Assembly: GCF_004138205.1 (NCBI RefSeq)
Contig: NZ_RXNQ01000006.1
Coordinates: 62,001 to 126,000 of the forward strand
DNA: 64,000 nt
Reading direction: 5' to 3'
Origin: Pedobacter sp. SYP-B3415
GTDB lineage: Bacteria > Bacteroidota > Bacteroidia > Sphingobacteriales > Sphingobacteriaceae
Part shown: positions 1 through 64,000 of the stretch, in pieces
How the letters are laid out: each line of letters begins with the position of its first letter
How positions within the stretch are numbered: the first letter of the stretch is position 1
Notes under the pieces: generated by a model
Told to the model about the DNA's origin: nothing
Databases searched by the model: none
What the model saw: only the letters and a program-made list of their open reading frames with translations
Made by a program: the position numbers and the translations under genes

Positions 1-641
1 AACTTAAGGCAGATTTTTTCCTTCAGCGGCGTGAGCTGGGGATTATCAACGTAGGCGGACCTGCAAAGATAACTGCTGATGCAGAAAGCTGGGACCTGGA
101 CTTTAAAGAAGCACTTTACATTGGCCAGGGAGCCAGGGAAGTGACATTCACATCTGCAGACGCCGCCAACCCGGCAAAACTGTATCTGAACTCCGCGCCA
201 GCGCACCGCAACTACCCAAATAAAAAAGTGACGCGGCATGAGGCAGAAGTTGTCGAACTGGGCAGTGCTGCCACGGCAAATCACCGGGTTATCAATAAAC
301 TCCTTGTTAACAGCGTTGTGGAAACCTGCCAGCTTCAAATGGGTATGACAGAGCTTAAAACGGGCAGTGTATGGAACACCATGCCAGCCCACACACACGA
401 TCGCCGTATGGAGGTGTATTTTTATTTTGAAGTTCCTGAAGGTCAGGCTGTCTGCCATTTTATGGGTGAGCCTCAGGAAACACGGCACATCTGGATGCAT
501 AATGAACAGGCTGTCATCTCACCAAACTGGTCTGTTCACTCAGGATCAGGCACTTCAAACTACACATTTATCTGGGGTATGGCCGGCGAAAACCTGGACT
601 ATGGAGATATGGATCACTGTGCCATTACAGAATTAAGATAA
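1..641 (+). CDS. kduI: 5-dehydro-4-deoxy-D-glucuronate isomerase KduI (5'-truncated by window edge)
   Basis: KduI interconverts 5-keto-4-deoxyuronate and 3-deoxy-D-glycero-2,5-hexodiulosonate in the cytosol, the step after unsaturated oligogalacturonate cleavage. The frame is open to the left edge, so the N-terminal part (about a quarter of a ~278-residue protein) is missing; the GTG at 141 is internal, not the start. Visible family features are [33 protein letters not shown], and the zinc ligands of the C-terminal cupin in [15 protein letters not shown] (two His and the Glu) with a further His near the end (DMDH or SVHSG). The stop is followed within 6 bases by the next gene, so it belongs to the uronate operon with the DUF4861 gene and kduD. 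Identification is secure. Confidence 0.95.
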
Positions 642-647
642 ACGCAA

Positions 648-1772
648 ATGAAAAAAATCGCAAGTTTTCTGGCGCTTGCCGCGCTTTTATCCGGCGGCGC
701 CTTAGCACAGAAAAGAACGCTGCTCATTCGTAATCCTTCGGCTTTTGACCGGAACGAAGTTGTAGTCTCAGTGCCCTGGTCGCAGGTTGCAGGCGGCAAA
801 AAAACCGATACAGCCAGCATGGTTGTAGTTACAGCAGCCGGCCGGCAGGTGCCACTTCAGTTTGAGCGGCTGGGTTCGGCAGAAGTTAAGAATTTACTGC
901 TGCTGGTAAGCGTAAAGGCGAATGCATCGCTGCCGCTGACAATTACTTCAGGAAAGCGGCAGGCTGAGCCGGTGCGCACATTTGCCAGGTATGTTCCTGA
1001 GCGTAAGGACGACTTTGCATGGGAGAACGATCGTATTGCTTTCCGCATGTATGGCAAAGCGCTTGAGGGGACAAATGAAGACGCCCAGGGAATTGACGTT
1101 TGGGCCAAACGCACACCAGATCTGATTATCAACAAATGGTACCGTACCGGCGATTATCATGCAGACCATGGCGACGGCCTGGATTATTATTCGGTTGGCA
1201 TGTCGCTCGGTGCAGGAGACATTGCACCCTTCCCAAATGGAAAAATCAGTTATCCGAAACATTACCGGCACCATGAAGTGCTTGATAACGGACCCATTCG
1301 CAGCACTTTCCGCCTTAGTTTCGACAGTTGGGACGTAAACGGAAAACCGGTAACCCTGACAAAAACGATCAGCATTGACGCCGGTTCCCAGCTGAACCGG
1401 GTCGAGGCGGATTTTTCGTTTGCCGGAAGCCAGTCTCTTCCTGTTGCGGTGGGTATTGTACAACGCAAAGAGGCAGGTGCTGAGCGCAGCGTGCAGGAAA
1501 TACCCGGCATTATAGCCTACCGGGAACCAGCGCACGGTGCTGACGGAAATTTGGCTATCGGTATCATCGCGCGGCAGCGTATTGTAAAAACTCTTGATGC
1601 TGAAAACCAGATGCTGGTCGTCATGGAAGCGAAGCCCGGCAAACCGGTTGTGTACTACCAGGGGGCAGCCTGGAACAAGGCCGGTAAAATAAAGTCGTTC
1701 AGCGACTGGACCACCTATCTGAAAAATTTTAAGACACAGCTTGATCAGCCCTTGCAGGTTACGCTGAAATAG
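648..1772 (+). CDS. DUF4861 family secreted protein
   Basis: A 374-residue protein with a clear N-terminal signal peptide (MKKIASFLALAALLSGGALAQ), so it is exported to the periplasm or cell surface. I recognise the DUF4861 pattern: an Ig-like start (RTLLIRNPSAFDRNEVV) followed by a beta-rich body with FARYVPERKDDFAWENDRIAFRMYG and a GDGLDYYSVG motif. From memory, the family accompanies pectin and uronate utilisation genes in Bacteroidota. Its position between kduI and kduD, with gaps of only 6 and 17 bases, supports a role in handling uronate-containing glycans. The reaction is unknown to me; a lyase or glycoside-active enzyme is possible but not shown. Confidence 0.75.
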   Translation: MKKIASFLALAALLSGGALAQKRTLLIRNPSAFDRNEVVVSVPWSQVAGGKKTDTASMVVVTAAGRQVPLQFERLGSAEVKNLLLLVSVKANASLPLTITSGKRQAEPVRTFARYVPERKDDFAWENDRIAFRMYGKALEGTNEDAQGIDVWAKRTPDLIINKWYRTGDYHADHGDGLDYYSVGMSLGAGDIAPFPNGKISYPKHYRHHEVLDNGPIRSTFRLSFDSWDVNGKPVTLTKTISIDAGSQLNRVEADFSFAGSQSLPVAVGIVQRKEAGAERSVQEIPGIIAYREPAHGADGNLAIGIIARQRIVKTLDAENQMLVVMEAKPGKPVVYYQGAAWNKAGKIKSFSDWTTYLKNFKTQLDQPLQVTLK

Positions 1773-1789
1773 ATCCCGATAAAAACAAT

Positions 1790-2557
1790 ATGAACAACAC
1801 ACTTTTTGATCTGAACGGCAAAGTTGCGCTGGTTACCGGCTGCAAGCGCGGTATAGGCAAGGCCATGGCCGTTGCACTGGCCGAAGCCGGCGCTGATATT
1901 ATTGGCATGTCTGCAAGTCTCGAAACCGAAGGCAGCGAGGCCGAACGCGAAGTGCGGGCGCTGGGTCGTAAATTTTATGCCTACCAGTGCGATCTGACAA
2001 ACCGCGAAACGCTGCTCGCTTTCATCGAACAGGTGACCGCGGCACATCCCGTTATCGATATCCTGGTAAATAATGCCGGGACCATTCTTCGTAAACCCGC
2101 CGCAGAACATCCTGATGAATATTGGGACGAGGTGATTGCCGTAAACCAAACCGCACCTTTTATACTGGCACGCGAGCTGGGTAAAAAGATGGTGGAGCGC
2201 GGCTCCGGGAAAATCGTTTTCACGGCGTCCTTATTGTCATTTCAGGGTGGAATCAATGTGCCGGGTTATGCTGCAAGTAAAGGTGCTATTGCCCAGTTGA
2301 CAAAAGCCTTCGCGAACGAGTGGGCTTCAAAGGGCGTAAATGTGAATGCCATTGCACCTGGTTACATTTCGACCGACAATACTTCAGCGCTGAGAGCAGA
2401 CGAAAACCGAAGCCGTTCTATCCTTGAACGGATACCTGCCGGGCGGTGGGGAACGCCTGAAGATTTTACCGGACCAACCGTATTTCTGTGCTCAAAGGCA
2501 GCCGATTACGTTCATGGTACGGTGCTAACAGTTGACGGGGGCTGGATGGGCCGATGA
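1790..2557 (+). CDS. kduD: 2-dehydro-3-deoxy-D-gluconate 5-dehydrogenase KduD
   Basis: A 255-residue classical short-chain dehydrogenase/reductase. The nucleotide-binding motif TGCKRGIG lies at residues 16-23, NNAG at 94-97, and the catalytic Ser147, Tyr160 and Lys164 (YAASK) are present. KduD converts the KduI product to 2-keto-3-deoxygluconate with NAD(H) in the cytosol, feeding the KDG/KDPG route. SDRs are hard to separate by sequence alone; the assignment rests on the KduD-like start (LFDLNGKVALVTG), the GTILRKP stretch and above all the adjacency to kduI. It is probably the last gene of the operon: a good promoter for the next gene overlaps its end. Confidence 0.88.
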   Translation: MNNTLFDLNGKVALVTGCKRGIGKAMAVALAEAGADIIGMSASLETEGSEAEREVRALGRKFYAYQCDLTNRETLLAFIEQVTAAHPVIDILVNNAGTILRKPAAEHPDEYWDEVIAVNQTAPFILARELGKKMVERGSGKIVFTASLLSFQGGINVPGYAASKGAIAQLTKAFANEWASKGVNVNAIAPGYISTDNTSALRADENRSRSILERIPAGRWGTPEDFTGPTVFLCSKAADYVHGTVLTVDGGWMGR

Positions 2558-2588
2558 TTTTGTTAATACCGGGTGTTTCCTAATTTTG
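2558..2588 (+). promoter_or_regulatory. Bacteroidota-type promoter for the first pirin gene
   Basis: TTTG (TTG at 2560-2562), an 18-base spacer, and TAATTTTG at 2581-2588 fit the Bacteroidota minus-33/minus-7 consensus TTTG...TAnnTTTG. The start codon follows 20 bases later. This separates the pirin transcript from the kdu operon. Confidence 0.7.
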
Positions 2589-2607
2589 CGTAACAAACAA
2601 AGTCAAT

Positions 2608-3480
2608 ATGTCAAATATCGGAATGATCATCGAAGAGCGTCCTGCAGATATCGGAAGCTTTATGGTAGGGCGCCTGCTTCCTTTCAGAGGGAAGCGTATG
2701 GTTGGTCCATACATTTTTATTGACCATATGGGGCCGGCAGTTCTTTCTGATCATGAAAACCTGGATGTCGGCGTGCATCCGCACATTGGCCTGTCTACGC
2801 TCACCTATTTGTTTGAAGGCAGTATCATGCATCGCGACAGCCTGGGAACAGAGATCGAAATTCACCCCGGGGCTGTAAACTGGATGACCGCGGGCCGCGG
2901 AATTACGCACAGCGAACGCACCCCCGAACACCTGCGCGGATCAGAGAAGACATTGCATGGGCTGCAGATCTGGGTTGCATTGCCAGCCGGTGAAGAAGAT
3001 CGCGAACCGTCATTTCAGCACGTCGAAGCAAAAGACATTCCGCACTGGCACATGGGTGATGTTTCTTTCCGCCTGGTTGCCGGAACGGCATTTGGCTACA
3101 CCTCGCCCGTTCAGGTGTACAGCAGGCAGTTCTTTCTGGAATTGCACAGCGACACCCGGCAGACGCTGAACATTGGCAACGCGCTCTTTGGCGAATCAGG
3201 TATGTACATCCTCCAGGGAAGCATCGAAAGTGAAGGCCATGCCTATGGTCCGAAACAGATCCTCGTTGCGAAAAATGCATCGCTATGCAGTTTTACTATG
3301 GAAGCCGGTACGACGGTCTATATTTTTGGCGGCGATGCTTTTCCTGAAGAACGCTTCATTTACTGGAATTTTGTTTCTTCCAGCCCCGATAAGATTGAGG
3401 CGGCGAAACACAGGTGGGAAAGGCAGCAATTCGACAACGTACCAGGCGAAACGGGTTTTGTTCCCTTGCCGGCATTTTAG
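2608..3480 (+). CDS. Pirin family protein (bicupin)
   Basis: A 290-residue bicupin of the pirin family, predicted cytosolic. The N-terminal cupin carries the iron-binding pattern: HPHIGLSTLTYLFEGSIMHRDS supplies two His, and MTAGRGITHSE supplies the third His and the Glu. Bacterial pirins such as E. coli YhhW have quercetin 2,3-dioxygenase activity and others act as redox-linked regulators, but substrate cannot be read from sequence. It has its own promoter, and a second, clearly different pirin gene follows after a 78-base gap with another promoter. The start is chosen at the first ATG after the promoter (MSNIGMIIEERPADIG). Confidence 0.88.
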   Translation: MSNIGMIIEERPADIGSFMVGRLLPFRGKRMVGPYIFIDHMGPAVLSDHENLDVGVHPHIGLSTLTYLFEGSIMHRDSLGTEIEIHPGAVNWMTAGRGITHSERTPEHLRGSEKTLHGLQIWVALPAGEEDREPSFQHVEAKDIPHWHMGDVSFRLVAGTAFGYTSPVQVYSRQFFLELHSDTRQTLNIGNALFGESGMYILQGSIESEGHAYGPKQILVAKNASLCSFTMEAGTTVYIFGGDAFPEERFIYWNFVSSSPDKIEAAKHRWERQQFDNVPGETGFVPLPAF

Positions 3481-3533
3481 TAGGAAGAAGGTCTTTCTTA
3501 CCATACATCAAGTATCTGCACGCCCTTTTCCGG

Positions 3534-3541
3534 TAGCTTTG
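3534..3541 (+). promoter_or_regulatory. Minus-7 box upstream of second pirin
   Basis: TAGCTTTG matches TAnnTTTG and lies 17 bases before the ATG at 3559. I see no good minus-33 TTG at the usual distance, so this is a weaker call than the promoter at 2558. Confidence 0.4.
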
Positions 3542-3558
3542 ATTCAAAAGAAACAATT

Positions 3559-4428
3559 ATGAAAAGGGCAGTTGAAAGAATTGTACACAAACCGGATCGC
3601 CTCGGTATGGTCGGCGATGGTTTCCGCGTTTTTAATTATATACCGGGAAGCAGCATTTCACAGCACCGCATCAGTCCATTCCTGATGCTGGACTTTAACG
3701 CCGAGTATGACTTTGGTCCTTCAGACCATATCCGCGGTGTCGATGTGCATCCCCATAAGGGTTTTGAAACCGTAACAATTGCCTATAAAGGCAGTGTGGC
3801 GCATCACGACAGCAGCGGCAACAGTGGCGTGATCCATGCCGGCGATGTACAATGGATGACAGCCGGAAAAGGCATCCTCCATAAGGAGTATCATGAAGAA
3901 ACGTTCTCGCGCAGCGGTGGGCCGTTTGAAATGGTACAGCTCTGGGTCAATCTTCCGAAAAAGGATAAAAACGTTGATCCGCATTATCAGGCCATCACGG
4001 CAGAACAAATGGGCCTGCACGTGCTGGCCGACGACGCCGGCGAGGTCAGCGTTATAGCCGGTAACTTTGCGGAAACAATGGGACCTGCAAAAACCTATAC
4101 ACCCATAAACCTCTTCAATTTACGGCTTAAAGCAGGGAAGTCAGTCCACTTCGACTTGCCCGAAAACCATCATGCCGCGTTGCTTGTTATCAATGGCGCC
4201 ATAACTATACATGCTGACACAGTGAATGAACACGATTTTGTGCTTTTCGGGCACGAGGGAGAGGAGATCTCACTTACGGCCAGTCAGGATAGTCTTGTCC
4301 TGGTGATGAGCGGAGAACCGATTTCCGAACCAATTGCCAGCTACGGACCTTTCGTGATGAACACACAGGCTGAGATCCGCGACGCAATCATGGATTTCAA
4401 TCTTGGTAAATTTGGCGTGCTTGATTAA
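3559..4428 (+). CDS. Pirin family protein (second copy)
   Basis: A 289-residue bicupin. The metal site is visible as DVHPHKGFETVTIAYKGS (two His) and MTAGKGILHKE (His and Glu). The C-terminal half, with VHFDLPENHHAALLVINGAI and VMSGEPISEPIASYGPFVMN, is the typical second cupin of pirins. The two neighbouring pirins align over the metal-binding region but differ elsewhere, so they are old paralogues rather than a recent duplication. The downstream GNAT gene starts 17 bases after the stop and is probably co-transcribed. Substrate unknown; quercetinase activity is possible. Confidence 0.88.
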   Translation: MKRAVERIVHKPDRLGMVGDGFRVFNYIPGSSISQHRISPFLMLDFNAEYDFGPSDHIRGVDVHPHKGFETVTIAYKGSVAHHDSSGNSGVIHAGDVQWMTAGKGILHKEYHEETFSRSGGPFEMVQLWVNLPKKDKNVDPHYQAITAEQMGLHVLADDAGEVSVIAGNFAETMGPAKTYTPINLFNLRLKAGKSVHFDLPENHHAALLVINGAITIHADTVNEHDFVLFGHEGEEISLTASQDSLVLVMSGEPISEPIASYGPFVMNTQAEIRDAIMDFNLGKFGVLD

Positions 4429-4445
4429 TGTTATAAAAAGGTCTT

Positions 4446-4739
4446 ATGAAACCAGAACTAAAAAAGAGCTTGGTGCGTAATAACGAGGCGGCAGGCCGCT
4501 TTGAGCTAGCTGTAGGTGAACAGCTTGCCGTGCTGGAGTACCGGGAAGAAGCCGGCATTATGAATCTGGTGCATACAGAGGTCCCTGAACCGCTGCGCGG
4601 ACAGGGCATTGCGAATTTTTTGATTGAAAACGTGTTGAGTCAGCTTGAAGATGCTGGTTTCCGCGTCCGGCCACGCTGCCGGGCCGTCAGTGCGTTCATA
4701 ACAAGGCACCCCGGGTGGAAAAGGATTGTGGCCGAGTAA
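4446..4739 (+). CDS. Small GNAT-type N-acetyltransferase (YjdJ/CG family)
   Basis: A 97-residue single-domain protein of the short GCN5-related acetyltransferase group. The acetyl-CoA-binding stretch is PEPLRGQGIANFLIENVL (R/QxxGxG/A motif), preceded by a beta strand with HTEVPE. The end, VRPRCRAVSAFITRHPGW, carries the Cys and the HPxW/Y of the family. These proteins are much shorter than ordinary GNATs and their substrate is unknown. It is in the pirin operon. The ATG at 4446 gives a full-length domain. Confidence 0.82.
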   Translation: MKPELKKSLVRNNEAAGRFELAVGEQLAVLEYREEAGIMNLVHTEVPEPLRGQGIANFLIENVLSQLEDAGFRVRPRCRAVSAFITRHPGWKRIVAE

Positions 4740-4757
4740 TTCGGATGGACGGCTGCT

Positions 4758-5810
4758 TCAGGGGTATTCTATTCGCGTTCCCGGCTGCGTAGGATGGGCT
4801 GTGCACACCAATACCCTGCCAGCCGCAAGTTCCTGGTCGGTCAAGACCTCATTATAATCCATCCTGACTCCGCCTGCGGTACAGGTCGCTGCGCAGGTAC
4901 TGCACATTCCGGCCTGGCAGCTATAGGGAAGTGAAATCTGTTGGGCGAGCGCCACTTCGAGTATGCGTTTATGCCAGGGCACTTCGATCTGGTATTCTTT
5001 TCCTGCTTTTTTTATCCAGACCGTATACGTGTTTTTATCTTTTATTTCCTTTTCACTGGTATCGTCGTCATCAGCTTCATCCTCGGCAATGAAAAAAGTT
5101 TCGCGCTTTATCCGTTGTTTTTCGATACCCATGCCCAGCAGGGTAATGCGACACAGATCCATGTACAGCATGGGGCCGCAGGTGTAAAATAACGTATCCC
5201 ACTCAGGTTCACTGTAATTTTCGACCACCTGCCTGATCATTGTATTGTTCAGGCGTGCCATAAGCAGATTTTTAGAATGACTGAACAGCCAGATGATCTT
5301 CAGCCGGTCGGAATGCTGTGTTTGCAGCTGCTGCAGCTCTTCATAAAAAAGTGTTTCGGCTGCCGAGCGATTGCTGTACACAAGTATCGCTTTGCTTGCT
5401 GTCTCGGCTGCGAGCAGCGTCTTCAGGATCGAGAACAGCGGGGTAATGCCTACCCCGGCCGCAAACAAAAATACCAGGCGCTTGCTGCCGGCATCAGGAA
5501 TATAGGTAAACTGACCATTTGGTAGCAGGGCCTTCAGTACATCACCGGCCTGGGTCTTGTGGTGCAGAAACCGTGATATTTCTCCGTTTTCCACCCGTTT
5601 TACCGCTATGCTGAGGGGTTCGTCTAAAACGGGTGAGCTGCAGAGCGAATAGGAACGGCGTAGCTCGCGATTTTTTGATTCAAAGCTAAGCGGCAGAAAT
5701 TGCCCGGCCAGGTAGGGCGGCCGTTGCCCCTCCACAGGATCAAGTACATATTCGAGAACATCTGATCCGCGGTCAACTATATGACTGATTCTGAAGTGCA
5801 AAAAATCCAT
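4758..5810 (-). CDS. PaaE-like flavin/2Fe-2S oxidoreductase
   Basis: A 350-residue NAD(P)H-dependent electron-transfer protein. Domains in order: FAD-binding barrel with RRSYSLCSSP (residues 51-60), NAD(P)-binding domain with FAAGVGITPLFSILK (116-130) and CGPMLYM (211-217), and a plant-type ferredoxin domain whose cluster ligands are Cys298, Cys303, Cys306 and Cys336. This architecture is that of PaaE, the reductase of phenylacetyl-CoA epoxidase, but no paaABCD genes are in the window, so it may serve another oxygenase or desaturase. A very acidic linker (residues 243-257, EDEADDDDTSEKE) separates the last two domains. It follows the lipoprotein gene by 43 bases on the same strand. Confidence 0.85.
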   Translation of the reverse strand: MDFLHFRISHIVDRGSDVLEYVLDPVEGQRPPYLAGQFLPLSFESKNRELRRSYSLCSSPVLDEPLSIAVKRVENGEISRFLHHKTQAGDVLKALLPNGQFTYIPDAGSKRLVFLFAAGVGITPLFSILKTLLAAETASKAILVYSNRSAAETLFYEELQQLQTQHSDRLKIIWLFSHSKNLLMARLNNTMIRQVVENYSEPEWDTLFYTCGPMLYMDLCRITLLGMGIEKQRIKRETFFIAEDEADDDDTSEKEIKDKNTYTVWIKKAGKEYQIEVPWHKRILEVALAQQISLPYSCQAGMCSTCAATCTAGGVRMDYNEVLTDQELAAGRVLVCTAHPTQPGTRIEYP

Positions 5811-5853
5811 ACTTAGAAAGCGCTAAAATGCTGCCAGATTGGGTTTCGGATGG

Positions 5854-6597
5854 TTATCTAGCATAAACAAGCTGAAAGTAGTCTTCGAGACTTTTGTCAT
5901 GGTCATCACGAAATGAACGCAGCATCGCCGGACTGAACCTGGCTGAATCCCTGATTCGGATAATCCTTCCCGGCATCTCGATTTTGGCTGCTAATGTGCT
6001 TGGCCTGGGAACACCGGTTGCTTTCTCCGGCGTTTTGCCCTCAAGTAAAGTGATTGTGCCATCAGGTGTAACCATAAAGAAATGATCGCTGCCTGAGAGG
6101 AGGCCATGAAACACACGTATGAAGTCCGTTCGTGATGCGCGAACAGTACCACCGATAAGAGGCAGTTCCAAAGACTGATCAGTCACATTTTTTCTGACCG
6201 ATTCCCATTGAGATAAAAAGAAGCGGGAATATTGCTCGAACACGGGCATGCTGTATCTGGCGGGATCCATGTAGAGCATTGTAGCCCGGCTGGCGGAACT
6301 GTTGAATATTGCATTCTGATACCCCGGACGGTATTTTGCGAACCTCGTTTCAGATCCTGAAAAGAGATCGTCACTGTAAGGCATCCCATTCGGGTCTGTA
6401 GTCTGCGCGTTTACCGCCACAGGCGGCAGCTCACCGATCTGCAGCTGAGTGAAAGTGTAAGCCGAGGCCGCACCAGGCTCGTTTACAAGGGTTAATTCAC
6501 ATGGCTGATCACCGCAAGTCCCTTTCCACAACGTTTTTTTGCCGCTGCAGCCAATAAGAAAACTCAACAGGAGAATGCATAAACAGGATATTCTCAT
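5854..6597 (-). CDS. Hypothetical lipoprotein
   Basis: A 247-residue protein beginning MRISCLCILLLSFLIGC, with a lipobox ending at Cys17, so it is probably anchored in the outer or inner membrane facing the periplasm. An open frame extends 69 bases upstream, but the longer start would bury the signal peptide, so I choose the ATG at 6597. The early segment KTLWKGTCGDQPCELTL holds two Cys that could form a disulfide. I do not recognise the fold. The gene is divergent from the GbsR regulator, and the shared 128-base gap holds a perfect palindrome, so it may be controlled by that regulator together with the PaaE-like gene behind it. Confidence 0.7.
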   Translation of the reverse strand: MRISCLCILLLSFLIGCSGKKTLWKGTCGDQPCELTLVNEPGAASAYTFTQLQIGELPPVAVNAQTTDPNGMPYSDDLFSGSETRFAKYRPGYQNAIFNSSASRATMLYMDPARYSMPVFEQYSRFFLSQWESVRKNVTDQSLELPLIGGTVRASRTDFIRVFHGLLSGSDHFFMVTPDGTITLLEGKTPEKATGVPRPSTLAAKIEMPGRIIRIRDSARFSPAMLRSFRDDHDKSLEDYFQLVYAR

Positions 6598-6674
6598 AGC
6601 TCTTTTTTTCAAAATAAATAAATTTATTCGCCTTGCAACAAACCAACCCGTAAATAAAATCATCAATAATTAGA

Positions 6675-6704
6675 TTTAACTTTCAAAAAGTTTTGAAAGT
6701 TAAA
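6675..6704. promoter_or_regulatory. Perfect 14+2+14 palindromic operator (GbsR candidate site)
   Basis: TTTAACTTTCAAAA, two bases, then its exact reverse complement. It overlaps the minus-33 TTTG (6692-6695) of the GbsR promoter and lies between divergent genes. A degenerate copy (21 of 30 positions identical, same register) lies at 7248-7277 before the DCC1-like gene. Its position and symmetry fit an autoregulated MarR-type operator. Confidence 0.7.
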
Positions 6705-6721
6705 AACGTTTGCTACTTTTG
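6693..6721 (+). promoter_or_regulatory. Promoter of the GbsR gene
   Basis: TTG at 6693-6695, an 18-base spacer and TACTTTTG at 6714-6721. The ATG at 6725 is only 3 bases beyond the box, so transcription should begin at or very near the start codon; a leaderless mRNA is implied. Confidence 0.65.
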
Positions 6722-6724
6722 TTT

Positions 6725-7231
6725 ATGGAACTGGCAGAAGCAAAACAGAAATTTATAGATACCTGGGGGCGGTTGGGTTCTGAGTGGGGTATAAACCGCA
6801 CCATGGCGCAGGTGCATGCACTGCTGCTGGTATCACCCGATCCGCTCAGTGCAGAGGAAGTCATGAGCCAGCTGAGTATCTCAAGAGGCAATGCCAATAT
6901 GACGCTGCGCGACCTGATCAGCTGGGGACTGGTAGAGAAGCAACACCGCCCAGGTGAACGCAAGGAATATTTTTTTGCAGACAAGGATGCATGGAACATT
7001 GCAAGACAGGTTGCCAAGGAAAGAAAAAAACGTGAGTTGGAGCCCATGTTACGTGTATTGAATGAGCTCGCAGAGGTAGAGGGTGATAGCAAAGACCCGC
7101 ACTTCAAGACGTTTCAAAGTTCGGTTAAAGATATCCGGGCACTTGCTCAGAATGCAAATAAAACCATTGATACGATGGTCAGGGCCGAAGAGAACTGGTT
7201 TTGGAGCACATTTTTTAAGCTGTTTAAATAA
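6725..7231 (+). CDS. GbsR/MarR family transcriptional regulator
   Basis: A 168-residue DNA-binding protein with the GbsR signature: KFIDTWGRLGSEWGINRTMAQVHALL at the N-terminus, then the winged helix-turn-helix with PLSAEEVMSQLSISRGNANMTLRDLI and the wing WGLVEKQHRPGERKEYF. (The first stretch runs over residues 8-33.) The C-terminal helices would dimerise. GbsR in Bacillus represses choline/betaine genes, but Bacteroidota members stand beside unrelated genes. Here it lies 57 bases upstream of a DCC1-like/TIGR01777/SRPBCC operon and divergent from a lipoprotein gene, with matching palindromes in both gaps, so both transcripts are likely targets. The start is ATG 6725; an upstream TTG lies inside the promoter. 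Confidence 0.9.
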   Translation: MELAEAKQKFIDTWGRLGSEWGINRTMAQVHALLLVSPDPLSAEEVMSQLSISRGNANMTLRDLISWGLVEKQHRPGERKEYFFADKDAWNIARQVAKERKKRELEPMLRVLNELAEVEGDSKDPHFKTFQSSVKDIRALAQNANKTIDTMVRAEENWFWSTFFKLFK

Positions 7232-7247
7232 CAGTTTTTTTTACACT

Positions 7248-7277
7248 TATAACTTTCAATATTTCCTGAAAATATAA
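7248..7277. promoter_or_regulatory. Degenerate copy of the GbsR palindrome before the DCC1-like gene
   Basis: AACTTTCAA ... TGAAAAT in the same 30-base register as the palindrome at 6675-6704 (21 of 30 identical; outer half-sites best conserved). It lies 12-41 bases upstream of the ATG at 7289. Confidence 0.5.
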
Positions 7278-7288
7278 TAATTAAAAAA

Positions 7289-8095
7289 ATGAAGACGCTT
7301 AATAATCACCTCATTCTGTTTGACGCTGAATGCCCAATGTGCAGAGCGTACACCCGCGCTTTTACCTACAGCGGATTACTTGACAAGGATGGCCGGGCAG
7401 CCTACCAGGACCTTTTGCCAGGCGATTGCCCGCTGGTTGACCGGCAGCGTGCCGTCAACGAAATAGCTTTGGTTAATAAAGAAACCGGCGAGGTGACCTA
7501 TGGTATTAGCAGTTTATTTAAAGTTGCCGGCACAGCGCTGCCCTTCCTGCAGCCACTGTTTGCCTTCAGGCCGTTTCTCTGGCTCGCTGAACGCGCATAT
7601 GCCTTCGTGTCGTATAATCGTAGGGTGATCGTTCCTGCGGCTGCAAGGGGTGGGATCCAACCTGACTTTATACCAACCTACCGCCTCGCTTATCTGGCGC
7701 TCGCATTGATATTAACGGTTGTTCTGCTGAATGCCTACACGCCACTTATGAGTCCGCTGCTGCCTGCCGCCGGTGCTTGGAGAGAGCTGTTCATCTGTTC
7801 TTCGCAATTTCTGTTTCAGGCCCTGGTCGTACTGATCTTCGCGCCGGGCCGGGCATGGGATTATCTGGGAAATATGGCAACCGTCTCACTGGCTGGTGCT
7901 CTCTTGCTCTGGCTGGTCAGGGCAGCAGGCCAAATGGCGGGCTTTTCTGCAACAACCTACACCCTGGTCTTTATTCTTATTGCAGGCCTCATGTTCCTTG
8001 AACACCTGCGCAGGTGTAAATTGCTTGGACTGGGCCTGCTGTTGAGCGTTACCTGGGCGGCGTTTCGTCTTGCTGTACTTTATTTTATTCTTTAA
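7289..8095 (+). CDS. DCC1-like thiol-disulfide oxidoreductase family membrane protein (DUF393)
   Basis: A 268-residue protein. The first ~120 residues are a DUF393/DCC domain: LILFDAECPMC carries the CxxC pair at Cys15 and Cys18 after the hallmark Asp, and YGISSLFKV is the typical later motif. The rest is about five hydrophobic segments (from residue ~130), so the enzyme domain is tethered to the inner membrane. The family is thioredoxin-like and presumed to act in redox chemistry; substrates are not known. It is followed after 10 bases by the TIGR01777 gene and preceded by the GbsR gene, and probably forms one unit with the next two genes. Confidence 0.85.
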   Translation: MKTLNNHLILFDAECPMCRAYTRAFTYSGLLDKDGRAAYQDLLPGDCPLVDRQRAVNEIALVNKETGEVTYGISSLFKVAGTALPFLQPLFAFRPFLWLAERAYAFVSYNRRVIVPAAARGGIQPDFIPTYRLAYLALALILTVVLLNAYTPLMSPLLPAAGAWRELFICSSQFLFQALVVLIFAPGRAWDYLGNMATVSLAGALLLWLVRAAGQMAGFSATTYTLVFILIAGLMFLEHLRRCKLLGLGLLLSVTWAAFRLAVLYFIL

Positions 8096-8105
8096 AACCA
8101 CCGAT

Positions 8106-9035
8106 ATGAAAACTTACCGCAAAATTGTACTGGCAGGAGGCAACGGTTACCTGGGCCAGGTGCTGGCATCTTACTACCGCGATAAAGCCGGCGAGGTCGT
8201 CGTTTTGTCGCGTAAGCCATCAACATCAGACGGAAATGTGCATACCGTTTTATGGGATGGCCGCCACGAGGGAGACTGGATGGCTTCGCTGGAGGGTGCC
8301 GACTTTTTGATTAATCTATGCGGAAAAAATGTAAACTGCCGTTACACCGCGAAAAACAGGGCAGCGATTATCGCTTCGCGCGAGGTGCCGACCAAACTCC
8401 TGGGCCGAGCGCTTGCCGGTCTTAAGGAACCGCCCAGGCTTTGGATCAATGTTACTTCTGCCACAATCTACAGGCATGCTGAAGACCGGCCGCAGGATGA
8501 AGATACGGGTGAGATTGGCTATGGCTTCTCGGTGGATGTCTGCAAACAATGGGAAGCCGCCTTCTTTGATTGCGATTGTGCGGGGGTGCGTAGGGTTGCC
8601 CTGCGTTTAGGTATTGTACTGGGGCGCAGGGATGGGGTATTTCCAAGACTGCTTAACCTTGTCAGACTTGGTATGGGCGGTAAACAGGGTACAGGAACCC
8701 AGTACATTTCGTGGATTCACGAGCAGGATGCCGCTCAGATTACCGAGTGGCTTATAAACCGGCCCGATATAGCGGGCATATTGAACGCAACAGCACCTAT
8801 GCCGGTCATGAACCGGGACTTTATGAACGAACTTCGGCGAAGTGCGGGTGTGAAGATCGGCTTGCCTGCGCCGGCATGGTTGCTTGCTATAGGTGCACGC
8901 CTGATCGGCACCGAAACCGAGCTTATTCTGAAAAGCCGCTGGGTGCTGCCTGCCCGTCTGCAAGAAGGTGGTTATCGTTTTCAATACCCAGCAGTAGCTG
9001 CAGCCATTCATGACATTCTCAGTATTCGCAGATGA
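8106..9035 (+). CDS. TIGR01777 family NAD(P)-binding epimerase-like protein (SDR39U1)
   Basis: A 309-residue extended SDR. Evidence is the Rossmann motif VLAGGNGYLGQVL near the start, LINLCGKNVNCRYT (the equivalent of LAGExI in the family), the SATIYRHAEDRPQDE stretch and RLGIVLGRRDGVFPRLL. The start is ATG 8106; a longer frame begins inside the preceding gene and adds no conserved residues. The stop overlaps the next start (ATGA), so translation is coupled to the SRPBCC gene. TIGR01777 proteins often sit beside SRPBCC proteins or are fused to them. A second family member lies at 36250-37173 in the photolyase block. The reaction is unknown. Confidence 0.88.
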   Translation: MKTYRKIVLAGGNGYLGQVLASYYRDKAGEVVVLSRKPSTSDGNVHTVLWDGRHEGDWMASLEGADFLINLCGKNVNCRYTAKNRAAIIASREVPTKLLGRALAGLKEPPRLWINVTSATIYRHAEDRPQDEDTGEIGYGFSVDVCKQWEAAFFDCDCAGVRRVALRLGIVLGRRDGVFPRLLNLVRLGMGGKQGTGTQYISWIHEQDAAQITEWLINRPDIAGILNATAPMPVMNRDFMNELRRSAGVKIGLPAPAWLLAIGARLIGTETELILKSRWVLPARLQEGGYRFQYPAVAAAIHDILSIRR

Positions 9036-9490
9036 TCAGGATCACGTTTAGAAATATGATCGACGCCGAGGTACAGGTCTGTTTCGATATGGCGAGAAAC
9101 ATTGATTTGCATCTTGAGTCGATGCATGATAGCCACGAAACTGCTATTAGAGGTAAAACATCGGGATTGATAGCACTTGGCGAAACGGTGACCTGGCGTG
9201 CCCGTCACCTTGGGTTATGGTTTGAGATGACCAGCAAGATTACCGCCATGCAGGCTCCCGGCTATTTCAGGGACGAAATGCAGGACGGACCTTTTGCCAG
9301 GTTCAGTCACGCGCATCTTTTTCAGGCTGCCGGCAAGAAAACACTGATGACCGACATTATCGAAATAACTGCGCCGCTCGGCTTCGCCGGAAGGCTGGCC
9401 GAACGCTTGTTTCTTGCGCCTTACCTGACCAGGCTGCTGAAAACCAGAAATACCTGTATCTCAGCTGCCGCTGAATCGGCTCGTCACTGA
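9032..9490 (+). CDS. SRPBCC (START-like) family protein
   Basis: A 152-residue single-domain protein with the SRPBCC pattern: an early helix/strand set (MIDAEVQVCFDMARNID), then LGETVTWRARHLG, TSKITAMQAPGYFRDEMQDGPF and a C-terminal long helix. Its start overlaps the preceding stop by 4 bases. Related proteins have been annotated as cell division inhibitors when fused to TIGR01777 domains, but that label is weak; the fold binds hydrophobic ligands. Last gene of the GbsR-linked operon, followed by 115 bases before htpG. Confidence 0.8.
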   Translation: MIRITFRNMIDAEVQVCFDMARNIDLHLESMHDSHETAIRGKTSGLIALGETVTWRARHLGLWFEMTSKITAMQAPGYFRDEMQDGPFARFSHAHLFQAAGKKTLMTDIIEITAPLGFAGRLAERLFLAPYLTRLLKTRNTCISAAAESARH

Positions 9491-9605
9491 AATTTCTTCA
9501 TCGCGAAAGTTGCAGGATGCTGCATTCCCTGTCAATTTGGCAAAATGTGGCGCTTGGAATAATCGTTGATAAAGAGCGCTTGAATCATAACCACATTTAA
9601 GTACC

Positions 9606-11495
9606 ATGAGTATACAGGAAAAAGGCAATATTTCAATTCACACGGAAAACATCTTTCCGATCATTAAAAAGTTCCTTTATTCAGACAACGAGATCTTTCT
9701 GCGCGAACTTGTTTCAAACGCTGTAGATGCAGTTCAAAAGATCAAACGTCTCGCATCCCTTGGCCAGTATCAGGGCGAGGTCGGAAGCCCGCTCGTTGAG
9801 GTTAAACTGGACGAAGAGAAAAAGACGATCACCATTAGCGATAATGGACTCGGGATGACCGCTGAAGAGATTAAAAAATACATCAACCAGGTGGCGTTCT
9901 CAGGTGCAAGCGAGTTCGTTGAAAAATTTAAGGATGCAAAAGACGCGAATGAGATCATCGGTAAGTTCGGTCTGGGTTTCTATTCTGCATTTATGGTTGC
10001 CGACCTTGTTGAAATACAGACCTTGTCTTACCAGGAAGGTGCGGAGCCGGCACGCTGGGTTTGCGATGGCAGCACGGAGTTCGAAATTACACCGGGCGAA
10101 CGCAGCACCCGTGGTACCGATATCATTCTGCATGTAAACAGCGACTCAGAAGAATTTTTGAGCAAATATAAACTGGAAGAAATCCTTGATAAATACGGCA
10201 AATTTCTTCCCGTTCCGATTAAATTTGGCACTAAAACCACGACGGAGCCCGATGGTGAAGACGAAGAAGGCAAGCCAAAGACAAAATCAGTAGAGGTTGA
10301 TAACATCATCAACACGACCAATCCGATCTGGACAAAAGCGCCTTCAGAGTTGAAAGACGAGGACTACCTCGACTTTTACAAACAGTTGTATCCGTTTTCA
10401 GAAGAGCCGCTTTTTTGGATCCACCTTAATGTAGACTATCCGTTCAACCTGACAGGTGTACTTTACTTCCCGAAACTTAAAAACGATTTTGAGGTTCAAC
10501 GCAATAAGATCAAGTTGTTTTCCCGCCAGGTGTTTATTACTGATGAGGTAAAAGACATTGTGCCCGAGTTTTTGATGCTGCTGCACGGTGTCATTGATTC
10601 GCCTGATATTCCGCTGAACGTATCAAGAAGTTTCCTTCAGGCAGACAGCAACGTTAAAAAGATCAACAGTTACATTACAAAAAAAGTAGCTGACAAACTT
10701 CAGGAGCTGTTCAATAAGGACCGCAAGTCTTTTGAAGAAAAATGGACAGATATTGGCCTTTTTGTGAAGTACGGTATCATCAGCGAAGAAAAGTTCAATG
10801 ATAAGGCAAAAGATTTTGTGCTTGTAACCAACACGAACAAAGAAAATTTTACCCTGAACGAATACCGCGAGAAAGTAAAAGATTTACAGACAGATAAGAA
10901 TGACTCTGTTGTTTACCTGTATACAACAGACGCGGCAAAACAGGATGGCTTTATCCAGTCTGCAGCGAAAAAAGGTTACGATGTTCTCGTGATGGATTCG
11001 CCGATAGATAATCATTTTATCAACCATCTCGAGCAGAAGCTTGAAAAGACCGTGTTGAAACGTGTAGATTCAAGTGTCGTTGACCAGCTGATCGAGAAAG
11101 ATGAGAAGAACGAGCATGTGTTGACTGAAGAGCAAACTGAAAAGGCGAAACAGGTATTTGAGAAAGCCATTTCCAAGCCGGGTTACCAGGTTGAAGTAGT
11201 GGCATTGCATCCTGAAGAAATGCCCGTAACGGTAACCATGGATGAGTTTATGCGCCGCATGAAAGACATGGCCAAGATGGGTGGGGGAATGGGCTTCTAC
11301 GGCCAGATGCCAGACAATTACAAGGTTGCCATTAATGGCAATCACAAATTAATTGGCCGGATACTCGCTGCGGGTTCTGAAGAGGAGCAGGCCAAGCTTG
11401 CCAAACAGGCTGTCGATCTCGCACTGCTTTCGCAGGGTATGCTCAGTGGTGCTGACCTGACAGCTTTTGTGAGCAGAAGTGTTGAACTTATCTAG
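9606..11495 (+). CDS. htpG: Molecular chaperone HtpG (Hsp90)
   Basis: A 629-residue bacterial Hsp90. The ATPase domain is complete: LRELVSNAVDAVQK contains Glu34 and Asn38, then ISDNGLGMT, SGASEFVEKF, IGKFGLGFYSAFMV. The middle domain follows from about residue 220 (LFWIHLNVDYPFNLTGVLYFPK, RLFSRQVF-like LFSRQVFITDEV, SRSFLQAD) and the C-terminal dimerisation region ends normally. It folds and protects client proteins in the cytosol under stress. Transcribed alone, with a strong terminator 30 bases after the stop. I found no clear sigma-ABfr promoter in the 115-base leader. Confidence 0.97.
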   Translation: MSIQEKGNISIHTENIFPIIKKFLYSDNEIFLRELVSNAVDAVQKIKRLASLGQYQGEVGSPLVEVKLDEEKKTITISDNGLGMTAEEIKKYINQVAFSGASEFVEKFKDAKDANEIIGKFGLGFYSAFMVADLVEIQTLSYQEGAEPARWVCDGSTEFEITPGERSTRGTDIILHVNSDSEEFLSKYKLEEILDKYGKFLPVPIKFGTKTTTEPDGEDEEGKPKTKSVEVDNIINTTNPIWTKAPSELKDEDYLDFYKQLYPFSEEPLFWIHLNVDYPFNLTGVLYFPKLKNDFEVQRNKIKLFSRQVFITDEVKDIVPEFLMLLHGVIDSPDIPLNVSRSFLQADSNVKKINSYITKKVADKLQELFNKDRKSFEEKWTDIGLFVKYGIISEEKFNDKAKDFVLVTNTNKENFTLNEYREKVKDLQTDKNDSVVYLYTTDAAKQDGFIQSAAKKGYDVLVMDSPIDNHFINHLEQKLEKTVLKRVDSSVVDQLIEKDEKNEHVLTEEQTEKAKQVFEKAISKPGYQVEVVALHPEEMPVTVTMDEFMRRMKDMAKMGGGMGFYGQMPDNYKVAINGNHKLIGRILAAGSEEEQAKLAKQAVDLALLSQGMLSGADLTAFVSRSVELI

Positions 11496-11521
11496 TTAAC
11501 TTAAGTTCTGAAAATAAAAAA

Positions 11522-11554
11522 AAGCTCCGCAGCCATGCTGCGGAGCTTTTTTTT
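11522..11554. terminator. Bidirectional intrinsic terminator
   Basis: A 10-bp GC-rich perfect stem (GCTCCGCAGC, loop CAT) extended by A:T pairs, with A-tract on the left and T-tract on the right. It ends htpG on the plus strand and the kinase gene on the minus strand. Confidence 0.92.
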
Positions 11555-11565
11555 ATGCATTGCAA

Positions 11566-12420
11566 CTAAACCTGGATAGATTCGCGCTTCAGAATATAGG
11601 CAAACAATTCGTTGATTGGTTTTTGGAGGATCTTGCCTACGGTAATGCCGTTCGCATTACATGTTTCAGTAAGCATTTCGCGGTAATAATAAGAAATCGA
11701 TCCTACAAAATGTACCGGCATGCGGTCATAGCCGTCATAATCACGAATATTCGTGTCGATAAATTCCTGGAAGCCATCACGCAGTGTTTTACGGATAAAC
11801 GGATGGTCGTAATGTTTTATCATGAACCTGCTGAATCCAGCGAGGTAAGTATTTGGGAAGGGCTTCTGATAAACACTGGTAATCACTTCTTCTTTTTTTA
11901 TGGCAAAGGTTTCTTCAAAAGCTTTGAGAAGCGGCCCGGGCATGCGCTTATAGAAATAGCCCTGCAGCATCTTTTTGCCGAAATAGGTTCCTGAACCCTC
12001 GTCGCCAAGAATGTAGCCTAATCCGTGCCTGCCATCAGATAACCTCGTTCCGTCAAAATAGGTGATGTTTGAGCCCGTTCCAAGAATGCAGGTCAGGCCT
12101 TCGCTGTCGCCGCAGGTAGCGTACACAGAGCCCATCAGGTCATGCTCAACTGAAACAAATGCTTTCGTGAAATAGGCAGATAAGCCGTTTGAAACGACCT
12201 CGTGTTTGTCTGGCGATGAACAGCCGGCTCCAAAAAAATAAATTTCTTTTACAAGATCGGCATATGGCTCGAATTCCTTGTTGCGGGAAACGATCCTGAA
12301 GATGTCCTGCTCGGTTAAAAAATATGGATTAATGCCCTGGGTGCTGAAGTGAAGTGTCTTTTCCGGCGTATAGGCCATCCAGTCTGTTTTGGACGAGCCG
12401 CTGTCTGCTACAAGAATCAT
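11566..12420 (-). CDS. N-acetylglucosamine kinase-like BadF/BadG ATPase family protein
   Basis: A 284-residue ASKHA-fold kinase. The phosphate-1 motif is at the N-terminus (MILVADSGSSKTDW), the sugar/phosphate-2 region is CILGTGSNITYFDG, and LGDEGSGTYFGKK is the family LGDEGSG motif. Bacteroidota members are annotated as N-acetylglucosamine kinases acting in amino-sugar salvage or peptidoglycan recycling; substrate is inferred. The gene follows the tolC-like gene by 21 bases, so it is probably the last gene of the efflux operon transcript, which is functionally unexpected. Confidence 0.82.
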   Translation of the reverse strand: MILVADSGSSKTDWMAYTPEKTLHFSTQGINPYFLTEQDIFRIVSRNKEFEPYADLVKEIYFFGAGCSSPDKHEVVSNGLSAYFTKAFVSVEHDLMGSVYATCGDSEGLTCILGTGSNITYFDGTRLSDGRHGLGYILGDEGSGTYFGKKMLQGYFYKRMPGPLLKAFEETFAIKKEEVITSVYQKPFPNTYLAGFSRFMIKHYDHPFIRKTLRDGFQEFIDTNIRDYDGYDRMPVHFVGSISYYYREMLTETCNANGITVGKILQKPINELFAYILKRESIQV

Positions 12421-12441
12421 GTGGTTAAATATAAGGCAATT

Positions 12442-13752
12442 CTATTGAATGTCAATGCTGCCGCTGATCTCACGAAGGGTGATCTCGGCAATTTTAGCCT
12501 GATACTCGATTTCGACAAACCTGGAGACAGCATCGAGTGCATTTTTCTGTGCTTCGCGCAATTCGAGCGGAGGAATGCTTCCCAGCCGGTATTTTTCGAG
12601 TGTGATATCGAGATTCTGGCGCGCCAGATCGACGTTTCTACGCTCAAGTTTTACGAGTTCAATGAAATTCTGGTAGTTCTGATATGCGGATAACAGCAAA
12701 GATTTCACATCCTGGCGGGTTTTCTCAAGACTGATCTGAGCATTGTTGATATCGAGTTTTGCATTACGCTCATTCTGGCGCTGCAGAAATCCGTTAAATA
12801 TATTTAAGCCCGCAGTCAGGCCATAAGTAAAGCCGTTGGCCTGAAAGCGCTGGTTAAAACCGGTCGGGCTGGTGCTTCTTGAACGTTCGTAACCGCCGTT
12901 CACAGCAATGGTCGGATAACGTTGGCCGCGCACTTCTTTCAGCGTGAGTTCGGCAATGCGCCTGTTGATGAAAGCATTCCTGATATCAGGATTCTGCTGT
13001 TCTGTAAGTGATTCAAGCGTAGTATAAACCAGGGTCTGGTCAATCTCTATTTTCTCGTCAACTTCGAACTGCGCCTGAAGATCGCGGGCCAATAGCTGGT
13101 TTAGCCGCACCTTTGTATTGGCCAGGGCTGTTTTCTGCTGGAGGTATGCTGAGGTGTCAGCGTTATAATCGACCGAGGCGGTAAGCACATCAAGTTTGGA
13201 GCCGCGCCCCAGCTGCAGTTTGTTGTCTGCAATACGCTGCCGCATGCGCGATACATCGAGCGTGCTGTCTGCCGCGCTCAGCAGCTGTTCCTGGCGCACA
13301 ATATCATAATAGGTCGAAATAACGTCAGCAATGTTCGTGATGACGGTGGCCCGGATATTTACCTGGCCCTGTTTCTCCAGCTCCTTCAGCCGGCCATATG
13401 CTGCAAACATACTGAAGCCGTCAAATACGGTCCAGCCAAGGTTGACTCCATAGGCCAGGTTGGTACTTCGTGCCCCGGTAATCACGCGGTCAGGGCCATT
13501 GGCCGGCGTCTGCCTTGTGTTCTGGCGCCCCCCGCCCGTACTGAGATCGCCGGTAAGCACCGGAAGCATACCGGCGTTCGCCGGATTCACGTTGTTGCTT
13601 GCTATGGCTGCTGTATTGCGGGTTAGTTTGATGTCGTAGTTGTTCTCCAGCGAGATTCGTATTGCTTCCTGCAGGGTGAGCAGTTCCTGTGCCGCAAGGG
13701 CCGCCGGAAGACAGAATACTAAGCTGACCAGAAGATATAGATGTTTTTTCAT
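12442..13752 (-). CDS. TolC family outer membrane factor (pump 1)
   Basis: A 436-residue outer-membrane efflux channel with signal peptide MKKHLYLLVSLVFCLPAALAAQ. The start at 13752 is 10 bases after the permease stop; a longer open frame reads back into the permease gene and has no signal sequence, so I reject it. Two OEP repeats are seen: LTLQEAIRISLENNYDIKL at the front and a matching long-helix region with LAYGVNLGWTVFDG and YGLTAGLNIFNG. It would form the trimeric outer-membrane exit for the RND pump encoded just before it. Confidence 0.9.
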   Translation of the reverse strand: MKKHLYLLVSLVFCLPAALAAQELLTLQEAIRISLENNYDIKLTRNTAAIASNNVNPANAGMLPVLTGDLSTGGGRQNTRQTPANGPDRVITGARSTNLAYGVNLGWTVFDGFSMFAAYGRLKELEKQGQVNIRATVITNIADVISTYYDIVRQEQLLSAADSTLDVSRMRQRIADNKLQLGRGSKLDVLTASVDYNADTSAYLQQKTALANTKVRLNQLLARDLQAQFEVDEKIEIDQTLVYTTLESLTEQQNPDIRNAFINRRIAELTLKEVRGQRYPTIAVNGGYERSRSTSPTGFNQRFQANGFTYGLTAGLNIFNGFLQRQNERNAKLDINNAQISLEKTRQDVKSLLLSAYQNYQNFIELVKLERRNVDLARQNLDITLEKYRLGSIPPLELREAQKNALDAVSRFVEIEYQAKIAEITLREISGSIDIQ

Positions 13753-13762
13753 GTGTTTCTCC

Positions 13763-16700
13763 CTAAACCTGGCCTTGTTCTTCCAGTTGCTTTTCCTGAT
13801 TGGCACGGGCTTCTTCGGCCAGTGCAGCCTGCAGTTCATTTTTGCGGGCGTCATTATGTTTCAAAGGCTTAGACCAGTATGAGTAGATAGCAGGGATTAC
13901 GAACAGGGTCAGTACGAGTGAGAACAAAGTTCCACCTACAATCACGGTGCCCATGCTCATCCGGCTTTTTGCAGCAGCACCGAGCGCCATGGCAATGGGA
14001 AGTGCGCCGATAGCAATGGCCAGACTTGTCATCAGGATCGGGCGCAGGCGCGAAACGGCCGCCTCGCGGATGGCTTCATGCACAGGTTTTCCTTCTTCTT
14101 TCAGCTGATTGGCAAATTCCACAATCAGGATACCGTTCTTTGTAACCAGGCCGATCAGCATGATCGTTCCGATCTGGCTAAAGATGTTCCAGCTTTGCCC
14201 GCATAACCACAGCGAAAGGAAGGCTCCCGCAACCGCCATCGGTACCGTCATGATGATGATTACAGGATCTTTAAAGCTTTCGAACTGGGCCGATAGAATC
14301 AGATAAACCAGCAGCAGGGCGAGACCGAAGGCAAAAACGGTGTTTGAAGAACTTTCTCTAAAGTCGCGCGATTCGCCGCCCAGATCAGTAGAAAAACTGT
14401 CATCGAGCACTTTTTCTGAAATCTGGTCCATCGCATCAATTCCTTCACCAATGCTTACGCCGGGCGCAAGACCGGCAGATACCGTTGCTGAGATAAAGCG
14501 GTTGTTCCGGTATAACTGCGGTGGACTACTTTGTTCTTTTGCTGATACAAGATTGTCCAGCTGGATCAGCTGATCCTTATCATTACGCACGTATACAGAG
14601 CTCAGGTCGAGTGGATCTTTCCGGTCGGCCAGATCAAACTGCCCGATCACCTGGTATTGTTTTCCGTTCATAAAAAAGTAGGAAAAACGTTGCCCGCTGA
14701 GACCAAGCTGCAAGGTCTGCGCAATATCAACTACAGAAACGCCAAGATTCCGGGCTTTGTCCCTGTCTATAGTCAGGTCAATTTCCGGTTTATTGAATTT
14801 CAGGTTGACATCTGAAACCGTGAAAATCTGATTTTTTGATACCTCTTCCATAAACTGAGGTACCTTTTCCCGAAGCTTTTCAAAATTCTGCGCCTGGATA
14901 ATATAACTGATGGGCAGACTTCCGCCGCGGCGACCCACCGAAATGGTTGGTTGCTGGCTAACAATTACTTTACCTTCTGAAAACTTCCGCGTCATGCTGG
15001 TCAGCTTGTCTGCAATCTGCTTTTGACTGCGCTCGCGTTTAGACGGCTCTACAAGGCCCATACGTACAAAACCACTGTTCACCGAACCCGAGCCGCCAAA
15101 ACTGGGCGATGATATCGTAATATTCACGTTTTTCTCCGGAACCGAATCCTCAACCAGTTTGCCGACTTTCATGATAAAGCGGTCTGTGAATGCAAAGGAA
15201 GAGCCTTCGGGAGTGGTCACGTTCATGTTTATCGCGCTCCGGTCATCATATGGGGCGGTTTCTTTGGGTAAGAGTTTCCAGAAGAGGAAAATGAGTCCGA
15301 CGCAAACAAGGATGATCGGAACTGACATCCAGCGCCGGGCAAGAAAGGAATTGAGGTTGGAACGGTACGCTTCGTTCAGCCGAACAAAATACGGTTCGGT
15401 AAAATTATAGAACCTGGAAGGCTTATGACCCCCTTTTTTCATCAGGTAGGCGTTCAGCATCGGCGTAAGTGTAAGCGACACGAATGCAGAGATCAAGACT
15501 GCAGCGCCGATAACGACACCAAATTCGCGGAACAGCCGCCCAACGAATCCCTGCAGAAAGATAACCGGCAGGAACACCGCCGCCAGCGTAATCGAAATGG
15601 AAATCACGGCGAAGAAAATCTCGTTTGAACCTTTGATTGCCGCTTCGAAAGGTGTCATTCCTTCCTCTACCTTTTTGAAAATATTCTCGGTAACCACGAT
15701 CCCGTCATCGACCACGAGACCTGTTGCCAGTACAATTGCAAGAAGTGAAAGTACATTAATGGAATAACCCATAATGTACATGATGAAAAACGTGAAAATG
15801 AGCGATACCGGGATATCAATAAGCGGCCTGAAAGCGATTGCCCAGTCACGGAAAAACAGGTAAATGATCAGGATAACCAGTACGAGCGAAAGCAGGATGG
15901 TTTCTGCCACCTCGGTCACTGATTTTTTGATGAATAATGTGTTATCCTGCGAAACCTTCAGCACGATGTCTTTAGGCATATCTGCCTTGAGTTTGTCGAA
16001 ACGGTTATAGAATTCCTGCGATATTTCAAGGTAATTAGCGCCTGGCTGGGGAATGATGGCAACGGCAACCATCGGTTTGCCCGATTCACGCAGGATCGTT
16101 TCTTCATTTTCGGGCCCAAGTACCGCGTAGGCCACATCGCTTAACTTAACTACATTATTTGTTTCACTCTGAATGATCAGGTTGTTGAATTCTTCGGGCG
16201 TAGTTAGTTTGCCCATGGTTTTGACCGTCAGCTCGGTCGCCTCACCCGTAATTTTTCCTGACGGAAGTTCCACGTTTTCGCGGTCAAGCGCCGCAACCAG
16301 GTCTTGGGAAGTCAGGCCGTAAGCCGCCAGTTTGTTCGGGTCGATCCGGATACGCATGGCATACTTCCGCTGTCCCTGGATCTGCACACTGCTGACCCCT
16401 GGTATGGTTTGAATTCGGTCTGCAATTACGTTTTCAGCAAAATCACTCAGCTCAAGCGTGTTTCGCTTTTCGCTCTGGATAGTCATGGAAAGAATTTGAT
16501 CAGAGTTGGCATCTGCCTTACTCACAACCGGAAGACCATCAATATCACGCGGAAGATAACGGCCGGCCTGCGAAACCTTATCCCGCACGTCATTCGCCGC
16601 TTCTTCGATATTCTTTCCAAGTTCAAACTCGATTGAAATATTGCTTGCTCCCTGGTTGCTTGACGATGAAATGTTCCGGATCCCGTCAATGCTGTTGATA

Positions 16701-16909
16701 GACTTTTCAAGCGGCTCGGTAATCTGAGACTCAATAATGTCAGAGTTCGCACCAGGGTAAGATGTTCGTACAGAGACAACGGTTGGGTCAATAGACGGGT
16801 ATTCCCGGATGCCAAGGAACGTATAGCCGATAACCCCGAAAAGGATCAGCATCAGGTTCATAACAATGGCCAGAACGGGCCGTTTGATACTGGTGGTCGA
16901 AATACTCAT
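13763..16909 (-). CDS. RND efflux permease, HAE1/AcrB family (pump 1)
   Basis: A 1048-residue inner-membrane proton-driven drug exporter of full family length. It starts MSISTTSIKRPVLAIVMNL, has the porter-domain stretch YPGANSDIIESQITEPLE, the transmembrane-4 proton-relay pair Asp401-Asp402 (GLVVDDGIVVTENI), the mid-protein R-rich segment after TM6 and the second TM block ending before a charged C-terminal tail. Its start overlaps the membrane fusion protein stop by 4 bases and the TolC gene follows by 10 bases. The two Asp make it a hydrophobe/amphiphile (HAE) rather than a metal exporter; the substrate cannot be read. Confidence 0.94.
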   Translation of the reverse strand: MSISTTSIKRPVLAIVMNLMLILFGVIGYTFLGIREYPSIDPTVVSVRTSYPGANSDIIESQITEPLEKSINSIDGIRNISSSSNQGASNISIEFELGKNIEEAANDVRDKVSQAGRYLPRDIDGLPVVSKADANSDQILSMTIQSEKRNTLELSDFAENVIADRIQTIPGVSSVQIQGQRKYAMRIRIDPNKLAAYGLTSQDLVAALDRENVELPSGKITGEATELTVKTMGKLTTPEEFNNLIIQSETNNVVKLSDVAYAVLGPENEETILRESGKPMVAVAIIPQPGANYLEISQEFYNRFDKLKADMPKDIVLKVSQDNTLFIKKSVTEVAETILLSLVLVILIIYLFFRDWAIAFRPLIDIPVSLIFTFFIMYIMGYSINVLSLLAIVLATGLVVDDGIVVTENIFKKVEEGMTPFEAAIKGSNEIFFAVISISITLAAVFLPVIFLQGFVGRLFREFGVVIGAAVLISAFVSLTLTPMLNAYLMKKGGHKPSRFYNFTEPYFVRLNEAYRSNLNSFLARRWMSVPIILVCVGLIFLFWKLLPKETAPYDDRSAINMNVTTPEGSSFAFTDRFIMKVGKLVEDSVPEKNVNITISSPSFGGSGSVNSGFVRMGLVEPSKRERSQKQIADKLTSMTRKFSEGKVIVSQQPTISVGRRGGSLPISYIIQAQNFEKLREKVPQFMEEVSKNQIFTVSDVNLKFNKPEIDLTIDRDKARNLGVSVVDIAQTLQLGLSGQRFSYFFMNGKQYQVIGQFDLADRKDPLDLSSVYVRNDKDQLIQLDNLVSAKEQSSPPQLYRNNRFISATVSAGLAPGVSIGEGIDAMDQISEKVLDDSFSTDLGGESRDFRESSSNTVFAFGLALLLVYLILSAQFESFKDPVIIIMTVPMAVAGAFLSLWLCGQSWNIFSQIGTIMLIGLVTKNGILIVEFANQLKEEGKPVHEAIREAAVSRLRPILMTSLAIAIGALPIAMALGAAAKSRMSMGTVIVGGTLFSLVLTLFVIPAIYSYWSKPLKHNDARKNELQAALAEEARANQEKQLEEQGQV

Positions 16910-18024
16910 TTTCCTGGGCTCTGTTCTTCTTTTTCCTTAGCAACGTTAACCTTTACGGGAGCGCCATCTTTTATAGACATCATACCTGTGGTCAGTACGG
17001 TATCTCCGGGCTGAATGCCCGTTGTGACAAGAATATTTGCTGCCGTCCGGGTTCCCGTTTCAACAGGCGTTTCTACAGCCTTGCCGCCTTTTTTGAGAAA
17101 CACAACTTTTCCTTTCATAACCGGAACGATGGCTTCGGTAGGCACCAGGATTGCATTCGGAATGCGTTCAAGCGTAATCTGAATGCGCGCAAAAGAACCG
17201 GGAAGTAATTCATTGCCCGGATTGGCAGCACGCGCCCGGATCTGCAGGGTACGTGTTTGGGTATTGATTCCGGGCTCGATTGCAAAAACGGTCCCTGTAT
17301 AGTTTTTTTCTGAAGCGTCTGTATGAAAAGAGATCGTTGAGCCGGTACGGATTCGGCCAGTATATTTCTCAGGCACCGAGAAAGTGATTTTGACCGGATC
17401 TGTGTTAACAAGGTTTGCGATCACCGTGCCCGGCGTGAGGTACCCGCCCTGCGAAACATTGCGTAAACCGACGCGCCCGTTAAACGGCGCATAGATGCTG
17501 GTACGCGCAAGCTGAGTGCGGATCAGTTGTGTTTGTGCCTGCAGTGATCGGAGATCGGCCAGGCTGGTGTCATATTCTTCCTGGCTGATTGCACCCTTGG
17601 CAAGCAATTGTTTGGCGCGGTTCTCATTGGTGGCAGAAAGTTTCTGTTTTGTCAGGGCTTCCTGCAGCTGGGCAAGTATATCCCGGTTGTTTATCTGTAC
17701 CAGCATAGTGCCTTTCTTCACCACGCTGCCCTCCTGGAAGTTTATCTTGGTAATCAGACCCGGAACCTCGCTTTGCAACTGAACGGATTCATTTGCATCA
17801 ATGGTTCCTGTAACCTCAAGCTGATTATTGAAGTCCTGTCTGCGGGCAACGATGCCGTCAACCCTCATTCCGCCGCCTGCACCTCCCGGTCCCCCCTTGG
17901 CACCCGCTGCGCCCCTGCCGCCTGGTCCGCCCTCTGCCTGTTTCCTGTTTTGTCCGATCCTGTAATAAACCAGGTAGGCAAGACCCATGGCCAGTAAAGC
18001 ATAAAAAATATATCTTTTTTTCAT
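16906..18024 (-). CDS. RND membrane fusion protein with glycine-rich linker (pump 1)
   Basis: A 372-residue periplasmic adaptor. After a single N-terminal hydrophobic anchor (YIFYALLAMGLAYLVYY) comes an unusual Gly/Pro-rich segment (residues ~32-53: many GG, with GRGAAGAKGG), then the lipoyl halves (VQLQSEVPGLITKINFQEGS), the helical hairpin (ILAQLQEALTKQKL...) and beta-barrel domain (ITFSVPEKYTGRI). It links the RND pump to TolC. First gene of the MFP-RND-TolC-kinase operon, with a possible minus-7 box 95 bases upstream. The Gly-rich linker is longer than in the paralogue at 58953-60014. Confidence 0.92.
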   Translation of the reverse strand: MKKRYIFYALLAMGLAYLVYYRIGQNRKQAEGGPGGRGAAGAKGGPGGAGGGMRVDGIVARRQDFNNQLEVTGTIDANESVQLQSEVPGLITKINFQEGSVVKKGTMLVQINNRDILAQLQEALTKQKLSATNENRAKQLLAKGAISQEEYDTSLADLRSLQAQTQLIRTQLARTSIYAPFNGRVGLRNVSQGGYLTPGTVIANLVNTDPVKITFSVPEKYTGRIRTGSTISFHTDASEKNYTGTVFAIEPGINTQTRTLQIRARAANPGNELLPGSFARIQITLERIPNAILVPTEAIVPVMKGKVVFLKKGGKAVETPVETGTRTAANILVTTGIQPGDTVLTTGMMSIKDGAPVKVNVAKEKEEQSPGK

Positions 18025-18118
18025 CGTGTATTTCGTTCCTGCAGGACCTGCGTGTATCTATTGGGGAACACTTCGCTGGTTTCAAAGTTTACTCCGGGCG
18101 GATTTCCCTGTCCAAAGA

Positions 18119-18126
18119 CAAAAATA
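18119..18126 (-). promoter_or_regulatory. Possible minus-7 box for pump 1 operon
   Basis: CAAAAATA on the plus strand is TATTTTTG on the minus strand, matching TAnnTTTG, about 95 bases upstream of the adaptor start. No convincing minus-33 partner was seen. Confidence 0.35.
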
Positions 18127-18298
18127 TTCAATAAAATCAGCCGATTGGGGATGTATTAAGTATGTTACAGCCTGTTTAAGCGGCTATTCTGCCTCTTGAA
18201 TTGCAATGAAAACGGCCAATTCCGGGTCAGATGCCCCTTTTCAAAGGCGGGGTGTTCCGAACCGTATTCACCTTGTTACAGCAGGGCCGATATTTCTT

Positions 18299-18327
18299 TT
18301 GTAATCAATACCAATCCGCTATTTTTG
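18299..18327 (+). promoter_or_regulatory. Promoter of the M61 peptidase gene
   Basis: TTG at 18299-18301, 18-base spacer, TATTTTTG at 18320-18327. The ATG at 18345 follows after 17 bases, which decides that start over the in-frame upstream codons. Confidence 0.7.
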
Positions 18328-18344
18328 CGCAAATCACTATTCTT

Positions 18345-20171
18345 ATGGTTCACCCAAAAAAACTTATCGGGGCAGTTCTGCTCCTTTTTGCTGCTATGAC
18401 TACAACTGCCCAGGTAAAAATTGCATTTGAAGTTAGTTTCCGCGAGCCTCAGGCGCATTATGCGGAAGTCGAAATGTCTTTGTCAGGGCTTTCAAAAAAC
18501 TTTGTCGACGTAAAAATGCCGGTATGGACGCCGGGCTCATACCTGGTTCGCGAGTTTGAAAAGAGCGTTGAAGGCTTTGCAGCAACAGCATCAGGCAAAA
18601 AACTGCGCGTGGAGAAGGTTCGCAAGAATGCCTGGCGAATATTTAACGGGTCAGCAAAAAATGTCAGGATCAGCTACCGGGTCTACGCATTCGAACTGTC
18701 GGTACGGACGCCATATATCGACGCGGATCATGCATTTTTGTCTCCAACCGGCATATTTATGCATCCCGACGGCATGATTTCAAGTCCGAGCACAGTAAAG
18801 ATTGTTCCGTTTAAAACCTGGTCGGCCGTTTCAACCGGTCTTCAGCCTGTTTCCGGACAAAAGTTCACTTATAGCGCGCCGAATTTTGATCTCCTTTACG
18901 ACAGCCCGATCGAGGTTGGTAACCAGGATGTATTTGAGTTCATGGCAGCCGGTGTAAAGCACGAAGTAGCGATGGTTGGTCAGGGTAACTATGATAAAGC
19001 CCGTTTGCAGGCCGATATGCCAAAAATTGTTGAACAGGCAACCGCGCTTTACGGTGAGAATCCTAATAAATATTATGTCTTTATTGTACATAATGTTGAG
19101 CGCGGCGGCGGTGGTTTAGAACACCTGAATTCGACTACGCTTGAAGTTACCAGGGATAGTTATGGTACGGCAAAGGGCTACGAAGGATTTCTTGATCTTG
19201 TTGCGCATGAATACCATCACTTATGGAACGTAAAACGCCTTCGTCCTGTAGCACTGGGCCCCTTTGATTACGATAACGAAAATTACACGACCAACCTGTG
19301 GGTTGCTGAAGGTTTTACATCTTATTACGAGAATAAATTTATGCTGCGGGCAGGTTTCCTTACGCCTGAGCAATTCGTCACGAAACTTGCGGGGGCTGTA
19401 GGCACAGTTGTGAACACACCCGGAGCACGTGTGCAGTCTGCAGCAGCGTCCAGTTATGATGCCTGGATTATCGGCTACCGTCCGAACGAAAATTCAAGAA
19501 ACAATTCAATTTCTTATTACAGCAAGGGTGAGGTAATTGGTCTGCTTATGGATCTTGAGATCATCCGCGCGAGCAAGGGCGCCAAAAGCCTCGATGATGT
19601 CATGAAAACCATGTACTGGCAGGTGAAAAAGAATGGCAAAGGCTACACCGATGCTGAATTCAAGGCTTGCGTAGAGCAGACGGCGGGTGTAAGTTTTACC
19701 GACTTCTGGACTAAATATGTAAACGGGACCGATGAAGTGGAATACACCAAATACCTGGGTTATGCCGGTATCGAAGCTGTAGACGACAACAAAGGTAAAA
19801 TTACTGCAACCACCGGTGCCAGCGCCGAAATTGGCAGAGCTTTCACCATTACAGGTGTGAATCGTAATTCAGCAGCCTGGGATGATGGCCTGAACGTAAA
19901 TGATATCGTGTTAAGTGTAGATGGTCGCGACGTATCAGATATTTTGTCAACCGTGCGCCTTCAGAGCCCGCGTGTTAATCTGGATATCCTGGCTCCTATA
20001 GCTGATAAAAAAGTAGGTGATAAAGTTAACCTGCGCATTCTGCGTGCGGGGCTTGAACGCCAGATTACGCTTACGCTGAAAGCAAATCCGGCTGTTCGCG
20101 TAAAGGCAACAATAAAAGAGAATGCGAGCGAGGCACAGAAAGCCGTGCTAAGGAAATGGATGGGTATATAG
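18345..20171 (+). CDS. M61 family metallopeptidase with PDZ domain
   Basis: A 608-residue exported peptidase. The start MVHPKKLIGAVLLLFAAMTTTAQ is a signal peptide directly behind a good promoter. The zinc site is HEYHH at residues 288-292, with the third ligand in LWVAEGFTSYYE (Glu322), about 30 residues later. The N-terminal part is the M61 beta domain (VKMPVWTPGSYLVREFEK), and the C-terminal part is a PDZ domain (residues ~500-590, with RAFTITGVNRNSAAWDDGLNVND over two segments). The family includes glycyl aminopeptidase. It acts in the periplasm; the target peptides are unknown. Monocistronic, with a terminator after it. Confidence 0.92.
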   Translation: MVHPKKLIGAVLLLFAAMTTTAQVKIAFEVSFREPQAHYAEVEMSLSGLSKNFVDVKMPVWTPGSYLVREFEKSVEGFAATASGKKLRVEKVRKNAWRIFNGSAKNVRISYRVYAFELSVRTPYIDADHAFLSPTGIFMHPDGMISSPSTVKIVPFKTWSAVSTGLQPVSGQKFTYSAPNFDLLYDSPIEVGNQDVFEFMAAGVKHEVAMVGQGNYDKARLQADMPKIVEQATALYGENPNKYYVFIVHNVERGGGGLEHLNSTTLEVTRDSYGTAKGYEGFLDLVAHEYHHLWNVKRLRPVALGPFDYDNENYTTNLWVAEGFTSYYENKFMLRAGFLTPEQFVTKLAGAVGTVVNTPGARVQSAAASSYDAWIIGYRPNENSRNNSISYYSKGEVIGLLMDLEIIRASKGAKSLDDVMKTMYWQVKKNGKGYTDAEFKACVEQTAGVSFTDFWTKYVNGTDEVEYTKYLGYAGIEAVDDNKGKITATTGASAEIGRAFTITGVNRNSAAWDDGLNVNDIVLSVDGRDVSDILSTVRLQSPRVNLDILAPIADKKVGDKVNLRILRAGLERQITLTLKANPAVRVKATIKENASEAQKAVLRKWMGI

Positions 20172-20187
20172 TTAGCCACTAAAAAAG

Positions 20188-20222
20188 AAAGACCTGTACA
20201 GATTTCTGTACAGGTCTTTTTT
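20188..20222. terminator. Bidirectional intrinsic terminator
   Basis: A perfect 15-bp stem beginning AAAGACCTGTACAGA with a 2-base loop and a T-tract. It lies between convergent genes and can serve both. Confidence 0.9.
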
Positions 20223-20240
20223 GTTTCAGTATAGGTGTGT

Positions 20241-20711
20241 TTAGAATGCGTATCTTAACGAGATCCCAAAACGCGCTGCAGTAAAGTCCGTACCCTGGGT
20301 AAGCGTAAACATCGGGCGCCAGTCAAAAGCAAAATCGATGGGAGCACTTGGGATTTTGAAATCAAGACCTGCAACCGGACGGATCTGAACAGCAGTTACG
20401 CCGTCGCCAAACAGGAAGTTCGGACCAAGGCCCAGGTACCATTGCAGTCCTGAGGCGCCTGCGATCGGAGCATTGTACTGATACTCAGCACCAAGACCTA
20501 CTACATTATTGAAGAAAACCAGGTTGGCGTCTACCGCGTCGTGACGGGTGAAAAAGTGTTTAAGATTGAAGCCAACGCCGGTTGCGCCATCACCTGCGTC
20601 AATCCGCATACCCAAAGCCGTACGGTACGAGCTTCCTCTTTGTGCGAATGAACTGGTGGTAACAAGCATGAAGGCCAGGCATCCCATGAGCGTAAAAAAT
20701 ACTTTTTTCAT
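20241..20711 (-). CDS. Small outer-membrane beta-barrel protein
   Basis: A 156-residue protein with signal peptide MKKVFFTLMGCLAFMLVTTSSFA; the start at 20711 is chosen because the open frame upstream would precede the signal sequence. The mature part has alternating hydrophobic strands and many glycines (RTALGMRIDAGDG, WYLGLGPNFLFGDG, RPVAGLDFKI) and ends in ...GISLRYAF. The terminal Phe is a BAM-type outer-membrane insertion signal. Likely an eight-stranded barrel of unknown role. It stands alone. Confidence 0.75.
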   Translation of the reverse strand: MKKVFFTLMGCLAFMLVTTSSFAQRGSSYRTALGMRIDAGDGATGVGFNLKHFFTRHDAVDANLVFFNNVVGLGAEYQYNAPIAGASGLQWYLGLGPNFLFGDGVTAVQIRPVAGLDFKIPSAPIDFAFDWRPMFTLTQGTDFTAARFGISLRYAF

Positions 20712-20860
20712 AATCAGATAGTTTTTTAAGATGTAATTTCTGTTTTCCATGTTTAACAACTTTTGTGCCGCAGCAGCTTTTGTTGAACATTTTCAGGTTT
20801 TTGCTGTTAGAGGGCGGTTTCGACACCAGTGAGAACACAGTTGTACCTGCTAAAAATTTT

Positions 20861-20872
20861 TATGCATGCATA
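20861..20872. promoter_or_regulatory. MarR-type palindrome TATGCATGCATA before the acyl-CoA synthetase gene
   Basis: A 12-base palindrome just upstream of the minus-7 box at 20881. It differs by one base from TATGCAAGCATA in the MarR promoter at 26252-26263, which suggests a shared regulator. Confidence 0.5.
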
Positions 20873-20880
20873 GAATTTAT

Positions 20881-20888
20881 TAGATTTG
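20881..20888 (+). promoter_or_regulatory. Minus-7 box for the acyl-CoA synthetase gene
   Basis: TAGATTTG matches TAnnTTTG and lies 51 bases before the ATG at 20940. No minus-33 TTG is at the usual spacing; the palindrome at 20861 occupies that area. Confidence 0.45.
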
Positions 20889-20939
20889 GGAAACAGCCTT
20901 CCCTGCATGGCTGTTTAGCACTAACCAATATCATTAATT

Positions 20940-22712
20940 ATGGCAACAGCGGTAACCAGGGTTTTCGACCTCCTGCAACACAGCCTGGAGAAATTTCCAA
21001 AGAATAATTTTCTTAGCGACAAGATCGGCGGCAAATGGAGAACTTTCAGCACCAGCCAGTTTTGTGAAGCCGTAAATAACCTGAGTAAAGGACTTGTAGC
21101 GCAGGGGGTAGGTAAGGGCTCGAAAGTGGCGGTGATGTCTCCCAACCGGATTGAATGGAATATCACTGATTTTGCGATTAACCAGCTGGGCGCCTTTCAG
21201 GTACCGCTGTACCCCACGCTGGCTGAACATGATATTAGTTTCATTCTGAAGGATGCAGGGGTATCTGTCGTATTTGTTGCCAACTCAGAACTGTACGAAA
21301 AAATTATCAAAGCCGGAGTAGAAGGGTTGAAGATTTACACATTTGATGCCGTTCCCGGTGCCGCCGGCTGGGAAGAACTTGCCAGGAACGGCCGTTCAGC
21401 TCAGATTGACCTGGATGCCTACAGGGCTGCCGTCAGACCTGAAGATGTGCTTACGTTGATCTATACCTCCGGCACTACCGGCACACCTAAAGGTGTCATG
21501 CTGACGCATGCTAACCTGGTTCAGAACTTCCTGAATTCGGCGATCATTCTTCCCGAAGGGATAGAGACTGCGCTCAGTTTTCTGCCGCTGTCACATATTT
21601 TTGAAAGGATGGTTATTTACCTGTATCTGTATTCCGGCGTTTCGATATCATATGCGGAGAGCATGGAAACTATTGTAGCAGATATTCAGCACATTAAACC
21701 GCATGTCTTTACCACGGTACCCCGCCTGCTTGAAAAAGTATACGATAAGATTATGGAAAAGGGGAAGGCCCTTACAGGTGCGAAGCGGGGCATATTCTTC
21801 TGGTCCCTTAACCTTGCCAATGTTTTTGATATGGATAAGGGCTGGTGGTACCGGACTAAACTTTCGGTTGCCCGGAAGCTGGTATTTAAAAAATGGCAGG
21901 AGGCGCTGGGTGGAAACATCCGGGTGATCATTTCCGGCGGAGCCGCCCTGAACCCGAAGCTTGCCCGGATATTCTGGGCTGCCGGCTTGCCTGTATTTGA
22001 AGGGTATGGACTTACTGAAACCTCGCCGGTTATCGCTGTGAACCGTTTCGGCGAAACGAAGTTTGGAACGGTTGGTCCGGCGCTGAATGGTGTCGAAATC
22101 AGGATCGCTCCGGATGGGGAGATACTGACCCGTGGGCATCACATCATGAAAGGATATTACAATAAACCTGAACTTACTGCAGAAGCTATAGACAGCGAAG
22201 GCTGGTTCCATACCGGTGATATCGGTGAGCTTATGGATGGTAAATTCCTCAAAATAACCGACCGCAAGAAAGAAATGTTCAAAACTGCGGGAGGAAAATA
22301 CGTCGCCCCGCAGATCCTTGAAAATAAGTTTAAGGAGTCCCCGCTTATTGAACAGGTGATGGTTCTCGGGGAAAATCGTAAATTTCCGTCGGCGCTCGTT
22401 GTTCCGGCTTTCGAAGCACTGAAAAACTGGTGCGCCAAAAAAGGAATCACATACGTAAGCAGCGACGACATTGTGCAGAACGATCAGGTAAAATCCCGTT
22501 ATATGGAACTGATCACAGCTTATAACCAGGAGTTCGGACGCTGGGAACAGGTGAAACAGATTATCCTCCTGCCAAAAGAATGGAGCATAGATGGGGGTGA
22601 ACTGACACCAAAACTCAGTCTGAAGCGTAAAGTGATTCTTGAAAAAAACAAGGAAAAGATAGAGAAACTTTACGAAGATGCTGAACGCAACAAGGCTGCC
22701 GCAAATCATTAA
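20940..22712 (+). CDS. Long-chain fatty acid-CoA ligase (AMP-binding)
   Basis: A 590-residue adenylate-forming enzyme. P-loop YTSGTTGTPKGVMLTH, the A5 motif EGYGLTETSPVIAVN and the hinge region GWFHTGDIGEL...LKITDRKKEMFKTAGGKYVAP are all intact. It activates free fatty acids to acyl-CoA at the membrane face, supplying beta-oxidation. The same palindrome as in the MarR/beta-oxidation promoter lies in its promoter, which fits joint control. The gamma-glutamyltransferase gene begins inside its last 35 bases. Several bacterial LACS have wax ester or lipid-scavenging roles, so chain-length preference is open. Confidence 0.92.
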   Translation: MATAVTRVFDLLQHSLEKFPKNNFLSDKIGGKWRTFSTSQFCEAVNNLSKGLVAQGVGKGSKVAVMSPNRIEWNITDFAINQLGAFQVPLYPTLAEHDISFILKDAGVSVVFVANSELYEKIIKAGVEGLKIYTFDAVPGAAGWEELARNGRSAQIDLDAYRAAVRPEDVLTLIYTSGTTGTPKGVMLTHANLVQNFLNSAIILPEGIETALSFLPLSHIFERMVIYLYLYSGVSISYAESMETIVADIQHIKPHVFTTVPRLLEKVYDKIMEKGKALTGAKRGIFFWSLNLANVFDMDKGWWYRTKLSVARKLVFKKWQEALGGNIRVIISGGAALNPKLARIFWAAGLPVFEGYGLTETSPVIAVNRFGETKFGTVGPALNGVEIRIAPDGEILTRGHHIMKGYYNKPELTAEAIDSEGWFHTGDIGELMDGKFLKITDRKKEMFKTAGGKYVAPQILENKFKESPLIEQVMVLGENRKFPSALVVPAFEALKNWCAKKGITYVSSDDIVQNDQVKSRYMELITAYNQEFGRWEQVKQIILLPKEWSIDGGELTPKLSLKRKVILEKNKEKIEKLYEDAERNKAAANH

Positions 22713-24399
22713 CAATATACTGCTGTATTTATTTTTTACGCTTGTACTGACTTCCTGCGCAGGCGGGCAGCTAGGCCGTTCTACGCACCAGGAGTACAGG
22801 CAGGGTATGGTGGTCAGTGCCAGCCGCTACGCCAGTGAAGCAGGTCTGCAGATTCTGAAAAAGGGTGGCAATGCGGTCGATGCTGCGGTAGCGGTGCAGT
22901 TTGCACTGGCGGTTGTTTACCCGAATGCAGGTAATCTTGGCGGCGGCGGATTCATGGTGTACCGTAGTGCGGCCGGCGAAACAGCGGCTTTGGATTTCAG
23001 GGAGAAGGCTGCGGCTGCTGCAACACGCGACATGTATCTGGATAGTCTGCAGAATCCGGTTGTAGAAAAAAGCCTTTTCGGGCATCTCGCGGCTGGCGTG
23101 CCCGGCTCGGTGGCCGGAATGGAGGCTGCCCACAAACGTTATGGGAAGTTAAGCTGGAAGACGCTGCTTGCGCCCGCAATTGCGCTGGCTGCCGGCGGTT
23201 ATAAACTTTCGGCACGGGGTGCAGAAGAGCTAAACGGGCAGGCGGCCGGTTTCAGACAATATAACCTGCTTGGAACAGCCCTGGTCAAAGCAGCAGGCAC
23301 ATGGAAAGAAGGAGATTTGCTGGTGCAGCAGGAACTGGCAGCGACCCTGGCCCATATTGCTGAACGCGGCGCCGCAGGATTTTACGACGGACCTGTAGCC
23401 CGGCTGATCGTTGAGGAAATGCAGCGCGGCGGAGGTATCATGACTGCGGCAGACCTTCGTGCCTACCGGGCTGTGTGGCGGACGCCGGTAACGGGTATTT
23501 ACCGCGGACTAAAAATTATTACGATGCCTCCCCCATCAAGCGGTGGCATTGCGCTGATGCAACTGCTTCAGATGGTCGAGCCCTATCCGCTGCGGCGCTG
23601 GGGCTTTAACAAAGATTCGACTATACAGCTTATGGTTGAAGCCGAACGCCGAGTCTATGCCGACCGGGCAGCGCATCTCGGCGATCCTGACTTTCATCCG
23701 GTCCCGCAACACCAACTTCTCAATGAAAATTACAACACGCAGCGAATGGCGGGATTTACCTGGGAACGTTCCGGTAACAGCGCTCAGATTGCTGCGGGGC
23801 TTGCGGCTGCGCCCGAGCATGAAGAGACAACCCATTTCTCTGTTGTAGACAGAAATGGCAATGCCGTCAGCATCACAACGACGCTAAACGGTTCTTATGG
23901 CTCGAACGTCGTGGTGAAAGGCGCTGGTTTTTTGTTGAACAACGAAATGGATGACTTTTCTGTAAAACCCGGCTCGCCAAACATGTATGGGCTGGTAGGG
24001 GGAAAAGCGAATGCCATTGCGCCCGGCAAACGCATGCTCAGCTCGATGACACCTACGGTAGTTGAAAAAGATGGAAAGCTGTTTATGGTGGTGGGAACGC
24101 CCGGCGGATCGACCATCATCACCTCGGTTTTTCAAACGATCGTTAATGTTGTTGATTTCGATATGGGCATGCAGGCTGCAGTTAATGCCCGTAAATTCCA
24201 TCACCAATGGCTTCCTGATGAGGTATATCTGGAAAAGGAAGCAATCGACAGCCTGACACATAGAAAGCTTACAAACAAGGGGTACCGACTTGTGGAGCGC
24301 GGAAATATTGGTCGTGTCGATGCCATTCTGAGAAACAAGTGGGGTTACTACGAGGCTGGGGCAGACCCCCGGGGTGATGACAGTGCAGCCGCGTGGTAG
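22678..24399 (+). CDS. ggt: Gamma-glutamyltransferase (predicted lipoprotein)
   Basis: A 573-residue Ntn-hydrolase that cleaves glutathione and other gamma-glutamyl compounds in the periplasm. Motifs: GGNAVDAAVAVQFALAVVYP, NLGGGGFMVYR, and the autoprocessing site EETTHFSVVD, where Thr384 would become the N-terminal nucleophile of the small subunit; downstream LSSMTPTVV and GTPGGSTIIT shape the active site. The N-terminus ends in LVLTSC with a lipobox Cys27, so it is a lipoprotein rather than a soluble enzyme. The start overlaps the preceding gene by 35 bases, which implies translational coupling; no later ATG would keep the signal sequence. Confidence 0.94.
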   Translation: MLNATRLPQIINNILLYLFFTLVLTSCAGGQLGRSTHQEYRQGMVVSASRYASEAGLQILKKGGNAVDAAVAVQFALAVVYPNAGNLGGGGFMVYRSAAGETAALDFREKAAAAATRDMYLDSLQNPVVEKSLFGHLAAGVPGSVAGMEAAHKRYGKLSWKTLLAPAIALAAGGYKLSARGAEELNGQAAGFRQYNLLGTALVKAAGTWKEGDLLVQQELAATLAHIAERGAAGFYDGPVARLIVEEMQRGGGIMTAADLRAYRAVWRTPVTGIYRGLKIITMPPPSSGGIALMQLLQMVEPYPLRRWGFNKDSTIQLMVEAERRVYADRAAHLGDPDFHPVPQHQLLNENYNTQRMAGFTWERSGNSAQIAAGLAAAPEHEETTHFSVVDRNGNAVSITTTLNGSYGSNVVVKGAGFLLNNEMDDFSVKPGSPNMYGLVGGKANAIAPGKRMLSSMTPTVVEKDGKLFMVVGTPGGSTIITSVFQTIVNVVDFDMGMQAAVNARKFHHQWLPDEVYLEKEAIDSLTHRKLTNKGYRLVERGNIGRVDAILRNKWGYYEAGADPRGDDSAAAW

Positions 24400-24587
24400 T
24401 GCCGCAGGCTGTTACTTGTATACAAAAAAATACACATCGTTGTTACCCTGCCTGCACAGCTGAAAAACATGACAATCGCTAACACGCGGCGGCGCCTTAA
24501 GTTTTGTAAAATTTTCATGCATTGGTACGGCAATTGTTTTGGGGAGCTGTATAAGAAACTCAACGCTTACTAACTCAAGTAACAATT

Positions 24588-25916
24588 ATGAAAAACAGTT
24601 TATTCAAGTGCCTACCTGTTGCTGTTGCTGCACTATTTGCAGCCTCTGCCGTTCAGGCGCAGCAGACAACATCGGCAAAGTCATCCCCCACTCAGTTCAG
24701 AACATGGTCTGTTGGTGCAAACGTAGGTGTCTTGTCGCCAATCTCGCCTCTCGGCGGAAAAAATGATTTCTCTAACTGGAAATCAGATCTTGGTTACGGA
24801 ATCTATATCAAAAAACAATTCACCAACTATTTCTCCCTGCGTTTGGATGGTGTTGGCGGCAGATTGAAAGGCGACAATTCAGAACCATATGATAGCGGTG
24901 TAAGTAACACCAGTGGCGTACGCGAGTTTGATACGAAACTTACCTATTCAGGATCCCTGAATGCTGTAGTAAACATGTTTAACATCGATCTGTTCAGACA
25001 GGAAGACGCGCTGCAGCTTTTTGGTTCGGTAGGTGCAGGTCTGGCAGGATATAAGCCATCTATCAACACAGGTTCAGGTATGAGGGAGTATGCTCCGGGA
25101 AAAACCATCAGCGAACTGATAATTCCGGTTGGCCTGGGTGCAAAATTCAAGGTTTCTGACGGGGTTAACATTGATCTCGGCTGGACGATCAACTTCGTAG
25201 ACGGCGATAACCTGGATGGTACCTACATGGGCACAAGCAATGATAAATACAATTACGCCTATGCAGGTCTGGAGTTTGCGCTCGGACAGGGTAAACAATT
25301 GGCCTTCCATAATCCGGTTGCCGTAACTTACGATGAGGCTGTGCAGGCAAAACAAACTGCTGCCGCCCTCAAATCTGAACTGGATGCGCAGAAATCTGAC
25401 AATGCTCGTCTGCGGGCAGAGCTGGCTGATGCCTTTAAGGATACCGATGGAGATGGTGTAGCTGATAAGCTGGATAAATGCCCAGGCACCCCAGCAAATA
25501 CGGTTGTTGACGGATCAGGCTGTCCGCTTAAAGTACCTGCTCCGGTAGAAAAAGTTGTGATCACTGAGGCTGACCGCAAAGTCGTAGCAGACGCGATCAA
25601 AAATCTTGAGTTTGATTTCAATAAAGCTACCATCCGTGCCAGATCTTATCCGACACTGAACCGTGTAGCAGCGCTGCTAATCGAGAAAAATTTCAGTCTG
25701 AAACTTGCCGGTCATACCGACAGCAAGGGAAGCGATTCATATAACCTGAAACTTTCAAAAGACCGCGCAGAATCGATCAAAGCTTACCTGGTATCGCAGG
25801 GTGCAAATGCTTCAAGGATCGAAGCTACCGGCTATGGTGAGTCTCAGCCAATTGCGACCAACGCTACCGAAGCGGGTCGTCAGAAAAACAGAAGGGTAGA
25901 GTTTACCTTGTTTTAA
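24588..25916 (+). CDS. OmpA family outer-membrane protein with TSP3 repeat
   Basis: A 442-residue envelope protein. Signal peptide MKNSLFKCLPVAVAALFAASAVQAQ, then an N-terminal beta-barrel (residues ~35-240), a coiled linker (QTAAALKSELDAQKSDNARL), one calcium-binding thrombospondin type 3 repeat (DTDGDGVADKLDKCPGTP) and a C-terminal OmpA peptidoglycan-binding domain (LAGHTDSKGSDSYNLKLSKDRA, NRRVEFTLF at the end). It anchors the outer membrane to peptidoglycan. A 188-base leader precedes it and a terminator follows. Confidence 0.93.
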   Translation: MKNSLFKCLPVAVAALFAASAVQAQQTTSAKSSPTQFRTWSVGANVGVLSPISPLGGKNDFSNWKSDLGYGIYIKKQFTNYFSLRLDGVGGRLKGDNSEPYDSGVSNTSGVREFDTKLTYSGSLNAVVNMFNIDLFRQEDALQLFGSVGAGLAGYKPSINTGSGMREYAPGKTISELIIPVGLGAKFKVSDGVNIDLGWTINFVDGDNLDGTYMGTSNDKYNYAYAGLEFALGQGKQLAFHNPVAVTYDEAVQAKQTAAALKSELDAQKSDNARLRAELADAFKDTDGDGVADKLDKCPGTPANTVVDGSGCPLKVPAPVEKVVITEADRKVVADAIKNLEFDFNKATIRARSYPTLNRVAALLIEKNFSLKLAGHTDSKGSDSYNLKLSKDRAESIKAYLVSQGANASRIEATGYGESQPIATNATEAGRQKNRRVEFTLF

Positions 25917-25935
25917 ACAATCACACGAATAGAAG

Positions 25936-25967
25936 AGCCCTGTCGTTTTTACGGCGGGGCTTTTTTT
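25936..25967 (+). terminator. Intrinsic terminator after the OmpA gene
   Basis: AGCCCTGTCGT, loop TTTT, then ACGGCGGGGCT (11 pairs including two G:T) followed by seven T. Confidence 0.85.
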
Positions 25968-26219
25968 GTTGAACGCCGGTGCTGTTCGTAGGCTGTATAC
26001 AGCGACGGTCAGATTGCCCGGTTTTATCCGGTTAATTACGCGTATCCTTAAGACACTGACACCCGGTTCAGGAACTGCCATATCTCGCGGCAATCGTCTC
26101 TTTATCTTCAGACCTGTGCAGCAACAGGCGCTGTATGCTTCGAAATAATTCACTGCATTACCGTCTGACAGGTCGTCTCGTTGCTGTTTTTTATTCTTTC
26201 AAAATTCTGCAACAGGCAC
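25968..26219. other. Intergenic region without a recognised gene
   Basis: About 250 bases between the OmpA terminator and the MarR promoter. Short open frames exist on both strands, but none has a convincing start, composition or family match. I see no RNA structure I can name. Confidence 0.5.
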
Positions 26220-26250
26220 TTGCATTATAGATAACCGTTCGTTAACTTTG
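26220..26250 (+). promoter_or_regulatory. Promoter of the MarR/beta-oxidation operon
   Basis: TTG at 26220-26222, a 20-base spacer and TAACTTTG at 26243-26250. The candidate operator directly follows the minus-7 box. Confidence 0.65.
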
Positions 26251-26264
26251 TTATGCAAGCATAA
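26251..26264. promoter_or_regulatory. Perfect palindrome TTATGC-AA-GCATAA, candidate MarR operator
   Basis: A 6+2+6 perfect inverted repeat placed at the expected transcription start, 13 bases before the MarR start codon. The core TATGCAAGCATA recurs with one change in the acyl-CoA synthetase promoter at 20861. Confidence 0.6.
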
Positions 26265-26277
26265 TAATTTCGAAAAA

Positions 26278-26706
26278 ATGAAGCAGCATCAGACCATCGA
26301 TTACCATATCAAGTTTGCCTGGCAGAACATGTTTAATAAGTACAACCAGATGGCAGCCGGATTTGGTATAACACAGGCTATCGGTTACATGCTGATCAAT
26401 ATTGATGAGCAGGGTAGCGCGGTATCGCAACTGGCAGGACTGCTCGGTGTGAAGGCAACAAGCCTTTCGCGCATGCTGAACAACATGGAAGATCTGAAAT
26501 TGATTTACCGCGAAACGGCCTTGGGCGACAAGCGTTCGGTGAAGGTTTTTTTAACAGATTTCGGGCGCGAGAAAAGACAGGAAGCTAAAAATGTAGTGCG
26601 GCAGTTTAACGAATATCTTGACGGTCATTTTTCAAAAAAAGAAAAAGAACAATTTATCGCCTTGCTTGTAAAACTAAATGAAGTTACGCTGGCCTATCCG
26701 GTTTGA
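26278..26706 (+). CDS. MarR family transcriptional regulator of the beta-oxidation operon
   Basis: A 142-residue winged-helix repressor: dimerisation helices at both ends, recognition helix region LLGVKATSLSRMLNNMEDL and wing LIYRETALGDKRSVKVFLT. The start is the ATG at 26278; a TTG 30 bases earlier is in the promoter. It is the first gene of the fatty acid oxidation operon (42 bases before the FadN-like gene), and a palindrome covers its own start site, so it probably autorepresses and is relieved by an acyl-CoA or fatty acid. The ligand is inference. Confidence 0.88.
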   Translation: MKQHQTIDYHIKFAWQNMFNKYNQMAAGFGITQAIGYMLINIDEQGSAVSQLAGLLGVKATSLSRMLNNMEDLKLIYRETALGDKRSVKVFLTDFGREKRQEAKNVVRQFNEYLDGHFSKKEKEQFIALLVKLNEVTLAYPV

Positions 26707-26748
26707 TCCGGTAAGCCTTTTATACACTCATCATAAAACCAAGTATTG

Positions 26749-29154
26749 ATGAAAAGAACGATTAATAAGGTAGCCGTACTCGGCTCAGGCATTATGGGTT
26801 CTCGCATTGCCTGTCATTTTGCGAATATCGGCACCGAAGTCCTTTTGCTTGATATAGCGCCGAAAGAACTCTCTGAAGAAGAGAAGGCCAGGGGATTGGC
26901 AATCGATAACCCCAAAGTAAAAAACAGGATTGTTGAAACGGCACTGCAGACAGCCGTGAAAACCAATCCATCGCCTGTCTATTCGAAAAAAGTTCTTAGC
27001 CGCATCAAAACCGGAAATTTTGATGACGATATGGCACTTATCGAAAAATGCGATTGGGTAATTGAGGTCGTGGTAGAAAACCTCGATATCAAAAAAAAGG
27101 TGTTCGAACAGGTTGAACGTTTTCGCAAACCCGGAACTTTGATTACCTCAAATACATCAGGCATTCCCATTCACCTGATGACTGAGGGGCGAAGCGAAGA
27201 CTTTAAGGCTCATTTCTGCGGAACCCATTTTTTTAACCCGCCGCGTTACCTGCGCCTGCTCGAGATTATTCCGACTCAATTCACGCGTCCGGACGTCGTT
27301 GACTTCCTGATGCACTATGGCGACAAATTCCTCGGGAAAACGACTGTGCGGTGTAAAGATACGCCTGCTTTTATTGCAAACAGGGTGGGCGTGTATTCGA
27401 TCATGGCTCTGCTGCATCTGGTAGAGAAGCTTGATCTGACCGTTGAGGAAGTGGATAAGTTCACCGGTCCGGCGCTCGGCAGGCCTAAATCTGCTACATT
27501 CCGTACATCTGATGTAGTTGGTGTGGATACCATGATCAAGGTAGCCAAAGGTCTCTATGACAATTGTCCGGAAGATAAAGCCCGCGAATTGTTCAAACTT
27601 CCTGACTTTGTTCAGAAAATGGAAGCGAATAACTGGCTTGGCGATAAGACCGGCCAGGGATTCTATAAAAAAGTAAAAGGGGAAAGCGGCAAAAGTGAAA
27701 TCCTGGCGCTCGACCTGAAGACGCTGGACTATAAACCTTCGCAGAAGGTTAAATCAGCTACGCTCGAACAGACCAAACCGGTTGAAAACCTGCGCGAGCG
27801 GATGAAAATTTTTGCAGGTGCGAAGGATAAGGCCGGAGAGCTGTTTCGCCATTCTTCGTTCGGTTTGTTTGAATATGTATCTGACCGCATTCCTGAAATA
27901 TCAGATGAGCTCTACCGCATAGACGATGCCATGCGCGCCGGCTTCGGCTGGGAACTCGGACCTTTTGAACTCTGGGATGCCGTCGGTTTAAAAGCCGCTG
28001 TTGAAGGGATGAAACAGTACGGCCATACGCCAGCCGCCTGGGTACAGGAGATGATTGCTCAAGGGCATGAATCCTTTTACAGGATCGAAGGTGGAAGGAA
28101 ACAGTTCTATGATGTGGGCAGCCGGAGTTATCAACCGGTGCCGGGAACGGACGAATTTGTTATTCTTGACAACCTGCGGGACAGCAAAACGGTTTGGAAA
28201 AACTCAGGCGTGTCAGTGATCGACCTTGGTGATGGAATTCTCAATGTTGAGTTTCATACCAAGATGAATACCATTGGTGGTGATGTGATACAGGGAATCA
28301 ACAAAGCAATTGACCTGGCAGAAAAGGATTTTCGCGGCGTTGTGATCGGAAACGATGGTGCAAACTTTTCAGCGGGAGCGAATGTAGGTATGATCTTCAT
28401 GATGGCGGTAGAACAGGAATGGGACGAGTTGAATCTGGCCATCCGGATGTTCCAGAATACGTCCATGCGTCTTCGTTACTCTGCTATCCCGGTTGTGGTT
28501 GCGCCCCATAACCTCACCCTTGGTGGGGGCTGCGAGTTCAGTATGCATGCAGATCATGTGCAGTTGTCTGCAGAAACCTATATGGGTCTTGTGGAATTTG
28601 GCGTAGGCGTTATACCGGGAGGAGGTGGTACCAAGGAATTTGCGCTCAGGGCTTCTGACGAATTGAAAGATGACCAGATTGCGCAGAATACATTGAAGGA
28701 ACGTTTTCTTACAATCGGAATGGCTAAGGTTTCCACTTCAGGTGAAGAGGCTTTTGAGCTTGGCTATCTTCAAAAAGGCAAGTATAGCATTACCATGAAC
28801 CGGAGCCGGCTGCTGGCAGATGCGAAGGCTAAGGCTATTGAGCTGGCCGAAGCTGGTTATACCAAACCTGTTCAGCGTACAGACATCCGTGTTCTGGGTA
28901 AGCAGGGGCTGGGCATTGTTTACGCCGGGGCAAACAGTATGTTCGCAGGTAATTACATATCTGAACATGATAAAAAAATATCTGAAAAGCTGGGTTATGT
29001 GATGTGCGGCGGCGACCTTTCTTCGCCAACCGAAGTGAGCGAGCAGTATCTGCTCGACCTGGAGCGCGAAGCATTTCTGTCGCTGGCTGGCGAACGCAAA
29101 TCACTCGAACGGATCCAATCGATTATCACGAAGGGAAAGCCGCTTAGAAATTAA
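26749..29154 (+). CDS. 3-hydroxyacyl-CoA dehydrogenase / enoyl-CoA hydratase fusion (FadN-like)
   Basis: An 801-residue bifunctional beta-oxidation enzyme. The NAD-binding motif VAVLGSGIMGSRIA is at residues 8-21, the dehydrogenase HFFNPPRYLRLLEIIP carries the catalytic His region, and a second dehydrogenase C-terminal domain lies near 370-440 (DDAMRAGFGWELGPFELWD). The crotonase domain comes last (about 490-700, with NFSAGANVG and LGGGCEFSMHAD). This order, dehydrogenase before hydratase, matches Bacillus FadN rather than E. coli FadB. It works with the thiolase and acyl-CoA dehydrogenase genes downstream. Start is the ATG directly after a TTG. Confidence 0.92.
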   Translation: MKRTINKVAVLGSGIMGSRIACHFANIGTEVLLLDIAPKELSEEEKARGLAIDNPKVKNRIVETALQTAVKTNPSPVYSKKVLSRIKTGNFDDDMALIEKCDWVIEVVVENLDIKKKVFEQVERFRKPGTLITSNTSGIPIHLMTEGRSEDFKAHFCGTHFFNPPRYLRLLEIIPTQFTRPDVVDFLMHYGDKFLGKTTVRCKDTPAFIANRVGVYSIMALLHLVEKLDLTVEEVDKFTGPALGRPKSATFRTSDVVGVDTMIKVAKGLYDNCPEDKARELFKLPDFVQKMEANNWLGDKTGQGFYKKVKGESGKSEILALDLKTLDYKPSQKVKSATLEQTKPVENLRERMKIFAGAKDKAGELFRHSSFGLFEYVSDRIPEISDELYRIDDAMRAGFGWELGPFELWDAVGLKAAVEGMKQYGHTPAAWVQEMIAQGHESFYRIEGGRKQFYDVGSRSYQPVPGTDEFVILDNLRDSKTVWKNSGVSVIDLGDGILNVEFHTKMNTIGGDVIQGINKAIDLAEKDFRGVVIGNDGANFSAGANVGMIFMMAVEQEWDELNLAIRMFQNTSMRLRYSAIPVVVAPHNLTLGGGCEFSMHADHVQLSAETYMGLVEFGVGVIPGGGGTKEFALRASDELKDDQIAQNTLKERFLTIGMAKVSTSGEEAFELGYLQKGKYSITMNRSRLLADAKAKAIELAEAGYTKPVQRTDIRVLGKQGLGIVYAGANSMFAGNYISEHDKKISEKLGYVMCGGDLSSPTEVSEQYLLDLEREAFLSLAGERKSLERIQSIITKGKPLRN

Positions 29155-29157
29155 TTC

Positions 29158-29181
29158 GAGATTTGAGATATGAGATTTGAG
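29158..29181 (+). repeat. Left inverted repeat of S23 cassette 1
   Basis: A 24-base purine-rich arm built from GAGATTTGAGA units, beginning 4 bases after the FadN stop. Its reverse complement at 29595-29618 matches in 23 of 24 positions. Confidence 0.85.
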
Positions 29182-29226
29182 TCTTGAGACTAAAATCCAA
29201 ATTGAATAAACATAAAATCATCCCCA

Positions 29227-29592
29227 ATGAATAATTTAAAAGATTTAAAAATATGGTCGAAGGCAATTTACCTCACAGTCGATATTTACAAGCTGACCGC
29301 AGACTATCCGTTAGCAGAACGTTTTGGGCTGTCTGGTCAGAGTCGAAGGGCAGCTGTATCGATTTCATCAAACATTGCTGAGGGCGCAAGCAGAAATTCA
29401 AACAGAGAATTTGTGAACTTTTTAGGAACAGCAAACGGATCTTCATATGAACTGCAAACACAACTTGCTATTGCTTGCCGTTTGGGATTCTTGTCTGCCG
29501 AAACCGTAAAGCCGGTTCTCGAAAACATTGATGAGTTACAAAAAATGACCTTTGGTCTGCAGAGGACACTGAATAAACGGGTAAAGAAATGA
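29227..29592 (+). CDS. Four helix bundle protein (S23 / intervening-sequence protein family), copy 1
   Basis: A 121-residue all-helical protein. The family pattern is clear: LKIWSKAIYLTVDIYKL, YPLAERFGLSGQSRRAA, SISSNIAEGASRN, and SYELQTQLAIACRLG. Homologues are encoded in 23S rRNA intervening sequences and resemble the Avd accessory protein of diversity-generating retroelements; they form pentamers and bind nucleic acid. The function is unknown. The gene is preceded by CCCCAATG spacing and sits wholly inside inverted repeats, with its stop only 2 bases before the right arm. It shares about a third to two fifths of its residues with copy 2, so the two are not a recent duplication. Confidence 0.88.
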   Translation: MNNLKDLKIWSKAIYLTVDIYKLTADYPLAERFGLSGQSRRAAVSISSNIAEGASRNSNREFVNFLGTANGSSYELQTQLAIACRLGFLSAETVKPVLENIDELQKMTFGLQRTLNKRVKK

Positions 29593-29594
29593 AT

Positions 29595-29618
29595 CTCAAA
29601 TCTCACATCTCAAATCTC
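29595..29618 (+). repeat. Right inverted repeat of S23 cassette 1
   Basis: Pyrimidine-rich arm of CTCAAATCTCACATCTC type, complementary to 29158-29181. A further repeat unit continues to 29626. Confidence 0.85.
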
Positions 29619-29645
29619 ACATCTCAATTTTAACTTTTAACAATC

Positions 29646-30824
29646 ATGCAAGAAGCGTATATCATAGCTGGTTTAAGAACGGCGGTCGGGAAGGCCCCGA
29701 GGGGCGTATTTCGTTTTATGCGGGCTGATGACCTGGCGGCTACCGTGATCCGCGAACTGGTTGGCTCGGTAGAGGGCCTGGATAAGGAACAAATTGACGA
29801 CGTTATTGTCGGTAATGCTACACCTGAGGCAGAGCAGGGTCTGAACATCGGGCGTATGATCTCGCTCATGGGCCTCGATACGGAAAAAGTTCCGGGGGTA
29901 ACAGTGAACCGGTATTGTGCTTCCGGACTCGAAACGATTGCGACCGCGGTGGCAAAGATCCGCTCCGGAATGGCAGACTGTATCATTGCAGGCGGAGTGG
30001 AGGTCATGTCGGGTATGCCCTTCGGGGGATGGAAACTTGTGCCTAATCCTGAAGTCGCAAAAACACACCCCGACTGGTATTGGGGCATGGGACTGACTGC
30101 TGAGGCCGTTGCCCGGGAGTACAAGGTAAGCCGTGAAGATCAGGATGCCTTTGCATTTAATTCCCACCAAAAAGCTGTTGAAGCAACAAAAAACGGAAGG
30201 CTTAAAGCAGGTGTGCTGCCCATTACCGTGAACGAAAATTATCTCGACGAAAATATGAAGCGCAAAAGCCGCTCGTACGTTGTCGACACAGATGAGGGGC
30301 CCCGCGCTGACACAACGCTCGAAAAGCTTGCCAGGCTTAAACCCGTCTTCGATGCCAGGGGTGTAATAACCGCCGGTAATTCTTCGCAGACCTCAGATGG
30401 AGCCGCATTTGTTATTGTTGTTTCTGAGCGAAAGTTAAAGGAGCTTGGTGTTTCGCCCATTGCGCGGCTGGTCAGTTATGGCGTTGCCGGCGTTCCGCCA
30501 AGAATCATGGGTATTGGTCCTATTGAGGCCATCCCGAAGGCGCTTAAAATGGCGGGGATGAGCCTGGAGCAGATCGACCTGATCGAGTTGAATGAAGCGT
30601 TTGCCTCGCAATCAATAGCAATTGTCCGCGAGCTGGGTATCAATCCTGATATTCTTAATGTAAATGGCGGCGGTATTGCGTTGGGGCATCCGCTGGGCTG
30701 CACCGGAGCAAAACTGACCGTGCAGATCATGAACGAACTCCGCGCCCGCAACCAGAAATACGGTATGGTCACAATGTGTGTCGGCACGGGACAGGGAGCT
30801 GCTGGCATTTTTGAATTGCTATAA
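29646..30824 (+). CDS. Acetyl-CoA C-acyltransferase (3-ketoacyl-CoA thiolase)
   Basis: A 392-residue thiolase. The nucleophile is Cys91 in NRYCASGLETI, with His348 in ALGHPLGCTGAK and Cys378 in CVGTGQGAAG. It releases acetyl-CoA in the last step of the beta-oxidation cycle, in the cytosol. It belongs between the FadN-like and acyl-CoA dehydrogenase genes, but an S23 cassette separates it from each neighbour. Length and motifs are normal. Confidence 0.94.
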   Translation: MQEAYIIAGLRTAVGKAPRGVFRFMRADDLAATVIRELVGSVEGLDKEQIDDVIVGNATPEAEQGLNIGRMISLMGLDTEKVPGVTVNRYCASGLETIATAVAKIRSGMADCIIAGGVEVMSGMPFGGWKLVPNPEVAKTHPDWYWGMGLTAEAVAREYKVSREDQDAFAFNSHQKAVEATKNGRLKAGVLPITVNENYLDENMKRKSRSYVVDTDEGPRADTTLEKLARLKPVFDARGVITAGNSSQTSDGAAFVIVVSERKLKELGVSPIARLVSYGVAGVPPRIMGIGPIEAIPKALKMAGMSLEQIDLIELNEAFASQSIAIVRELGINPDILNVNGGGIALGHPLGCTGAKLTVQIMNELRARNQKYGMVTMCVGTGQGAAGIFELL

Positions 30825-30871
30825 TTATTTACTTATAAAGAAAATTAATCGTATATTTAATTACTGACGAA

Positions 30872-30902
30872 CAAGGAAAAAAGATCAAGGAAAAAAGACC
30901 AG
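30872..30902 (+). repeat. Left inverted repeat of S23 cassette 2
   Basis: Purine-rich arm (AAGGAAAAAAGATCAAGG then AAAAGACCAG), ending one base before the S23 start codon. It aligns to the reverse complement of 31268-31299 with about 24 matches over 31 positions and one gap. Confidence 0.7.
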
Positions 30903-30903
30903 G

Positions 30904-31278
30904 ATGCGGCTGCAAAATTTCAGAAAGATGCGAATCTGGCAGGACGGAATTACTCTTGCTAATGATGTTTATTTGCTAATGGGTATACTACCGGAATCTG
31001 AACGTTTCGGATTAAGAAGCCAAATATCCCGATGTGTCATCTCGGTTCCTTCCAATATTGCTGAAGGATCTTCCAGGGGATCACAAAAGGAATTTGCACA
31101 TTATCTTTCAATAGCGCTAGGTTCACTATTTGAGTTAGAGACCCAGCTAATGATTTGCGCGAATGCGGGCTTAGTCGATTTGGCTCAAATAGAGCACGTG
31201 ACGAAGCAAACAATTCAATTACAACGTGCAATCACGGCTTTCAGGAGGCAGGTTGCAGGTAAATCGGCTGGTCTTTAA
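30904..31278 (+). CDS. Four helix bundle protein (S23 / intervening-sequence protein family), copy 2
   Basis: A 124-residue S23 family protein: LQNFRKMRIWQDGITLAND, LPESERFGLRSQISRC, SVPSNIAEGSSRGSQKEFA, and SLFELETQLMICANAG. It has the standard conserved core (FGLxSQ, SNIAEGxxR, ELETQL) and a four-helix bundle is expected. The ATG follows the left repeat by one base, so ribosome loading would occur from within the stem. It lies between the thiolase and the acyl-CoA dehydrogenase genes. Role unknown; nucleic-acid binding is suggested by family structures. Confidence 0.88.
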   Translation: MRLQNFRKMRIWQDGITLANDVYLLMGILPESERFGLRSQISRCVISVPSNIAEGSSRGSQKEFAHYLSIALGSLFELETQLMICANAGLVDLAQIEHVTKQTIQLQRAITAFRRQVAGKSAGL

Positions 31279-31299
31279 TCTTTTATCTTTCATCCTTTG
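31268..31299 (+). repeat. Right inverted repeat of S23 cassette 2
   Basis: Pyrimidine-rich arm CTGGTCTTTAATCTTTTATC and following bases, complementary to 30872-30902. It includes the S23 stop TAA. Confidence 0.7.
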
Positions 31300-31314
31300 T
31301 CTCATGCGAAGCAA

Positions 31315-33105
31315 ATGGAAACAACAAACAAAAACATTAAAGGAGGTGAATTCCTGATCAGGGAAACTTCCTGGGAAGATGTGTTCATTCCCGAAGAGTT
31401 TGATGAGGAACAGCAGATGATTGCGCAGACCTGCCGTGATTTTCTTGAGGCAGAGGTATATCCGAATCTCGACAGGATCGATAAACAGGAAGACCCGGAA
31501 CTGATGCCGGCATTGCTGACCAAGGCCGGCGAGCTGGGTATACTCGGAGTATCGGTTCCCGAAGAATTCGGTGGCTTCGGCAAAAACTTCAATACTTCCA
31601 TGCTGGTAGCCGACGTGGTCGGTGCCGGGCATTCATTTGCCGTTGCACTCTCCGCACATACGGGTATCGGCACGCTGCCTATTCTCTATTATGGCAGCGA
31701 GGAACAAAAAGCAAAATACATTCCCAAACTGGCAAGCGGGGAGTGGAAAGCAGCCTATTGCCTGACCGAGCCAAACTCTGGTTCTGATGCCAATTCCGGA
31801 AAGACCCGCGCTGTATTGTCTGAGGATGGCGGGAGTTATATCATCAACGGACAGAAAATGTGGATCACAAACGGTGGTTTTGCCGACGTGTTCATTGTAT
31901 TCGCAAAAATCGACAATGATGAAAACCTCACGGCATTTATTGTTGAGAAGAATTTTGGCGGTATTACCATGAACCCGGAAGAACATAAAATGGGTATCAA
32001 AGGGTCTTCGACAAGACAGGTGTTTTTTAACGACTGTGTCGTGCCGGCTGAAAACATGTTGAGCGACAGGCAGAACGGCTTTAAGATCGCCGTGAATATT
32101 TTAAATATCGGCCGGATCAAACTTGCGGCAGCAGCAATTGGGGCTTCTAAAGAAGTGATCAGCAAAGCGGTTAACTACGCGAATGAACGTACGCAGTTTG
32201 GCCGCCAGATTGCAAAATACGGTGCTATTCGTTATAAGCTGGCCGAGATGGCAGCTAAGGTGTATGCGGTTGATGCAGCTAACTATCGTGCGGGGCAAAA
32301 TATTGACGATGCATATGAATCGCTGGTTGCCGGCGGTATGGAACCTGGGAAAGCCAAACTCAAGTCGACCGAACAATTTGCGGTAGAGTGTGCCATTCTT
32401 AAAGTATGGGGATCGGAAGTGCTCGATTATGTAGTTGACGAAGGGGTGCAGATTTATGGAGGCATGGGTTTTTCGGCCGATGCACCAATGGACCGTGCCT
32501 ACCGCGATGCAAGGATCAACAGGATTTTTGAAGGTACCAACGAAATTAACCGCCTGTTAACCGTAGACATGATGCTTAAGCGCGCCATGAAAGGTGAGCT
32601 TGACTTAATGGGGCCCGCGACAGCTGTGGCCAATGAGCTGATGGCGATTCCGGATTTTGGCGAAGAAGATACTTCATTGTTTACTGCGGAAAAGAAGGTC
32701 ATCAGCAACCTGAAAAAAGCAACGCTGATGGTTGCGGGCGCCGCCGTGCAGAAACTGATGATGAGCTTGTCAAAGGAGCAGGAGATACTGATGAACATTG
32801 CCGACATGGCAAGTTACGCTTATGTAGCCGAATCAGCTTTGCTGCGCACAGAAAAGCTGGTCAACACCCGGGGGGAGGCAGCCACCGAAGCGCAGTTGGA
32901 TCTACTCCGCATCTATCTTGTCGAAGCCGTAGATGCCGTGTCTAAAGCTGGCAAAGAGGCGCTATGGGCTTTCGCTGAGGGAGATGAACAACGTATGATG
33001 CTTGTTGGCTTACGCAGGTATACAAAGATGGAACCTTTCAATGTGAAAGAAGCGAGACAGCGCGTAGCTGTGCGGCTGATCGAAGCCAATAAGTTTATTT
33101 TCTAG
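31315..33105 (+). CDS. Acyl-CoA dehydrogenase
   Basis: A 596-residue FAD flavoprotein of the long Bacteroidota acyl-CoA dehydrogenase type. The family signatures are AAYCLTEPNSGSDANSGKT (substrate/FAD site), KMWITNGGFADVF, ERTQFGRQIAKYGAIRYKL and QIYGGMGFSADAPMDRAYRDAR with RIFEGTNEINR. The C-terminal ~150 residues are a helical extension. It catalyses the first oxidation of acyl-CoA, passing electrons to ETF. I start it at ATG 31315 (METTNKNIKGGEFLIRETSW), since the upstream TTG lies in the S23 repeat. A terminator follows. Confidence 0.93.
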   Translation: METTNKNIKGGEFLIRETSWEDVFIPEEFDEEQQMIAQTCRDFLEAEVYPNLDRIDKQEDPELMPALLTKAGELGILGVSVPEEFGGFGKNFNTSMLVADVVGAGHSFAVALSAHTGIGTLPILYYGSEEQKAKYIPKLASGEWKAAYCLTEPNSGSDANSGKTRAVLSEDGGSYIINGQKMWITNGGFADVFIVFAKIDNDENLTAFIVEKNFGGITMNPEEHKMGIKGSSTRQVFFNDCVVPAENMLSDRQNGFKIAVNILNIGRIKLAAAAIGASKEVISKAVNYANERTQFGRQIAKYGAIRYKLAEMAAKVYAVDAANYRAGQNIDDAYESLVAGGMEPGKAKLKSTEQFAVECAILKVWGSEVLDYVVDEGVQIYGGMGFSADAPMDRAYRDARINRIFEGTNEINRLLTVDMMLKRAMKGELDLMGPATAVANELMAIPDFGEEDTSLFTAEKKVISNLKKATLMVAGAAVQKLMMSLSKEQEILMNIADMASYAYVAESALLRTEKLVNTRGEAATEAQLDLLRIYLVEAVDAVSKAGKEALWAFAEGDEQRMMLVGLRRYTKMEPFNVKEARQRVAVRLIEANKFIF

Positions 33106-33119
33106 CACTCAGCATGCAG

Positions 33120-33150
33120 AAGCGCCCGGAACGATCCGGGCGCTTTTGTT
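33120..33150 (+). terminator. Intrinsic terminator of the beta-oxidation operon
   Basis: AAGCGCCCGGA, loop ACGA, perfect 11-bp complement, then TTTTGTTTT. Confidence 0.9.
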
Positions 33151-33192
33151 TTGGTTTGATGCCAATGGCGGTTTGTTAAAATTGGTTAAAAA

Positions 33193-33223
33193 TTGGCCGG
33201 TCGGTATTAAAAGACTATTTTTG
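33193..33223 (+). promoter_or_regulatory. Promoter of the FKBP lipoprotein genes
   Basis: TTG at 33193-33195, 20-base spacer and TATTTTTG at 33216-33223. The ATG is only 6 bases further on, so the 5' leader would be nearly absent. Confidence 0.65.
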
Positions 33224-33229
33224 TGAATT

Positions 33230-33697
33230 ATGTTAAAAACCAGGGTGCTGGCCTTCTTCATGGCCGGGATTTTATTCATGTCGTGTGCGAAGAAAGAAAC
33301 TTTTGATGCTGATGCTCAAGCGCGTGCCGACGAACAGATAATCAAGGATTTTATAGCTAAAAACAACATCCCGGCTGTGCGTGATCCATCGGGTGTTTAT
33401 TATCAGGTGATCACACCTGGGTCGGGAAATGTTAATTTCGGATCAAACCCGCTGTTATCCGCAAATTATACCGGCAGGATGCTTGACGGGACAGTATTTG
33501 AAAAAAGTTCTGACCCGATCAGTTTCCGTTATACCGGCGTAATCCTTGGCTGGCAGGTCGGACTGGCGAAGATACAGCCCGGTGGGCGTGTCAGGCTCAT
33601 CATCCCTTCAGGCTATGCATACGGAAGTTCCGGTTACGGAAGCATTCCTCCAAATGCGATACTTGACTTCGATGTAGATTTAATAAAAGCTCAATAG
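33230..33697 (+). CDS. FKBP-type peptidyl-prolyl isomerase lipoprotein (single domain)
   Basis: A 155-residue lipoprotein: signal peptide ending in LFMSC with lipid-attachment Cys19, then one FKBP domain (DPSGVYYQVITPGSGN, ANYTGRMLDGTVFEKS, GWQVGLAKIQPGGRVRLIIP, YGSSGYGSIPPNAILDFDVDL). It would assist folding of exported proteins in the periplasm. The second FKBP gene starts 6 bases after the stop, so the pair is an operon. Confidence 0.92.
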   Translation: MLKTRVLAFFMAGILFMSCAKKETFDADAQARADEQIIKDFIAKNNIPAVRDPSGVYYQVITPGSGNVNFGSNPLLSANYTGRMLDGTVFEKSSDPISFRYTGVILGWQVGLAKIQPGGRVRLIIPSGYAYGSSGYGSIPPNAILDFDVDLIKAQ

Positions 33698-33703
33698 AAA
33701 TTC

Positions 33704-34624
33704 ATGAAAATAAAATACTTACTAGGTGTTCTTTTGCTGTTCTCGGTCGTATTTACTGCCTGCAAGAAAGAATACGAATCGATCGAAAGCGTAGACGAGA
33801 GAATCATCCAGGAATACCTGCAGAAAAACGGCTTAAACGCTACGAAAGATCCAAGCGGTTTCTATTATGTTGTGACAAAGCAGGGCTCGGGCGAGCTGCT
33901 TAAAAATACCGATTCTGTATTTTACCGGGGAGAGATCAAATCATTAAAAACCGGTGTAACGTATTATTCGTCGTCTGCCCTGCACAACCTGGGAACTTAT
34001 GTGGGCTATTCAGCCACCTTTGTGGGGGTCCAGATCGAGGCCATTCAAAAGGTCATGTTGTCTGTTAACCGGGGATCTGAAGTACGGATCCTGCTGCCCT
34101 CGCACATGGCTTTCGGCAAAAATGGAGACACGCAGATCAATGTTCCTGAAAATGAAGTGATCGATTTCAAGTTGACAATCTATCCCGAAGCTACACAAGC
34201 CGAGCGGGATGATAACCTCATTAAAAAATTCCTCCTCGATAAAGGCCTGACCGCTCAGAAAGATGCAAGCGGCGTTTATTATATCGTAAAGCCGGGTGAG
34301 GCTGGGGATGCAGCCAAGCCGGTTCTGCCGTACTCCGTCATTAAGGCGAAGTATAAACTAAGATTTTTAGATGGCACACAGATTCAGGAATCTACAGATC
34401 CAATCGAATTTGAATTTCCTCGCAACGTGATCCCCGGCTGGTATAAAACGATACCAGGCAAGATTGGGCAAGGCGGTAAGATCAGGTTACTGATTCCTTC
34501 TGCCCTGGCCTATGGTCTTGACCCTGGACAAGATCTTACACCAAATGCTGTTCTTGATTTTGATGTCGAGGTAACTGAGGTCAATGCTCAGCCGGCTGGA
34601 GCCGTATCAGCCGTTTTTAAGTAA
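33704..34624 (+). CDS. Tandem FKBP-domain lipoprotein
   Basis: A 306-residue lipoprotein with Cys20 in VVFTAC and two FKBP-like domains in tandem (about residues 35-165 and 180-290). The second repeats the first gene's pattern (DASGVYYIVKPGEAG, PGWYKTIPGKIGQGGKIRLLIP, YGLDPGQDLTPNAVLDFDVEV). The first domain is degenerate: the usual DG.VFD loop is replaced by KTGVTYYSSS and the active-site W is missing, so it may be a binding module only. The protein probably arose by duplication of the upstream single-domain gene. Confidence 0.88.
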   Translation: MKIKYLLGVLLLFSVVFTACKKEYESIESVDERIIQEYLQKNGLNATKDPSGFYYVVTKQGSGELLKNTDSVFYRGEIKSLKTGVTYYSSSALHNLGTYVGYSATFVGVQIEAIQKVMLSVNRGSEVRILLPSHMAFGKNGDTQINVPENEVIDFKLTIYPEATQAERDDNLIKKFLLDKGLTAQKDASGVYYIVKPGEAGDAAKPVLPYSVIKAKYKLRFLDGTQIQESTDPIEFEFPRNVIPGWYKTIPGKIGQGGKIRLLIPSALAYGLDPGQDLTPNAVLDFDVEVTEVNAQPAGAVSAVFK

Positions 34625-34652
34625 GTTTTTTAACCCTGAAAAATTTTCAAAT

Positions 34653-34687
34653 GGTTGTTGCTTACAGGCAGCAACCGTTTTTCTTTT
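34653..34687 (+). terminator. Intrinsic terminator after FKBP genes
   Basis: GGTTGTTGC, loop TTACAG, GCAGCAACC (9 pairs, one G:T) followed by GTTTTTCTTTT. Confidence 0.8.
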
Positions 34688-34945
34688 AGACGCCGGCTAG
34701 CCCTGACTGTTGATGTTAATCAACCCAAAATCAAGTACCATACGCGTTGCCTGATCGGATTCAGAGTCATGTGGCGGTAGAAAGGGCACTAACAAAAAAA
34801 TATCACAGGTCTTGAAAACGTATTGCTGGACTTTTACAAACACGTTGACGGAGCACACCCCTTGGTGAGTTTTATTGTTAAAGGATCTTAACGTCAGGGG
34901 CCGGTCATGCACAGGCGGCGTACCCAATGCGCCGTACTTCGAATA
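34688..34945. other. Intergenic region without a supported gene
   Basis: 258 bases between the FKBP terminator and the photolyase stop. A 76-codon open frame on the minus strand (34697-34927) fills most of it but has no promoter or family match that I recognise. It may be a decayed gene remnant. Confidence 0.4.
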
Positions 34946-36250
34946 CTAGCTGCCAAGCGCTTTTTTAAAAGCCTTCAGCACCCGGTCCCGGGCAAAAGTA
35001 TGCTCCACAATCGGGGGGGCATACTTTTCTGTTCCATATTCCGGTACCCATCGTTTTACATACTCAAGCTTCGGATCAAACCGTTTAAGCTGTAATTCCG
35101 GGTTAAATACCCTGAAATACGGGGCAGCGTCGTTGCCGGATCCGAATGCCCATTGCCAGCCGCCTATGTTACTTGCCAGTTCATAATCGAGCAATTTCTC
35201 GGCAAAGTATGCTTCGCCCCAGCGCCAGTCGATCAGCAAGTGCTTCGTCAGGAAACTGGCAGTGACCATCCGTACCCGGTTGTGCATAAACCCTGTCTTG
35301 TTCATTTGCCGCATGCCTGCATCGACGAGCGGATAGCCTGTTTCTCCTTTGCACCAGGCTTCAAACTCCTTTCGGTTATTGCGCCACTCGACCTTATCGT
35401 ATGCCGGTTTGAAATTATACGTGGCTGTTTTCGGATAGTGCCACAGAATCATCATGTAAAATTCCCTCCAGGCCAGTTCTGAAATCCAGACATCGGCCCC
35501 CGCCCCGAGGGCATTTCGAACGGCTTCCCGGATGCTGACCGTTCCAAAACGCAGATGAATGCCGATACGGCTTGTGCCCTCAACTGCGGGAAAGTCGCGC
35601 GTTTTTGCATAGTCAGCCAATTTGTCTGTATATGCCGTCCGTGATGGAAAGCCCGGATCGCTGGTTTTGAACCCAATGTCTGCCAATGCAGGGAGCTGGG
35701 GAAGTTTTCCCTTGTACAAGTTCTTTAAGTAACTTTCTGAAGGATAGGCTTTCACAAAAAAGTCATCCAGCTTCTGTTTCCACTTGCGCCAATAGGGTGT
35801 GAAAACCGTATAAGGCTTTCCGTCCGGTTTCACTATCTCATCGGTTTCGAAGATCACCTGATCTTTAAACAGGTTGAAACCAATTTTTTCGCTGCTAAGA
35901 AATTCAGCCAGGCTATCATCGCGTTCACGCGCATAAGGTTCATAATCGCGGTTGGCAAAAACCTGTTGAATATTGTAGTCTTTCACCAAAGTCGTCCATA
36001 TTTCTTCTGGTTTGCCATGGCAAACCAGCATGCCGGAGCCTCGTTTTTTTAATTCAGAATCAACCCGGGTTATTTCGTGATAGATAAAGGTAACGCGTGG
36101 ATCATCTTCTTTCAATTCGTCGAGAATGTTGCTGTCAAAGATAAACAGGGCCAGCACAGGGTATTCGCCTTTCAGCGCATGGTAAAGCGCAGCCTGGTCT
36201 TTTAGCCGGAGGTCGCGTCTGAGCCAGCAAATATTGATAGGATCTTTCAT
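34946..36250 (-). CDS. phrB: Deoxyribodipyrimidine photolyase (class I CPD type)
   Basis: A 434-residue light-dependent DNA repair flavoprotein. The N-terminal antenna domain starts INICWLRRDLRLKDQAAL; the FAD domain has GTSRIGIHLRFGTVSIR, ELAWREFYMMILWHYP, GYPLVDAGMRQMNKTGFMHN and LDYELASNIGGWQWAFGSG, with NDAAPYFRVFNP. These are class I photolyase motifs. It reverses cyclobutane pyrimidine dimers with blue/UVA light. Its start overlaps the preceding TIGR01777 stop by one base (TAATG), so the two are co-translated. A DASH cryptochrome and a B12-type regulator lie divergent from them. Confidence 0.93.
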   Translation of the reverse strand: MKDPINICWLRRDLRLKDQAALYHALKGEYPVLALFIFDSNILDELKEDDPRVTFIYHEITRVDSELKKRGSGMLVCHGKPEEIWTTLVKDYNIQQVFANRDYEPYARERDDSLAEFLSSEKIGFNLFKDQVIFETDEIVKPDGKPYTVFTPYWRKWKQKLDDFFVKAYPSESYLKNLYKGKLPQLPALADIGFKTSDPGFPSRTAYTDKLADYAKTRDFPAVEGTSRIGIHLRFGTVSIREAVRNALGAGADVWISELAWREFYMMILWHYPKTATYNFKPAYDKVEWRNNRKEFEAWCKGETGYPLVDAGMRQMNKTGFMHNRVRMVTASFLTKHLLIDWRWGEAYFAEKLLDYELASNIGGWQWAFGSGNDAAPYFRVFNPELQLKRFDPKLEYVKRWVPEYGTEKYAPPIVEHTFARDRVLKAFKKALGS

Positions 36251-37173
36251 TATGAATCTGCTGCCGTCTGGCCGTATATCGATGCCAGAGCATCTTTCAG
36301 GTGTGTAAATTTGAAGAGAAAGCCCGCATCTAGCAGTTTCTGAACCGATGTGTTCGTACTAACAAGTGGAAGGATACTCTTTTCTCCCAGAACAAGTTTC
36401 AGCATTGCTTCGGGGACGCGGAATGGCCAGACAGGGCGATGCAATTGTCTTGCAACTGTGCGTGTAAAAGCTTCGTTTGTTACCGGGAAAGGTGCAGCAA
36501 GGTTATAGATGCCGGCTGCAGCAGGCTGTTCAAGTAAAAAACGATATGCAGAGGCTGCGTCATGAATATGCAGCCAGGGAATCCATTGTTTTCCTGATCC
36601 AAGAGGGGCACCGGCAAACAATCTGACCGGAAGCGCCAGCGTAGGCAGCGCACCGCCGTCTTTTGCAAGCACAACACCGGTGCGCAAGACAGATACCCTG
36701 ACGCCCAGAAGTCTGAACTGGTCTGCCGCAAGCTCCCATTCAATACAGCAGCGTGCCATAAAATCCTTTCCCGCTTTTGACTGTTCTGTTAGCAGCTCGT
36801 CGCCGCCGTTTCCGTAATAACCTACCCCCGATGCAGAGATAAAATGCCGCAACGCAGTTCCGTGCTCGCGGGCTGTCTCATACAGTAGTTTGGCCGACTT
36901 TACCCGGCTGTCTATCACCCTGCGCTTCTGTTCATTTGTCCACCTGCCATTCGAGATTGGTTCGCCCGCAAGGTGGATGACCGTCGTTACATTCCGGAAG
37001 GCCTCGGTATCAATCTTTCCCTCTTCGGGATCCCAGGAAAAGCTCTTGAATGCAGCGGAGGCTAACGGCTTGCGCGACAAAACGGATAACTCATAACCGC
37101 TAGTCAAAAGCTGCTTGACAAGCTCGCGGCCAATTAGGCCGGAAGCTCCGGTAATCAATACACGTTCAGACAT
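36250..37173 (-). CDS. TIGR01777 family epimerase-like protein (SDR39U1), second copy
   Basis: A 307-residue extended SDR: VLITGASGLIGRELVKQLL at the front, VIHLAGEPISNGRWT, SASGVGYYGNGGDE, RTGVVLAKDGGALP and AGAPLGSGKQWIPWLHIHD. It is more typical of the family than the copy at 8106-9035. The start at 37173 is chosen because the frame upstream is unconserved. It heads the photolyase transcript. Light-regulated Bacteroidota clusters often contain this family, so an involvement in photoprotection or flavin/lipid metabolism is plausible but unproven. Confidence 0.9.
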   Translation of the reverse strand: MSERVLITGASGLIGRELVKQLLTSGYELSVLSRKPLASAAFKSFSWDPEEGKIDTEAFRNVTTVIHLAGEPISNGRWTNEQKRRVIDSRVKSAKLLYETAREHGTALRHFISASGVGYYGNGGDELLTEQSKAGKDFMARCCIEWELAADQFRLLGVRVSVLRTGVVLAKDGGALPTLALPVRLFAGAPLGSGKQWIPWLHIHDAASAYRFLLEQPAAAGIYNLAAPFPVTNEAFTRTVARQLHRPVWPFRVPEAMLKLVLGEKSILPLVSTNTSVQKLLDAGFLFKFTHLKDALASIYGQTAADS

Positions 37174-37249
37174 GTGTAGATAACGAACAAGCGGCGCGAT
37201 GGTTTGCCCCGAGGCTGTTTTCACAAACCGTAAGACTGTTTTCTGGATG

Positions 37250-37266
37250 TTCGTTTAAGATTGTTG
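37250..37266. promoter_or_regulatory. Candidate CarH box between divergent photolyase and cryptochrome genes
   Basis: TTCGTTTAAGATTGTTG resembles TTTGTTTAAGTTTGCTT in the promoter of the B12-type MerR gene (38675-38691), 13 of 17 identical. A TACGGTTTG (one base off the TAnnTTTG spacing) on the minus strand at 37224-37232 lies at promoter distance. Confidence 0.3.
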
Positions 37267-37316
37267 CTCTTGTGTAAATATTAAGTTTCCTTCTCTGCTT
37301 CAGAAAATAAATGCTA

Positions 37317-37324
37317 TATTTTTG
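37317..37324 (+). promoter_or_regulatory. Minus-7 box for the DASH cryptochrome gene
   Basis: TATTTTTG, 25 bases before the ATG at 37350. No clear minus-33 TTG, which would fit an activator- or repressor-dependent promoter. Confidence 0.5.
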
Positions 37325-37349
37325 CACTATCCATCGTACAACACACCGG

Positions 37350-38618
37350 ATGAACGGAAAAAAAATACTTGTTTGGTTTAGAAATGATCTTCGCCTGCAT
37401 GACAACGAGATAGTCCTCGAGGCACTCGCGAAGTCTGAGGAGATTCTGCCTGTATATGTATTTGATCCGCGGCATTATGAGACGGTAAATGGTTTCCAGA
37501 AAACCGGCCAGATCCGCGCCCGTTTTATCATCGAAAGTGTGGCGGCGCTGAAGGCTTCGCTGGAAGCAATTGGCGGCAATCTTCTTGTGCGAAGCGGTTA
37601 TCCTGAGGAGCTGATACCTGGGCTTGTGAGGGAGTACGAGATCAATGAAGTATATCATCACCGGGAGGTTGCAGCAGAAGAGACGCGGATTTCAGCGCGC
37701 GTTGAAGATGCATTATGGAAGCTGAAGATCAACCTCAAACATTTTATAGGTCATACGCTATACAACAAAGAGGATTTGCCTTTTCCTATTAAGGATATTC
37801 CTGATGCTTTCAACCAGTTTAAAAAGAAGACTGAGCGTGATGCGGTTATTAAGCCATGTTTTGAGGCGCCGGAGCGCGTTTCTGTGGTGCAGGCATCAGA
37901 TTGGGGAACAATTCCTGAGCTTCAGACCCTCGGTTATCAGGATTTTGTTCGCGATGAGCGGGATGCGTTCAATATGACCGGCGGCGAAGCGGCCGGACTA
38001 ACTTATCTTCGAAAATTTATAGATTCATCTGCTGCGGTTCAGGGCAAAAACAAGGTGCTCCCCTCACGCATGTCTGCATGGCTGGCGCTCGGTTGCGTAT
38101 CGCCGAGGAAAATCTACTGGTCAATCAAACAAGCCGAACAACGGTTCGGTGCACGGAACCATTTCAACCAGGTTATCATCGGTCTGCTGTGGCGCGATTA
38201 CTTCCGCTTCATGTTCAAGAAACATGGAAATACGTATTTCAAGAAAGGTGGCTTTAAGAACGAAGCTCCGCCCGAAGCGCGGAATCAAAGCAGTCTCTTT
38301 AAGAAATGGAAACAGGCACAAACGGGACATGGCGTAATCGATGCGATCATGAATGAGCTGAACTTTACCGGCTTCATTTCGCACTCAGCCAGGCAACTCG
38401 TTGCGGTTTATCTGGTTTACGAACTGAAAGTAGACTGGACACTTGGCGCATCATACTTTGAAGAGAAGCTGATCGATTATTGCCCGGCAAGCAACTGGGG
38501 AAACTGGGCAGGAATGAGCGGTGTTGGCAGTGACCAGAAAAATAAGGGAAGTTTTGATCTTGAGAAAGAAGTGAAAAACATTGACCCTGAAGGACTTTAC
38601 GCATCTACCTGGTCCTGA
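37350..38618 (+). CDS. DASH family cryptochrome
   Basis: A 422-residue flavoprotein of the photolyase superfamily. It starts KKILVWFRNDLRLHDNEIVLEAL, has the DASH-type PVYVFDPRHYETVNGFQKTG, GLLWRDYFRFMFKKHG, ELNFTGFISHSARQLVAVYLV and the diagnostic NWGNWAGMSGVGSD near the FAD site. DASH proteins repair dimers in single-stranded or looped DNA and some act as photoreceptors; the antenna is usually a folate. ATG 37350 is chosen over a 13-codon upstream extension that overlaps the promoter. It is divergent from the photolyase operon and 88 bases upstream of the B12-type regulator. Confidence 0.92.
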   Translation: MNGKKILVWFRNDLRLHDNEIVLEALAKSEEILPVYVFDPRHYETVNGFQKTGQIRARFIIESVAALKASLEAIGGNLLVRSGYPEELIPGLVREYEINEVYHHREVAAEETRISARVEDALWKLKINLKHFIGHTLYNKEDLPFPIKDIPDAFNQFKKKTERDAVIKPCFEAPERVSVVQASDWGTIPELQTLGYQDFVRDERDAFNMTGGEAAGLTYLRKFIDSSAAVQGKNKVLPSRMSAWLALGCVSPRKIYWSIKQAEQRFGARNHFNQVIIGLLWRDYFRFMFKKHGNTYFKKGGFKNEAPPEARNQSSLFKKWKQAQTGHGVIDAIMNELNFTGFISHSARQLVAVYLVYELKVDWTLGASYFEEKLIDYCPASNWGNWAGMSGVGSDQKNKGSFDLEKEVKNIDPEGLYASTWS

Positions 38619-38674
38619 GTGAAAAAAGGCAAAATAGCCGAAACAAACTAAACAGAAAAAGGTTTTAATACTAA

Positions 38675-38694
38675 TTTGTTTAAGTTTGCTTTAA
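38675..38694. promoter_or_regulatory. Direct repeat overlapping the CarH-like gene promoter
   Basis: TTTGTTTAA then TTTGCTTTAA at a 10-base period. The repeat covers the minus-7 box at 38681, as expected for MerR/CarH autorepression. The box at 37250 is similar. Confidence 0.35.
38681..38688 (+). promoter_or_regulatory. Minus-7 box for the CarH-like gene
   Basis: TAAGTTTG matches TAnnTTTG, 18 bases before the TTG start. Confidence 0.5.
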
Positions 38695-38706
38695 AATCAG
38701 GGTTAA

Positions 38707-39603
38707 TTGAGAAAATTCTCCATAAGTGACATCGAAAATTTAACCGGGATCAAAGCCCATACAATACGTATCTGGGAGTTGAGGTATAATCTCGTGCCTG
38801 CAAAACGAACCGCTACAAACATTCGTTATTATAACGAAGACGATCTGAAGCAATTGTTGAACATTGCTACATTAAATGAAAGCGGTTATAAGATCAGCAA
38901 GATCGCTAAACTGGGGCAGGAAAAAATAAATTCGCTGGTTGCACAGCTTCAGGCCAACAGGACCAATGATGCTGTGCAGGTTCAGATGCTGTCGAATGCG
39001 GTATTGCAATATGACGAGGCTGCGTTTAATAAGATACTGGATGGTTGTGTATCCGAACATGGGTTAACCAATACCATGGATCAGGTGCTTTTTCCTTTTA
39101 TGAAAAAAATAGGGATGCTCTGGCAAACCAAAACAATAAATCCATCTCACGAACATTTTGCATCGAACCTGATCCGTGAACGTATTATTGTCGAAATTGA
39201 AAAACTGGGCAGCCGGCAGGATGAAAATCCAAGACGTTTTCTGCTGTTCCTTCCGGAGGAAGAAAGCCATGAGACCGGTCTCATCTTTGCGCGTTATCTG
39301 CTGAAATCATGCGGGCATGAAACCCTGTATCTGGGGCCCAATGTTGATTACGATGACTTAAAGGCGGTAGTAGCCCACTATAAACCCGATTTTGTGCTGT
39401 CGGTGCTTACTTCGCTTCGGCTGGACAAAGACCTGAATAAAATGCTCGAAAAACTGATGCATTATCTGGACGTTCCGCTTATCGTTGCAGGGAGCCTGAT
39501 TTCAGAATTTGATATTGTAACCAACGACCGTCTGATCCCGCTGAAAAACGTCTGCGAACTTGTTGATTTTGCCAGCCAGCTGGCTAATCCGGCACGGTCT
39601 TAG
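38707..39603 (+). CDS. CarH/LitR-like B12-binding MerR family photoreceptor regulator
   Basis: A 298-residue regulator. Residues 1-70 are a MerR helix-turn-helix (FSISDIENLTGIKAHTIRIW, NIRYYNEDDL). The middle has the B12-cap helical bundle with the CarH signature W-x9-EH (Trp139, Glu149-His150), and the C-terminal Rossmann domain has the cobalamin motif E-x-H-x-x-G (Glu186, His188, Gly191), where His188 would be the lower cobalt ligand. CarH proteins bind adenosylcobalamin and repress in the dark; light breaks the cofactor and releases DNA. The start is TTG with an AGGG 6 bases before it; no ATG would include the whole helix-turn-helix. It stands beside photolyase and cryptochrome genes, the expected targets. 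Confidence 0.9.
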   Translation: MRKFSISDIENLTGIKAHTIRIWELRYNLVPAKRTATNIRYYNEDDLKQLLNIATLNESGYKISKIAKLGQEKINSLVAQLQANRTNDAVQVQMLSNAVLQYDEAAFNKILDGCVSEHGLTNTMDQVLFPFMKKIGMLWQTKTINPSHEHFASNLIRERIIVEIEKLGSRQDENPRRFLLFLPEEESHETGLIFARYLLKSCGHETLYLGPNVDYDDLKAVVAHYKPDFVLSVLTSLRLDKDLNKMLEKLMHYLDVPLIVAGSLISEFDIVTNDRLIPLKNVCELVDFASQLANPARS

Positions 39604-39661
39604 GGCAGCCTTTTTTGTTAAATTAATTGGACTATTCATAGGCATTTACGGGCTAAAGTCC

Positions 39662-39669
39662 TAATTTTG
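39662..39669 (+). promoter_or_regulatory. Minus-7 box for sucA
   Basis: TAATTTTG, 25 bases before the ATG at 39695. No good minus-33 partner seen. Confidence 0.5.
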
Positions 39670-39694
39670 CCAAGCTATATAAACAACAATTGTA

Positions 39695-42490
39695 ATGGAT
39701 CATTTTTCCTATCTGAACGGTGCAAATGCCGAATATATTGAGTCATTATATCAGTCCTATCAAAAAGATCCTGCTTCAGTTGAATTTGGCTGGCAGAAAT
39801 TTTTTGAAGGTTTCGATTTCGGCCGGGGCGCGGAGTCGTCTACCGTAAGTGCAGATACACCTGAGCATTTCCTGAAAGAAGTTAACGTGCTGAACCTGAT
39901 TGACGGGTACCGTACACGAGGGCATCTTTTTACACATACAAACCCGGTCCGCGAGCGCAGAAAACACCTGCCTACGCTTGACCTCTCGAACTTTGGTCTT
40001 TCTGATGCCGATCTGGACACTGTATTTAATGCAGGTGTGGAAATTGGTATCGGTCCGGCGAAGCTGAAAGATATTATCAGTTTGCTCGAACAAACTTACA
40101 AACGTTCTATCGGAGCGGAATTTAAATTTCTCCGGACACCGGAAGTATTGAACTGGCTCCAGGGAAAGATGGAATCGGTACGCAACACGCCCAACTTTTC
40201 AATAGAAGACAAGAAAAGAATTCTTACCAAGCTGAACCAGGCCGTAAGTTTTGAAAACTTCCTGGGGACAAAGTTTCTCGGACAAAAACGTTTTTCGCTG
40301 GAGGGGGCCGAAGCGCTGATTCCTGCACTTGATTCGGTCATTGAAAAGGGCGCTGATCTTGGTATCGAAGAATTTGTAATTGGTATGGCGCACCGCGGAA
40401 GGCTGAATGTGCTGGCCAACATTATGCAAAAAACGTATAAAGACATATTTGCAGAGTTTGAAGGCAAAGGTTACAGTGCCGATTCTCCGTTCGGCGGCGA
40501 CGTAAAATATCACCTCGGATACTCGACCGACGTAAATACGAACGACGGGAAAAGCGTTCACCTGAGCCTTTGTCCGAACCCTTCACACCTCGAAACTGTG
40601 AATAGCGTGGTTGAGGGGATGACCCGTTCGAAGATCGATTTTAAATATGGCGGCGATAATGCCCGCATTGCGCCAATTCTGATTCATGGCGATGCATCGA
40701 TTGCCGGACAGGGGATCGTTTACGAAGTTATACAGATGGCGGGCCTGGAAGGATACAAAACAGGCGGAACCATTCACCTGATCATCAACAACCAGATCGG
40801 CTTTACAACAAACTACAAAGATGCCCGTACCAGTACATATTGTACAGATATTGCTAAGGTTACCCTTTCGCCGGTATTCCATGTAAACGGCGACGATGTC
40901 GAGGCACTTGTCTATGCGATCAATCTGGCCATGGAATATCGCCAGAAGTACCGCAATGACGTATTTATCGACATCTTGTGTTACCGCCGTTTTGGGCACA
41001 ATGAGTCTGACGAGCCTAAATTCACCCAGCCGCTTCTTTATAAAACCATTGAGAAGCACCCAAATCCAAGGGAGATCTATGTACAGCAGCTCACTAAGGA
41101 AGGCAAACTAGAGGCGGGCCTGGCGAAAGACATGGAAAAGGAATTCCGGGCCATGCTGCAGGAACGGCTGAACGAAGCAAAAGAGATACAAACAACAAAT
41201 ACCGAAGTGAAATTTGGCGGTGCATGGGCAGATATGCGCATGTCTACACCAAATGACTTTTTGGAATCGCCGGATACTTCTGTTAAACAAACAACTTTAC
41301 TCGAAGTCGGTAAACGGATTACGACGCTTCCGGCAGAGAAGAAATTCTTCAGGAAGATTGAGAAACTGTTTGAAGAGCGCCGGAAAATGGTTGAAGAAAC
41401 ACACGTGTTCGACTGGGCGCTTGGTGAGCAACTGGCGTATGGAACACTACTTGCAGAAGGCAAACGTGTCAGGCTTAGCGGACAGGACGTTGAGCGTGGT
41501 ACTTTTTCACACCGGCATGCTGTGCTGACGCTTGAGGATTCAGAAGAAGAATACATCCCGCTGGCCAATTTATCAGATCAGCAGGCAGCTTTTGATATTT
41601 ACAACTCGCACCTGTCTGAATACGGCGTTCTCGGATTCGAGTATGGTTATGCAATGGCCAATCCGAATGCACTCACAATCTGGGAAGCCCAGTTTGGCGA
41701 CTTCTTTAACGGTGCGCAAATTGTGATTGACCAATACATCGCAAGCGCAGAGACCAAATGGCAGCGTGAAAACGGCCTGGTCATGCTGCTTCCGCATGGT
41801 TATGAAGGGCAAGGCCCCGAGCACTCATCTGCACGTATTGAGCGTTTCATGGAATTATGTGCTGATTACAATATGCAGGTAGTGAATTGTACAACGCCGG
41901 CTAACTTCTTCCACGTACTTCGCAGGCAATTTAAACGCGACTTCAGGAAGCCTCTGGTTGTCTTCTCGCCGAAAAGCCTGCTTCGTAATCCGAACTGTGT
42001 ATCAAAGCTTGAAGAGTTTACAAGCGGCGGCTTCAAAGAGGTTATAGCAGACCCGAACGTCAAGGCTGAAAACGTAAAACGTGTTATTTTCTGCAGCGGC
42101 AAGATCTACTATGAACTTGCTGAAAAACAAAAGGCAGATAACATCAACAATGTTGCGGTAGTGCGTTTAGAGCAATTGTACCCAACACCTGTCGAAAAGA
42201 TGGAAGCTGTGATGGCCAAATATAAAAATGCAGATGATCTTGTCTGGGTTCAGGAAGAGCCCGAGAATATGGGTGCATGGCCGTACCTGCTAAGAAGACT
42301 CCGTAAAACCTCGTTAAATAAAATTGACGTAATTTCGCGGAAGGAAAGCAGCAGTACAGCTACCGGTTATGCAAAACAGCACGCAAACCAGCAGGCCTAT
42401 ATTCTGGCAAAGGCATTTGAGATGCCGGTTACCGACAAGGAAAAGAAAATTGCTAAAAAGTCGGTGAACAAAGTTGCCAGTGTAGATTAA
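39695..42490 (+). CDS. sucA: 2-oxoglutarate dehydrogenase E1 component
   Basis: A 931-residue thiamine diphosphate enzyme that decarboxylates 2-oxoglutarate and loads succinyl onto E2 lipoyl groups in the TCA cycle. The N-terminal E2-interaction helix (SYLNGANAEYIESLYQSYQKDP), GMAHRGRLNVLANI, the ThDP motif region GDASIAGQGIVYEVIQMAGL...NNQIGFTT, and C-terminal FGHNESDEPKFTQP and GYEGQGPEHSSARIERF are all intact. Length is full. sucB follows after 40 bases in the same direction; the third component gene lpdA lies 6.9 kb away. Confidence 0.97.
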   Translation: MDHFSYLNGANAEYIESLYQSYQKDPASVEFGWQKFFEGFDFGRGAESSTVSADTPEHFLKEVNVLNLIDGYRTRGHLFTHTNPVRERRKHLPTLDLSNFGLSDADLDTVFNAGVEIGIGPAKLKDIISLLEQTYKRSIGAEFKFLRTPEVLNWLQGKMESVRNTPNFSIEDKKRILTKLNQAVSFENFLGTKFLGQKRFSLEGAEALIPALDSVIEKGADLGIEEFVIGMAHRGRLNVLANIMQKTYKDIFAEFEGKGYSADSPFGGDVKYHLGYSTDVNTNDGKSVHLSLCPNPSHLETVNSVVEGMTRSKIDFKYGGDNARIAPILIHGDASIAGQGIVYEVIQMAGLEGYKTGGTIHLIINNQIGFTTNYKDARTSTYCTDIAKVTLSPVFHVNGDDVEALVYAINLAMEYRQKYRNDVFIDILCYRRFGHNESDEPKFTQPLLYKTIEKHPNPREIYVQQLTKEGKLEAGLAKDMEKEFRAMLQERLNEAKEIQTTNTEVKFGGAWADMRMSTPNDFLESPDTSVKQTTLLEVGKRITTLPAEKKFFRKIEKLFEERRKMVEETHVFDWALGEQLAYGTLLAEGKRVRLSGQDVERGTFSHRHAVLTLEDSEEEYIPLANLSDQQAAFDIYNSHLSEYGVLGFEYGYAMANPNALTIWEAQFGDFFNGAQIVIDQYIASAETKWQRENGLVMLLPHGYEGQGPEHSSARIERFMELCADYNMQVVNCTTPANFFHVLRRQFKRDFRKPLVVFSPKSLLRNPNCVSKLEEFTSGGFKEVIADPNVKAENVKRVIFCSGKIYYELAEKQKADNINNVAVVRLEQLYPTPVEKMEAVMAKYKNADDLVWVQEEPENMGAWPYLLRRLRKTSLNKIDVISRKESSSTATGYAKQHANQQAYILAKAFEMPVTDKEKKIAKKSVNKVASVD

Positions 42491-42530
42491 CCATACCATC
42501 GTCATTACATTTAGAATAATCGCATAAAAT

Positions 42531-43760
42531 ATGAGTATAGAAATAAAAGTTCCGCCCGTAGGTGAATCGATCACCGAAGTCGTTTTATCCCGCTGGATAA
42601 AAAATGATGGTGAAGCCGTTGAGATGGATGAAGTGATTGCAGAGCTGGAATCTGACAAAGCCACATTTGAACTCACTGCTGAACAGGCAGGAACTTTGAA
42701 AACCATTGCCGCCGAAGGCGATACGCTTGAAATCGGCGCTGTGGTATGTACGATTGAGGCAGGCGGCGCAACCGCTCCTAAAAAGGAAGAGGCGGCTTCA
42801 GAACCTGCTGCAGCTGCTGACTCTAAGACCGAAGCCCCTGCAAAAGAATCAAAAGAAAGTTACGCCTCCGGCACACCGTCGCCTGCTGCAGGAAAGATCC
42901 TGGCAGAAAAGGGCGTCGATCCTGCAAGCGTTCAGGGTACTGGTGTAGATGGACGCATTACCAAAGAGGATGCACAAAAAGCAGAAGCTGCAAAAAAATC
43001 TGAACCAGTTAAAGCCGCAAGTCCTGCTGCAAACACCACGGCTGCTGCACCGGCCGGCGCGCGCTCCGAGAGACGTGAAAAGATGTCTCCTTTGCGTAAG
43101 ACCGTTGCTAAACGCCTGGTGTCAGTGAAAAACGAAACCGCGATGCTGACCACGTTCAATGAGGTTAATATGAAACCTATCATGGACCTGCGCGGTAAAT
43201 ACAAAGATCAGTTTAAGGAAAAACACGGTGTTGGTCTCGGTTTCATGAGCTTTTTTACAAAAGCAGTAACCGAAGCGCTTAAGGATTTCCCTGCTGTAAA
43301 CGCACGCATTGAAGGTGAGGAAGTTGTTTACAATAATTTTGCAGACATCTCCATTGCTGTTTCGGCACCAAAGGGTCTCGTGGTTCCTGTTGTACGTAAT
43401 GCTGAAAGTAAGAGCCTTGCTGAAATAGAAAAGGCAGTCCTGGAACTCGCACTAAAAGCACGCGAAAACAAACTGAGCATTGAAGAGATGACAGGAGGAA
43501 CATTTACCATTACCAATGGTGGTGTGTTTGGTTCAATGATGTCTACACCGATTATCAACGCACCTCAGTCTGCTATTTTAGGAATGCATAACATCGTTGA
43601 GCGTCCGGTAGCCGAGAAAGGCGAGGTTGTGATCAGGCCGATGATGTATGTAGCCCTTTCTTATGATCACCGCATCATTGACGGGCGGGAATCTGTCGGT
43701 TTCCTGGTGCGCGTAAAACAGCTGCTTGAAGACCCTGCACGTTTGTTGCTGGGCGTTTAA
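42531..43760 (+). CDS. sucB: Dihydrolipoyllysine succinyltransferase (OGDH E2)
   Basis: A 409-residue E2. One lipoyl domain with Lys43 in ESDKATFE, an Ala/Pro-rich linker, the peripheral subunit-binding domain ([20 protein letters not shown], residues ~115-150), another linker and the catalytic domain with the terminal active site SYDHRIIDG (His380, Asp384). It transfers the succinyl group to CoA and forms the complex core. Co-transcribed with sucA; a hairpin terminator follows. Confidence 0.96.
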
Positions 43761-43778
43761 AAAATATATTCACTACCC

Positions 43779-43839
43779 AAAGGTTGTTTACAGCATCCCG
43801 GCGTTTTCAACGTTTTGATGCCTGAAAACAACCTTTTTT
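43779..43839 (+). terminator. Long hairpin terminator after sucB
   Basis: AAAGGTTGTTT (43779-43789) pairs with AAACAACCTTT (43826-43836); inner CAGCAT/ATGCCTG can add pairs. A T-tract follows. The loop is unusually long (~36 bases). Confidence 0.7.
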
Positions 43840-43845
43840 CATTTT

Positions 43846-44562
43846 ATGCTTATGCGTTTCGACAAACTTATCATTGCCCTCTTGTTTCTTCTGCCCTGTG
43901 TTGCATTTGGCCAGACAATAAAACAGAATACAGGCTGGGGCCTCTTTATGAACAATACCCGGATCAATGAAAAGTGGGGTGCCTACCTCGATGTCCAGGT
44001 TCGGAGCCATGACGACTGGGACGGTGTACGCAGCATTCTTGTTCGCCCGGGGGTTCAATATTTTTTTAATAAAAACCACAACCTTATTGTAGGTTATCTT
44101 TATACGCCGACCTTTCTTAACATGGATGGCTTTACAGACAACGTCCAGACTGAGCACCGCATCTGGGAGCAATACATCTTCACACATAATCTCAAAACAG
44201 CAGGCCTTACGCACCGTGCGCGGCTTGAGCAGCGGTTTATTGAGGGTTTGAACGGAGGGGAAGACATCTTTTCTCAGCGCTTCAGGTATTTTTTTCGCGC
44301 TGTGATACCTTTCAGGAAACCTGAAAGCGCCTTTAGTGAAGGTTTTTTCGGAGCGATTCAGGATGAGGTGTTTTTGAATATACAGAACAAGGACCTGCTC
44401 AATGGCCGGACCTTCGATCAGAACCGGGCCTACGGCGCCCTTGGTTACCGATTTAATAAGGCACTTGATGTTGAGCTGGGATACATGAATCAGGCAATAA
44501 AAGGCCGAAGCAGCAATACTGTAAATAACATCGTTCAGTTGGCCGTTTATACGAGATTTTAG
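43846..44562 (+). CDS. DUF2490 domain-containing outer-membrane protein
   Basis: A 238-residue protein with signal peptide (LIIALLFLLPCVAFGQ) and a beta-strand-rich mature region with family stretches TGWGLFMNNTRINEKWGAYLD, DVQVRSHDDW, RPGVQYFFNKNHNLIVGYLY and EHRIWEQY. It ends in an aromatic residue (VYTRF), an outer-membrane barrel signal. The start could be the ATG at 43846 or the one at 43852. DUF2490 proteins are porin-like with no assigned role. It stands alone behind the sucB terminator. Confidence 0.85.
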   Translation: MLMRFDKLIIALLFLLPCVAFGQTIKQNTGWGLFMNNTRINEKWGAYLDVQVRSHDDWDGVRSILVRPGVQYFFNKNHNLIVGYLYTPTFLNMDGFTDNVQTEHRIWEQYIFTHNLKTAGLTHRARLEQRFIEGLNGGEDIFSQRFRYFFRAVIPFRKPESAFSEGFFGAIQDEVFLNIQNKDLLNGRTFDQNRAYGALGYRFNKALDVELGYMNQAIKGRSSNTVNNIVQLAVYTRF

Positions 44563-44565
44563 AAG

Positions 44566-44601
44566 CAAAAAAAAAACGCCCGGGCCGATGGCCTGGACGT
44601 T
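44566..44601. terminator. Terminator between convergent genes
   Basis: AACGCCCGGGCC, loop GAT, GGCCTGGACGTT: 12 bp with one mismatch and one G:T. The A-tract at 44566-44576 gives a T-tract for the minus-strand DUF2807 gene. Confidence 0.8.
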
Positions 44602-44624
44602 GTTGCTTTATGTGTGTGAAAGCG

Positions 44625-45383
44625 CTATAGTTTTCTTACGCTGCCTGAGCCTGCTACACGCTGCTGCACGGCAGGATTACCTGCATACCTGATATTTCCT
44701 GAACCGCTGATGGCAGCATCAAGGCTTTTTGATACCGTCATTGCAATATTTCCTGATCCGCTGATTGCTGCCTGAAGATTCGAAACGCGCAGGTTCCGTG
44801 CGTTAAAATTTCCTGATCCACTGATTGCTACCTCTGCACTGCCAGCACTGCCGCCGATATCAATGCTGCCCGATCCGCTGATCGCACCCTCAAGTTTGCC
44901 GGTTGTATTGGCTGTGGCTGAAATCTTACCCGAACCGCTTAAAACAGCTGAAAGGGAAGAGCCGGAGATGGTCCCCTCAACGCTCATGTTTCCGGAACCA
45001 GCCATAATGAGCTGTCTTAACTTTCTGGCCGTGATGTATGCAGTCACGCTTGCATTGCGGTGCCGTTTTTCCCAGTCCCCCCATTTTTTAGACCTTGGTT
45101 TGATAACCAGCACACCATCTTCTTTCTCTGTGATCAGCTCAGCAATGGCCTCACGATCTCCTTCAAACCGGATTGATTCGCTGTTTCCAAGTCTGATCAC
45201 TACGTCTATACTTCCGCCGGACGCTATGCCGTCAAAGTCTTTGACTTGTTCCTGTTTCAGGTGGATCGAATTGTTGCCCGCCGAAGTAACAGCAGCCTTC
45301 GTTGAGTAAGAGAGCACAATGATCAGGGCAAAGAGCGCAGAAAGGGCGGACCGTGCCGGATTGGGGGAAATCATCTTTTTCAT
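44625..45383 (-). CDS. Head GIN domain-containing protein (DUF2807)
   Basis: A 252-residue exported protein. After the N-terminal hydrophobic segment (ALSALFALIIVLSYSTKAA) and FDGIASGGSIDVVIRLG comes a run of seven G-S-G turns: MAGSGNM, LSGSGKI, ISGSGSI, ISGSGNF, ISGSGNI, ISGSGNI and VAGSGSV, spaced about 20 residues apart. This is the right-handed beta-helix of the DUF2807 'auto-transporter adhesin, head GIN' family, common in Bacteroidota; the function is not known. The DNA also repeats (TTTCCTGATCCGCTGATTGC variants), so unequal recombination could change the number of turns. Confidence 0.88.
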   Translation of the reverse strand: MKKMISPNPARSALSALFALIIVLSYSTKAAVTSAGNNSIHLKQEQVKDFDGIASGGSIDVVIRLGNSESIRFEGDREAIAELITEKEDGVLVIKPRSKKWGDWEKRHRNASVTAYITARKLRQLIMAGSGNMSVEGTISGSSLSAVLSGSGKISATANTTGKLEGAISGSGSIDIGGSAGSAEVAISGSGNFNARNLRVSNLQAAISGSGNIAMTVSKSLDAAISGSGNIRYAGNPAVQQRVAGSGSVRKL

Positions 45384-45503
45384 TTTCCTGGTTTTTTCTA
45401 AGGTTTAAGAGCGTTTTATTATAAGACGCAGGGTTTCACGATTCGTTGCATCCGAGGGAAAATTTAACATTTTGTTTCTGTGCCACAGATCTTCCAGAAA
45501 ACA

Positions 45504-45529
45504 AAAATCCCCGGCCTGGCCGGGGATTT
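45504..45529 (-). terminator. Terminator of the M1 peptidase operon
   Basis: AAATCCCCGGC, loop CTG, perfect 11-bp complement (45505-45529), with an A-run on the left that is a T-tract on the minus strand. It begins 2 bases after the peptidase stop. Confidence 0.88.
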
Positions 45530-45530
45530 C

Positions 45531-47204
45531 CTACTTAATCATTTGTAATGAGATATAAAAGTTGGGGTCAACCATGAATTTGTCTTCTGTTACAGGCGCG
45601 GCCAGCTTGATTGCTTTCCAGCTTGTGCCAGGTTTGATCCATTTGAACGTTTTGCCGTCTGCAGACACCTTAAGCGGCATATTAAAGTTTTTTAACACAT
45701 TGGCCCACCGGCAGCTCAATTGATTGTTCACGATCTTATACTCGAGCAATGGCGGTTTGGTCTGACGAAGATACTGGTCAAATACTGCCGACAAATCAAG
45801 CCCCGCATGTTTACTGATGTAATTCTCGATCTCTGCGGTTGTTACCGTGCGGTGGTAAAAGGTCTTGCCCAGTCCCCGGAGGATCTGTCTGAACTTTTCG
45901 TCGTTATCGATTAACTGGCGGATGGTGTGGATCATATTAGCGCCCTTTGCATACATGTCGCCTGATCCTTCCTTGTTTACATGGTACGGGCCGATGATCG
46001 GAATGTCATTCTGAATGTTTTGTCTGATTCCCTGAACATAGGCTGAACCCGTAGCTTTGTTTTCCATGCTTTCCAGAAAAAGTGCTTCAGAATAATTGGT
46101 AAAACCCTCATGCACCCACATGTCGGCAATGTCTTTTGATGTGATGTTATTTCCAAACCATTCGTGGCCACTTTCATGCACGGTTATAAAATCGAACTTG
46201 AGTCCATGGCCGGTTCCGCTCAGGTCGCGTCCCAGGTAACCGTTTCTAAAAAGATTGCCATAAGCCACGGCACTCTGGTGTTCCATACCGAGATGCGGGG
46301 CCTGCACCAGTTTATAGCTGTCCTCATAAAAAGGGTAGGGCCCAAACCAGTGTTCAAAAGATTTAAGCATGGGTTTAACATCCCGGTCCCAATGCGGTTT
46401 AGCTTTAACGCTGTCTTCTGCAAGCGACCAGAAATCAAGGTCAAGCTTACCTTTTTCTCCCTCGTAACTGTCTGACCAGTGCGCGTACTTGCCTATATAA
46501 AACGTTACGTTATAATTGTTGATCGGATTATTAACAAACCAATTGTATTGCACATAACCGTCTTTCAGGTCGGTAATGCTGCGCAGCCGGCCATTGCTGA
46601 TTTCCTGCAGGCCTTTCGGCACGGCAATGCTGATGAGCATGCTGTCGACCTCATCGCTCTGGTGATCTTTATTTGGCCACCAGACACTTGCACCGAGACC
46701 CTGACAGGCTACAGACGCCCAGGGATTCCCTGATTTGTCTTTTTTATAGATAAAACCCCCATCCCAGGGAGCGTTCTTTGCAACCTTTGGTGTGCCCGAA
46801 TAGAAGACGGTAAAGCTGGCCTTGCTGCCTTTTTTGATCATTGACGGGAAGTCGACGAAGACAGCTGCAGCTTCGCGCGTAAATGGCAGATCCCGGTTTT
46901 GAAAGACGACCCTCTCCACGTTTAGCTCGGGGAAAAGATCGAACTGGAGGCGTTTAAAATCCTGCGTAGCAGTAAAGGCAAACAGGTTGCTGCCGCCAAC
47001 GCTTTTTTTGTCCAGATCCATGCGTACATCAAGGTGGTAATAATTGATGTCATAACAGGTGCGGAGTGCGGTGAGTTTGCCACGAAGGCTGTCTGCGCGG
47101 GTGTGTACTTCTTTCGGCTGCATCAATTGACCATTGGCGCCGAGAGCGCAAAGTACCGGTATGAGCAGCAACAGTTTCCTGGCGGATAAAAAATGAACTT
47201 TCAT
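45531..47204 (-). CDS. M1 family metallopeptidase (exported)
   Basis: A 557-residue gluzincin aminopeptidase. Signal peptide LLLLIPVLCALGANGQ; N-terminal beta domain; the substrate-anchoring GMEHQSAVAYG motif (G-x-M-E-N equivalent with His in place of Asn); zinc site HESGHEWFGN (His343, Glu344, His347) and Glu366 in WVHEGFTNY, exactly 18 residues after His347. It is shorter than PepN (no large helical C-terminal domain), similar to other Bacteroidota periplasmic M1 proteins. Its start lies 2 bases after the CocE-like gene stop, so the two are one operon; both would act on exported peptides or esters. Confidence 0.93.
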   Translation of the reverse strand: MKVHFLSARKLLLLIPVLCALGANGQLMQPKEVHTRADSLRGKLTALRTCYDINYYHLDVRMDLDKKSVGGSNLFAFTATQDFKRLQFDLFPELNVERVVFQNRDLPFTREAAAVFVDFPSMIKKGSKASFTVFYSGTPKVAKNAPWDGGFIYKKDKSGNPWASVACQGLGASVWWPNKDHQSDEVDSMLISIAVPKGLQEISNGRLRSITDLKDGYVQYNWFVNNPINNYNVTFYIGKYAHWSDSYEGEKGKLDLDFWSLAEDSVKAKPHWDRDVKPMLKSFEHWFGPYPFYEDSYKLVQAPHLGMEHQSAVAYGNLFRNGYLGRDLSGTGHGLKFDFITVHESGHEWFGNNITSKDIADMWVHEGFTNYSEALFLESMENKATGSAYVQGIRQNIQNDIPIIGPYHVNKEGSGDMYAKGANMIHTIRQLIDNDEKFRQILRGLGKTFYHRTVTTAEIENYISKHAGLDLSAVFDQYLRQTKPPLLEYKIVNNQLSCRWANVLKNFNMPLKVSADGKTFKWIKPGTSWKAIKLAAPVTEDKFMVDPNFYISLQMIK

Positions 47205-47206
47205 AA

Positions 47207-49075
47207 TTAGTTGTTGAGCACGGTTATTTGTATCGAAGAGGCGTTGTTAACATCGTGGAAAATACGGTGGGTGGCTTTCTGAAAATCGGCCGGCTCCGCT
47301 TCATAGATGTTCATAAATTTTTGCGGATTGCGGTCAGCAAGCGGGAACCAGGAGTTTTGCACCTGGATCATGATGCGGTGTCCTTTCTTGAAGGTGTGTG
47401 CTACGTCAGGCAACGCATATTTTACATGGGTAACCATTCCGGGTGTAAAGGGCTCAGGTTTTTCAAAGCTGTTGCGGTACTTGCCGCGCATAATTTCTCC
47501 GCGCACCAGCATCTGGTAGCCGCCCATAATGATATTGCGCGGATTTGGCTTAGGATCAGGCTCATCTTCCGGGTACACGTCAATCAGCTTCACGACGTAA
47601 TCGGCATCGGTTCCGGAGGTAGAAACAGCCAGATCGGCCAGCAGCGGACCAGCCAACGTAATGTCTTCAGTAAGTACTTCGCTCTGATAAACCGCTACAT
47701 CCGGGCGTCGGGCAGCGAAGCGCTGATCATCAATCATGTATTCGCGCGTTCTGCGTTGTTGCACGCCATCCTGGTAGGGAACAGGGTAGTTGGGATCGCT
47801 TACGTATTCCTTCCAGCTGTCTGTTCGCTGTGGTTTTTCAAATCCAAGCTTCCCTCCTGGCTGTAAAAAGAGCGTTTTCTGTTCGCTTTCTTTTGGTGGC
47901 CATGCGCTGAACTTATTCCAGGTATTGCTCCCCGTAACGAAAATTGTCGCTTCTGCCGGGTTAAACTTGCCTTCGCCCTTCAGATGATATTTGAAAAAAG
48001 GAAGCTCCATTTCCTGCTGGTACCAGGTACTGGTTTTTTGCCCGAAATGAATGTCGCCAAAATAGTCTCCCGGCGAGCGTACCCAGCCGCCGTGGTACCA
48101 GGGCCCCGCAACGAGGATATTGTTTGCGGCCGGATTCTGTTTTTCTATTGCCTTATAGGTTGCAAAGGTACCATAGGCGTCTTCGGCATCAAAGAACCCG
48201 CCGACGACCATTACAGCCGGTTTGACATTCTTCAGGTGTGGTGTAATCAGGCGGGCTTTCCAGAATGTGTCCAGATCGGGATGTTTGAAGAGATTGTTCC
48301 AGAAGCGGATACTATCGCCGAAATAACGTTCCTTGAGATTTTTAACGCTGCCGGCTTCGAGATAAAACCGGTAGTTATCCGGCACAGGAAAGTTAAATGG
48401 TTTCGGGCCGTGATCAGGTGTGATGGGTTTAGGACGCGGAACGCCGAAGGTAGACATGAAACCAAAGGCATCCATCAGAAAAAGTGCGCCGTTATGATGA
48501 AAGTCGTCGCCGATAAACCAGTCTGTAACAGGCGCCTGCGGGGAAACGGCTTTCAGCGCAGGGTGGGCATCAGGCAGCGCGGTGGTTGAATAAAAGCCTG
48601 GATAGGATATGCCATAAATTCCCGCTTTACCATTGTTGCCTTTTATGTTTTTTAACAACCAATCGATCGTATCATACGTGTCTGAACTCTCATCGATGTG
48701 TTTTTTGGAGGTCTTTTTCGGAACATGCGGCCTGATATCATCAAAGGTGCCCTCGCTCATCCAGCGGCCGCGAACATCCTGGTAAACGAAGATGAATCCC
48801 TCACGGACAAATAACGGATCCGGACCTAGCGCAGTTTTCATGGCTTTGCCATATGGCGCTACCGTGTATGGTGTCCGGTTGATAAGAAAGGGGTATTTTT
48901 TTGACTGGTCTTTCGGCAGATAGATGGATGTAAACAATTTTGCCCCATCGCGCATGGGGATCTGTCTCTCTATCTTTGTGTAGTTTTGTGCAATGTAGGC
49001 CGAGTCGGTCTCCTGTGCATCGGCCGTGAGGCTAACTAAAAAGAGCGCTGCAAAAAGTAATAATCTGAAATTCAT
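47207..49075 (-). CDS. CocE/NonD family (S15-like) hydrolase, exported
   Basis: A 622-residue alpha/beta-hydrolase. Signal peptide MNFRLLLFAALFLVSLTADAQ. The nucleophile is Ser157 in YGISYPGFY; the acid is in VGGFFDAEDAYG and the His in AGPWYHGGWVRS. A C-terminal jelly-roll (residues ~430-620: SEVLTEDITLAGPLLADLAVS) completes the X-Pro dipeptidyl peptidase/CocE architecture. Members hydrolyse esters, amides or beta-lactams such as alpha-amino acid esters. First gene of the operon with the M1 peptidase. Confidence 0.92.
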   Translation of the reverse strand: MNFRLLLFAALFLVSLTADAQETDSAYIAQNYTKIERQIPMRDGAKLFTSIYLPKDQSKKYPFLINRTPYTVAPYGKAMKTALGPDPLFVREGFIFVYQDVRGRWMSEGTFDDIRPHVPKKTSKKHIDESSDTYDTIDWLLKNIKGNNGKAGIYGISYPGFYSTTALPDAHPALKAVSPQAPVTDWFIGDDFHHNGALFLMDAFGFMSTFGVPRPKPITPDHGPKPFNFPVPDNYRFYLEAGSVKNLKERYFGDSIRFWNNLFKHPDLDTFWKARLITPHLKNVKPAVMVVGGFFDAEDAYGTFATYKAIEKQNPAANNILVAGPWYHGGWVRSPGDYFGDIHFGQKTSTWYQQEMELPFFKYHLKGEGKFNPAEATIFVTGSNTWNKFSAWPPKESEQKTLFLQPGGKLGFEKPQRTDSWKEYVSDPNYPVPYQDGVQQRRTREYMIDDQRFAARRPDVAVYQSEVLTEDITLAGPLLADLAVSTSGTDADYVVKLIDVYPEDEPDPKPNPRNIIMGGYQMLVRGEIMRGKYRNSFEKPEPFTPGMVTHVKYALPDVAHTFKKGHRIMIQVQNSWFPLADRNPQKFMNIYEAEPADFQKATHRIFHDVNNASSIQITVLNN

Positions 49076-49345
49076 TAGAGCTGTTGGCGTTAGTGGCTAA
49101 GGTTTGGAATAAATGTCTGTAATTGCTGACCGCAGAACGGAAAGTAGCGAATTCATGACCAGTCAGGTTGATGCGCTAAGATATGCAATGTTCATTTGCG
49201 ATGCTGTAAAACAAGGTAAAAGATTTGTTAGCCGGATTGACGTGGTGTTAGAACCAGCCGCGTTAGAGATGGCAATCAGGACGCTAAGTTCCTGCTGCTT
49301 TGTTGCTTTTTTCTTACCTTTGCACGAATAAAAACTCGAAATTAT
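49076..49345. other. Divergent intergenic region before lpdA
   Basis: 270 bases. It holds a minus-7 box for lpdA at 49315-49322. Open frames on both strands cover it but cross the promoter and have no family resemblance, so I do not call a gene. Confidence 0.5.
49315..49322 (+). promoter_or_regulatory. Minus-7 box for lpdA
   Basis: TACCTTTG matches TAnnTTTG, 23 bases before the ATG. Confidence 0.5.
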
Positions 49346-50752
49346 ATGCAATACGACGTCGTTGTGATCGGTTCCGGTCCAGGTGGATATGTTGGTGCAA
49401 TCCGTTGTGCCCAGTTAGGACTCAAAACTGCGGTCATTGAAAAGTATAAGACTTTTGGTGGAACCTGTCTGAATGTGGGGTGTATCCCGTCTAAGGCGCT
49501 GCTGGACTCATCAGAGCATTTTCATAACGCCGCGCATACATTTGGCACCCATGGCATCAACCTGAAGGAATTGTCTGTAGATATGAAGCAGATGATTGCC
49601 CGTAAAGATGATGTTGTTCAGCAAAACACAGCCGGAATACAATACCTCTTCAAGAAAAATAAAATTGACAGTTACCAGGGCGTTGGTTCATTTAAAGATA
49701 AAAATACCCTGATCATAAAAAATGATGAAGGTAAAGAAGAAACAATCACTACAAAAAATGTGATCATTGCGACTGGTTCCAAGCCTACCGCGCTGCCATT
49801 TTTACCAATAGACAAGAAACGCATCATTACTTCGACTGAAGCATTGAATCTGCAGGAAGTTCCAAAACATCTGATTGTAATCGGAGGTGGCGTTATTGGC
49901 CTTGAACTTGGTTCGGTATACGCCAGGCTGGGCGCAAAGGTCTCTGTTGTGGAATACCTTAAGTCGATCATTCCAACTATGGATGGTGGTCTTGGCAAAG
50001 AATTGCAGCGTGTACTGAAAAAATCTTTGGGCATGGAGTTTTACCTTGGTCATAAAGTAACGGGTGCAACGGCAAGCGGCGATGCTGTAACTGTTTCAAT
50101 GGAAAATACAAAAGGGGAGCCGGTTACGCTTGAGGGCGATTACTGTATCGTTGCTGTTGGCCGGACGGCGTATACTGATGGCCTGGGTCTTGAAAACATC
50201 GGTATCAGGACGGAAGAGCGCGGAAATAAAATTTCTGTAAATGCGCACCTTGAAACCAGTGTGGAAGGCGTTTATGCGATCGGCGATGTGATCAAAGGAG
50301 CGATGCTTGCTCATAAAGCTGAAGATGAAGGTATCTATGTAGCCGAAAGGATTGCCGGTCAGAAACCACACATCAATTATAACCTGATTCCGGGTGTTGT
50401 TTATACCTGGCCGGAGGTTGCATCTGTTGGCGAAACCGAAGAGCAATTGAAAGAGCGTGGGGTTCAGTTCAAGGCAGGTTCTTTTCCGTTTAAGGCCAGC
50501 GGCCGCGCGAAGGCAAGTATGGACACGGACGGTTTTGTGAAGGTTCTCGCTGATGCAAAAACAGACGAAATACTGGGTGTTCACATGATCGGACCAAGAG
50601 CCGCGGATATGATTGCAGAAGCTGTTGTGGCTATGGAGTTCCGGGCTTCTGCAGAAGACATTGCACGGATCTGTCATGCACACCCTACCTATACGGAAGC
50701 GTTAAAAGAGGCAGCACTGGCAGCCACAGATAACAGGCCTATCCATATTTAA
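49346..50752 (+). CDS. lpdA: Dihydrolipoyl dehydrogenase (E3)
   Basis: A 468-residue FAD disulfide oxidoreductase. The FAD motif VVIGSGPGGYVGAIRCAQLG is at residues 6-25, the redox disulfide Cys41-Cys46 in GGTCLNVGCIPSK, the NAD site at IGGGVIGLELGSVYARLG, and the C-terminal catalytic HAHPTYTEALKEAAL. It reoxidises lipoyl groups of 2-oxoglutarate and other 2-oxoacid dehydrogenases, so it completes the complex with SucA and SucB. Monocistronic. Confidence 0.96.
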   Translation: MQYDVVVIGSGPGGYVGAIRCAQLGLKTAVIEKYKTFGGTCLNVGCIPSKALLDSSEHFHNAAHTFGTHGINLKELSVDMKQMIARKDDVVQQNTAGIQYLFKKNKIDSYQGVGSFKDKNTLIIKNDEGKEETITTKNVIIATGSKPTALPFLPIDKKRIITSTEALNLQEVPKHLIVIGGGVIGLELGSVYARLGAKVSVVEYLKSIIPTMDGGLGKELQRVLKKSLGMEFYLGHKVTGATASGDAVTVSMENTKGEPVTLEGDYCIVAVGRTAYTDGLGLENIGIRTEERGNKISVNAHLETSVEGVYAIGDVIKGAMLAHKAEDEGIYVAERIAGQKPHINYNLIPGVVYTWPEVASVGETEEQLKERGVQFKAGSFPFKASGRAKASMDTDGFVKVLADAKTDEILGVHMIGPRAADMIAEAVVAMEFRASAEDIARICHAHPTYTEALKEAALAATDNRPIHI

Positions 50753-50761
50753 AAATTGATG

Positions 50762-50789
50762 ATGGCCCGTAACACGGGCCATTTTTTTT
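50762..50789 (+). terminator. Intrinsic terminator after lpdA
   Basis: ATGGCCCGT, loop AAC, ACGGGCCAT, then eight T. Confidence 0.92.
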
Positions 50790-50838
50790 ATGTTATGAAG
50801 GCCGCTTTGCTACAGAGCGGTTAATTATTGTTAAGATT

Positions 50839-52023
50839 TTGGGAGACCAGATAACAAGAGATGGTAAAGCGTATACCGGGCGATTGAGTCACCCGAACCG
50901 GGTGCGCCTGGCCGTGTCGTTATTCTATTTTGGTCAGGGTATTGCCTTCGCTTCCTGGGCCAGCCGTATACCTGATATAAAAAATGTGCTTAATCTGTCT
51001 GACGCGCAGCTTGGCAGCATCCTGTTGGCACTACCACTGGGGCAATTGGTGACCATGCCTTTCTCTGGTCGGCTTGTTACGCGTTTTGGCAGCGAAAAGG
51101 TTTTGACAGCAGCTGTTCCGCTGTATGGGTTCGGGCTGACCAATCTGGGTCTTGCAGCTTCAGACTGGCAGCTTTTTTTGTTTCTGTTTCTTTTTGGTGT
51201 GGTCGGCAATATGTGTAACATATCGTTGAACACGCAGGGGGTGGCAGCTGAGAAACTTTTTCCAAAACCGATCATGACGTCATTTCATGGCGTATGGAGT
51301 GTGGCGGGTTTTACCGGAGCGCTGCTCGGCCTGCTGATGATCAACCTGCATATTCAGCCCTATATCCATTTTTGGATTATAGCGCTACTGCTATGGCTGA
51401 ACGTGTTTCTTAATTTCAAATACCTGGCTGGAGGGATTGACCCGGCAGCTCAGACAAGGAAAAAGTTCCTTAGTAAACCTGAAAGCATGCTGATCCAGCT
51501 GGGCGTAATCGGTTTCTGCAGCATGGCCACAGAAGGCGCTATGTTTGACTGGAGCGGCGTTTATTTCAGGGAGATCGTACACGCGCCCTCTTCGCTGGTT
51601 GTGCTCGGTTATGCTTCGTTCATGATCATGATGGCCACCGGACGGTTTGTTGGCGACCGGCTGATCAATTATTTCGGCAGACGAAGACTGATGCAGATCA
51701 GCGGGTTGACGATCTCAACAGGAATGTTTTTGTCTGTGTTCTTACCCTACCTGGTGCCGGCTACAATCGGGTTCATGCTTGTAGGCCTGGGTGTGTCGAG
51801 TATCGTTCCGACCGTGTACAGTGTTGCCGGTAAAAATGCAAAGGTTGCTCCCGGAATGGCTATCGCTATGGTATCGAGTGTCAGCTATCTCGGTTTTCTA
51901 ATGGGGCCGCCGCTGATCGGTTATATCTCTGCGCTTTCTAATCTCCAATATTCATACGCAGTCATCGGTTGTTTTGGTTTACTGATGTGTTTTATGGTCG
52001 GACGGATCAGGGCCATCAGCTAA
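50839..52023 (+). CDS. MFS transporter (YbjJ-like)
   Basis: A 394-residue inner-membrane protein with about 12 hydrophobic segments. Family motifs: FASWASRIPDIKNVLNLSDAQLG after TM1, GRLVTRFGSEKV (the loop 2-3 motif), NISLNTQGVAAEKL and GRFVGDRLINYFGRR in the second half. It resembles the YbjJ group, whose substrates are poorly known. The start is uncertain: TTG at 50839 gives 21 extra residues, and GTG at 50902 is the alternative; no ATG is available near the front. The Lgt-like gene starts 57 bases after its stop. Confidence 0.85.
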   Translation: MGDQITRDGKAYTGRLSHPNRVRLAVSLFYFGQGIAFASWASRIPDIKNVLNLSDAQLGSILLALPLGQLVTMPFSGRLVTRFGSEKVLTAAVPLYGFGLTNLGLAASDWQLFLFLFLFGVVGNMCNISLNTQGVAAEKLFPKPIMTSFHGVWSVAGFTGALLGLLMINLHIQPYIHFWIIALLLWLNVFLNFKYLAGGIDPAAQTRKKFLSKPESMLIQLGVIGFCSMATEGAMFDWSGVYFREIVHAPSSLVVLGYASFMIMMATGRFVGDRLINYFGRRRLMQISGLTISTGMFLSVFLPYLVPATIGFMLVGLGVSSIVPTVYSVAGKNAKVAPGMAIAMVSSVSYLGFLMGPPLIGYISALSNLQYSYAVIGCFGLLMCFMVGRIRAIS

Positions 52024-52079
52024 GCCCGGCTTCACCGGATATTTCCTTACATTAGCAGCAGCCTAAAAAATCCGGTCAA

Positions 52080-52853
52080 TTGAGCTTTCCATTTACATTC
52101 GAACTGGGTGGTCACACCATTTACCTGCATGCTATCACCGAATGGCTCGCTATATTTGCTGGGTTCCGGTACTACCTGCTGCTCCGCAGGAAGCAGGGCG
52201 ACCAGATTACCAGCGAAACGCGGATATGGATCATTATCGGAGCTATGTTTGGTGCACTGGCCGGCAGCCGGCTGGTTGGGGGTTTGGAAAATTATCCCGA
52301 AATGGCTGCTTCAACACAAAAGGCATTCTATTTTTTCAGCAACAAAACCATCGTCGGTGGTTTGCTCGGTGGCTTGTTTGGTGTCGAGTTCACGAAGGCT
52401 ATTGCAGGGGAGCATAAAAGATCAGGTGATCTGTTCGTATTCCCGATTATTCTCGCATTGATCATTGGCCGGACGGGCTGTTTCAGCATGGGCCTCGCAG
52501 AACAAACATACGGGCTCAGAACAGGGCTGCCATGGGGAATCGACCTGGGTGACGGCATACCCAGACACCCGGTCTGCCTGTATGAGATTTTCTTTTTGGT
52601 GCTGCTTTGGTTATCTTTAAGCTGGCTTAAGGCAAAGCAGCCACCGCAATCAGGCGGTCTGTTCAGAATTTTTATGATCAGTTACCTGATTTTTCGCTTT
52701 ATGCTCGATTTTATAAAACCACATTTTACCTGGAGCGCCGGCTTGTCGACGATACAGTTTGCATGCCTTGCCGGCCTTGTCTGGTACATTTACGATAGCC
52801 TGAGCACGATGAAACGCGCTCAACAGATTAAACAAACCCAACCTGATGCCTGA
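52080..52853 (+). CDS. Lgt (prolipoprotein diacylglyceryl transferase) family paralogue
   Basis: A 257-residue polytopic membrane protein with about seven hydrophobic segments. Lgt hallmarks are present: SRLVGGLENY, IIGRTGCF (the essential Arg) and RHPVCLYEIFF (RHPxxLYE). But the FHGG motif, whose His is catalytic in E. coli Lgt, reads TIVGGLLGG, so that His is missing. The start is TTG with the first ATG far inside. Because the gene overlaps the next by 8 bases and that gene encodes a tetraether-synthase-like radical SAM protein, I infer a different lipid-handling role from canonical lipoprotein lipidation. A plain lgt is the alternative. Confidence 0.8.
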   Translation: MSFPFTFELGGHTIYLHAITEWLAIFAGFRYYLLLRRKQGDQITSETRIWIIIGAMFGALAGSRLVGGLENYPEMAASTQKAFYFFSNKTIVGGLLGGLFGVEFTKAIAGEHKRSGDLFVFPIILALIIGRTGCFSMGLAEQTYGLRTGLPWGIDLGDGIPRHPVCLYEIFFLVLLWLSLSWLKAKQPPQSGGLFRIFMISYLIFRFMLDFIKPHFTWSAGLSTIQFACLAGLVWYIYDSLSTMKRAQQIKQTQPDA

Positions 52854-54249
52854 AAGACCTTACACCTATTATGATTTTACCCTCAGTCTGTGCCCACACT
52901 GTCTAAAGCGCATTGATGCCAAAATCGTTTTCCAGGATAATAAAGTATACATGCACAAGACGTGCCGTGAGCACGGATTTATGCGTGTTTTAATTGCGTC
53001 TGATGTGGAATACTATAAAAATATCCGCAACTATAATAAACCTTCAGAGGTCCCGCTGAAGTTTAATACGACCACGCATTATGGCTGTCCGTACGATTGC
53101 GGTCTGTGTGCCGACCACGAGCAACACAGTTGTCTGACCGTTGTTGAGATAACCGACCGCTGCAACCTGAGCTGCCCGACCTGTTACGCCATGAGCTCCC
53201 CGCACTACGGAAGGCACCGTACGCTACAGGAGGTAGAGCGCATGTTTGATCTTATCGTGGAAAACGAAGGTAAGCCCGACGTGGTGCAGATTAGCGGAGG
53301 TGAGCCAACCGTTCATCCCGACTTCTTTGCCATACTTGACATTGCCAAAACCAAGCCGATCAAACACCTGATGGTAAATACAAACGGTATACGTATAGCC
53401 AAAGACCTCGACTTTACCCGCAGGCTTGCGTCATACATGCCAGACTTCGAGATTTATCTTCAGTTTGATTCGTTCAGACCAGAGGTCCTGATGCAGATGC
53501 GCGGGCAGGATCTTACCGATGTACGGATCAAAGCACTTGAGCACCTGAATGAAGTAAATCTCTCGACTACGCTTGTGGTCACGCTCCAGCAGGGGCAGAA
53601 TGACGATGAGATCGGTCAGATTATCGATTTTGGGTTAAAACAGTGCTGCGTAAGGGGCGTAACTTTCCAGCCTACACAAGTTGCGGGAAGGCTCGAAAAT
53701 TTTGATCCTGCAACAGACCGCATTACGATGACTGATGTGAGGCAAAAGATTCTTGACCAAAGCCCGGTCTTTCAGGAAAACGACCTTATCCCGGTGCCCT
53801 GTAATCCGGATGCGCTGGTGATGGGTTATGCCCTCAAGCTTGGTGGGCAGGTATTTCCGATGACCCGTTATGTAGACCCGGCACATCTCCTGAACAATAG
53901 CCGCAATACCATTGTTTATGAACAGGACGCAACCCTGCACGAGCACATGATCAAAATCTTCAGTACAGGAATTTCCGTAGACCGCGTACAGGAGAACATC
54001 AACGACCTGATGTGCTGTTTGCCACAGATCGAGGCACCGGGACTAAGCTATGATAACCTGTTTCGGATCATCATCATGCGGTTTATAGATGCTTACGATT
54101 TCGATGTAAGATCGATCAAGAAAAGCTGCGTGCATATTGTACACAAAGATGGCAGGATTATTCCCTTCGAAACCATGAACCTGCTTTACCGTGATGAGAA
54201 GGAAGATCAGCTTAAACAATTGCAGGCACAGGCCGCAGGACTGATATGA
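52846..54249 (+). CDS. Multi-cluster radical SAM protein (MJ0619 / tetraether synthase-like)
   Basis: A 467-residue radical SAM enzyme. Order: an N-terminal rubredoxin-like cysteine set (Cys16, Cys19, Cys40), the THYGCPYDCGLCADHEQHSC region (Cys81, Cys85, Cys88, Cys96), then the SAM cluster motif CNLSCPTC (Cys106, Cys110, Cys113), followed by the core with ISGGEPTVHPD and VNTNGIRI. Further Cys in the C-terminal half (KQCC, PVPCNP, LMCC, SCVH) suggest auxiliary clusters. From memory this is the pattern of MJ0619-family proteins, which include archaeal tetraether synthase Tes joining lipid tails. The product here is unknown. It overlaps the Lgt-like gene by 8 bases and the next by 4. Confidence 0.85.
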   Translation: MPERPYTYYDFTLSLCPHCLKRIDAKIVFQDNKVYMHKTCREHGFMRVLIASDVEYYKNIRNYNKPSEVPLKFNTTTHYGCPYDCGLCADHEQHSCLTVVEITDRCNLSCPTCYAMSSPHYGRHRTLQEVERMFDLIVENEGKPDVVQISGGEPTVHPDFFAILDIAKTKPIKHLMVNTNGIRIAKDLDFTRRLASYMPDFEIYLQFDSFRPEVLMQMRGQDLTDVRIKALEHLNEVNLSTTLVVTLQQGQNDDEIGQIIDFGLKQCCVRGVTFQPTQVAGRLENFDPATDRITMTDVRQKILDQSPVFQENDLIPVPCNPDALVMGYALKLGGQVFPMTRYVDPAHLLNNSRNTIVYEQDATLHEHMIKIFSTGISVDRVQENINDLMCCLPQIEAPGLSYDNLFRIIIMRFIDAYDFDVRSIKKSCVHIVHKDGRIIPFETMNLLYRDEKEDQLKQLQAQAAGLI

Positions 54250-54491
54250 ACAATTTTTGGAAATATACGCTGGTATTGATCGGGGCAAATATATTACTGA
54301 TGCTCCTGAGCCTAACTGCCGAAGAATTTTTCGGCGTGTTGTTATTAGCGGTCGGCATGCAATTGATTGCCGGCGTCGTCATGTGCTTCGATGCGCAGAA
54401 ACGTGTGTTTGGGCAGGCTATGCTGGCGTCTATAGGAATTCTGCTTGTCGTCGGGTTTTCATTTTGTACAATCCTTCTCGTAAACGGATGA
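54246..54491 (+). CDS. Small membrane protein, paralogue A
   Basis: An 81-residue protein with three hydrophobic segments (YTLVLIGANILLMLLSL, FFGVLLLAVGMQLIAGVVM, MLASIGILLVVGFSFCTILL) and a short charged loop (DAQKRVFGQ). Its ATG overlaps the radical SAM stop (ATGA), and its own stop overlaps the next start the same way. I recognise no family. It is a clear paralogue of the next gene: both have an MxNFxK start, G-x-Q-x-x-x-G in the middle, R-x-x-G-x-A and VGFS-x-C near the end. A partner or scaffold for the preceding enzymes is likely. Confidence 0.8.
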   Translation: MNNFWKYTLVLIGANILLMLLSLTAEEFFGVLLLAVGMQLIAGVVMCFDAQKRVFGQAMLASIGILLVVGFSFCTILLVNG

Positions 54492-54742
54492 CAAACTTCA
54501 GGAAGCTTTTTCTAGTCTGCATCGTACTTGATGCGTTGTTGATACTGGCCTGCTGGGCCGGGCCAAGCGATGTGCTGATGGTTCCGTTTTTTGTGTGCGG
54601 ATTCCAGTTTCTGATCGGGCTTATACTTTGCTGCATTTCCTATACTAGGGAATTGGGAAAGGCACTGGTTTTATCAGGGCTGATCGGTGCGGTAGTCGGC
54701 TTTTCAGTCTGCTCGGCCAATTTCCGGCTGGACACGAAATAA
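54488..54742 (+). CDS. Small membrane protein, paralogue B
   Basis: An 84-residue membrane protein, paralogue of the one before: MTNFRKLFLVCIVLDALLIL, CGFQFLIGLILCC, RELGKALVLSGLIGAVVGFSVC. It starts at the ATG within the overlap with the upstream stop; a longer frame extends back over the neighbouring gene and is not real. It is the fourth and last gene of the coupled operon. Function unknown. The retained GxQ and VGFSxC positions suggest the pair might form a hetero-oligomer in the inner membrane. Confidence 0.78.
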   Translation: MTNFRKLFLVCIVLDALLILACWAGPSDVLMVPFFVCGFQFLIGLILCCISYTRELGKALVLSGLIGAVVGFSVCSANFRLDTK

Positions 54743-54747
54743 GTTAC

Positions 54748-55569
54748 TTACTCATCGTCTTTTATCTTCCCGATAGACCGCATAGCTTCTACCGCGAAAG
54801 AAAGTAATCTCAGGTGCTCATCGCGATGTCCGTGCTGCACCTCCACATTGATGTAGGGGATGTTGTGCTTTTGTGCAAAGACAGACATCGAGCCATCGTT
54901 CAAAGCGTTTTTAGACTGCAGGATAACGTTGATGTTGTGCTTTTTGATATAGTTGAACAGGCGAACATCGGTTACATAAATCAGATCGTCGCTGTCCATC
55001 TCAAAGTTAACATGCACAGAGTCTGCGGTCGACTCCAGATCATAACCCTTCAGATACGAATTGATGCCAAAGCCCCCGTCTGCGTTATTATGTAACGTAA
55101 TAAAATAGTCGTGATCTTTGTAATTATAGGCTTTGAGAATTTCTTCGCCGGCATCCATTAACAGTTTCATTGCACGGTTGCTAATGATATCGCTGTATTT
55201 TTGCAGGCCCAGTTTAACCCCTTCTTTTGTATAGATCGCGTTGGGGTCAACCTGGTACTGGTCTGTCTCAAACGTAAAGCGAAAGTTCCGCACGGAGCCA
55301 TACTGGCAATCGACGATACTGCCGCCATTGGTCTGTATATAATCAAATGCTGCCTTTACACCGGTATCTTCATCATCATGAATAGTAAGGAAACGAACGT
55401 TCGAACCTCCGTAACTGTACTTGACAAGATTCAGCGAGAGGTCGCTTATCTGCAGTTTTGTGCTGTCTGTTTTCATGCCCTCGAAAACAGGCGGATGTTG
55501 TGCGTTGACGGTTCGAGTTTGAAAGCACAGGCCCAATACAAAGGCCAGCAGGATCAGGTGTTTTCCCAT
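54748..55569 (-). CDS. Secreted M14-carboxypeptidase-like protein (unassigned)
   Basis: A 273-residue protein with signal peptide MGKHLILLAFVLGLCFQTRTVNA; I choose this start (55569) over a 20-codon extension that precedes the signal. The motif FLTIHDDEDTG has H-x-x-E (His64, Glu67), followed by His160 in ITLHNNADGGFG, a zinc layout like M14 carboxypeptidases and the AstE/AspA branch. A Glu in YINVEVQHGHRDEH could be the base. The sequence is otherwise unfamiliar, so activity is only suggested. It is convergent with the radical SAM operon. Confidence 0.6.
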   Translation of the reverse strand: MGKHLILLAFVLGLCFQTRTVNAQHPPVFEGMKTDSTKLQISDLSLNLVKYSYGGSNVRFLTIHDDEDTGVKAAFDYIQTNGGSIVDCQYGSVRNFRFTFETDQYQVDPNAIYTKEGVKLGLQKYSDIISNRAMKLLMDAGEEILKAYNYKDHDYFITLHNNADGGFGINSYLKGYDLESTADSVHVNFEMDSDDLIYVTDVRLFNYIKKHNINVILQSKNALNDGSMSVFAQKHNIPYINVEVQHGHRDEHLRLLSFAVEAMRSIGKIKDDE

Positions 55570-55646
55570 ATTGACATTACAGACAATATTAGGGCTTAAA
55601 ATGTTTTGGTGTAGCGCAAGGCAGCGCATGCATAGTTCTTAAACAA

Positions 55647-55676
55647 AAAAGAGGACCCCGGTGGGGGCCCTCTTTT
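55647..55676. terminator. Terminator downstream of the second RND permease
   Basis: AAAAGAGG-A-CCCC, loop GGTG, GGGG-C-CCTCTTTT, one A/C mismatch. A- and T-runs on both sides allow use by the minus-strand pump operon that ends at 55694. Confidence 0.8.
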
Positions 55677-55693
55677 GAAAACAGAAAATATGT

Positions 55694-58600
55694 TTAGTGT
55701 GACGGATGTGTATGATCTATATTATATTCTTCCACATGCTTATGGTCATAATCTTCAACCATCAGTTCGTCGATTGACTTGCCTTTTTTGTTGAAGCCAA
55801 ACCGTTCCAGCATCCGGTCGAAAATCAGGTACATAACCGGAACGATGATCAGTGTCAGGAAGAGTGAACTGGACAAACCACCGATAATTACCCAGGCGAG
55901 ACCATTTTTCCATTCTGCACCTGCACCGCTGGCAATAGCGATCGGAAGCATACCGATTACCATGGCGATCGTGGTCATGAGGATCGGACGCAGACGCGCA
56001 TGGTTGGCCAGGATCAGGGCTTCGCGGGTTGTCTTTCCTTCTGCCTTCATCTGGTTGGTAAAGTCGACAAGGATAATCGCGTTCTTCGCTACCAGACCGA
56101 TTAGCATGATCAGACCCAAAATGGTAAAAATACCCAATGAGTTATTTGTCAGACCGAGTGCAAGCAGGGCTCCGATCACCGAAAGCGGGATAGAGAACAT
56201 CACCACGAACGGATAAACAAAACTGTCATACAGCGCAACCATGATAAAGTACACAAGCAGGATAGAGGCAAGAAGCGCAATTCCCAGCGTACCGAAACCT
56301 TCGGCCTGGTTCTCTTCGTCGCCGCCCCACGTATAACTTACCCCGACCGGTTTACGTAACTTGCCGTTTTTATCAAGTTCTTCAAGCTTGCTGCGGAATT
56401 CAGCAACGATGGTACCGGTTGGCCGGCCTACCGATTGCGCCTTTACCGAAACAGATGTACTTTTGTCCTGACGCTCGAGCAAACTTGGCCCCGAACCTTC
56501 CTGGATATTCGCAAACTGCGACAGTTTGATCTGCTGACCCTGCTGGTTTACAAAGATCAGGTTACGAACGTCATCGATGTTCTGACGGTTAAAGGCCTGT
56601 GCACGAATATTAATATCGTACTCGTATTCCCCTTTTCTGAATTTACCATCTGTGTTACCGCTGAACGATGTCTGCATGGTTCCACCTACGGTTTGCAGGT
56701 CAAGTCCTAGTGCTGACATTTTATCGCGGTCTACCTGTACGTTGATCTCAGGACTTCCTTTTTCTACCGAAAGTTCGATCTCTGACGCACCTGCAACCTG
56801 TTGAAGGACAGATTTAGCGCCTTCAGCATATTTCAATGCACTATCAAGGTCAGATCCCATTACGACAAGCTGGATCGGCGCGTCTTCCGCAATACCAAGG
56901 ATACTGATCGGCACGGTCTTCAGTTTGACACCCGGCATAATGCGCGCAAGCTCGCGGCTTACTTTAGTTGCATAAATTGTTGCATCGTCTTCACGTTTGT
57001 CTTTTTCTATCAAACGAACGTTGATCTCAGATTTGTAAGCGGTTGCCTGGCTGCCGCCAAAACCACCGCTCGACTGACCAACGGTTGTAATGATCTGAGT
57101 GATTTCAGGTTTCTTAACCAAAAAGTCTTCAGCTTTCTGCGTAGCCTGGTTTGTCTGTTCGATTGATGCATCTTTTGGAAGCTCAAGTTGAACCAGAAAC
57201 TCACCCTTATCACTTTTCGGAAAAAACTCAGAACCGATATAACCGGTAGCAAGTAATCCGCATGAACCGAACAGCATCACCACCACAGTGATTAAGGTGA
57301 TAGCTTTGTGATCAAGCGCCCAGTTTAATACGCCGGTAATCCACACTGTAAATTTGTGAAGCTGTTTCTCAAACCAGAGAATGAATTTGCCAAATATGTT
57401 TTTGCCTTCAATACGCTCCAGTTTACCAAAACGCGATGACAGCAGCGGTACGATGGTAAAGGATGCAACCAGCGAAAGCAGGGTAGCGATAATAACAACC
57501 ACACAGAACTGACGAAGGATGTTTGATACAAGGCCGGTACTGACAGCAATCGGGAAGAACACCACGACGATTACAAAGGTGATTGAGACTACGGTAAAGC
57601 CGATCTCGCGCGTACCGTCAAATGCGGCGCGTACGCGGTTCTTGCCCATTTCCATGTGGCGGTAAATGTTTTCCAGTACCACGATCGCATCATCCACCAG
57701 GATACCCACCACGAGCGAAAGGCCCAGCAGCGACATCAGGTTGAGCGTGTAGCCAAACCAGCTGATACCGATAAAGGTTGCAATCAGCGAGGCCGGGATT
57801 GATACCATTACGATCAGCGCGTTCCTTAAACTATGCAGGAAGAACAGCATCACGAAAGCAACGAGAACAATCGCAAGGATAAGGTCATGAATTACCGCAT
57901 CGGCAGACTCAAGTGTAAAGATCGAACTGTCATTCACGATATTGATTTTCAGATTTATCGTCTTATAGTCGTTCTGAAGTTTAGCGATAATAGCATGTAC
58001 ACCTTCACTCACTTCAACGGCGTTCGCATCAGACTGTTTGATGATCTGGATGGCGATCGCGCCGTTACGGTCAATACGCGCCAGTTTTTCAACGTCTTTC
58101 TGCGCGTCCTGAACATCGGCGATATCGCGCAGGCGAATCTGGGCACCATCTTTATTGGTGCTCACGACCAGGTTACGCATTTCGTCTACCGTTTTATACT
58201 TGCCGGACAGACGGATCAGGATGTCCTCATTCTGTGTTTTCACGCTACCGGTAGGGAAGTCGAGGTTTGAACCAAGAATAGCCTGCTGTACCTGCAAAGC
58301 CGAAAGGCCGTAGCCCTGAAGCTTTTTAATGTCAAGTCCAACCTGGATTTCTCTTTCCTGGCCACCAACCAGGTTTACCTGGGCTACGCCCGATACTCGG
58401 GAAATAACCGGTGCAATACGCTGGTCGATCAGGTCATAAAATGAGGCATCGTCAAGCCGGCCTGATGCAGACATGGTGATTACCGGAAGATCGTCAAGCG
58501 AGAACTTGTTCAGAGAGGGCGGGTCTACGTCATCCGGCAAATCAGCCAGAATGGCATTTACCTTTCTCTGCGCATCGTTAAGCGCATAGTCAATATCGGC

Positions 58601-58894
58601 GTCATCTGTCATGGTGATAGTTACCACCGACAAACTTTCATACGATACCGCATTCAGTTTTTTGATGTTCTCCATCGAGGCCACCGCGTCCTCGATCTTT
58701 TTGGTAACGGTGTTTTCCACCTCGTTTGGTGAGGCACCCGGGTAGATGGTCGAAATTGACACCACATTTGGTGAGAATTTCGGGAGCAGTTCATAACTCA
58801 GCGAAAAGTAGCTGAGCAGTCCCATCAGCGTCAGCGCGGTGAAGACCACGATGACCAGAGAGGGGCGTTTTATGGATATTTCTGTTATTTTCAT
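55694..58894 (-). CDS. RND efflux permease, HAE1/AcrB family (pump 2), His-rich tail
   Basis: A 1066-residue inner-membrane drug exporter. It starts MKITEISIKRPSLVIVVF, has the porter stretch YPGASPNEVENTVTKKIEDAV, the proton-relay Asp pair in GILVDDAIVVLENIYRHME, and TM block motifs LIGLVAKNAIILVDFTNQMK. The tail after the last transmembrane helix is unusual, ending EDYDHKHVEEYNIDHTHPSH with six His in twenty residues. The two Asp argue for an HAE rather than metal pump, but the His-rich tail could bind metal. Last gene of the TetR-TolC-MFP-RND operon. Confidence 0.94.
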   Translation of the reverse strand: MKITEISIKRPSLVIVVFTALTLMGLLSYFSLSYELLPKFSPNVVSISTIYPGASPNEVENTVTKKIEDAVASMENIKKLNAVSYESLSVVTITMTDDADIDYALNDAQRKVNAILADLPDDVDPPSLNKFSLDDLPVITMSASGRLDDASFYDLIDQRIAPVISRVSGVAQVNLVGGQEREIQVGLDIKKLQGYGLSALQVQQAILGSNLDFPTGSVKTQNEDILIRLSGKYKTVDEMRNLVVSTNKDGAQIRLRDIADVQDAQKDVEKLARIDRNGAIAIQIIKQSDANAVEVSEGVHAIIAKLQNDYKTINLKINIVNDSSIFTLESADAVIHDLILAIVLVAFVMLFFLHSLRNALIVMVSIPASLIATFIGISWFGYTLNLMSLLGLSLVVGILVDDAIVVLENIYRHMEMGKNRVRAAFDGTREIGFTVVSITFVIVVVFFPIAVSTGLVSNILRQFCVVVIIATLLSLVASFTIVPLLSSRFGKLERIEGKNIFGKFILWFEKQLHKFTVWITGVLNWALDHKAITLITVVVMLFGSCGLLATGYIGSEFFPKSDKGEFLVQLELPKDASIEQTNQATQKAEDFLVKKPEITQIITTVGQSSGGFGGSQATAYKSEINVRLIEKDKREDDATIYATKVSRELARIMPGVKLKTVPISILGIAEDAPIQLVVMGSDLDSALKYAEGAKSVLQQVAGASEIELSVEKGSPEINVQVDRDKMSALGLDLQTVGGTMQTSFSGNTDGKFRKGEYEYDINIRAQAFNRQNIDDVRNLIFVNQQGQQIKLSQFANIQEGSGPSLLERQDKSTSVSVKAQSVGRPTGTIVAEFRSKLEELDKNGKLRKPVGVSYTWGGDEENQAEGFGTLGIALLASILLVYFIMVALYDSFVYPFVVMFSIPLSVIGALLALGLTNNSLGIFTILGLIMLIGLVAKNAIILVDFTNQMKAEGKTTREALILANHARLRPILMTTIAMVIGMLPIAIASGAGAEWKNGLAWVIIGGLSSSLFLTLIIVPVMYLIFDRMLERFGFNKKGKSIDELMVEDYDHKHVEEYNIDHTHPSH

Positions 58895-58952
58895 CAGAGA
58901 TACTTGTTTTTAGCCGGAAGCAATGTTCCGCGGCCCGGTTTTCCGGTCCTGT

Positions 58953-60014
58953 TTATTTTATTACGCTTACCTCAGAACCATCAACCAGGTTAATTTGACC
59001 GCTCGTAATCACGGTCTCACCTTCTTTCAGGCCTTCAAGTACTTCAACGCGGTCACCAAGGATCCGGCCTGCTACTACTTTTCTGAGTTTCGCTGTTTTG
59101 CCGTTCTCAAGTACAAAAATCTGGTTGCTGCTTACGCTGCCAAAAAATGCACCCCGCGGAACGGTAATGATCGGTGCTTCTTTAGGAAACTTGAATACTG
59201 CTGTTCCATACATGCCGGCTTTAAGCGTATTTTTGTTTTTATTTTCTACTTCGATTTCAATCGGGAAATTCAGGCTCTCATCAGCTTTGGCAGCGATGAA
59301 AGTGATTTTACCGGAAAAAGAATCGGTAGGGAAAACATTCGATCTGATCTGCACACGGTCGCCGATTTTAAGCTGCGCTACCTGGCTTTCATTTACGTTT
59401 ACCTTCAGTTTCAGTTTTGATACGTCTACAAGTTCAAAGAGCTGTGTACCCGGAGCAACGACTGCGCCTACCTCGATCATTTTTTTGTTCACTACGCCAT
59501 TGATAGACGAGCGGATGTTTGCATCGTTCAGCTTTTTGTTTTCCTGCTGTAAACGCAGTTTTGCATTCTGTGCAGAAAGTTTTGCCTGGTCCAGCTGCTG
59601 CTGGGTAACACCGCCGGTTTTGAAAGAACTTTCATAACGGGCCAGATCACGCACGGCATTCTGATAATTTGCTTCAGCAGTCTGTCTGTCTGTATTCAAA
59701 ATCTCAGCATCAATTCTTGCCAGGACCTGTCCGCGGCTTACGCGGCTGCCTTCGTCTACATAGATACGACTAACCCTGCCTGCGTTTTCTGCAGCGAAGT
59801 TTAACTGTTGAACGGGAATAAAGTTGCCGTTTGCACTAAAGTCGAGGTCAACAGGTTCCTGTTTGATCTGGGCTGTGCGAACTGCTACAGCGCCGCCGCC
59901 TTGTGCTACCAGTGCTGTTTTGGCATCGTTTGATTCTTTGTTCTTCGTCAGCACAAAGAATATTCCCGCCAATACAGCTATAACGATAATGACTGTAATT
60001 ATTCCTCTTTTCAT
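58953..60014 (-). CDS. RND membrane fusion protein (pump 2)
   Basis: A 353-residue adaptor. An N-terminal anchor (IITVIIVIAVLAGIFFVL) is followed by lipoyl halves (NFAAENAGRVSRIYVDEGSRV), a coiled hairpin (LNTDRQTAEANYQNAVRDLARY), then barrel domains (LKLKVNVNESQVAQLKIGDRV and ENGKTAKLRKVVAG). It lacks the glycine-rich linker of the pump 1 adaptor. It overlaps the TolC stop by 4 bases and precedes the permease by 58 bases. Confidence 0.92.
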   Translation of the reverse strand: MKRGIITVIIVIAVLAGIFFVLTKNKESNDAKTALVAQGGGAVAVRTAQIKQEPVDLDFSANGNFIPVQQLNFAAENAGRVSRIYVDEGSRVSRGQVLARIDAEILNTDRQTAEANYQNAVRDLARYESSFKTGGVTQQQLDQAKLSAQNAKLRLQQENKKLNDANIRSSINGVVNKKMIEVGAVVAPGTQLFELVDVSKLKLKVNVNESQVAQLKIGDRVQIRSNVFPTDSFSGKITFIAAKADESLNFPIEIEVENKNKNTLKAGMYGTAVFKFPKEAPIITVPRGAFFGSVSSNQIFVLENGKTAKLRKVVAGRILGDRVEVLEGLKEGETVITSGQINLVDGSEVSVIK

Positions 60015-61339
60015 TTCAATAATGATTTAATATTTCCGTTTGATTTTATTAGTTGTATTTCAGCGATTTTGTAATTCAAAAGTGCCTGTGTATAGCTGTT
60101 CTGTGCCTGTGTCAACGCGTTTTCCGTATCAAGCAGGTCTGTAAGGGCAGCAAGCCCGTTGTTATAATTGTTCTGTGTGCTTCTGTAGATCTCATCTGCA
60201 AGCGCCACGTTTTGACGCTGCGAATTGATCGTGTTGAAACTATTGCGAAGTTCAAGTTTTGCGTTCTCATACGCCAGGTTCAACCCGTTCTTTGTGTTGT
60301 AGATGTCGTCATCAATCTTTCTGATATCGACCTCTGCCTGGCGAACCCTTGAACGCGTTGCAAATCCGTTAAAGATTGGCACACGCAGTGTAACGCCTAT
60401 TGCAGATGAACCGAAAGCAATGGCGACCGGATTTGTACCGAGGTAATCAAAGCGGTTGCTTTGTGCCGCATACGTGTAGTTACCGGAAAGCGACAGCGTA
60501 GGGAAGTACTCGGCCACATAAGCTTTACGCTGAAGAGTTAGCAGGCTGCGCTGCGTATTCATGAGCCGCATTTCTACGCGGTTATCAACATTCAGCGAGT
60601 CGGCAAGTTCCGGTAAGGCCTGCACCTGACTCAATTCGGTCGGCGGCAGCACCAATTGTGTAGAAACGGGCATTCCCATTGCATATTTCAGCTGGTTTTC
60701 GAGCTGGGTAATTGCATTTACGGTTTGTGTACGCTGTGTCTCCAGATTGGTCAGGTTTACCTTGATCCGGTCAACGTCGATCTTTTTTGCAAGGCCGCTT
60801 TTGTATTGTGTTGTAATGATACGTTCTACAACTTTTACATTCTTGATGTTGGTGTCAATCACATTCAGCTGCTCCCGGTTTACCAGGACCTGATAATAGT
60901 TGTTCGCTACCTGCTCAATAACCTGCTCCTCAGTAAGGCTGGCATTCAGCTGGTAGTACGATTCGCTGGCTTTTGCAGCCTGCAATCCGGTGAAAACCTG
61001 CTGGTTAAAAATCTGTTGCTCCAGCTGCGCACCAATCTGCGAATTCCAGGTTTGTCCAAGCCTGATGGCCTGGTCGCCGAAAACGATCGAACCGATTACC
61101 GGGTTGTAAGTAAGGCCGGTGTTGCCGTTTATCTGAGGAAGCGCCTGTGCACGAACCTCTGCGGTCCTGGCACGACCTTTTTCAATATCCAGGCGGGCTT
61201 TCTTTGCGTTGATGTTGTTTTGCACCGCATAGTTCAGCGCCTCCTTGAGCGTGATCTGTTGCTGGGCGGCAGCACCAACAGACAAAAACAATCCGAGCAC
61301 CGGAAGGATCATTTTCATCATCTTTGTTATCTGATACAT
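60011..61339 (-). CDS. TolC family outer membrane factor (pump 2)
   Basis: A 442-residue outer-membrane channel protein: signal sequence MKMILPVLGLFLSVGAAAQ after a short leader (Met at 61339, 61321 or 61318 could each start it), then two OEP repeats, the first beginning ITLKEALNYAVQNNINAKKARLD. The gene follows the TetR gene by 11 bases and overlaps the adaptor start, giving the order TetR-TolC-MFP-RND, different from pump 1 (MFP-RND-TolC). Confidence 0.9.
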   Translation of the reverse strand: MYQITKMMKMILPVLGLFLSVGAAAQQQITLKEALNYAVQNNINAKKARLDIEKGRARTAEVRAQALPQINGNTGLTYNPVIGSIVFGDQAIRLGQTWNSQIGAQLEQQIFNQQVFTGLQAAKASESYYQLNASLTEEQVIEQVANNYYQVLVNREQLNVIDTNIKNVKVVERIITTQYKSGLAKKIDVDRIKVNLTNLETQRTQTVNAITQLENQLKYAMGMPVSTQLVLPPTELSQVQALPELADSLNVDNRVEMRLMNTQRSLLTLQRKAYVAEYFPTLSLSGNYTYAAQSNRFDYLGTNPVAIAFGSSAIGVTLRVPIFNGFATRSRVRQAEVDIRKIDDDIYNTKNGLNLAYENAKLELRNSFNTINSQRQNVALADEIYRSTQNNYNNGLAALTDLLDTENALTQAQNSYTQALLNYKIAEIQLIKSNGNIKSLLK

Positions 61340-61350
61340 ATATTAATTGA

Positions 61351-61965
61351 TTAGGATCTTGTTGTTAAACCGTTTATAAATATTTCTGACAGCTCTTTTT
61401 GCTTTTCTATGATAGCCTTGAAATCTTTTTTTGTAGGAAAGATATCTTTGCCCGCCTGGACTACGCATAACGATGTAAGCCCGTTCAGGCTGTCTATATA
61501 AAGCTCAGCTATCCTTTTTACATTTATTTCCCTGATCTCACCTTTTGTAATACCTTTTTCGAAGATCTCCTCGTAAAGCACACGCTCTTTTGATCGCAGT
61601 TTCTCAAGCTTTGGCTTAATCGCCTCGATATTGATCTGCGTATCGGCAACTCCCTGCGAGAGGTGCAGCATATAATACTTCTGGAAAAAGCTGTTGCGTA
61701 CTTCTACAAGCCGCGCAAGTGCTTCTGTCAACGAGTCATCTTTTTTGTAGCCGCCGGCCATCATCTCAAAATAATCAGAAAAGATGCGCTCAACCACGCC
61801 CATTACCAGGCTGCTTTTATCAGGAAAATAGTAATACAGTGACGGCTTCGATACAGACAAGTCTTCAGCTATCTCGTTCATTGTGGTCTTGTTGATACCA
61901 AAATGAATAAACCGTCTGATTGCCCCGTCAATGATCTGCTCTCTCTTCTTATCTGTTACAACCAT
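61351..61965 (-). CDS. TetR family regulator of pump 2
   Basis: A 204-residue regulator. The N-terminal helix-turn-helix is GINKTTMNEIAEDLSVSKPSLYYYFPDKSSL; (residues ~23-53), followed by an all-helical ligand domain. It is the first gene of the pump 2 operon and a long inverted repeat overlaps its promoter, so it most likely represses itself and the pump until an effector binds. It is paralogous to the TetR at 62080-62685 (same KKR-x-x-I start and YYYFPDK motif). Confidence 0.92.
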   Translation of the reverse strand: MVVTDKKREQIIDGAIRRFIHFGINKTTMNEIAEDLSVSKPSLYYYFPDKSSLVMGVVERIFSDYFEMMAGGYKKDDSLTEALARLVEVRNSFFQKYYMLHLSQGVADTQINIEAIKPKLEKLRSKERVLYEEIFEKGITKGEIREINVKRIAELYIDSLNGLTSLCVVQAGKDIFPTKKDFKAIIEKQKELSEIFINGLTTRS

Positions 61966-61978
61966 TCTACTCTTTTAC

Positions 61979-62009
61979 TTTTTGACTTTTTTAACTTTAT
62001 GGTCAAAAA
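61979..62009. promoter_or_regulatory. Inverted repeat TTTTTGAC-N15-GTCAAAAA, TetR operator candidate
   Basis: Perfect 8-base arms at 61979-61986 and 62002-62009. The right arm overlaps the minus-strand minus-7 box. It lies 14-44 bases before the TetR start. Confidence 0.5.
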
Positions 62010-62011
62010 TA
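62004..62011 (-). promoter_or_regulatory. Minus-7 box of the TetR-pump 2 operon
   Basis: CAAAAATA on the plus strand is TATTTTTG on the minus strand, matching TAnnTTTG, about 38 bases upstream of the TetR ATG. Confidence 0.5.
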
Positions 62012-62079
62012 GTGCAAGATCGCGGCATTTGCAGTCACACGAATTTATAATCCGTATTAACTGACATTAAAATGACAAT

Positions 62080-62685
62080 TTAGTTGTTTTTAAGCCCTGC
62101 CAGGAAGATTGAAGCGAGTTGACGCTCTTTTTTAAAGATTTTTTTGAAATCTTCATTTGCAGCGAAGATCGTATGGCGGTTACTCGTGACATTAAAGCGG
62201 ATGCCGAACAGCGCTTCTGTCAGAATCTCAGCATTCAGTGCAGGATCGTCCATCAGGAACTCGCCGCTTTCGCTGCCTTTCCGGAACAAGTCTGTAATAT
62301 TTCTGACTTCGAATTCTTTGGCTTTATTGAATTTCTCAAATAGATCTTCAGGTATTTCGGTTTTGATCAGCGAACTGTATTCGAGCAGGTTGTGGTATTT
62401 CTGGATGAAGGCCTGGCGCCGTTCAATAAGACCCATAATAGCATCGGCGCAGTTTCCAGCTTTTTTTATTGTCTTTTTGATCTCATTACTAACCGTATGC
62501 ATAATATGATCAATAACCGAGACGTAAAGACTGATCTTATCCGGAAAATAATAATAGAGCAAGGCTTTTGATAGGGAGAGGTCTTTGGCGATGTCTGTCA
62601 TGGTTGTTTTGGCGAGCCCGAAATGCGCAAATCTTTTCAAAGCCGCTTCCAGTATCAAAATTCTTTTCTTATCCTGATTTTCCAT
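62080..62685 (-). CDS. TetR family transcriptional regulator (second)
   Basis: A 201-residue TetR protein: HFGLAKTTMTDIAKDLSLSKALLYYYFPDKISL is the DNA-binding region (residues ~20-52); the rest is helical. It is very similar in the first 55 residues to the pump 2 TetR and lies 114 bases upstream of it on the same strand, so it is probably a tandem duplicate with a diverged ligand domain. Target unknown; it may share the pump 2 operator or control a separate gene. Confidence 0.9.
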   Translation of the reverse strand: MENQDKKRILILEAALKRFAHFGLAKTTMTDIAKDLSLSKALLYYYFPDKISLYVSVIDHIMHTVSNEIKKTIKKAGNCADAIMGLIERRQAFIQKYHNLLEYSSLIKTEIPEDLFEKFNKAKEFEVRNITDLFRKGSESGEFLMDDPALNAEILTEALFGIRFNVTSNRHTIFAANEDFKKIFKKERQLASIFLAGLKNN

Positions 62686-62845
62686 TAATATGTATACGTG
62701 AACATGGGGTTCCCTATCTTTTTAGCCTGCATGTTGAACCCTTAAATATGCTATTTTTTATGTGAAGTTGGTTGACCTTTATTACAAATCAGGCCAGCTA
62801 AATGTTTTTGTTGCAGCGTTACGGCCGACATTGACAGGGAAACTT

Positions 62846-62853
62846 TACTTTTG
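62846..62853 (+). promoter_or_regulatory. Minus-7 box for murB
   Basis: TACTTTTG followed by CCCC, 24 bases before the ATG at 62878. Confidence 0.5.
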
Positions 62854-62877
62854 CCCCGTGAACGCAACCACCATACT

Positions 62878-63897
62878 ATGCTGAACATCACCGAGAATCA
62901 AAGTCTGAAACAACACAACACCTTTGGAATAGACGTTAAAGCCCGCCGTTTTCTGCAGGTTACCGACGAGGCCGCTCTTCCGGAGCTTTTTGCTTCGGGC
63001 GCGCTTGCCGATGGTGCGCTTCTTATTTTGGGTGGCGGAAGTAATATGCTGTTTACAAAAGATTTCGAGGGCCTGGTTATTCAGATTGCAATCGGAGGCC
63101 TCGAACAGCAGGAAACCGCCGATGGCGATGTCCTGGTTACCGCTGGTGCCGGCATAGTATGGAACGACTTTGTACAGTTCGCAGTGAACAATGATCTGGC
63201 AGGAGCAGAAAACCTGAGTCTGATCCCCGGAACGGTCGGCGCATCACCTGTACAAAATATCGGTGCATACGGTGTCGAACTGAAAGACATCTTTGAAGAC
63301 TGCCGCGTGTTCAATCTGGAGACGGGAGAATTTCGCGAGTTCAGCAATGCGGATTGCCGGTTCGGCTACCGCGACAGCATATTTAAACAGGAGCTGAAAG
63401 GAAAAGTTATAATTACGCATGTTCGATTCAGGCTCAAAAGGCATGCTGAGCTGAACATATCTTATGGCGCGATCGGGTCAGAACTGGAGCGCAGAGGAAT
63501 AACGGATCCTGGCATCAAAGATGTTGCGGCGGTGGTGTCCGAAATCCGGGTCAGTAAATTACCGGATCCCTCAACTATAGGTAATGCAGGTAGCTTTTTC
63601 AAGAACCCCGTCATAGAGAAATACGAATTTGCAGAAGTTGTGGCTAAACACCCCGAAGTGGTGCACTTTGCTACAGGAGACGGCCGGGTCAAACTTGCTG
63701 CCGGCTGGCTTATAGAGCAGTGTGGGTGGAAGGGAAAAGTAGTTGGCCATACGGGAACATGGAAAAACCAGGCCCTGGTGCTCGTAAACCATGGCGGGGC
63801 CACAGGTCAGGAAGTGTATGATCTGTCCTCACAAATTATAGAATCTGTAAAACAGACATTTGGAGTCGAGCTTGAGCGCGAAGTAAATATTTTGTGA
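62878..63897 (+). CDS. murB: UDP-N-acetylmuramate dehydrogenase MurB
   Basis: A 339-residue FAD enzyme that reduces UDP-GlcNAc-enolpyruvate to UDP-MurNAc in peptidoglycan synthesis. FAD site LILGGGSNMLF, SLIPGTVGASPVQNIGAYGVE, the catalytic Ser in NAGSFFKNP and the C-terminal Glu region; the GYRDSIFK motif with Tyr is that of type I MurB (E. coli-like). Start is the ATG after the promoter; a frame-open extension of 9 codons runs back across the promoter. Monocistronic as far as visible; the last 103 bases of the window contain nothing recognised. Confidence 0.95.
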   Translation: MLNITENQSLKQHNTFGIDVKARRFLQVTDEAALPELFASGALADGALLILGGGSNMLFTKDFEGLVIQIAIGGLEQQETADGDVLVTAGAGIVWNDFVQFAVNNDLAGAENLSLIPGTVGASPVQNIGAYGVELKDIFEDCRVFNLETGEFREFSNADCRFGYRDSIFKQELKGKVIITHVRFRLKRHAELNISYGAIGSELERRGITDPGIKDVAAVVSEIRVSKLPDPSTIGNAGSFFKNPVIEKYEFAEVVAKHPEVVHFATGDGRVKLAAGWLIEQCGWKGKVVGHTGTWKNQALVLVNHGGATGQEVYDLSSQIIESVKQTFGVELEREVNIL

Positions 63898-64000
63898 CCT
63901 TTCTTTAATTCTAAACAATCACTGTTTTCGGCAGCTGCTTAATTTTTTTTTGGTATCAACTTTGTATAAGTTCGAGTGTCCCGACTTAAACAAGTTGTCC

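Follow-up and report, generated by a model that had tools for sequence, protein, structure and literature searches.

An Lgt-fold paralog, a tetraether synthase-like radical SAM protein, and small membrane proteins with a C-terminal cysteine motif form a conserved gene cassette in Bacteroidota

Results

The window analyzed here, a stretch of 64,000 nucleotides, comes from a soil-type Bacteroidota bacterium, Pedobacter sp. SYP-B3415. Four open reading frames on its + strand encode an Lgt-fold paralog, a radical SAM protein that is of the Tes/MJ0619 type (class D) by sequence, and two small membrane proteins (Table 1). Successive genes overlap by 8, 4, and 4 bases, in agreement with a preliminary description of this DNA that had reported overlaps of 4 to 8 bases. 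Chance overlap of reading frames was ruled out by the domain matches (Pfam profiles PF01790 LGT, E = 6e-21; Radical_SAM, 1e-27; HMPTM zinc ribbon, 2e-20) and by the recurrence of the gene order in many genera. We found no earlier account of a cassette combining Lgt, a Tes-like protein, and small proteins in the open-access literature, a scope that takes in only a minority of subscription papers.

Table 1. Features of the cassette (positions within the window)
Feature	Position	Strand	Basis
Lgt-fold paralog, 257 aa, TTG start	52080..52853	+	PF01790 75.2 bits; 5azb model comparison; residue columns, 82 copies
TIVGG where Lgt has the H103-GGL motif; V92 at the His103 position	52347..52361	+	alignment to 5azb
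R131-T-G-C134: Arg143 kept, Cys for Asn146	52470..52481	+	residue columns, 82 copies
Tes/MJ0619-type (class D) radical SAM protein, 467 aa	52846..54249	+	PF23545, PF04055; 7tol match; 7tom model comparison
Rubredoxin-type metal site C16-x2-C19-x20-C40-x2-H43	52891..52974	+	42 homologs; spacing as in GDGT-MAS
N-terminal auxiliary cluster motif C81-x3-C85-x2-C88-x2-H91-x2-H94-x-C96	53086..53133	+	invariant, 42 homologs
Radical SAM cluster motif C106-x3-C110-x2-C113	53161..53184	+	sequence; PF04055
C-terminal auxiliary site C319, C390, C391, M411, C428	53800..54129	+	homolog invariants; two Tes-clade proteins from this phylum compared
Small membrane protein 1, 81 aa, two TM segments, C-terminal GFSFC	54246..54491	+	hydropathy, motif as in L045 homolog
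GFSFC motif, small protein 1; Cys74, 7-residue tail	54453..54467	+	sequence; motif statistics
Small membrane protein 2, 84 aa, hydrophobic, C-terminal GFSVC	54488..54742	+	sequence; L045 homolog
GFSVC motif, small protein 2; Cys75, 9-residue tail	54698..54712	+	sequence; motif statistics

The first gene product passes the PF01790 profile (gathering cutoff, 24.9 bits), and its structural model matches Escherichia coli Lgt (5azb) with a Z score of 13.1 over 238 amino acids. It therefore has the Lgt fold, and its earlier identification as an Lgt relative holds. Residues R143, R239, Y235, and G154 of the E. coli enzyme correspond to R131, R206, Y202, and G145 of the paralog. The equivalents of Arg143, Gly154, and Arg239, which are essential Lgt residues, are kept in 82 of 82 paralog copies, and G142 and G145 of E. 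coli Lgt are likewise kept. The roles of donor and acceptor residues in Lgt have been published (PMC4728403, PMC13251419), and Y26, H103, and N146 are essential in E. coli (PMC13251419). Unlike Lgt, the Pedobacter paralog has H17, V92, and C134 at these three positions. Across the paralogs, Tyr26, His103, and Asn146 are absent from 81 to 82 of the 82 copies (every copy with a residue at the position); the Tyr26 position is His in every copy with a residue there, the His103 position is aliphatic (V, L, M, or I), and the Asn146 position is Cys, the latter two in all 82. Natural Lgt variants carrying N146C and H103Y/W/F are on record (PMC13251419). The paralog also falls far under every cutoff of the NCBIfam Lgt profiles, and a canonical Lgt, with SHGG and FGN, is encoded separately in the same genome. 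A role as a second canonical Lgt is ruled out by the residues at Y26, H103, and N146. Because H103 and N146 are absent, diacylglyceryl transfer by the paralog is uncertain; its strictly kept donor-side residues argue for lipid binding at least.

Matches of the second gene product to PF23545 (HMPTM zinc ribbon, 72.8 bits; cutoff, 27) and PF04055 (97.5 bits; cutoff, 29.5) place it in the class D (HMPTM/MJ0619) radical SAM superfamily. The preliminary description had pointed to a rubredoxin-like Cys16/19/40 set, to Cys81/85/88/96, and to CNLSCPTC (C106-NLS-C110-PT-C113) as an MJ0619-type layout. All of these cysteines are present and, together with H43 and H91/H94, are invariant in 42 homologs, with H43 at the fourth ligand position beside C16/C19/C40. 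The spacing of this first site is that of the published GDGT-MAS rubredoxin motif, C9-x2-C12-x20-C33-x2-H36 (PMC9433317). The structural comparison agrees with the MJ0619-type assignment: among solved structures, the best match is GDGT-MAS (7tol, E = 1.4e-68), and the model (residues 5 to 451, with low confidence at 62 to 94 and in parts of 347 to 398) aligns with 7tom over 414 residues (Z = 35.7, rmsd 3.1), with 29 to 31% identity in the structural alignment. The whole-chain GDGT-MAS fold is present, including the rubredoxin, N-auxiliary, radical SAM, and C-auxiliary domains.

Is this protein a Tes? Against the Tes profile NF045702 it scores 291.4 bits, under the curated 450, with the best stretch covering profile positions 2 to 312 of 486; a true Tes in genome G121 scores 493.8 bits. 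Thus, of the kinship with Tes suggested earlier, the class D relationship stands but the Tes cutoff is missed. The protein shares with Tes/GDGT-MAS the whole-chain fold, the rubredoxin and N-auxiliary motifs, CX3CX2C, and the labile Met position, where M411 aligns with Met439 of GDGT-MAS. In contrast, Tyr459 is replaced by Ile431, and two C-terminal Tes cysteines are replaced by Ser and Glu, with C319/C390/C391 present instead (comparison with two Tes-clade proteins). Both Met439 and Tyr459 are complete in 1000 archaeal homologs (PMC9433317). Membership in Tes proper is ruled out by the NF045702 score and the loss of Tyr459 and the two C-terminal Cys. The best NCBIfam score, 328.2 bits in a full-length alignment, was obtained with the profile NF045646 of TrsS, a radical SAM (seleno)protein, and distant members also score higher with TrsS than with Tes. 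This score lies under the curated 490, which rules out membership in TrsS, and unlike TrsS, the cassette protein shows no selenocysteine position. The TrsS-like plasmid relatives examined adjoin a methyltransferase gene and are without the Lgt cassette. Within the phylum, genes for true Tes have neither an Lgt partner nor small proteins, whereas the radical SAM protein of the cassette is always paired with both.

Neither small protein matches a Pfam or PHROGs family above cutoff. In these proteins a positive loop is followed by a hydrophobic last helix, the motif G-[F]-[S/G]-x-Cys, and a tail of only 3 to 16 residues. This C-terminal cysteine motif is newly recognized here. It occurs in 104 of 126 small proteins and in 10 of 138 control open reading frames, a statistic that selects on a degenerate pattern; a few tandem copies are without the Cys. 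The homolog of small protein 2 at locus L045 has GFSVCSANFRLDTK. The small proteins are variable in sequence and present in one to a few copies per cassette, often in tandem. Of the best 80 of 547 loci, 77 have small-protein genes downstream of the radical SAM gene. They resemble a variable, multicopy substrate family more than the two membrane subunits first proposed, an assignment that now appears doubtful.

A canonical lipobox, [LVI][ASTVI][GAS]C, lies in an N-terminal signal peptide and has G, A, or S at position -1. The small proteins resemble a lipoprotein signal peptide in their positive region, their hydrophobic stretch, and the small residue at position -2 to the Cys. They differ from it in that the motif is C-terminal, lies behind one or two other TM segments, and is followed only by the short tail. 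The -1 residue is T, V, L, or I in most of them, rather than G, A, or S, and ordinary Lgt and LspA are therefore poor fits for these proteins.

Conservation of the gene set extends across Bacteroidota, at unrelated genomic positions, and a survey of gene order of the kind that the preliminary description had called for found the cassette in many genera. A lack of conserved gene order, which that description had named as grounds for rejecting its idea, is thereby contradicted. Among 395 sampled genomes, 34 carry the radical SAM gene and 34 the Lgt subtype, and 32 are common to both; the two are obligately paired (32/34 each way). At least five genomes have both genes at unlinked positions (e.g., G091 and G327), and in four of seven loci without an adjacent Lgt, the subtype is found elsewhere in the same genome. 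Divergence of the radical SAM protein is correlated with that of the Lgt paralog (Mantel r = 0.89). Saprospiraceae and a few others carry the Lgt gene elsewhere in the genome, with the small protein still beside the radical SAM gene. Because the small protein stays, its closest genetic partner is the radical SAM enzyme. The idea that Lgt is missing in Saprospiraceae was mostly rejected, since whole-genome searches located the subtype in 7 of 9 genomes (not counting L068). The same searches did not find it in L119 or L046; in the latter, only 309 bases of the contig precede the radical SAM gene. In L094 (L181), an intact Lgt adjoins the radical SAM gene.

The best 80 of the 547 loci from the contig search are all from Bacteroidota, and the distribution beyond this phylum therefore comes from plasmid records only. 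An Lgt and a Cys-ended small protein are also kept in distant cassettes (37 to 60% identity) and on a plasmid from Mycobacterium avium. A phage origin of the cassette was ruled out: the radical SAM protein had no match among 50,697 phage records, and the Lgt paralog, like the small proteins, had no PHROGs match.

Discussion

We tentatively propose, as a possible rather than a probable reading, that the cassette is a maturation system whose substrates are the small membrane proteins. Lgt works on the periplasmic side. Under the positive-inside rule, the motif Cys would sit at the end of the last helix that faces the periplasm, in an arrangement resembling a lipoprotein signal peptide moved to the C terminus. 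The Lgt paralog, with its phosphatidylglycerol-binding arginines kept and its acceptor side remodeled, would transfer a diacylglyceryl or related group onto this Cys. By analogy with Tes, the radical SAM enzyme may then abstract a hydrogen from an unactivated alkyl position in the lipid tail or the Cys segment. The new bond, for example tail to tail, could yield a cross-linked or membrane-spanning protein-bound lipid. The whole-chain GDGT-MAS fold, the Lgt fold with its invariant donor-side arginines, the obligate pairing and correlated divergence of the two enzymes, and the loop-helix-Cys layout of the small proteins count for such a maturation. The loss of Tyr459 and two C-terminal Cys, the higher TrsS score, the noncanonical -1 residue, the absence of H103 and N146 from the paralog, the closer genetic tie of the small protein to the radical SAM gene, and the few tandem copies without Cys count against it. 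That the small proteins make up a new class of polytopic membrane proteins, lipidated at a C-terminal-helix Cys by a dedicated Lgt variant and with tails joined or altered by a Tes-like enzyme to yield protein-anchored lipids, cross-linked or membrane-spanning, in Bacteroidota and beyond, is rather doubtful. The interpretation put forward in the preliminary description is partly supported: the class D assignment, the Lgt relative, and the conserved gene set stand, and the lipid-modification role is a putative one.

It is conceivable, although not likely, that the radical SAM enzyme acts on ordinary phospholipids, whose tails it would couple or alter as a Bacteroidota route to lipids that are cross-linked or span the membrane, with the small proteins serving as membrane anchors or lipid-delivery subunits. 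The Lgt paralog would then take a diacylglyceryl unit from phosphatidylglycerol and pass it to an acceptor that is a small molecule. The substrates of Tes itself are free lipids, and Tes also binds phospholipids of bacteria (PMC9433317); the altered acceptor side of the paralog fits a nonprotein acceptor; and no genes are paired more tightly than those of the radical SAM enzyme and the small protein. However, anchors need not be hypervariable, tandem, and ended by a Cys motif, and the true Tes genes of the phylum manage without Lgt and small proteins.

Conserved enzymes beside variable, multicopy short proteins with one conserved motif, and a small protein that accompanies the radical SAM gene even when Lgt is elsewhere, would also fit a RiPP-like maturation, in which the target of the radical SAM enzyme is the peptide itself, at the motif Cys or close to it, and the Lgt paralog lipidates the same molecule. 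Precedent exists in the RiPP-lipoprotein hybrids recently proposed in Bacteroidota, the DAG-RiPPs of ChrH/Dyb-type MNIO clusters (PMC12636315). These combine metalloenzyme modification and the lipoprotein pathway on a short protein, and the gene layout of the cassette would be compatible with such a system; they differ in that their Lgt is the ordinary one, their signal peptide is N-terminal, and their metalloenzyme is an MNIO, whereas the cassette has a dedicated Lgt paralog and a Tes-like enzyme. We consider this reading unlikely: the nearest structural relatives of the radical SAM protein are lipid enzymes rather than RiPP maturases (Z = 35.7 with 7tom versus 16.6 with SkfB), the motif is probably at the periplasmic membrane face while the radical SAM enzyme is in the cytosol, and no leader-binding domain was identified. 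A non-lipid role, with the radical SAM enzyme acting like TrsS-type proteins and the Lgt paralog as a membrane partner without transferase activity, seems quite improbable. The full-length TrsS alignment with its higher score, the absence of H103 and N146, and the methyltransferase neighbors of the plasmid relatives would suit such a role, but the strict retention of donor-side Lgt residues and the full-length fold match with GDGT-MAS speak against it.

The role of bacterial tetraether synthase homologs is a stated open question (PMC9433317, PMC8941075, PMC11868695). The hosts of the cassette form a large group (Pedobacter, Mucilaginibacter, Chitinophaga, Tenacibaculum) that can be cultured and is for the most part aerobic, and with a defined partner enzyme and candidate substrates in such hosts, the question becomes testable by genetics and mass spectrometry. 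The cassette may point to a previously undescribed way of attaching and reworking membrane lipids. If, as the maturation reading would have it, the motif Cys is lipidated, the motif would represent a lipobox equivalent at the C terminus. The Tes hits of Bacteroidota split into true Tes and an Lgt-linked subfamily, a distinction that matters for inferring tetraether producers from metagenomes.

Inheritance of the Lgt paralogue with the radical SAM gene

The four overlapping open reading frames (ORFs) of the preliminary description were all found in the window (see the table), with overlaps of 8, 4, and 4 bases. The first matches PF01790 (LGT; 75 bits), in agreement with the Lgt relative claimed beside the radical SAM gene. 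The second matches Pfam Radical_SAM and the zinc ribbon (HMPTM) at the N terminus of MJ0619-type proteins, and the two small proteins matched no Pfam family above the cut-off. The host genome (4.47 Mb, 37 contigs) carries the radical SAM gene once and has three Lgt-family genes: the cassette copy; the canonical Lgt, with SHGG and FGN motifs (L021); and L022, another non-canonical paralogue, whose HGGL site reads FYGG and whose signature is GRMGCH. The gene convergent with the cassette encodes a protein with an apparent secretion signal and without a Pfam match. In Pedobacter yulinensis (L045), a minus-strand gene for a 273-residue protein occupies the matching place, a likeness of position.

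Coordinates of the cassette and of other genes in its host genome, and segments around the Cys of small proteins from distant cassettes
Feature	Locus	Coordinates (strand)	Length (aa)	Segment
Lgt paralogue	window	52080-52853 (+)	257	
Radical SAM protein	window	52846-54249 (+)	467	
Small membrane protein	window	54246-54491 (+)	81	
Small membrane protein	window	54488-54742 (+)	84	
Convergent gene	window	54748-55629 (-)	293	
Non-canonical Lgt-family paralogue	L022	G000:C23:198480-199565	411	
Cys-ended small protein, distant cassette	L155			LLFGACIIGLGG
Cys-ended small protein, distant cassette	L157			FGSCLSILF
Cys-ended small protein, distant cassette	L161			LLQGLCALG
Cys-ended small protein, M. 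avium plasmid	L168			LSAGYCTGL
Cys-ended small protein, distant cassette	L175			VGPGACFGV
Cys-ended small protein, distant cassette	L176			LSGGMCIFL

Do the two enzyme genes occur together elsewhere? Among 80 loci from named genomes, the best of 547 and all in Bacteroidota, gene calling placed the Lgt paralogue no more than three genes from the radical SAM gene in 72, which bears out the proposed pairing. The Lgt paralogue also adjoins the radical SAM gene in L094, and four of the seven remaining loci (L052, L108, L117, and L122) have it elsewhere in the genome. When 395 evenly sampled genomes of the phylum were searched with thresholds set for this analysis (radical SAM, E ≤ 1e-40; Lgt subtype, E ≤ 1e-20), 34 had the radical SAM protein, 34 the Lgt subtype, and 32 both (Fisher P of 2e-42, overstated owing to relatedness among the sampled genomes). 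In G091 and G327, which are among the 32, the genes lie on separate contigs. Both genomes with the radical SAM protein only (G121 and G357) carry Tes-clade proteins, and the neighborhoods of these genes contained neither an Lgt nor a Cys-ended small protein. Pairwise distances of the two enzymes correlate (Mantel r of 0.89; 82 pairs). Conserved and inherited together, the radical SAM protein and the Lgt paralogue form an enzyme pair that is accompanied by a variable family of Cys-ended small proteins.

Features of the three components

The model of the cassette Lgt (pLDDT of 93) superimposes on E. coli Lgt (5azb) over 238 residues (Z of 13.1), and the histidine position of HGGL is aliphatic in the alignment. 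Residues Y26, H103, R143, N146, G154, and R239 are essential in E. coli Lgt (PMC13251419). Across 82 cassette copies, R143, R239, Y235, G142, G145, and G154 are invariant; R246 is Lys; Y26 is replaced by His, H103 by Val, Leu, Met, or Ile, and N146 by Cys. Natural Lgt variation includes Tyr, Trp, or Phe at H103 and N146C in distant Lgt (PMC13251419), and the proposed binding place of the lipobox peptide includes H103 (PMC4728403). Because the invariant set includes both arginines while Y26, H103, and N146 are replaced, the paralogue appears to have retained the lipid-donor side and altered the acceptor side.

The MJ0619/Tes-type layout claimed for the radical SAM protein stood as to class D domains, fold, and cysteine motifs. 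At 328 bits against TrsS (cut-off, 490) and 291 bits against Tes (cut-off, 450), however, the protein scores below both NCBIfam cut-offs and thus belongs to neither family. Its closest solved structure is GDGT-MAS (7tol/7tom; E of 1.4e-68, profile E of 8e-76). An AlphaFold2 model built from 42 sequences (pTM of 0.79; mean pLDDT of 71; weak at residues 62 to 94 and parts of 347 to 398) matched 7tom over 414 residues (Z of 35.7; 3.1 Å), with the MoaA family as runner-up (Z of 19.0). Two motifs of the cassette protein, one of rubredoxin type (C-x2-C-x20-C-x2-H) and one for an N-terminal cluster (C/C/C/H), agree with those published for GDGT-MAS (PMC9433317) and are invariant among 42 homologues. 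The labile Met439 of GDGT-MAS is retained as M411, whereas Tyr459 is Ile. Two of the C-terminal Cys of two same-phylum Tes-clade proteins, one passing the Tes cut-off (493.8 bits) and one slightly short of it (441.9), are replaced by Ser and Glu; cassette proteins instead have C319, C390, C391, and C428. Within the window's genus, the gene is broken by an in-frame TAA in G018 (L025) and split across two frames in G002 (L043); many relatives of these genomes have it intact. Either some strains can apparently do without the cassette, or the interruptions are sequencing errors.

In 77 of the best 80 of 547 loci, the radical SAM gene has one or more short ORFs 3′ of it, each with at least two hydrophobic segments and often as two to four in tandem; their sequences are highly divergent. 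The degenerate pattern [GS]x[SGTA]xC occurs in the last 32 residues of 104 of 126 mechanically called small proteins, compared to 10 of 138 control ORFs, which were short and hydrophobic, came from other parts of these loci, and are not necessarily genes. Both window proteins carry it (GFSFC and GFSVC). Aligned on the Cys, the small proteins have Gly at −4 (88%), Phe at −3 (66%), Ser or Gly at −2 (84%), and Thr, Val, Leu, or Ile at −1. The 16 preceding residues are strongly hydrophobic, the loop before them is net positive in 92%, and the tail beyond the Cys comprises 3 to 16 residues. The positive-inside rule predicts a periplasmic position for the Cys. In cassettes at 37 to 60% identity, a Cys is likewise close to the end of the last helix.

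Proposed mechanism and alternatives

On the basis of these features, we infer that the small proteins are substrates of the cassette enzymes. The Lgt paralogue, which has lipid-binding arginines, would put a phosphatidylglycerol-derived group onto the Cys; by analogy, the target of the Tes-like enzyme may be an unactivated alkyl carbon in the attached lipid or, alternatively, the Cys segment. Alternatively, the small proteins could be subunits of an enzyme working on free lipids. The tightest pairing of genes is that between the radical SAM gene and the small genes, which places this possibility, although doubtful, close behind the substrate reading. RiPP-like maturation of the small proteins, with DAG-RiPPs as a precedent (PMC12636315), is rather unlikely, and a non-lipid, TrsS-like role of the radical SAM protein is more improbable still.

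Bacterial Tes homologues have repeatedly been called functionally untested (PMC9433317, PMC8941075, PMC11868695). Both enzymes belong to established types, the class D radical SAM and the Lgt-fold enzymes; we found no earlier description of the combination of Lgt, Tes-like, and small-protein genes in open-access papers.

Distribution and movement of the cassette

The genomic context of the cassette differs: in the window, it lies next to MFS and RND genes; most congeneric genomes have it upstream of pheT; and in Chitinophagaceae, it occupies other places. The window copy groups with that of P. yulinensis (91%), nested within Chitinophagaceae and separate from two other cassette lineages in its own genus, which suggests that the cassette moved horizontally. 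The nearest relatives of the window Lgt paralogue are the same as those of its radical SAM partner.

Distant cassettes L155 to L157 have an extra ICMT/PEMT-type membrane methyltransferase and DUF4395, in the order radical SAM, methyltransferase, DUF4395, Lgt paralogue, and Cys-ended small membrane protein. Distribution beyond Bacteroidota is based on plasmid records. Mycobacterium avium plasmid pS2b (NZ_CP076860.1; L168), whose layout resembles that of the window cassette, carries an Lgt-family gene, a gene for a 98-residue protein with LSAGYCTGLNPSDYRSY at its C terminus, and a distant radical SAM gene of class D. On plasmids of Mycolicibacterium vanbaalenii and the haloarchaeon Salinirubellus (L167 and L169), the gene directly 3′ of the radical SAM relative encodes not an Lgt but a SAM-dependent methyltransferase.
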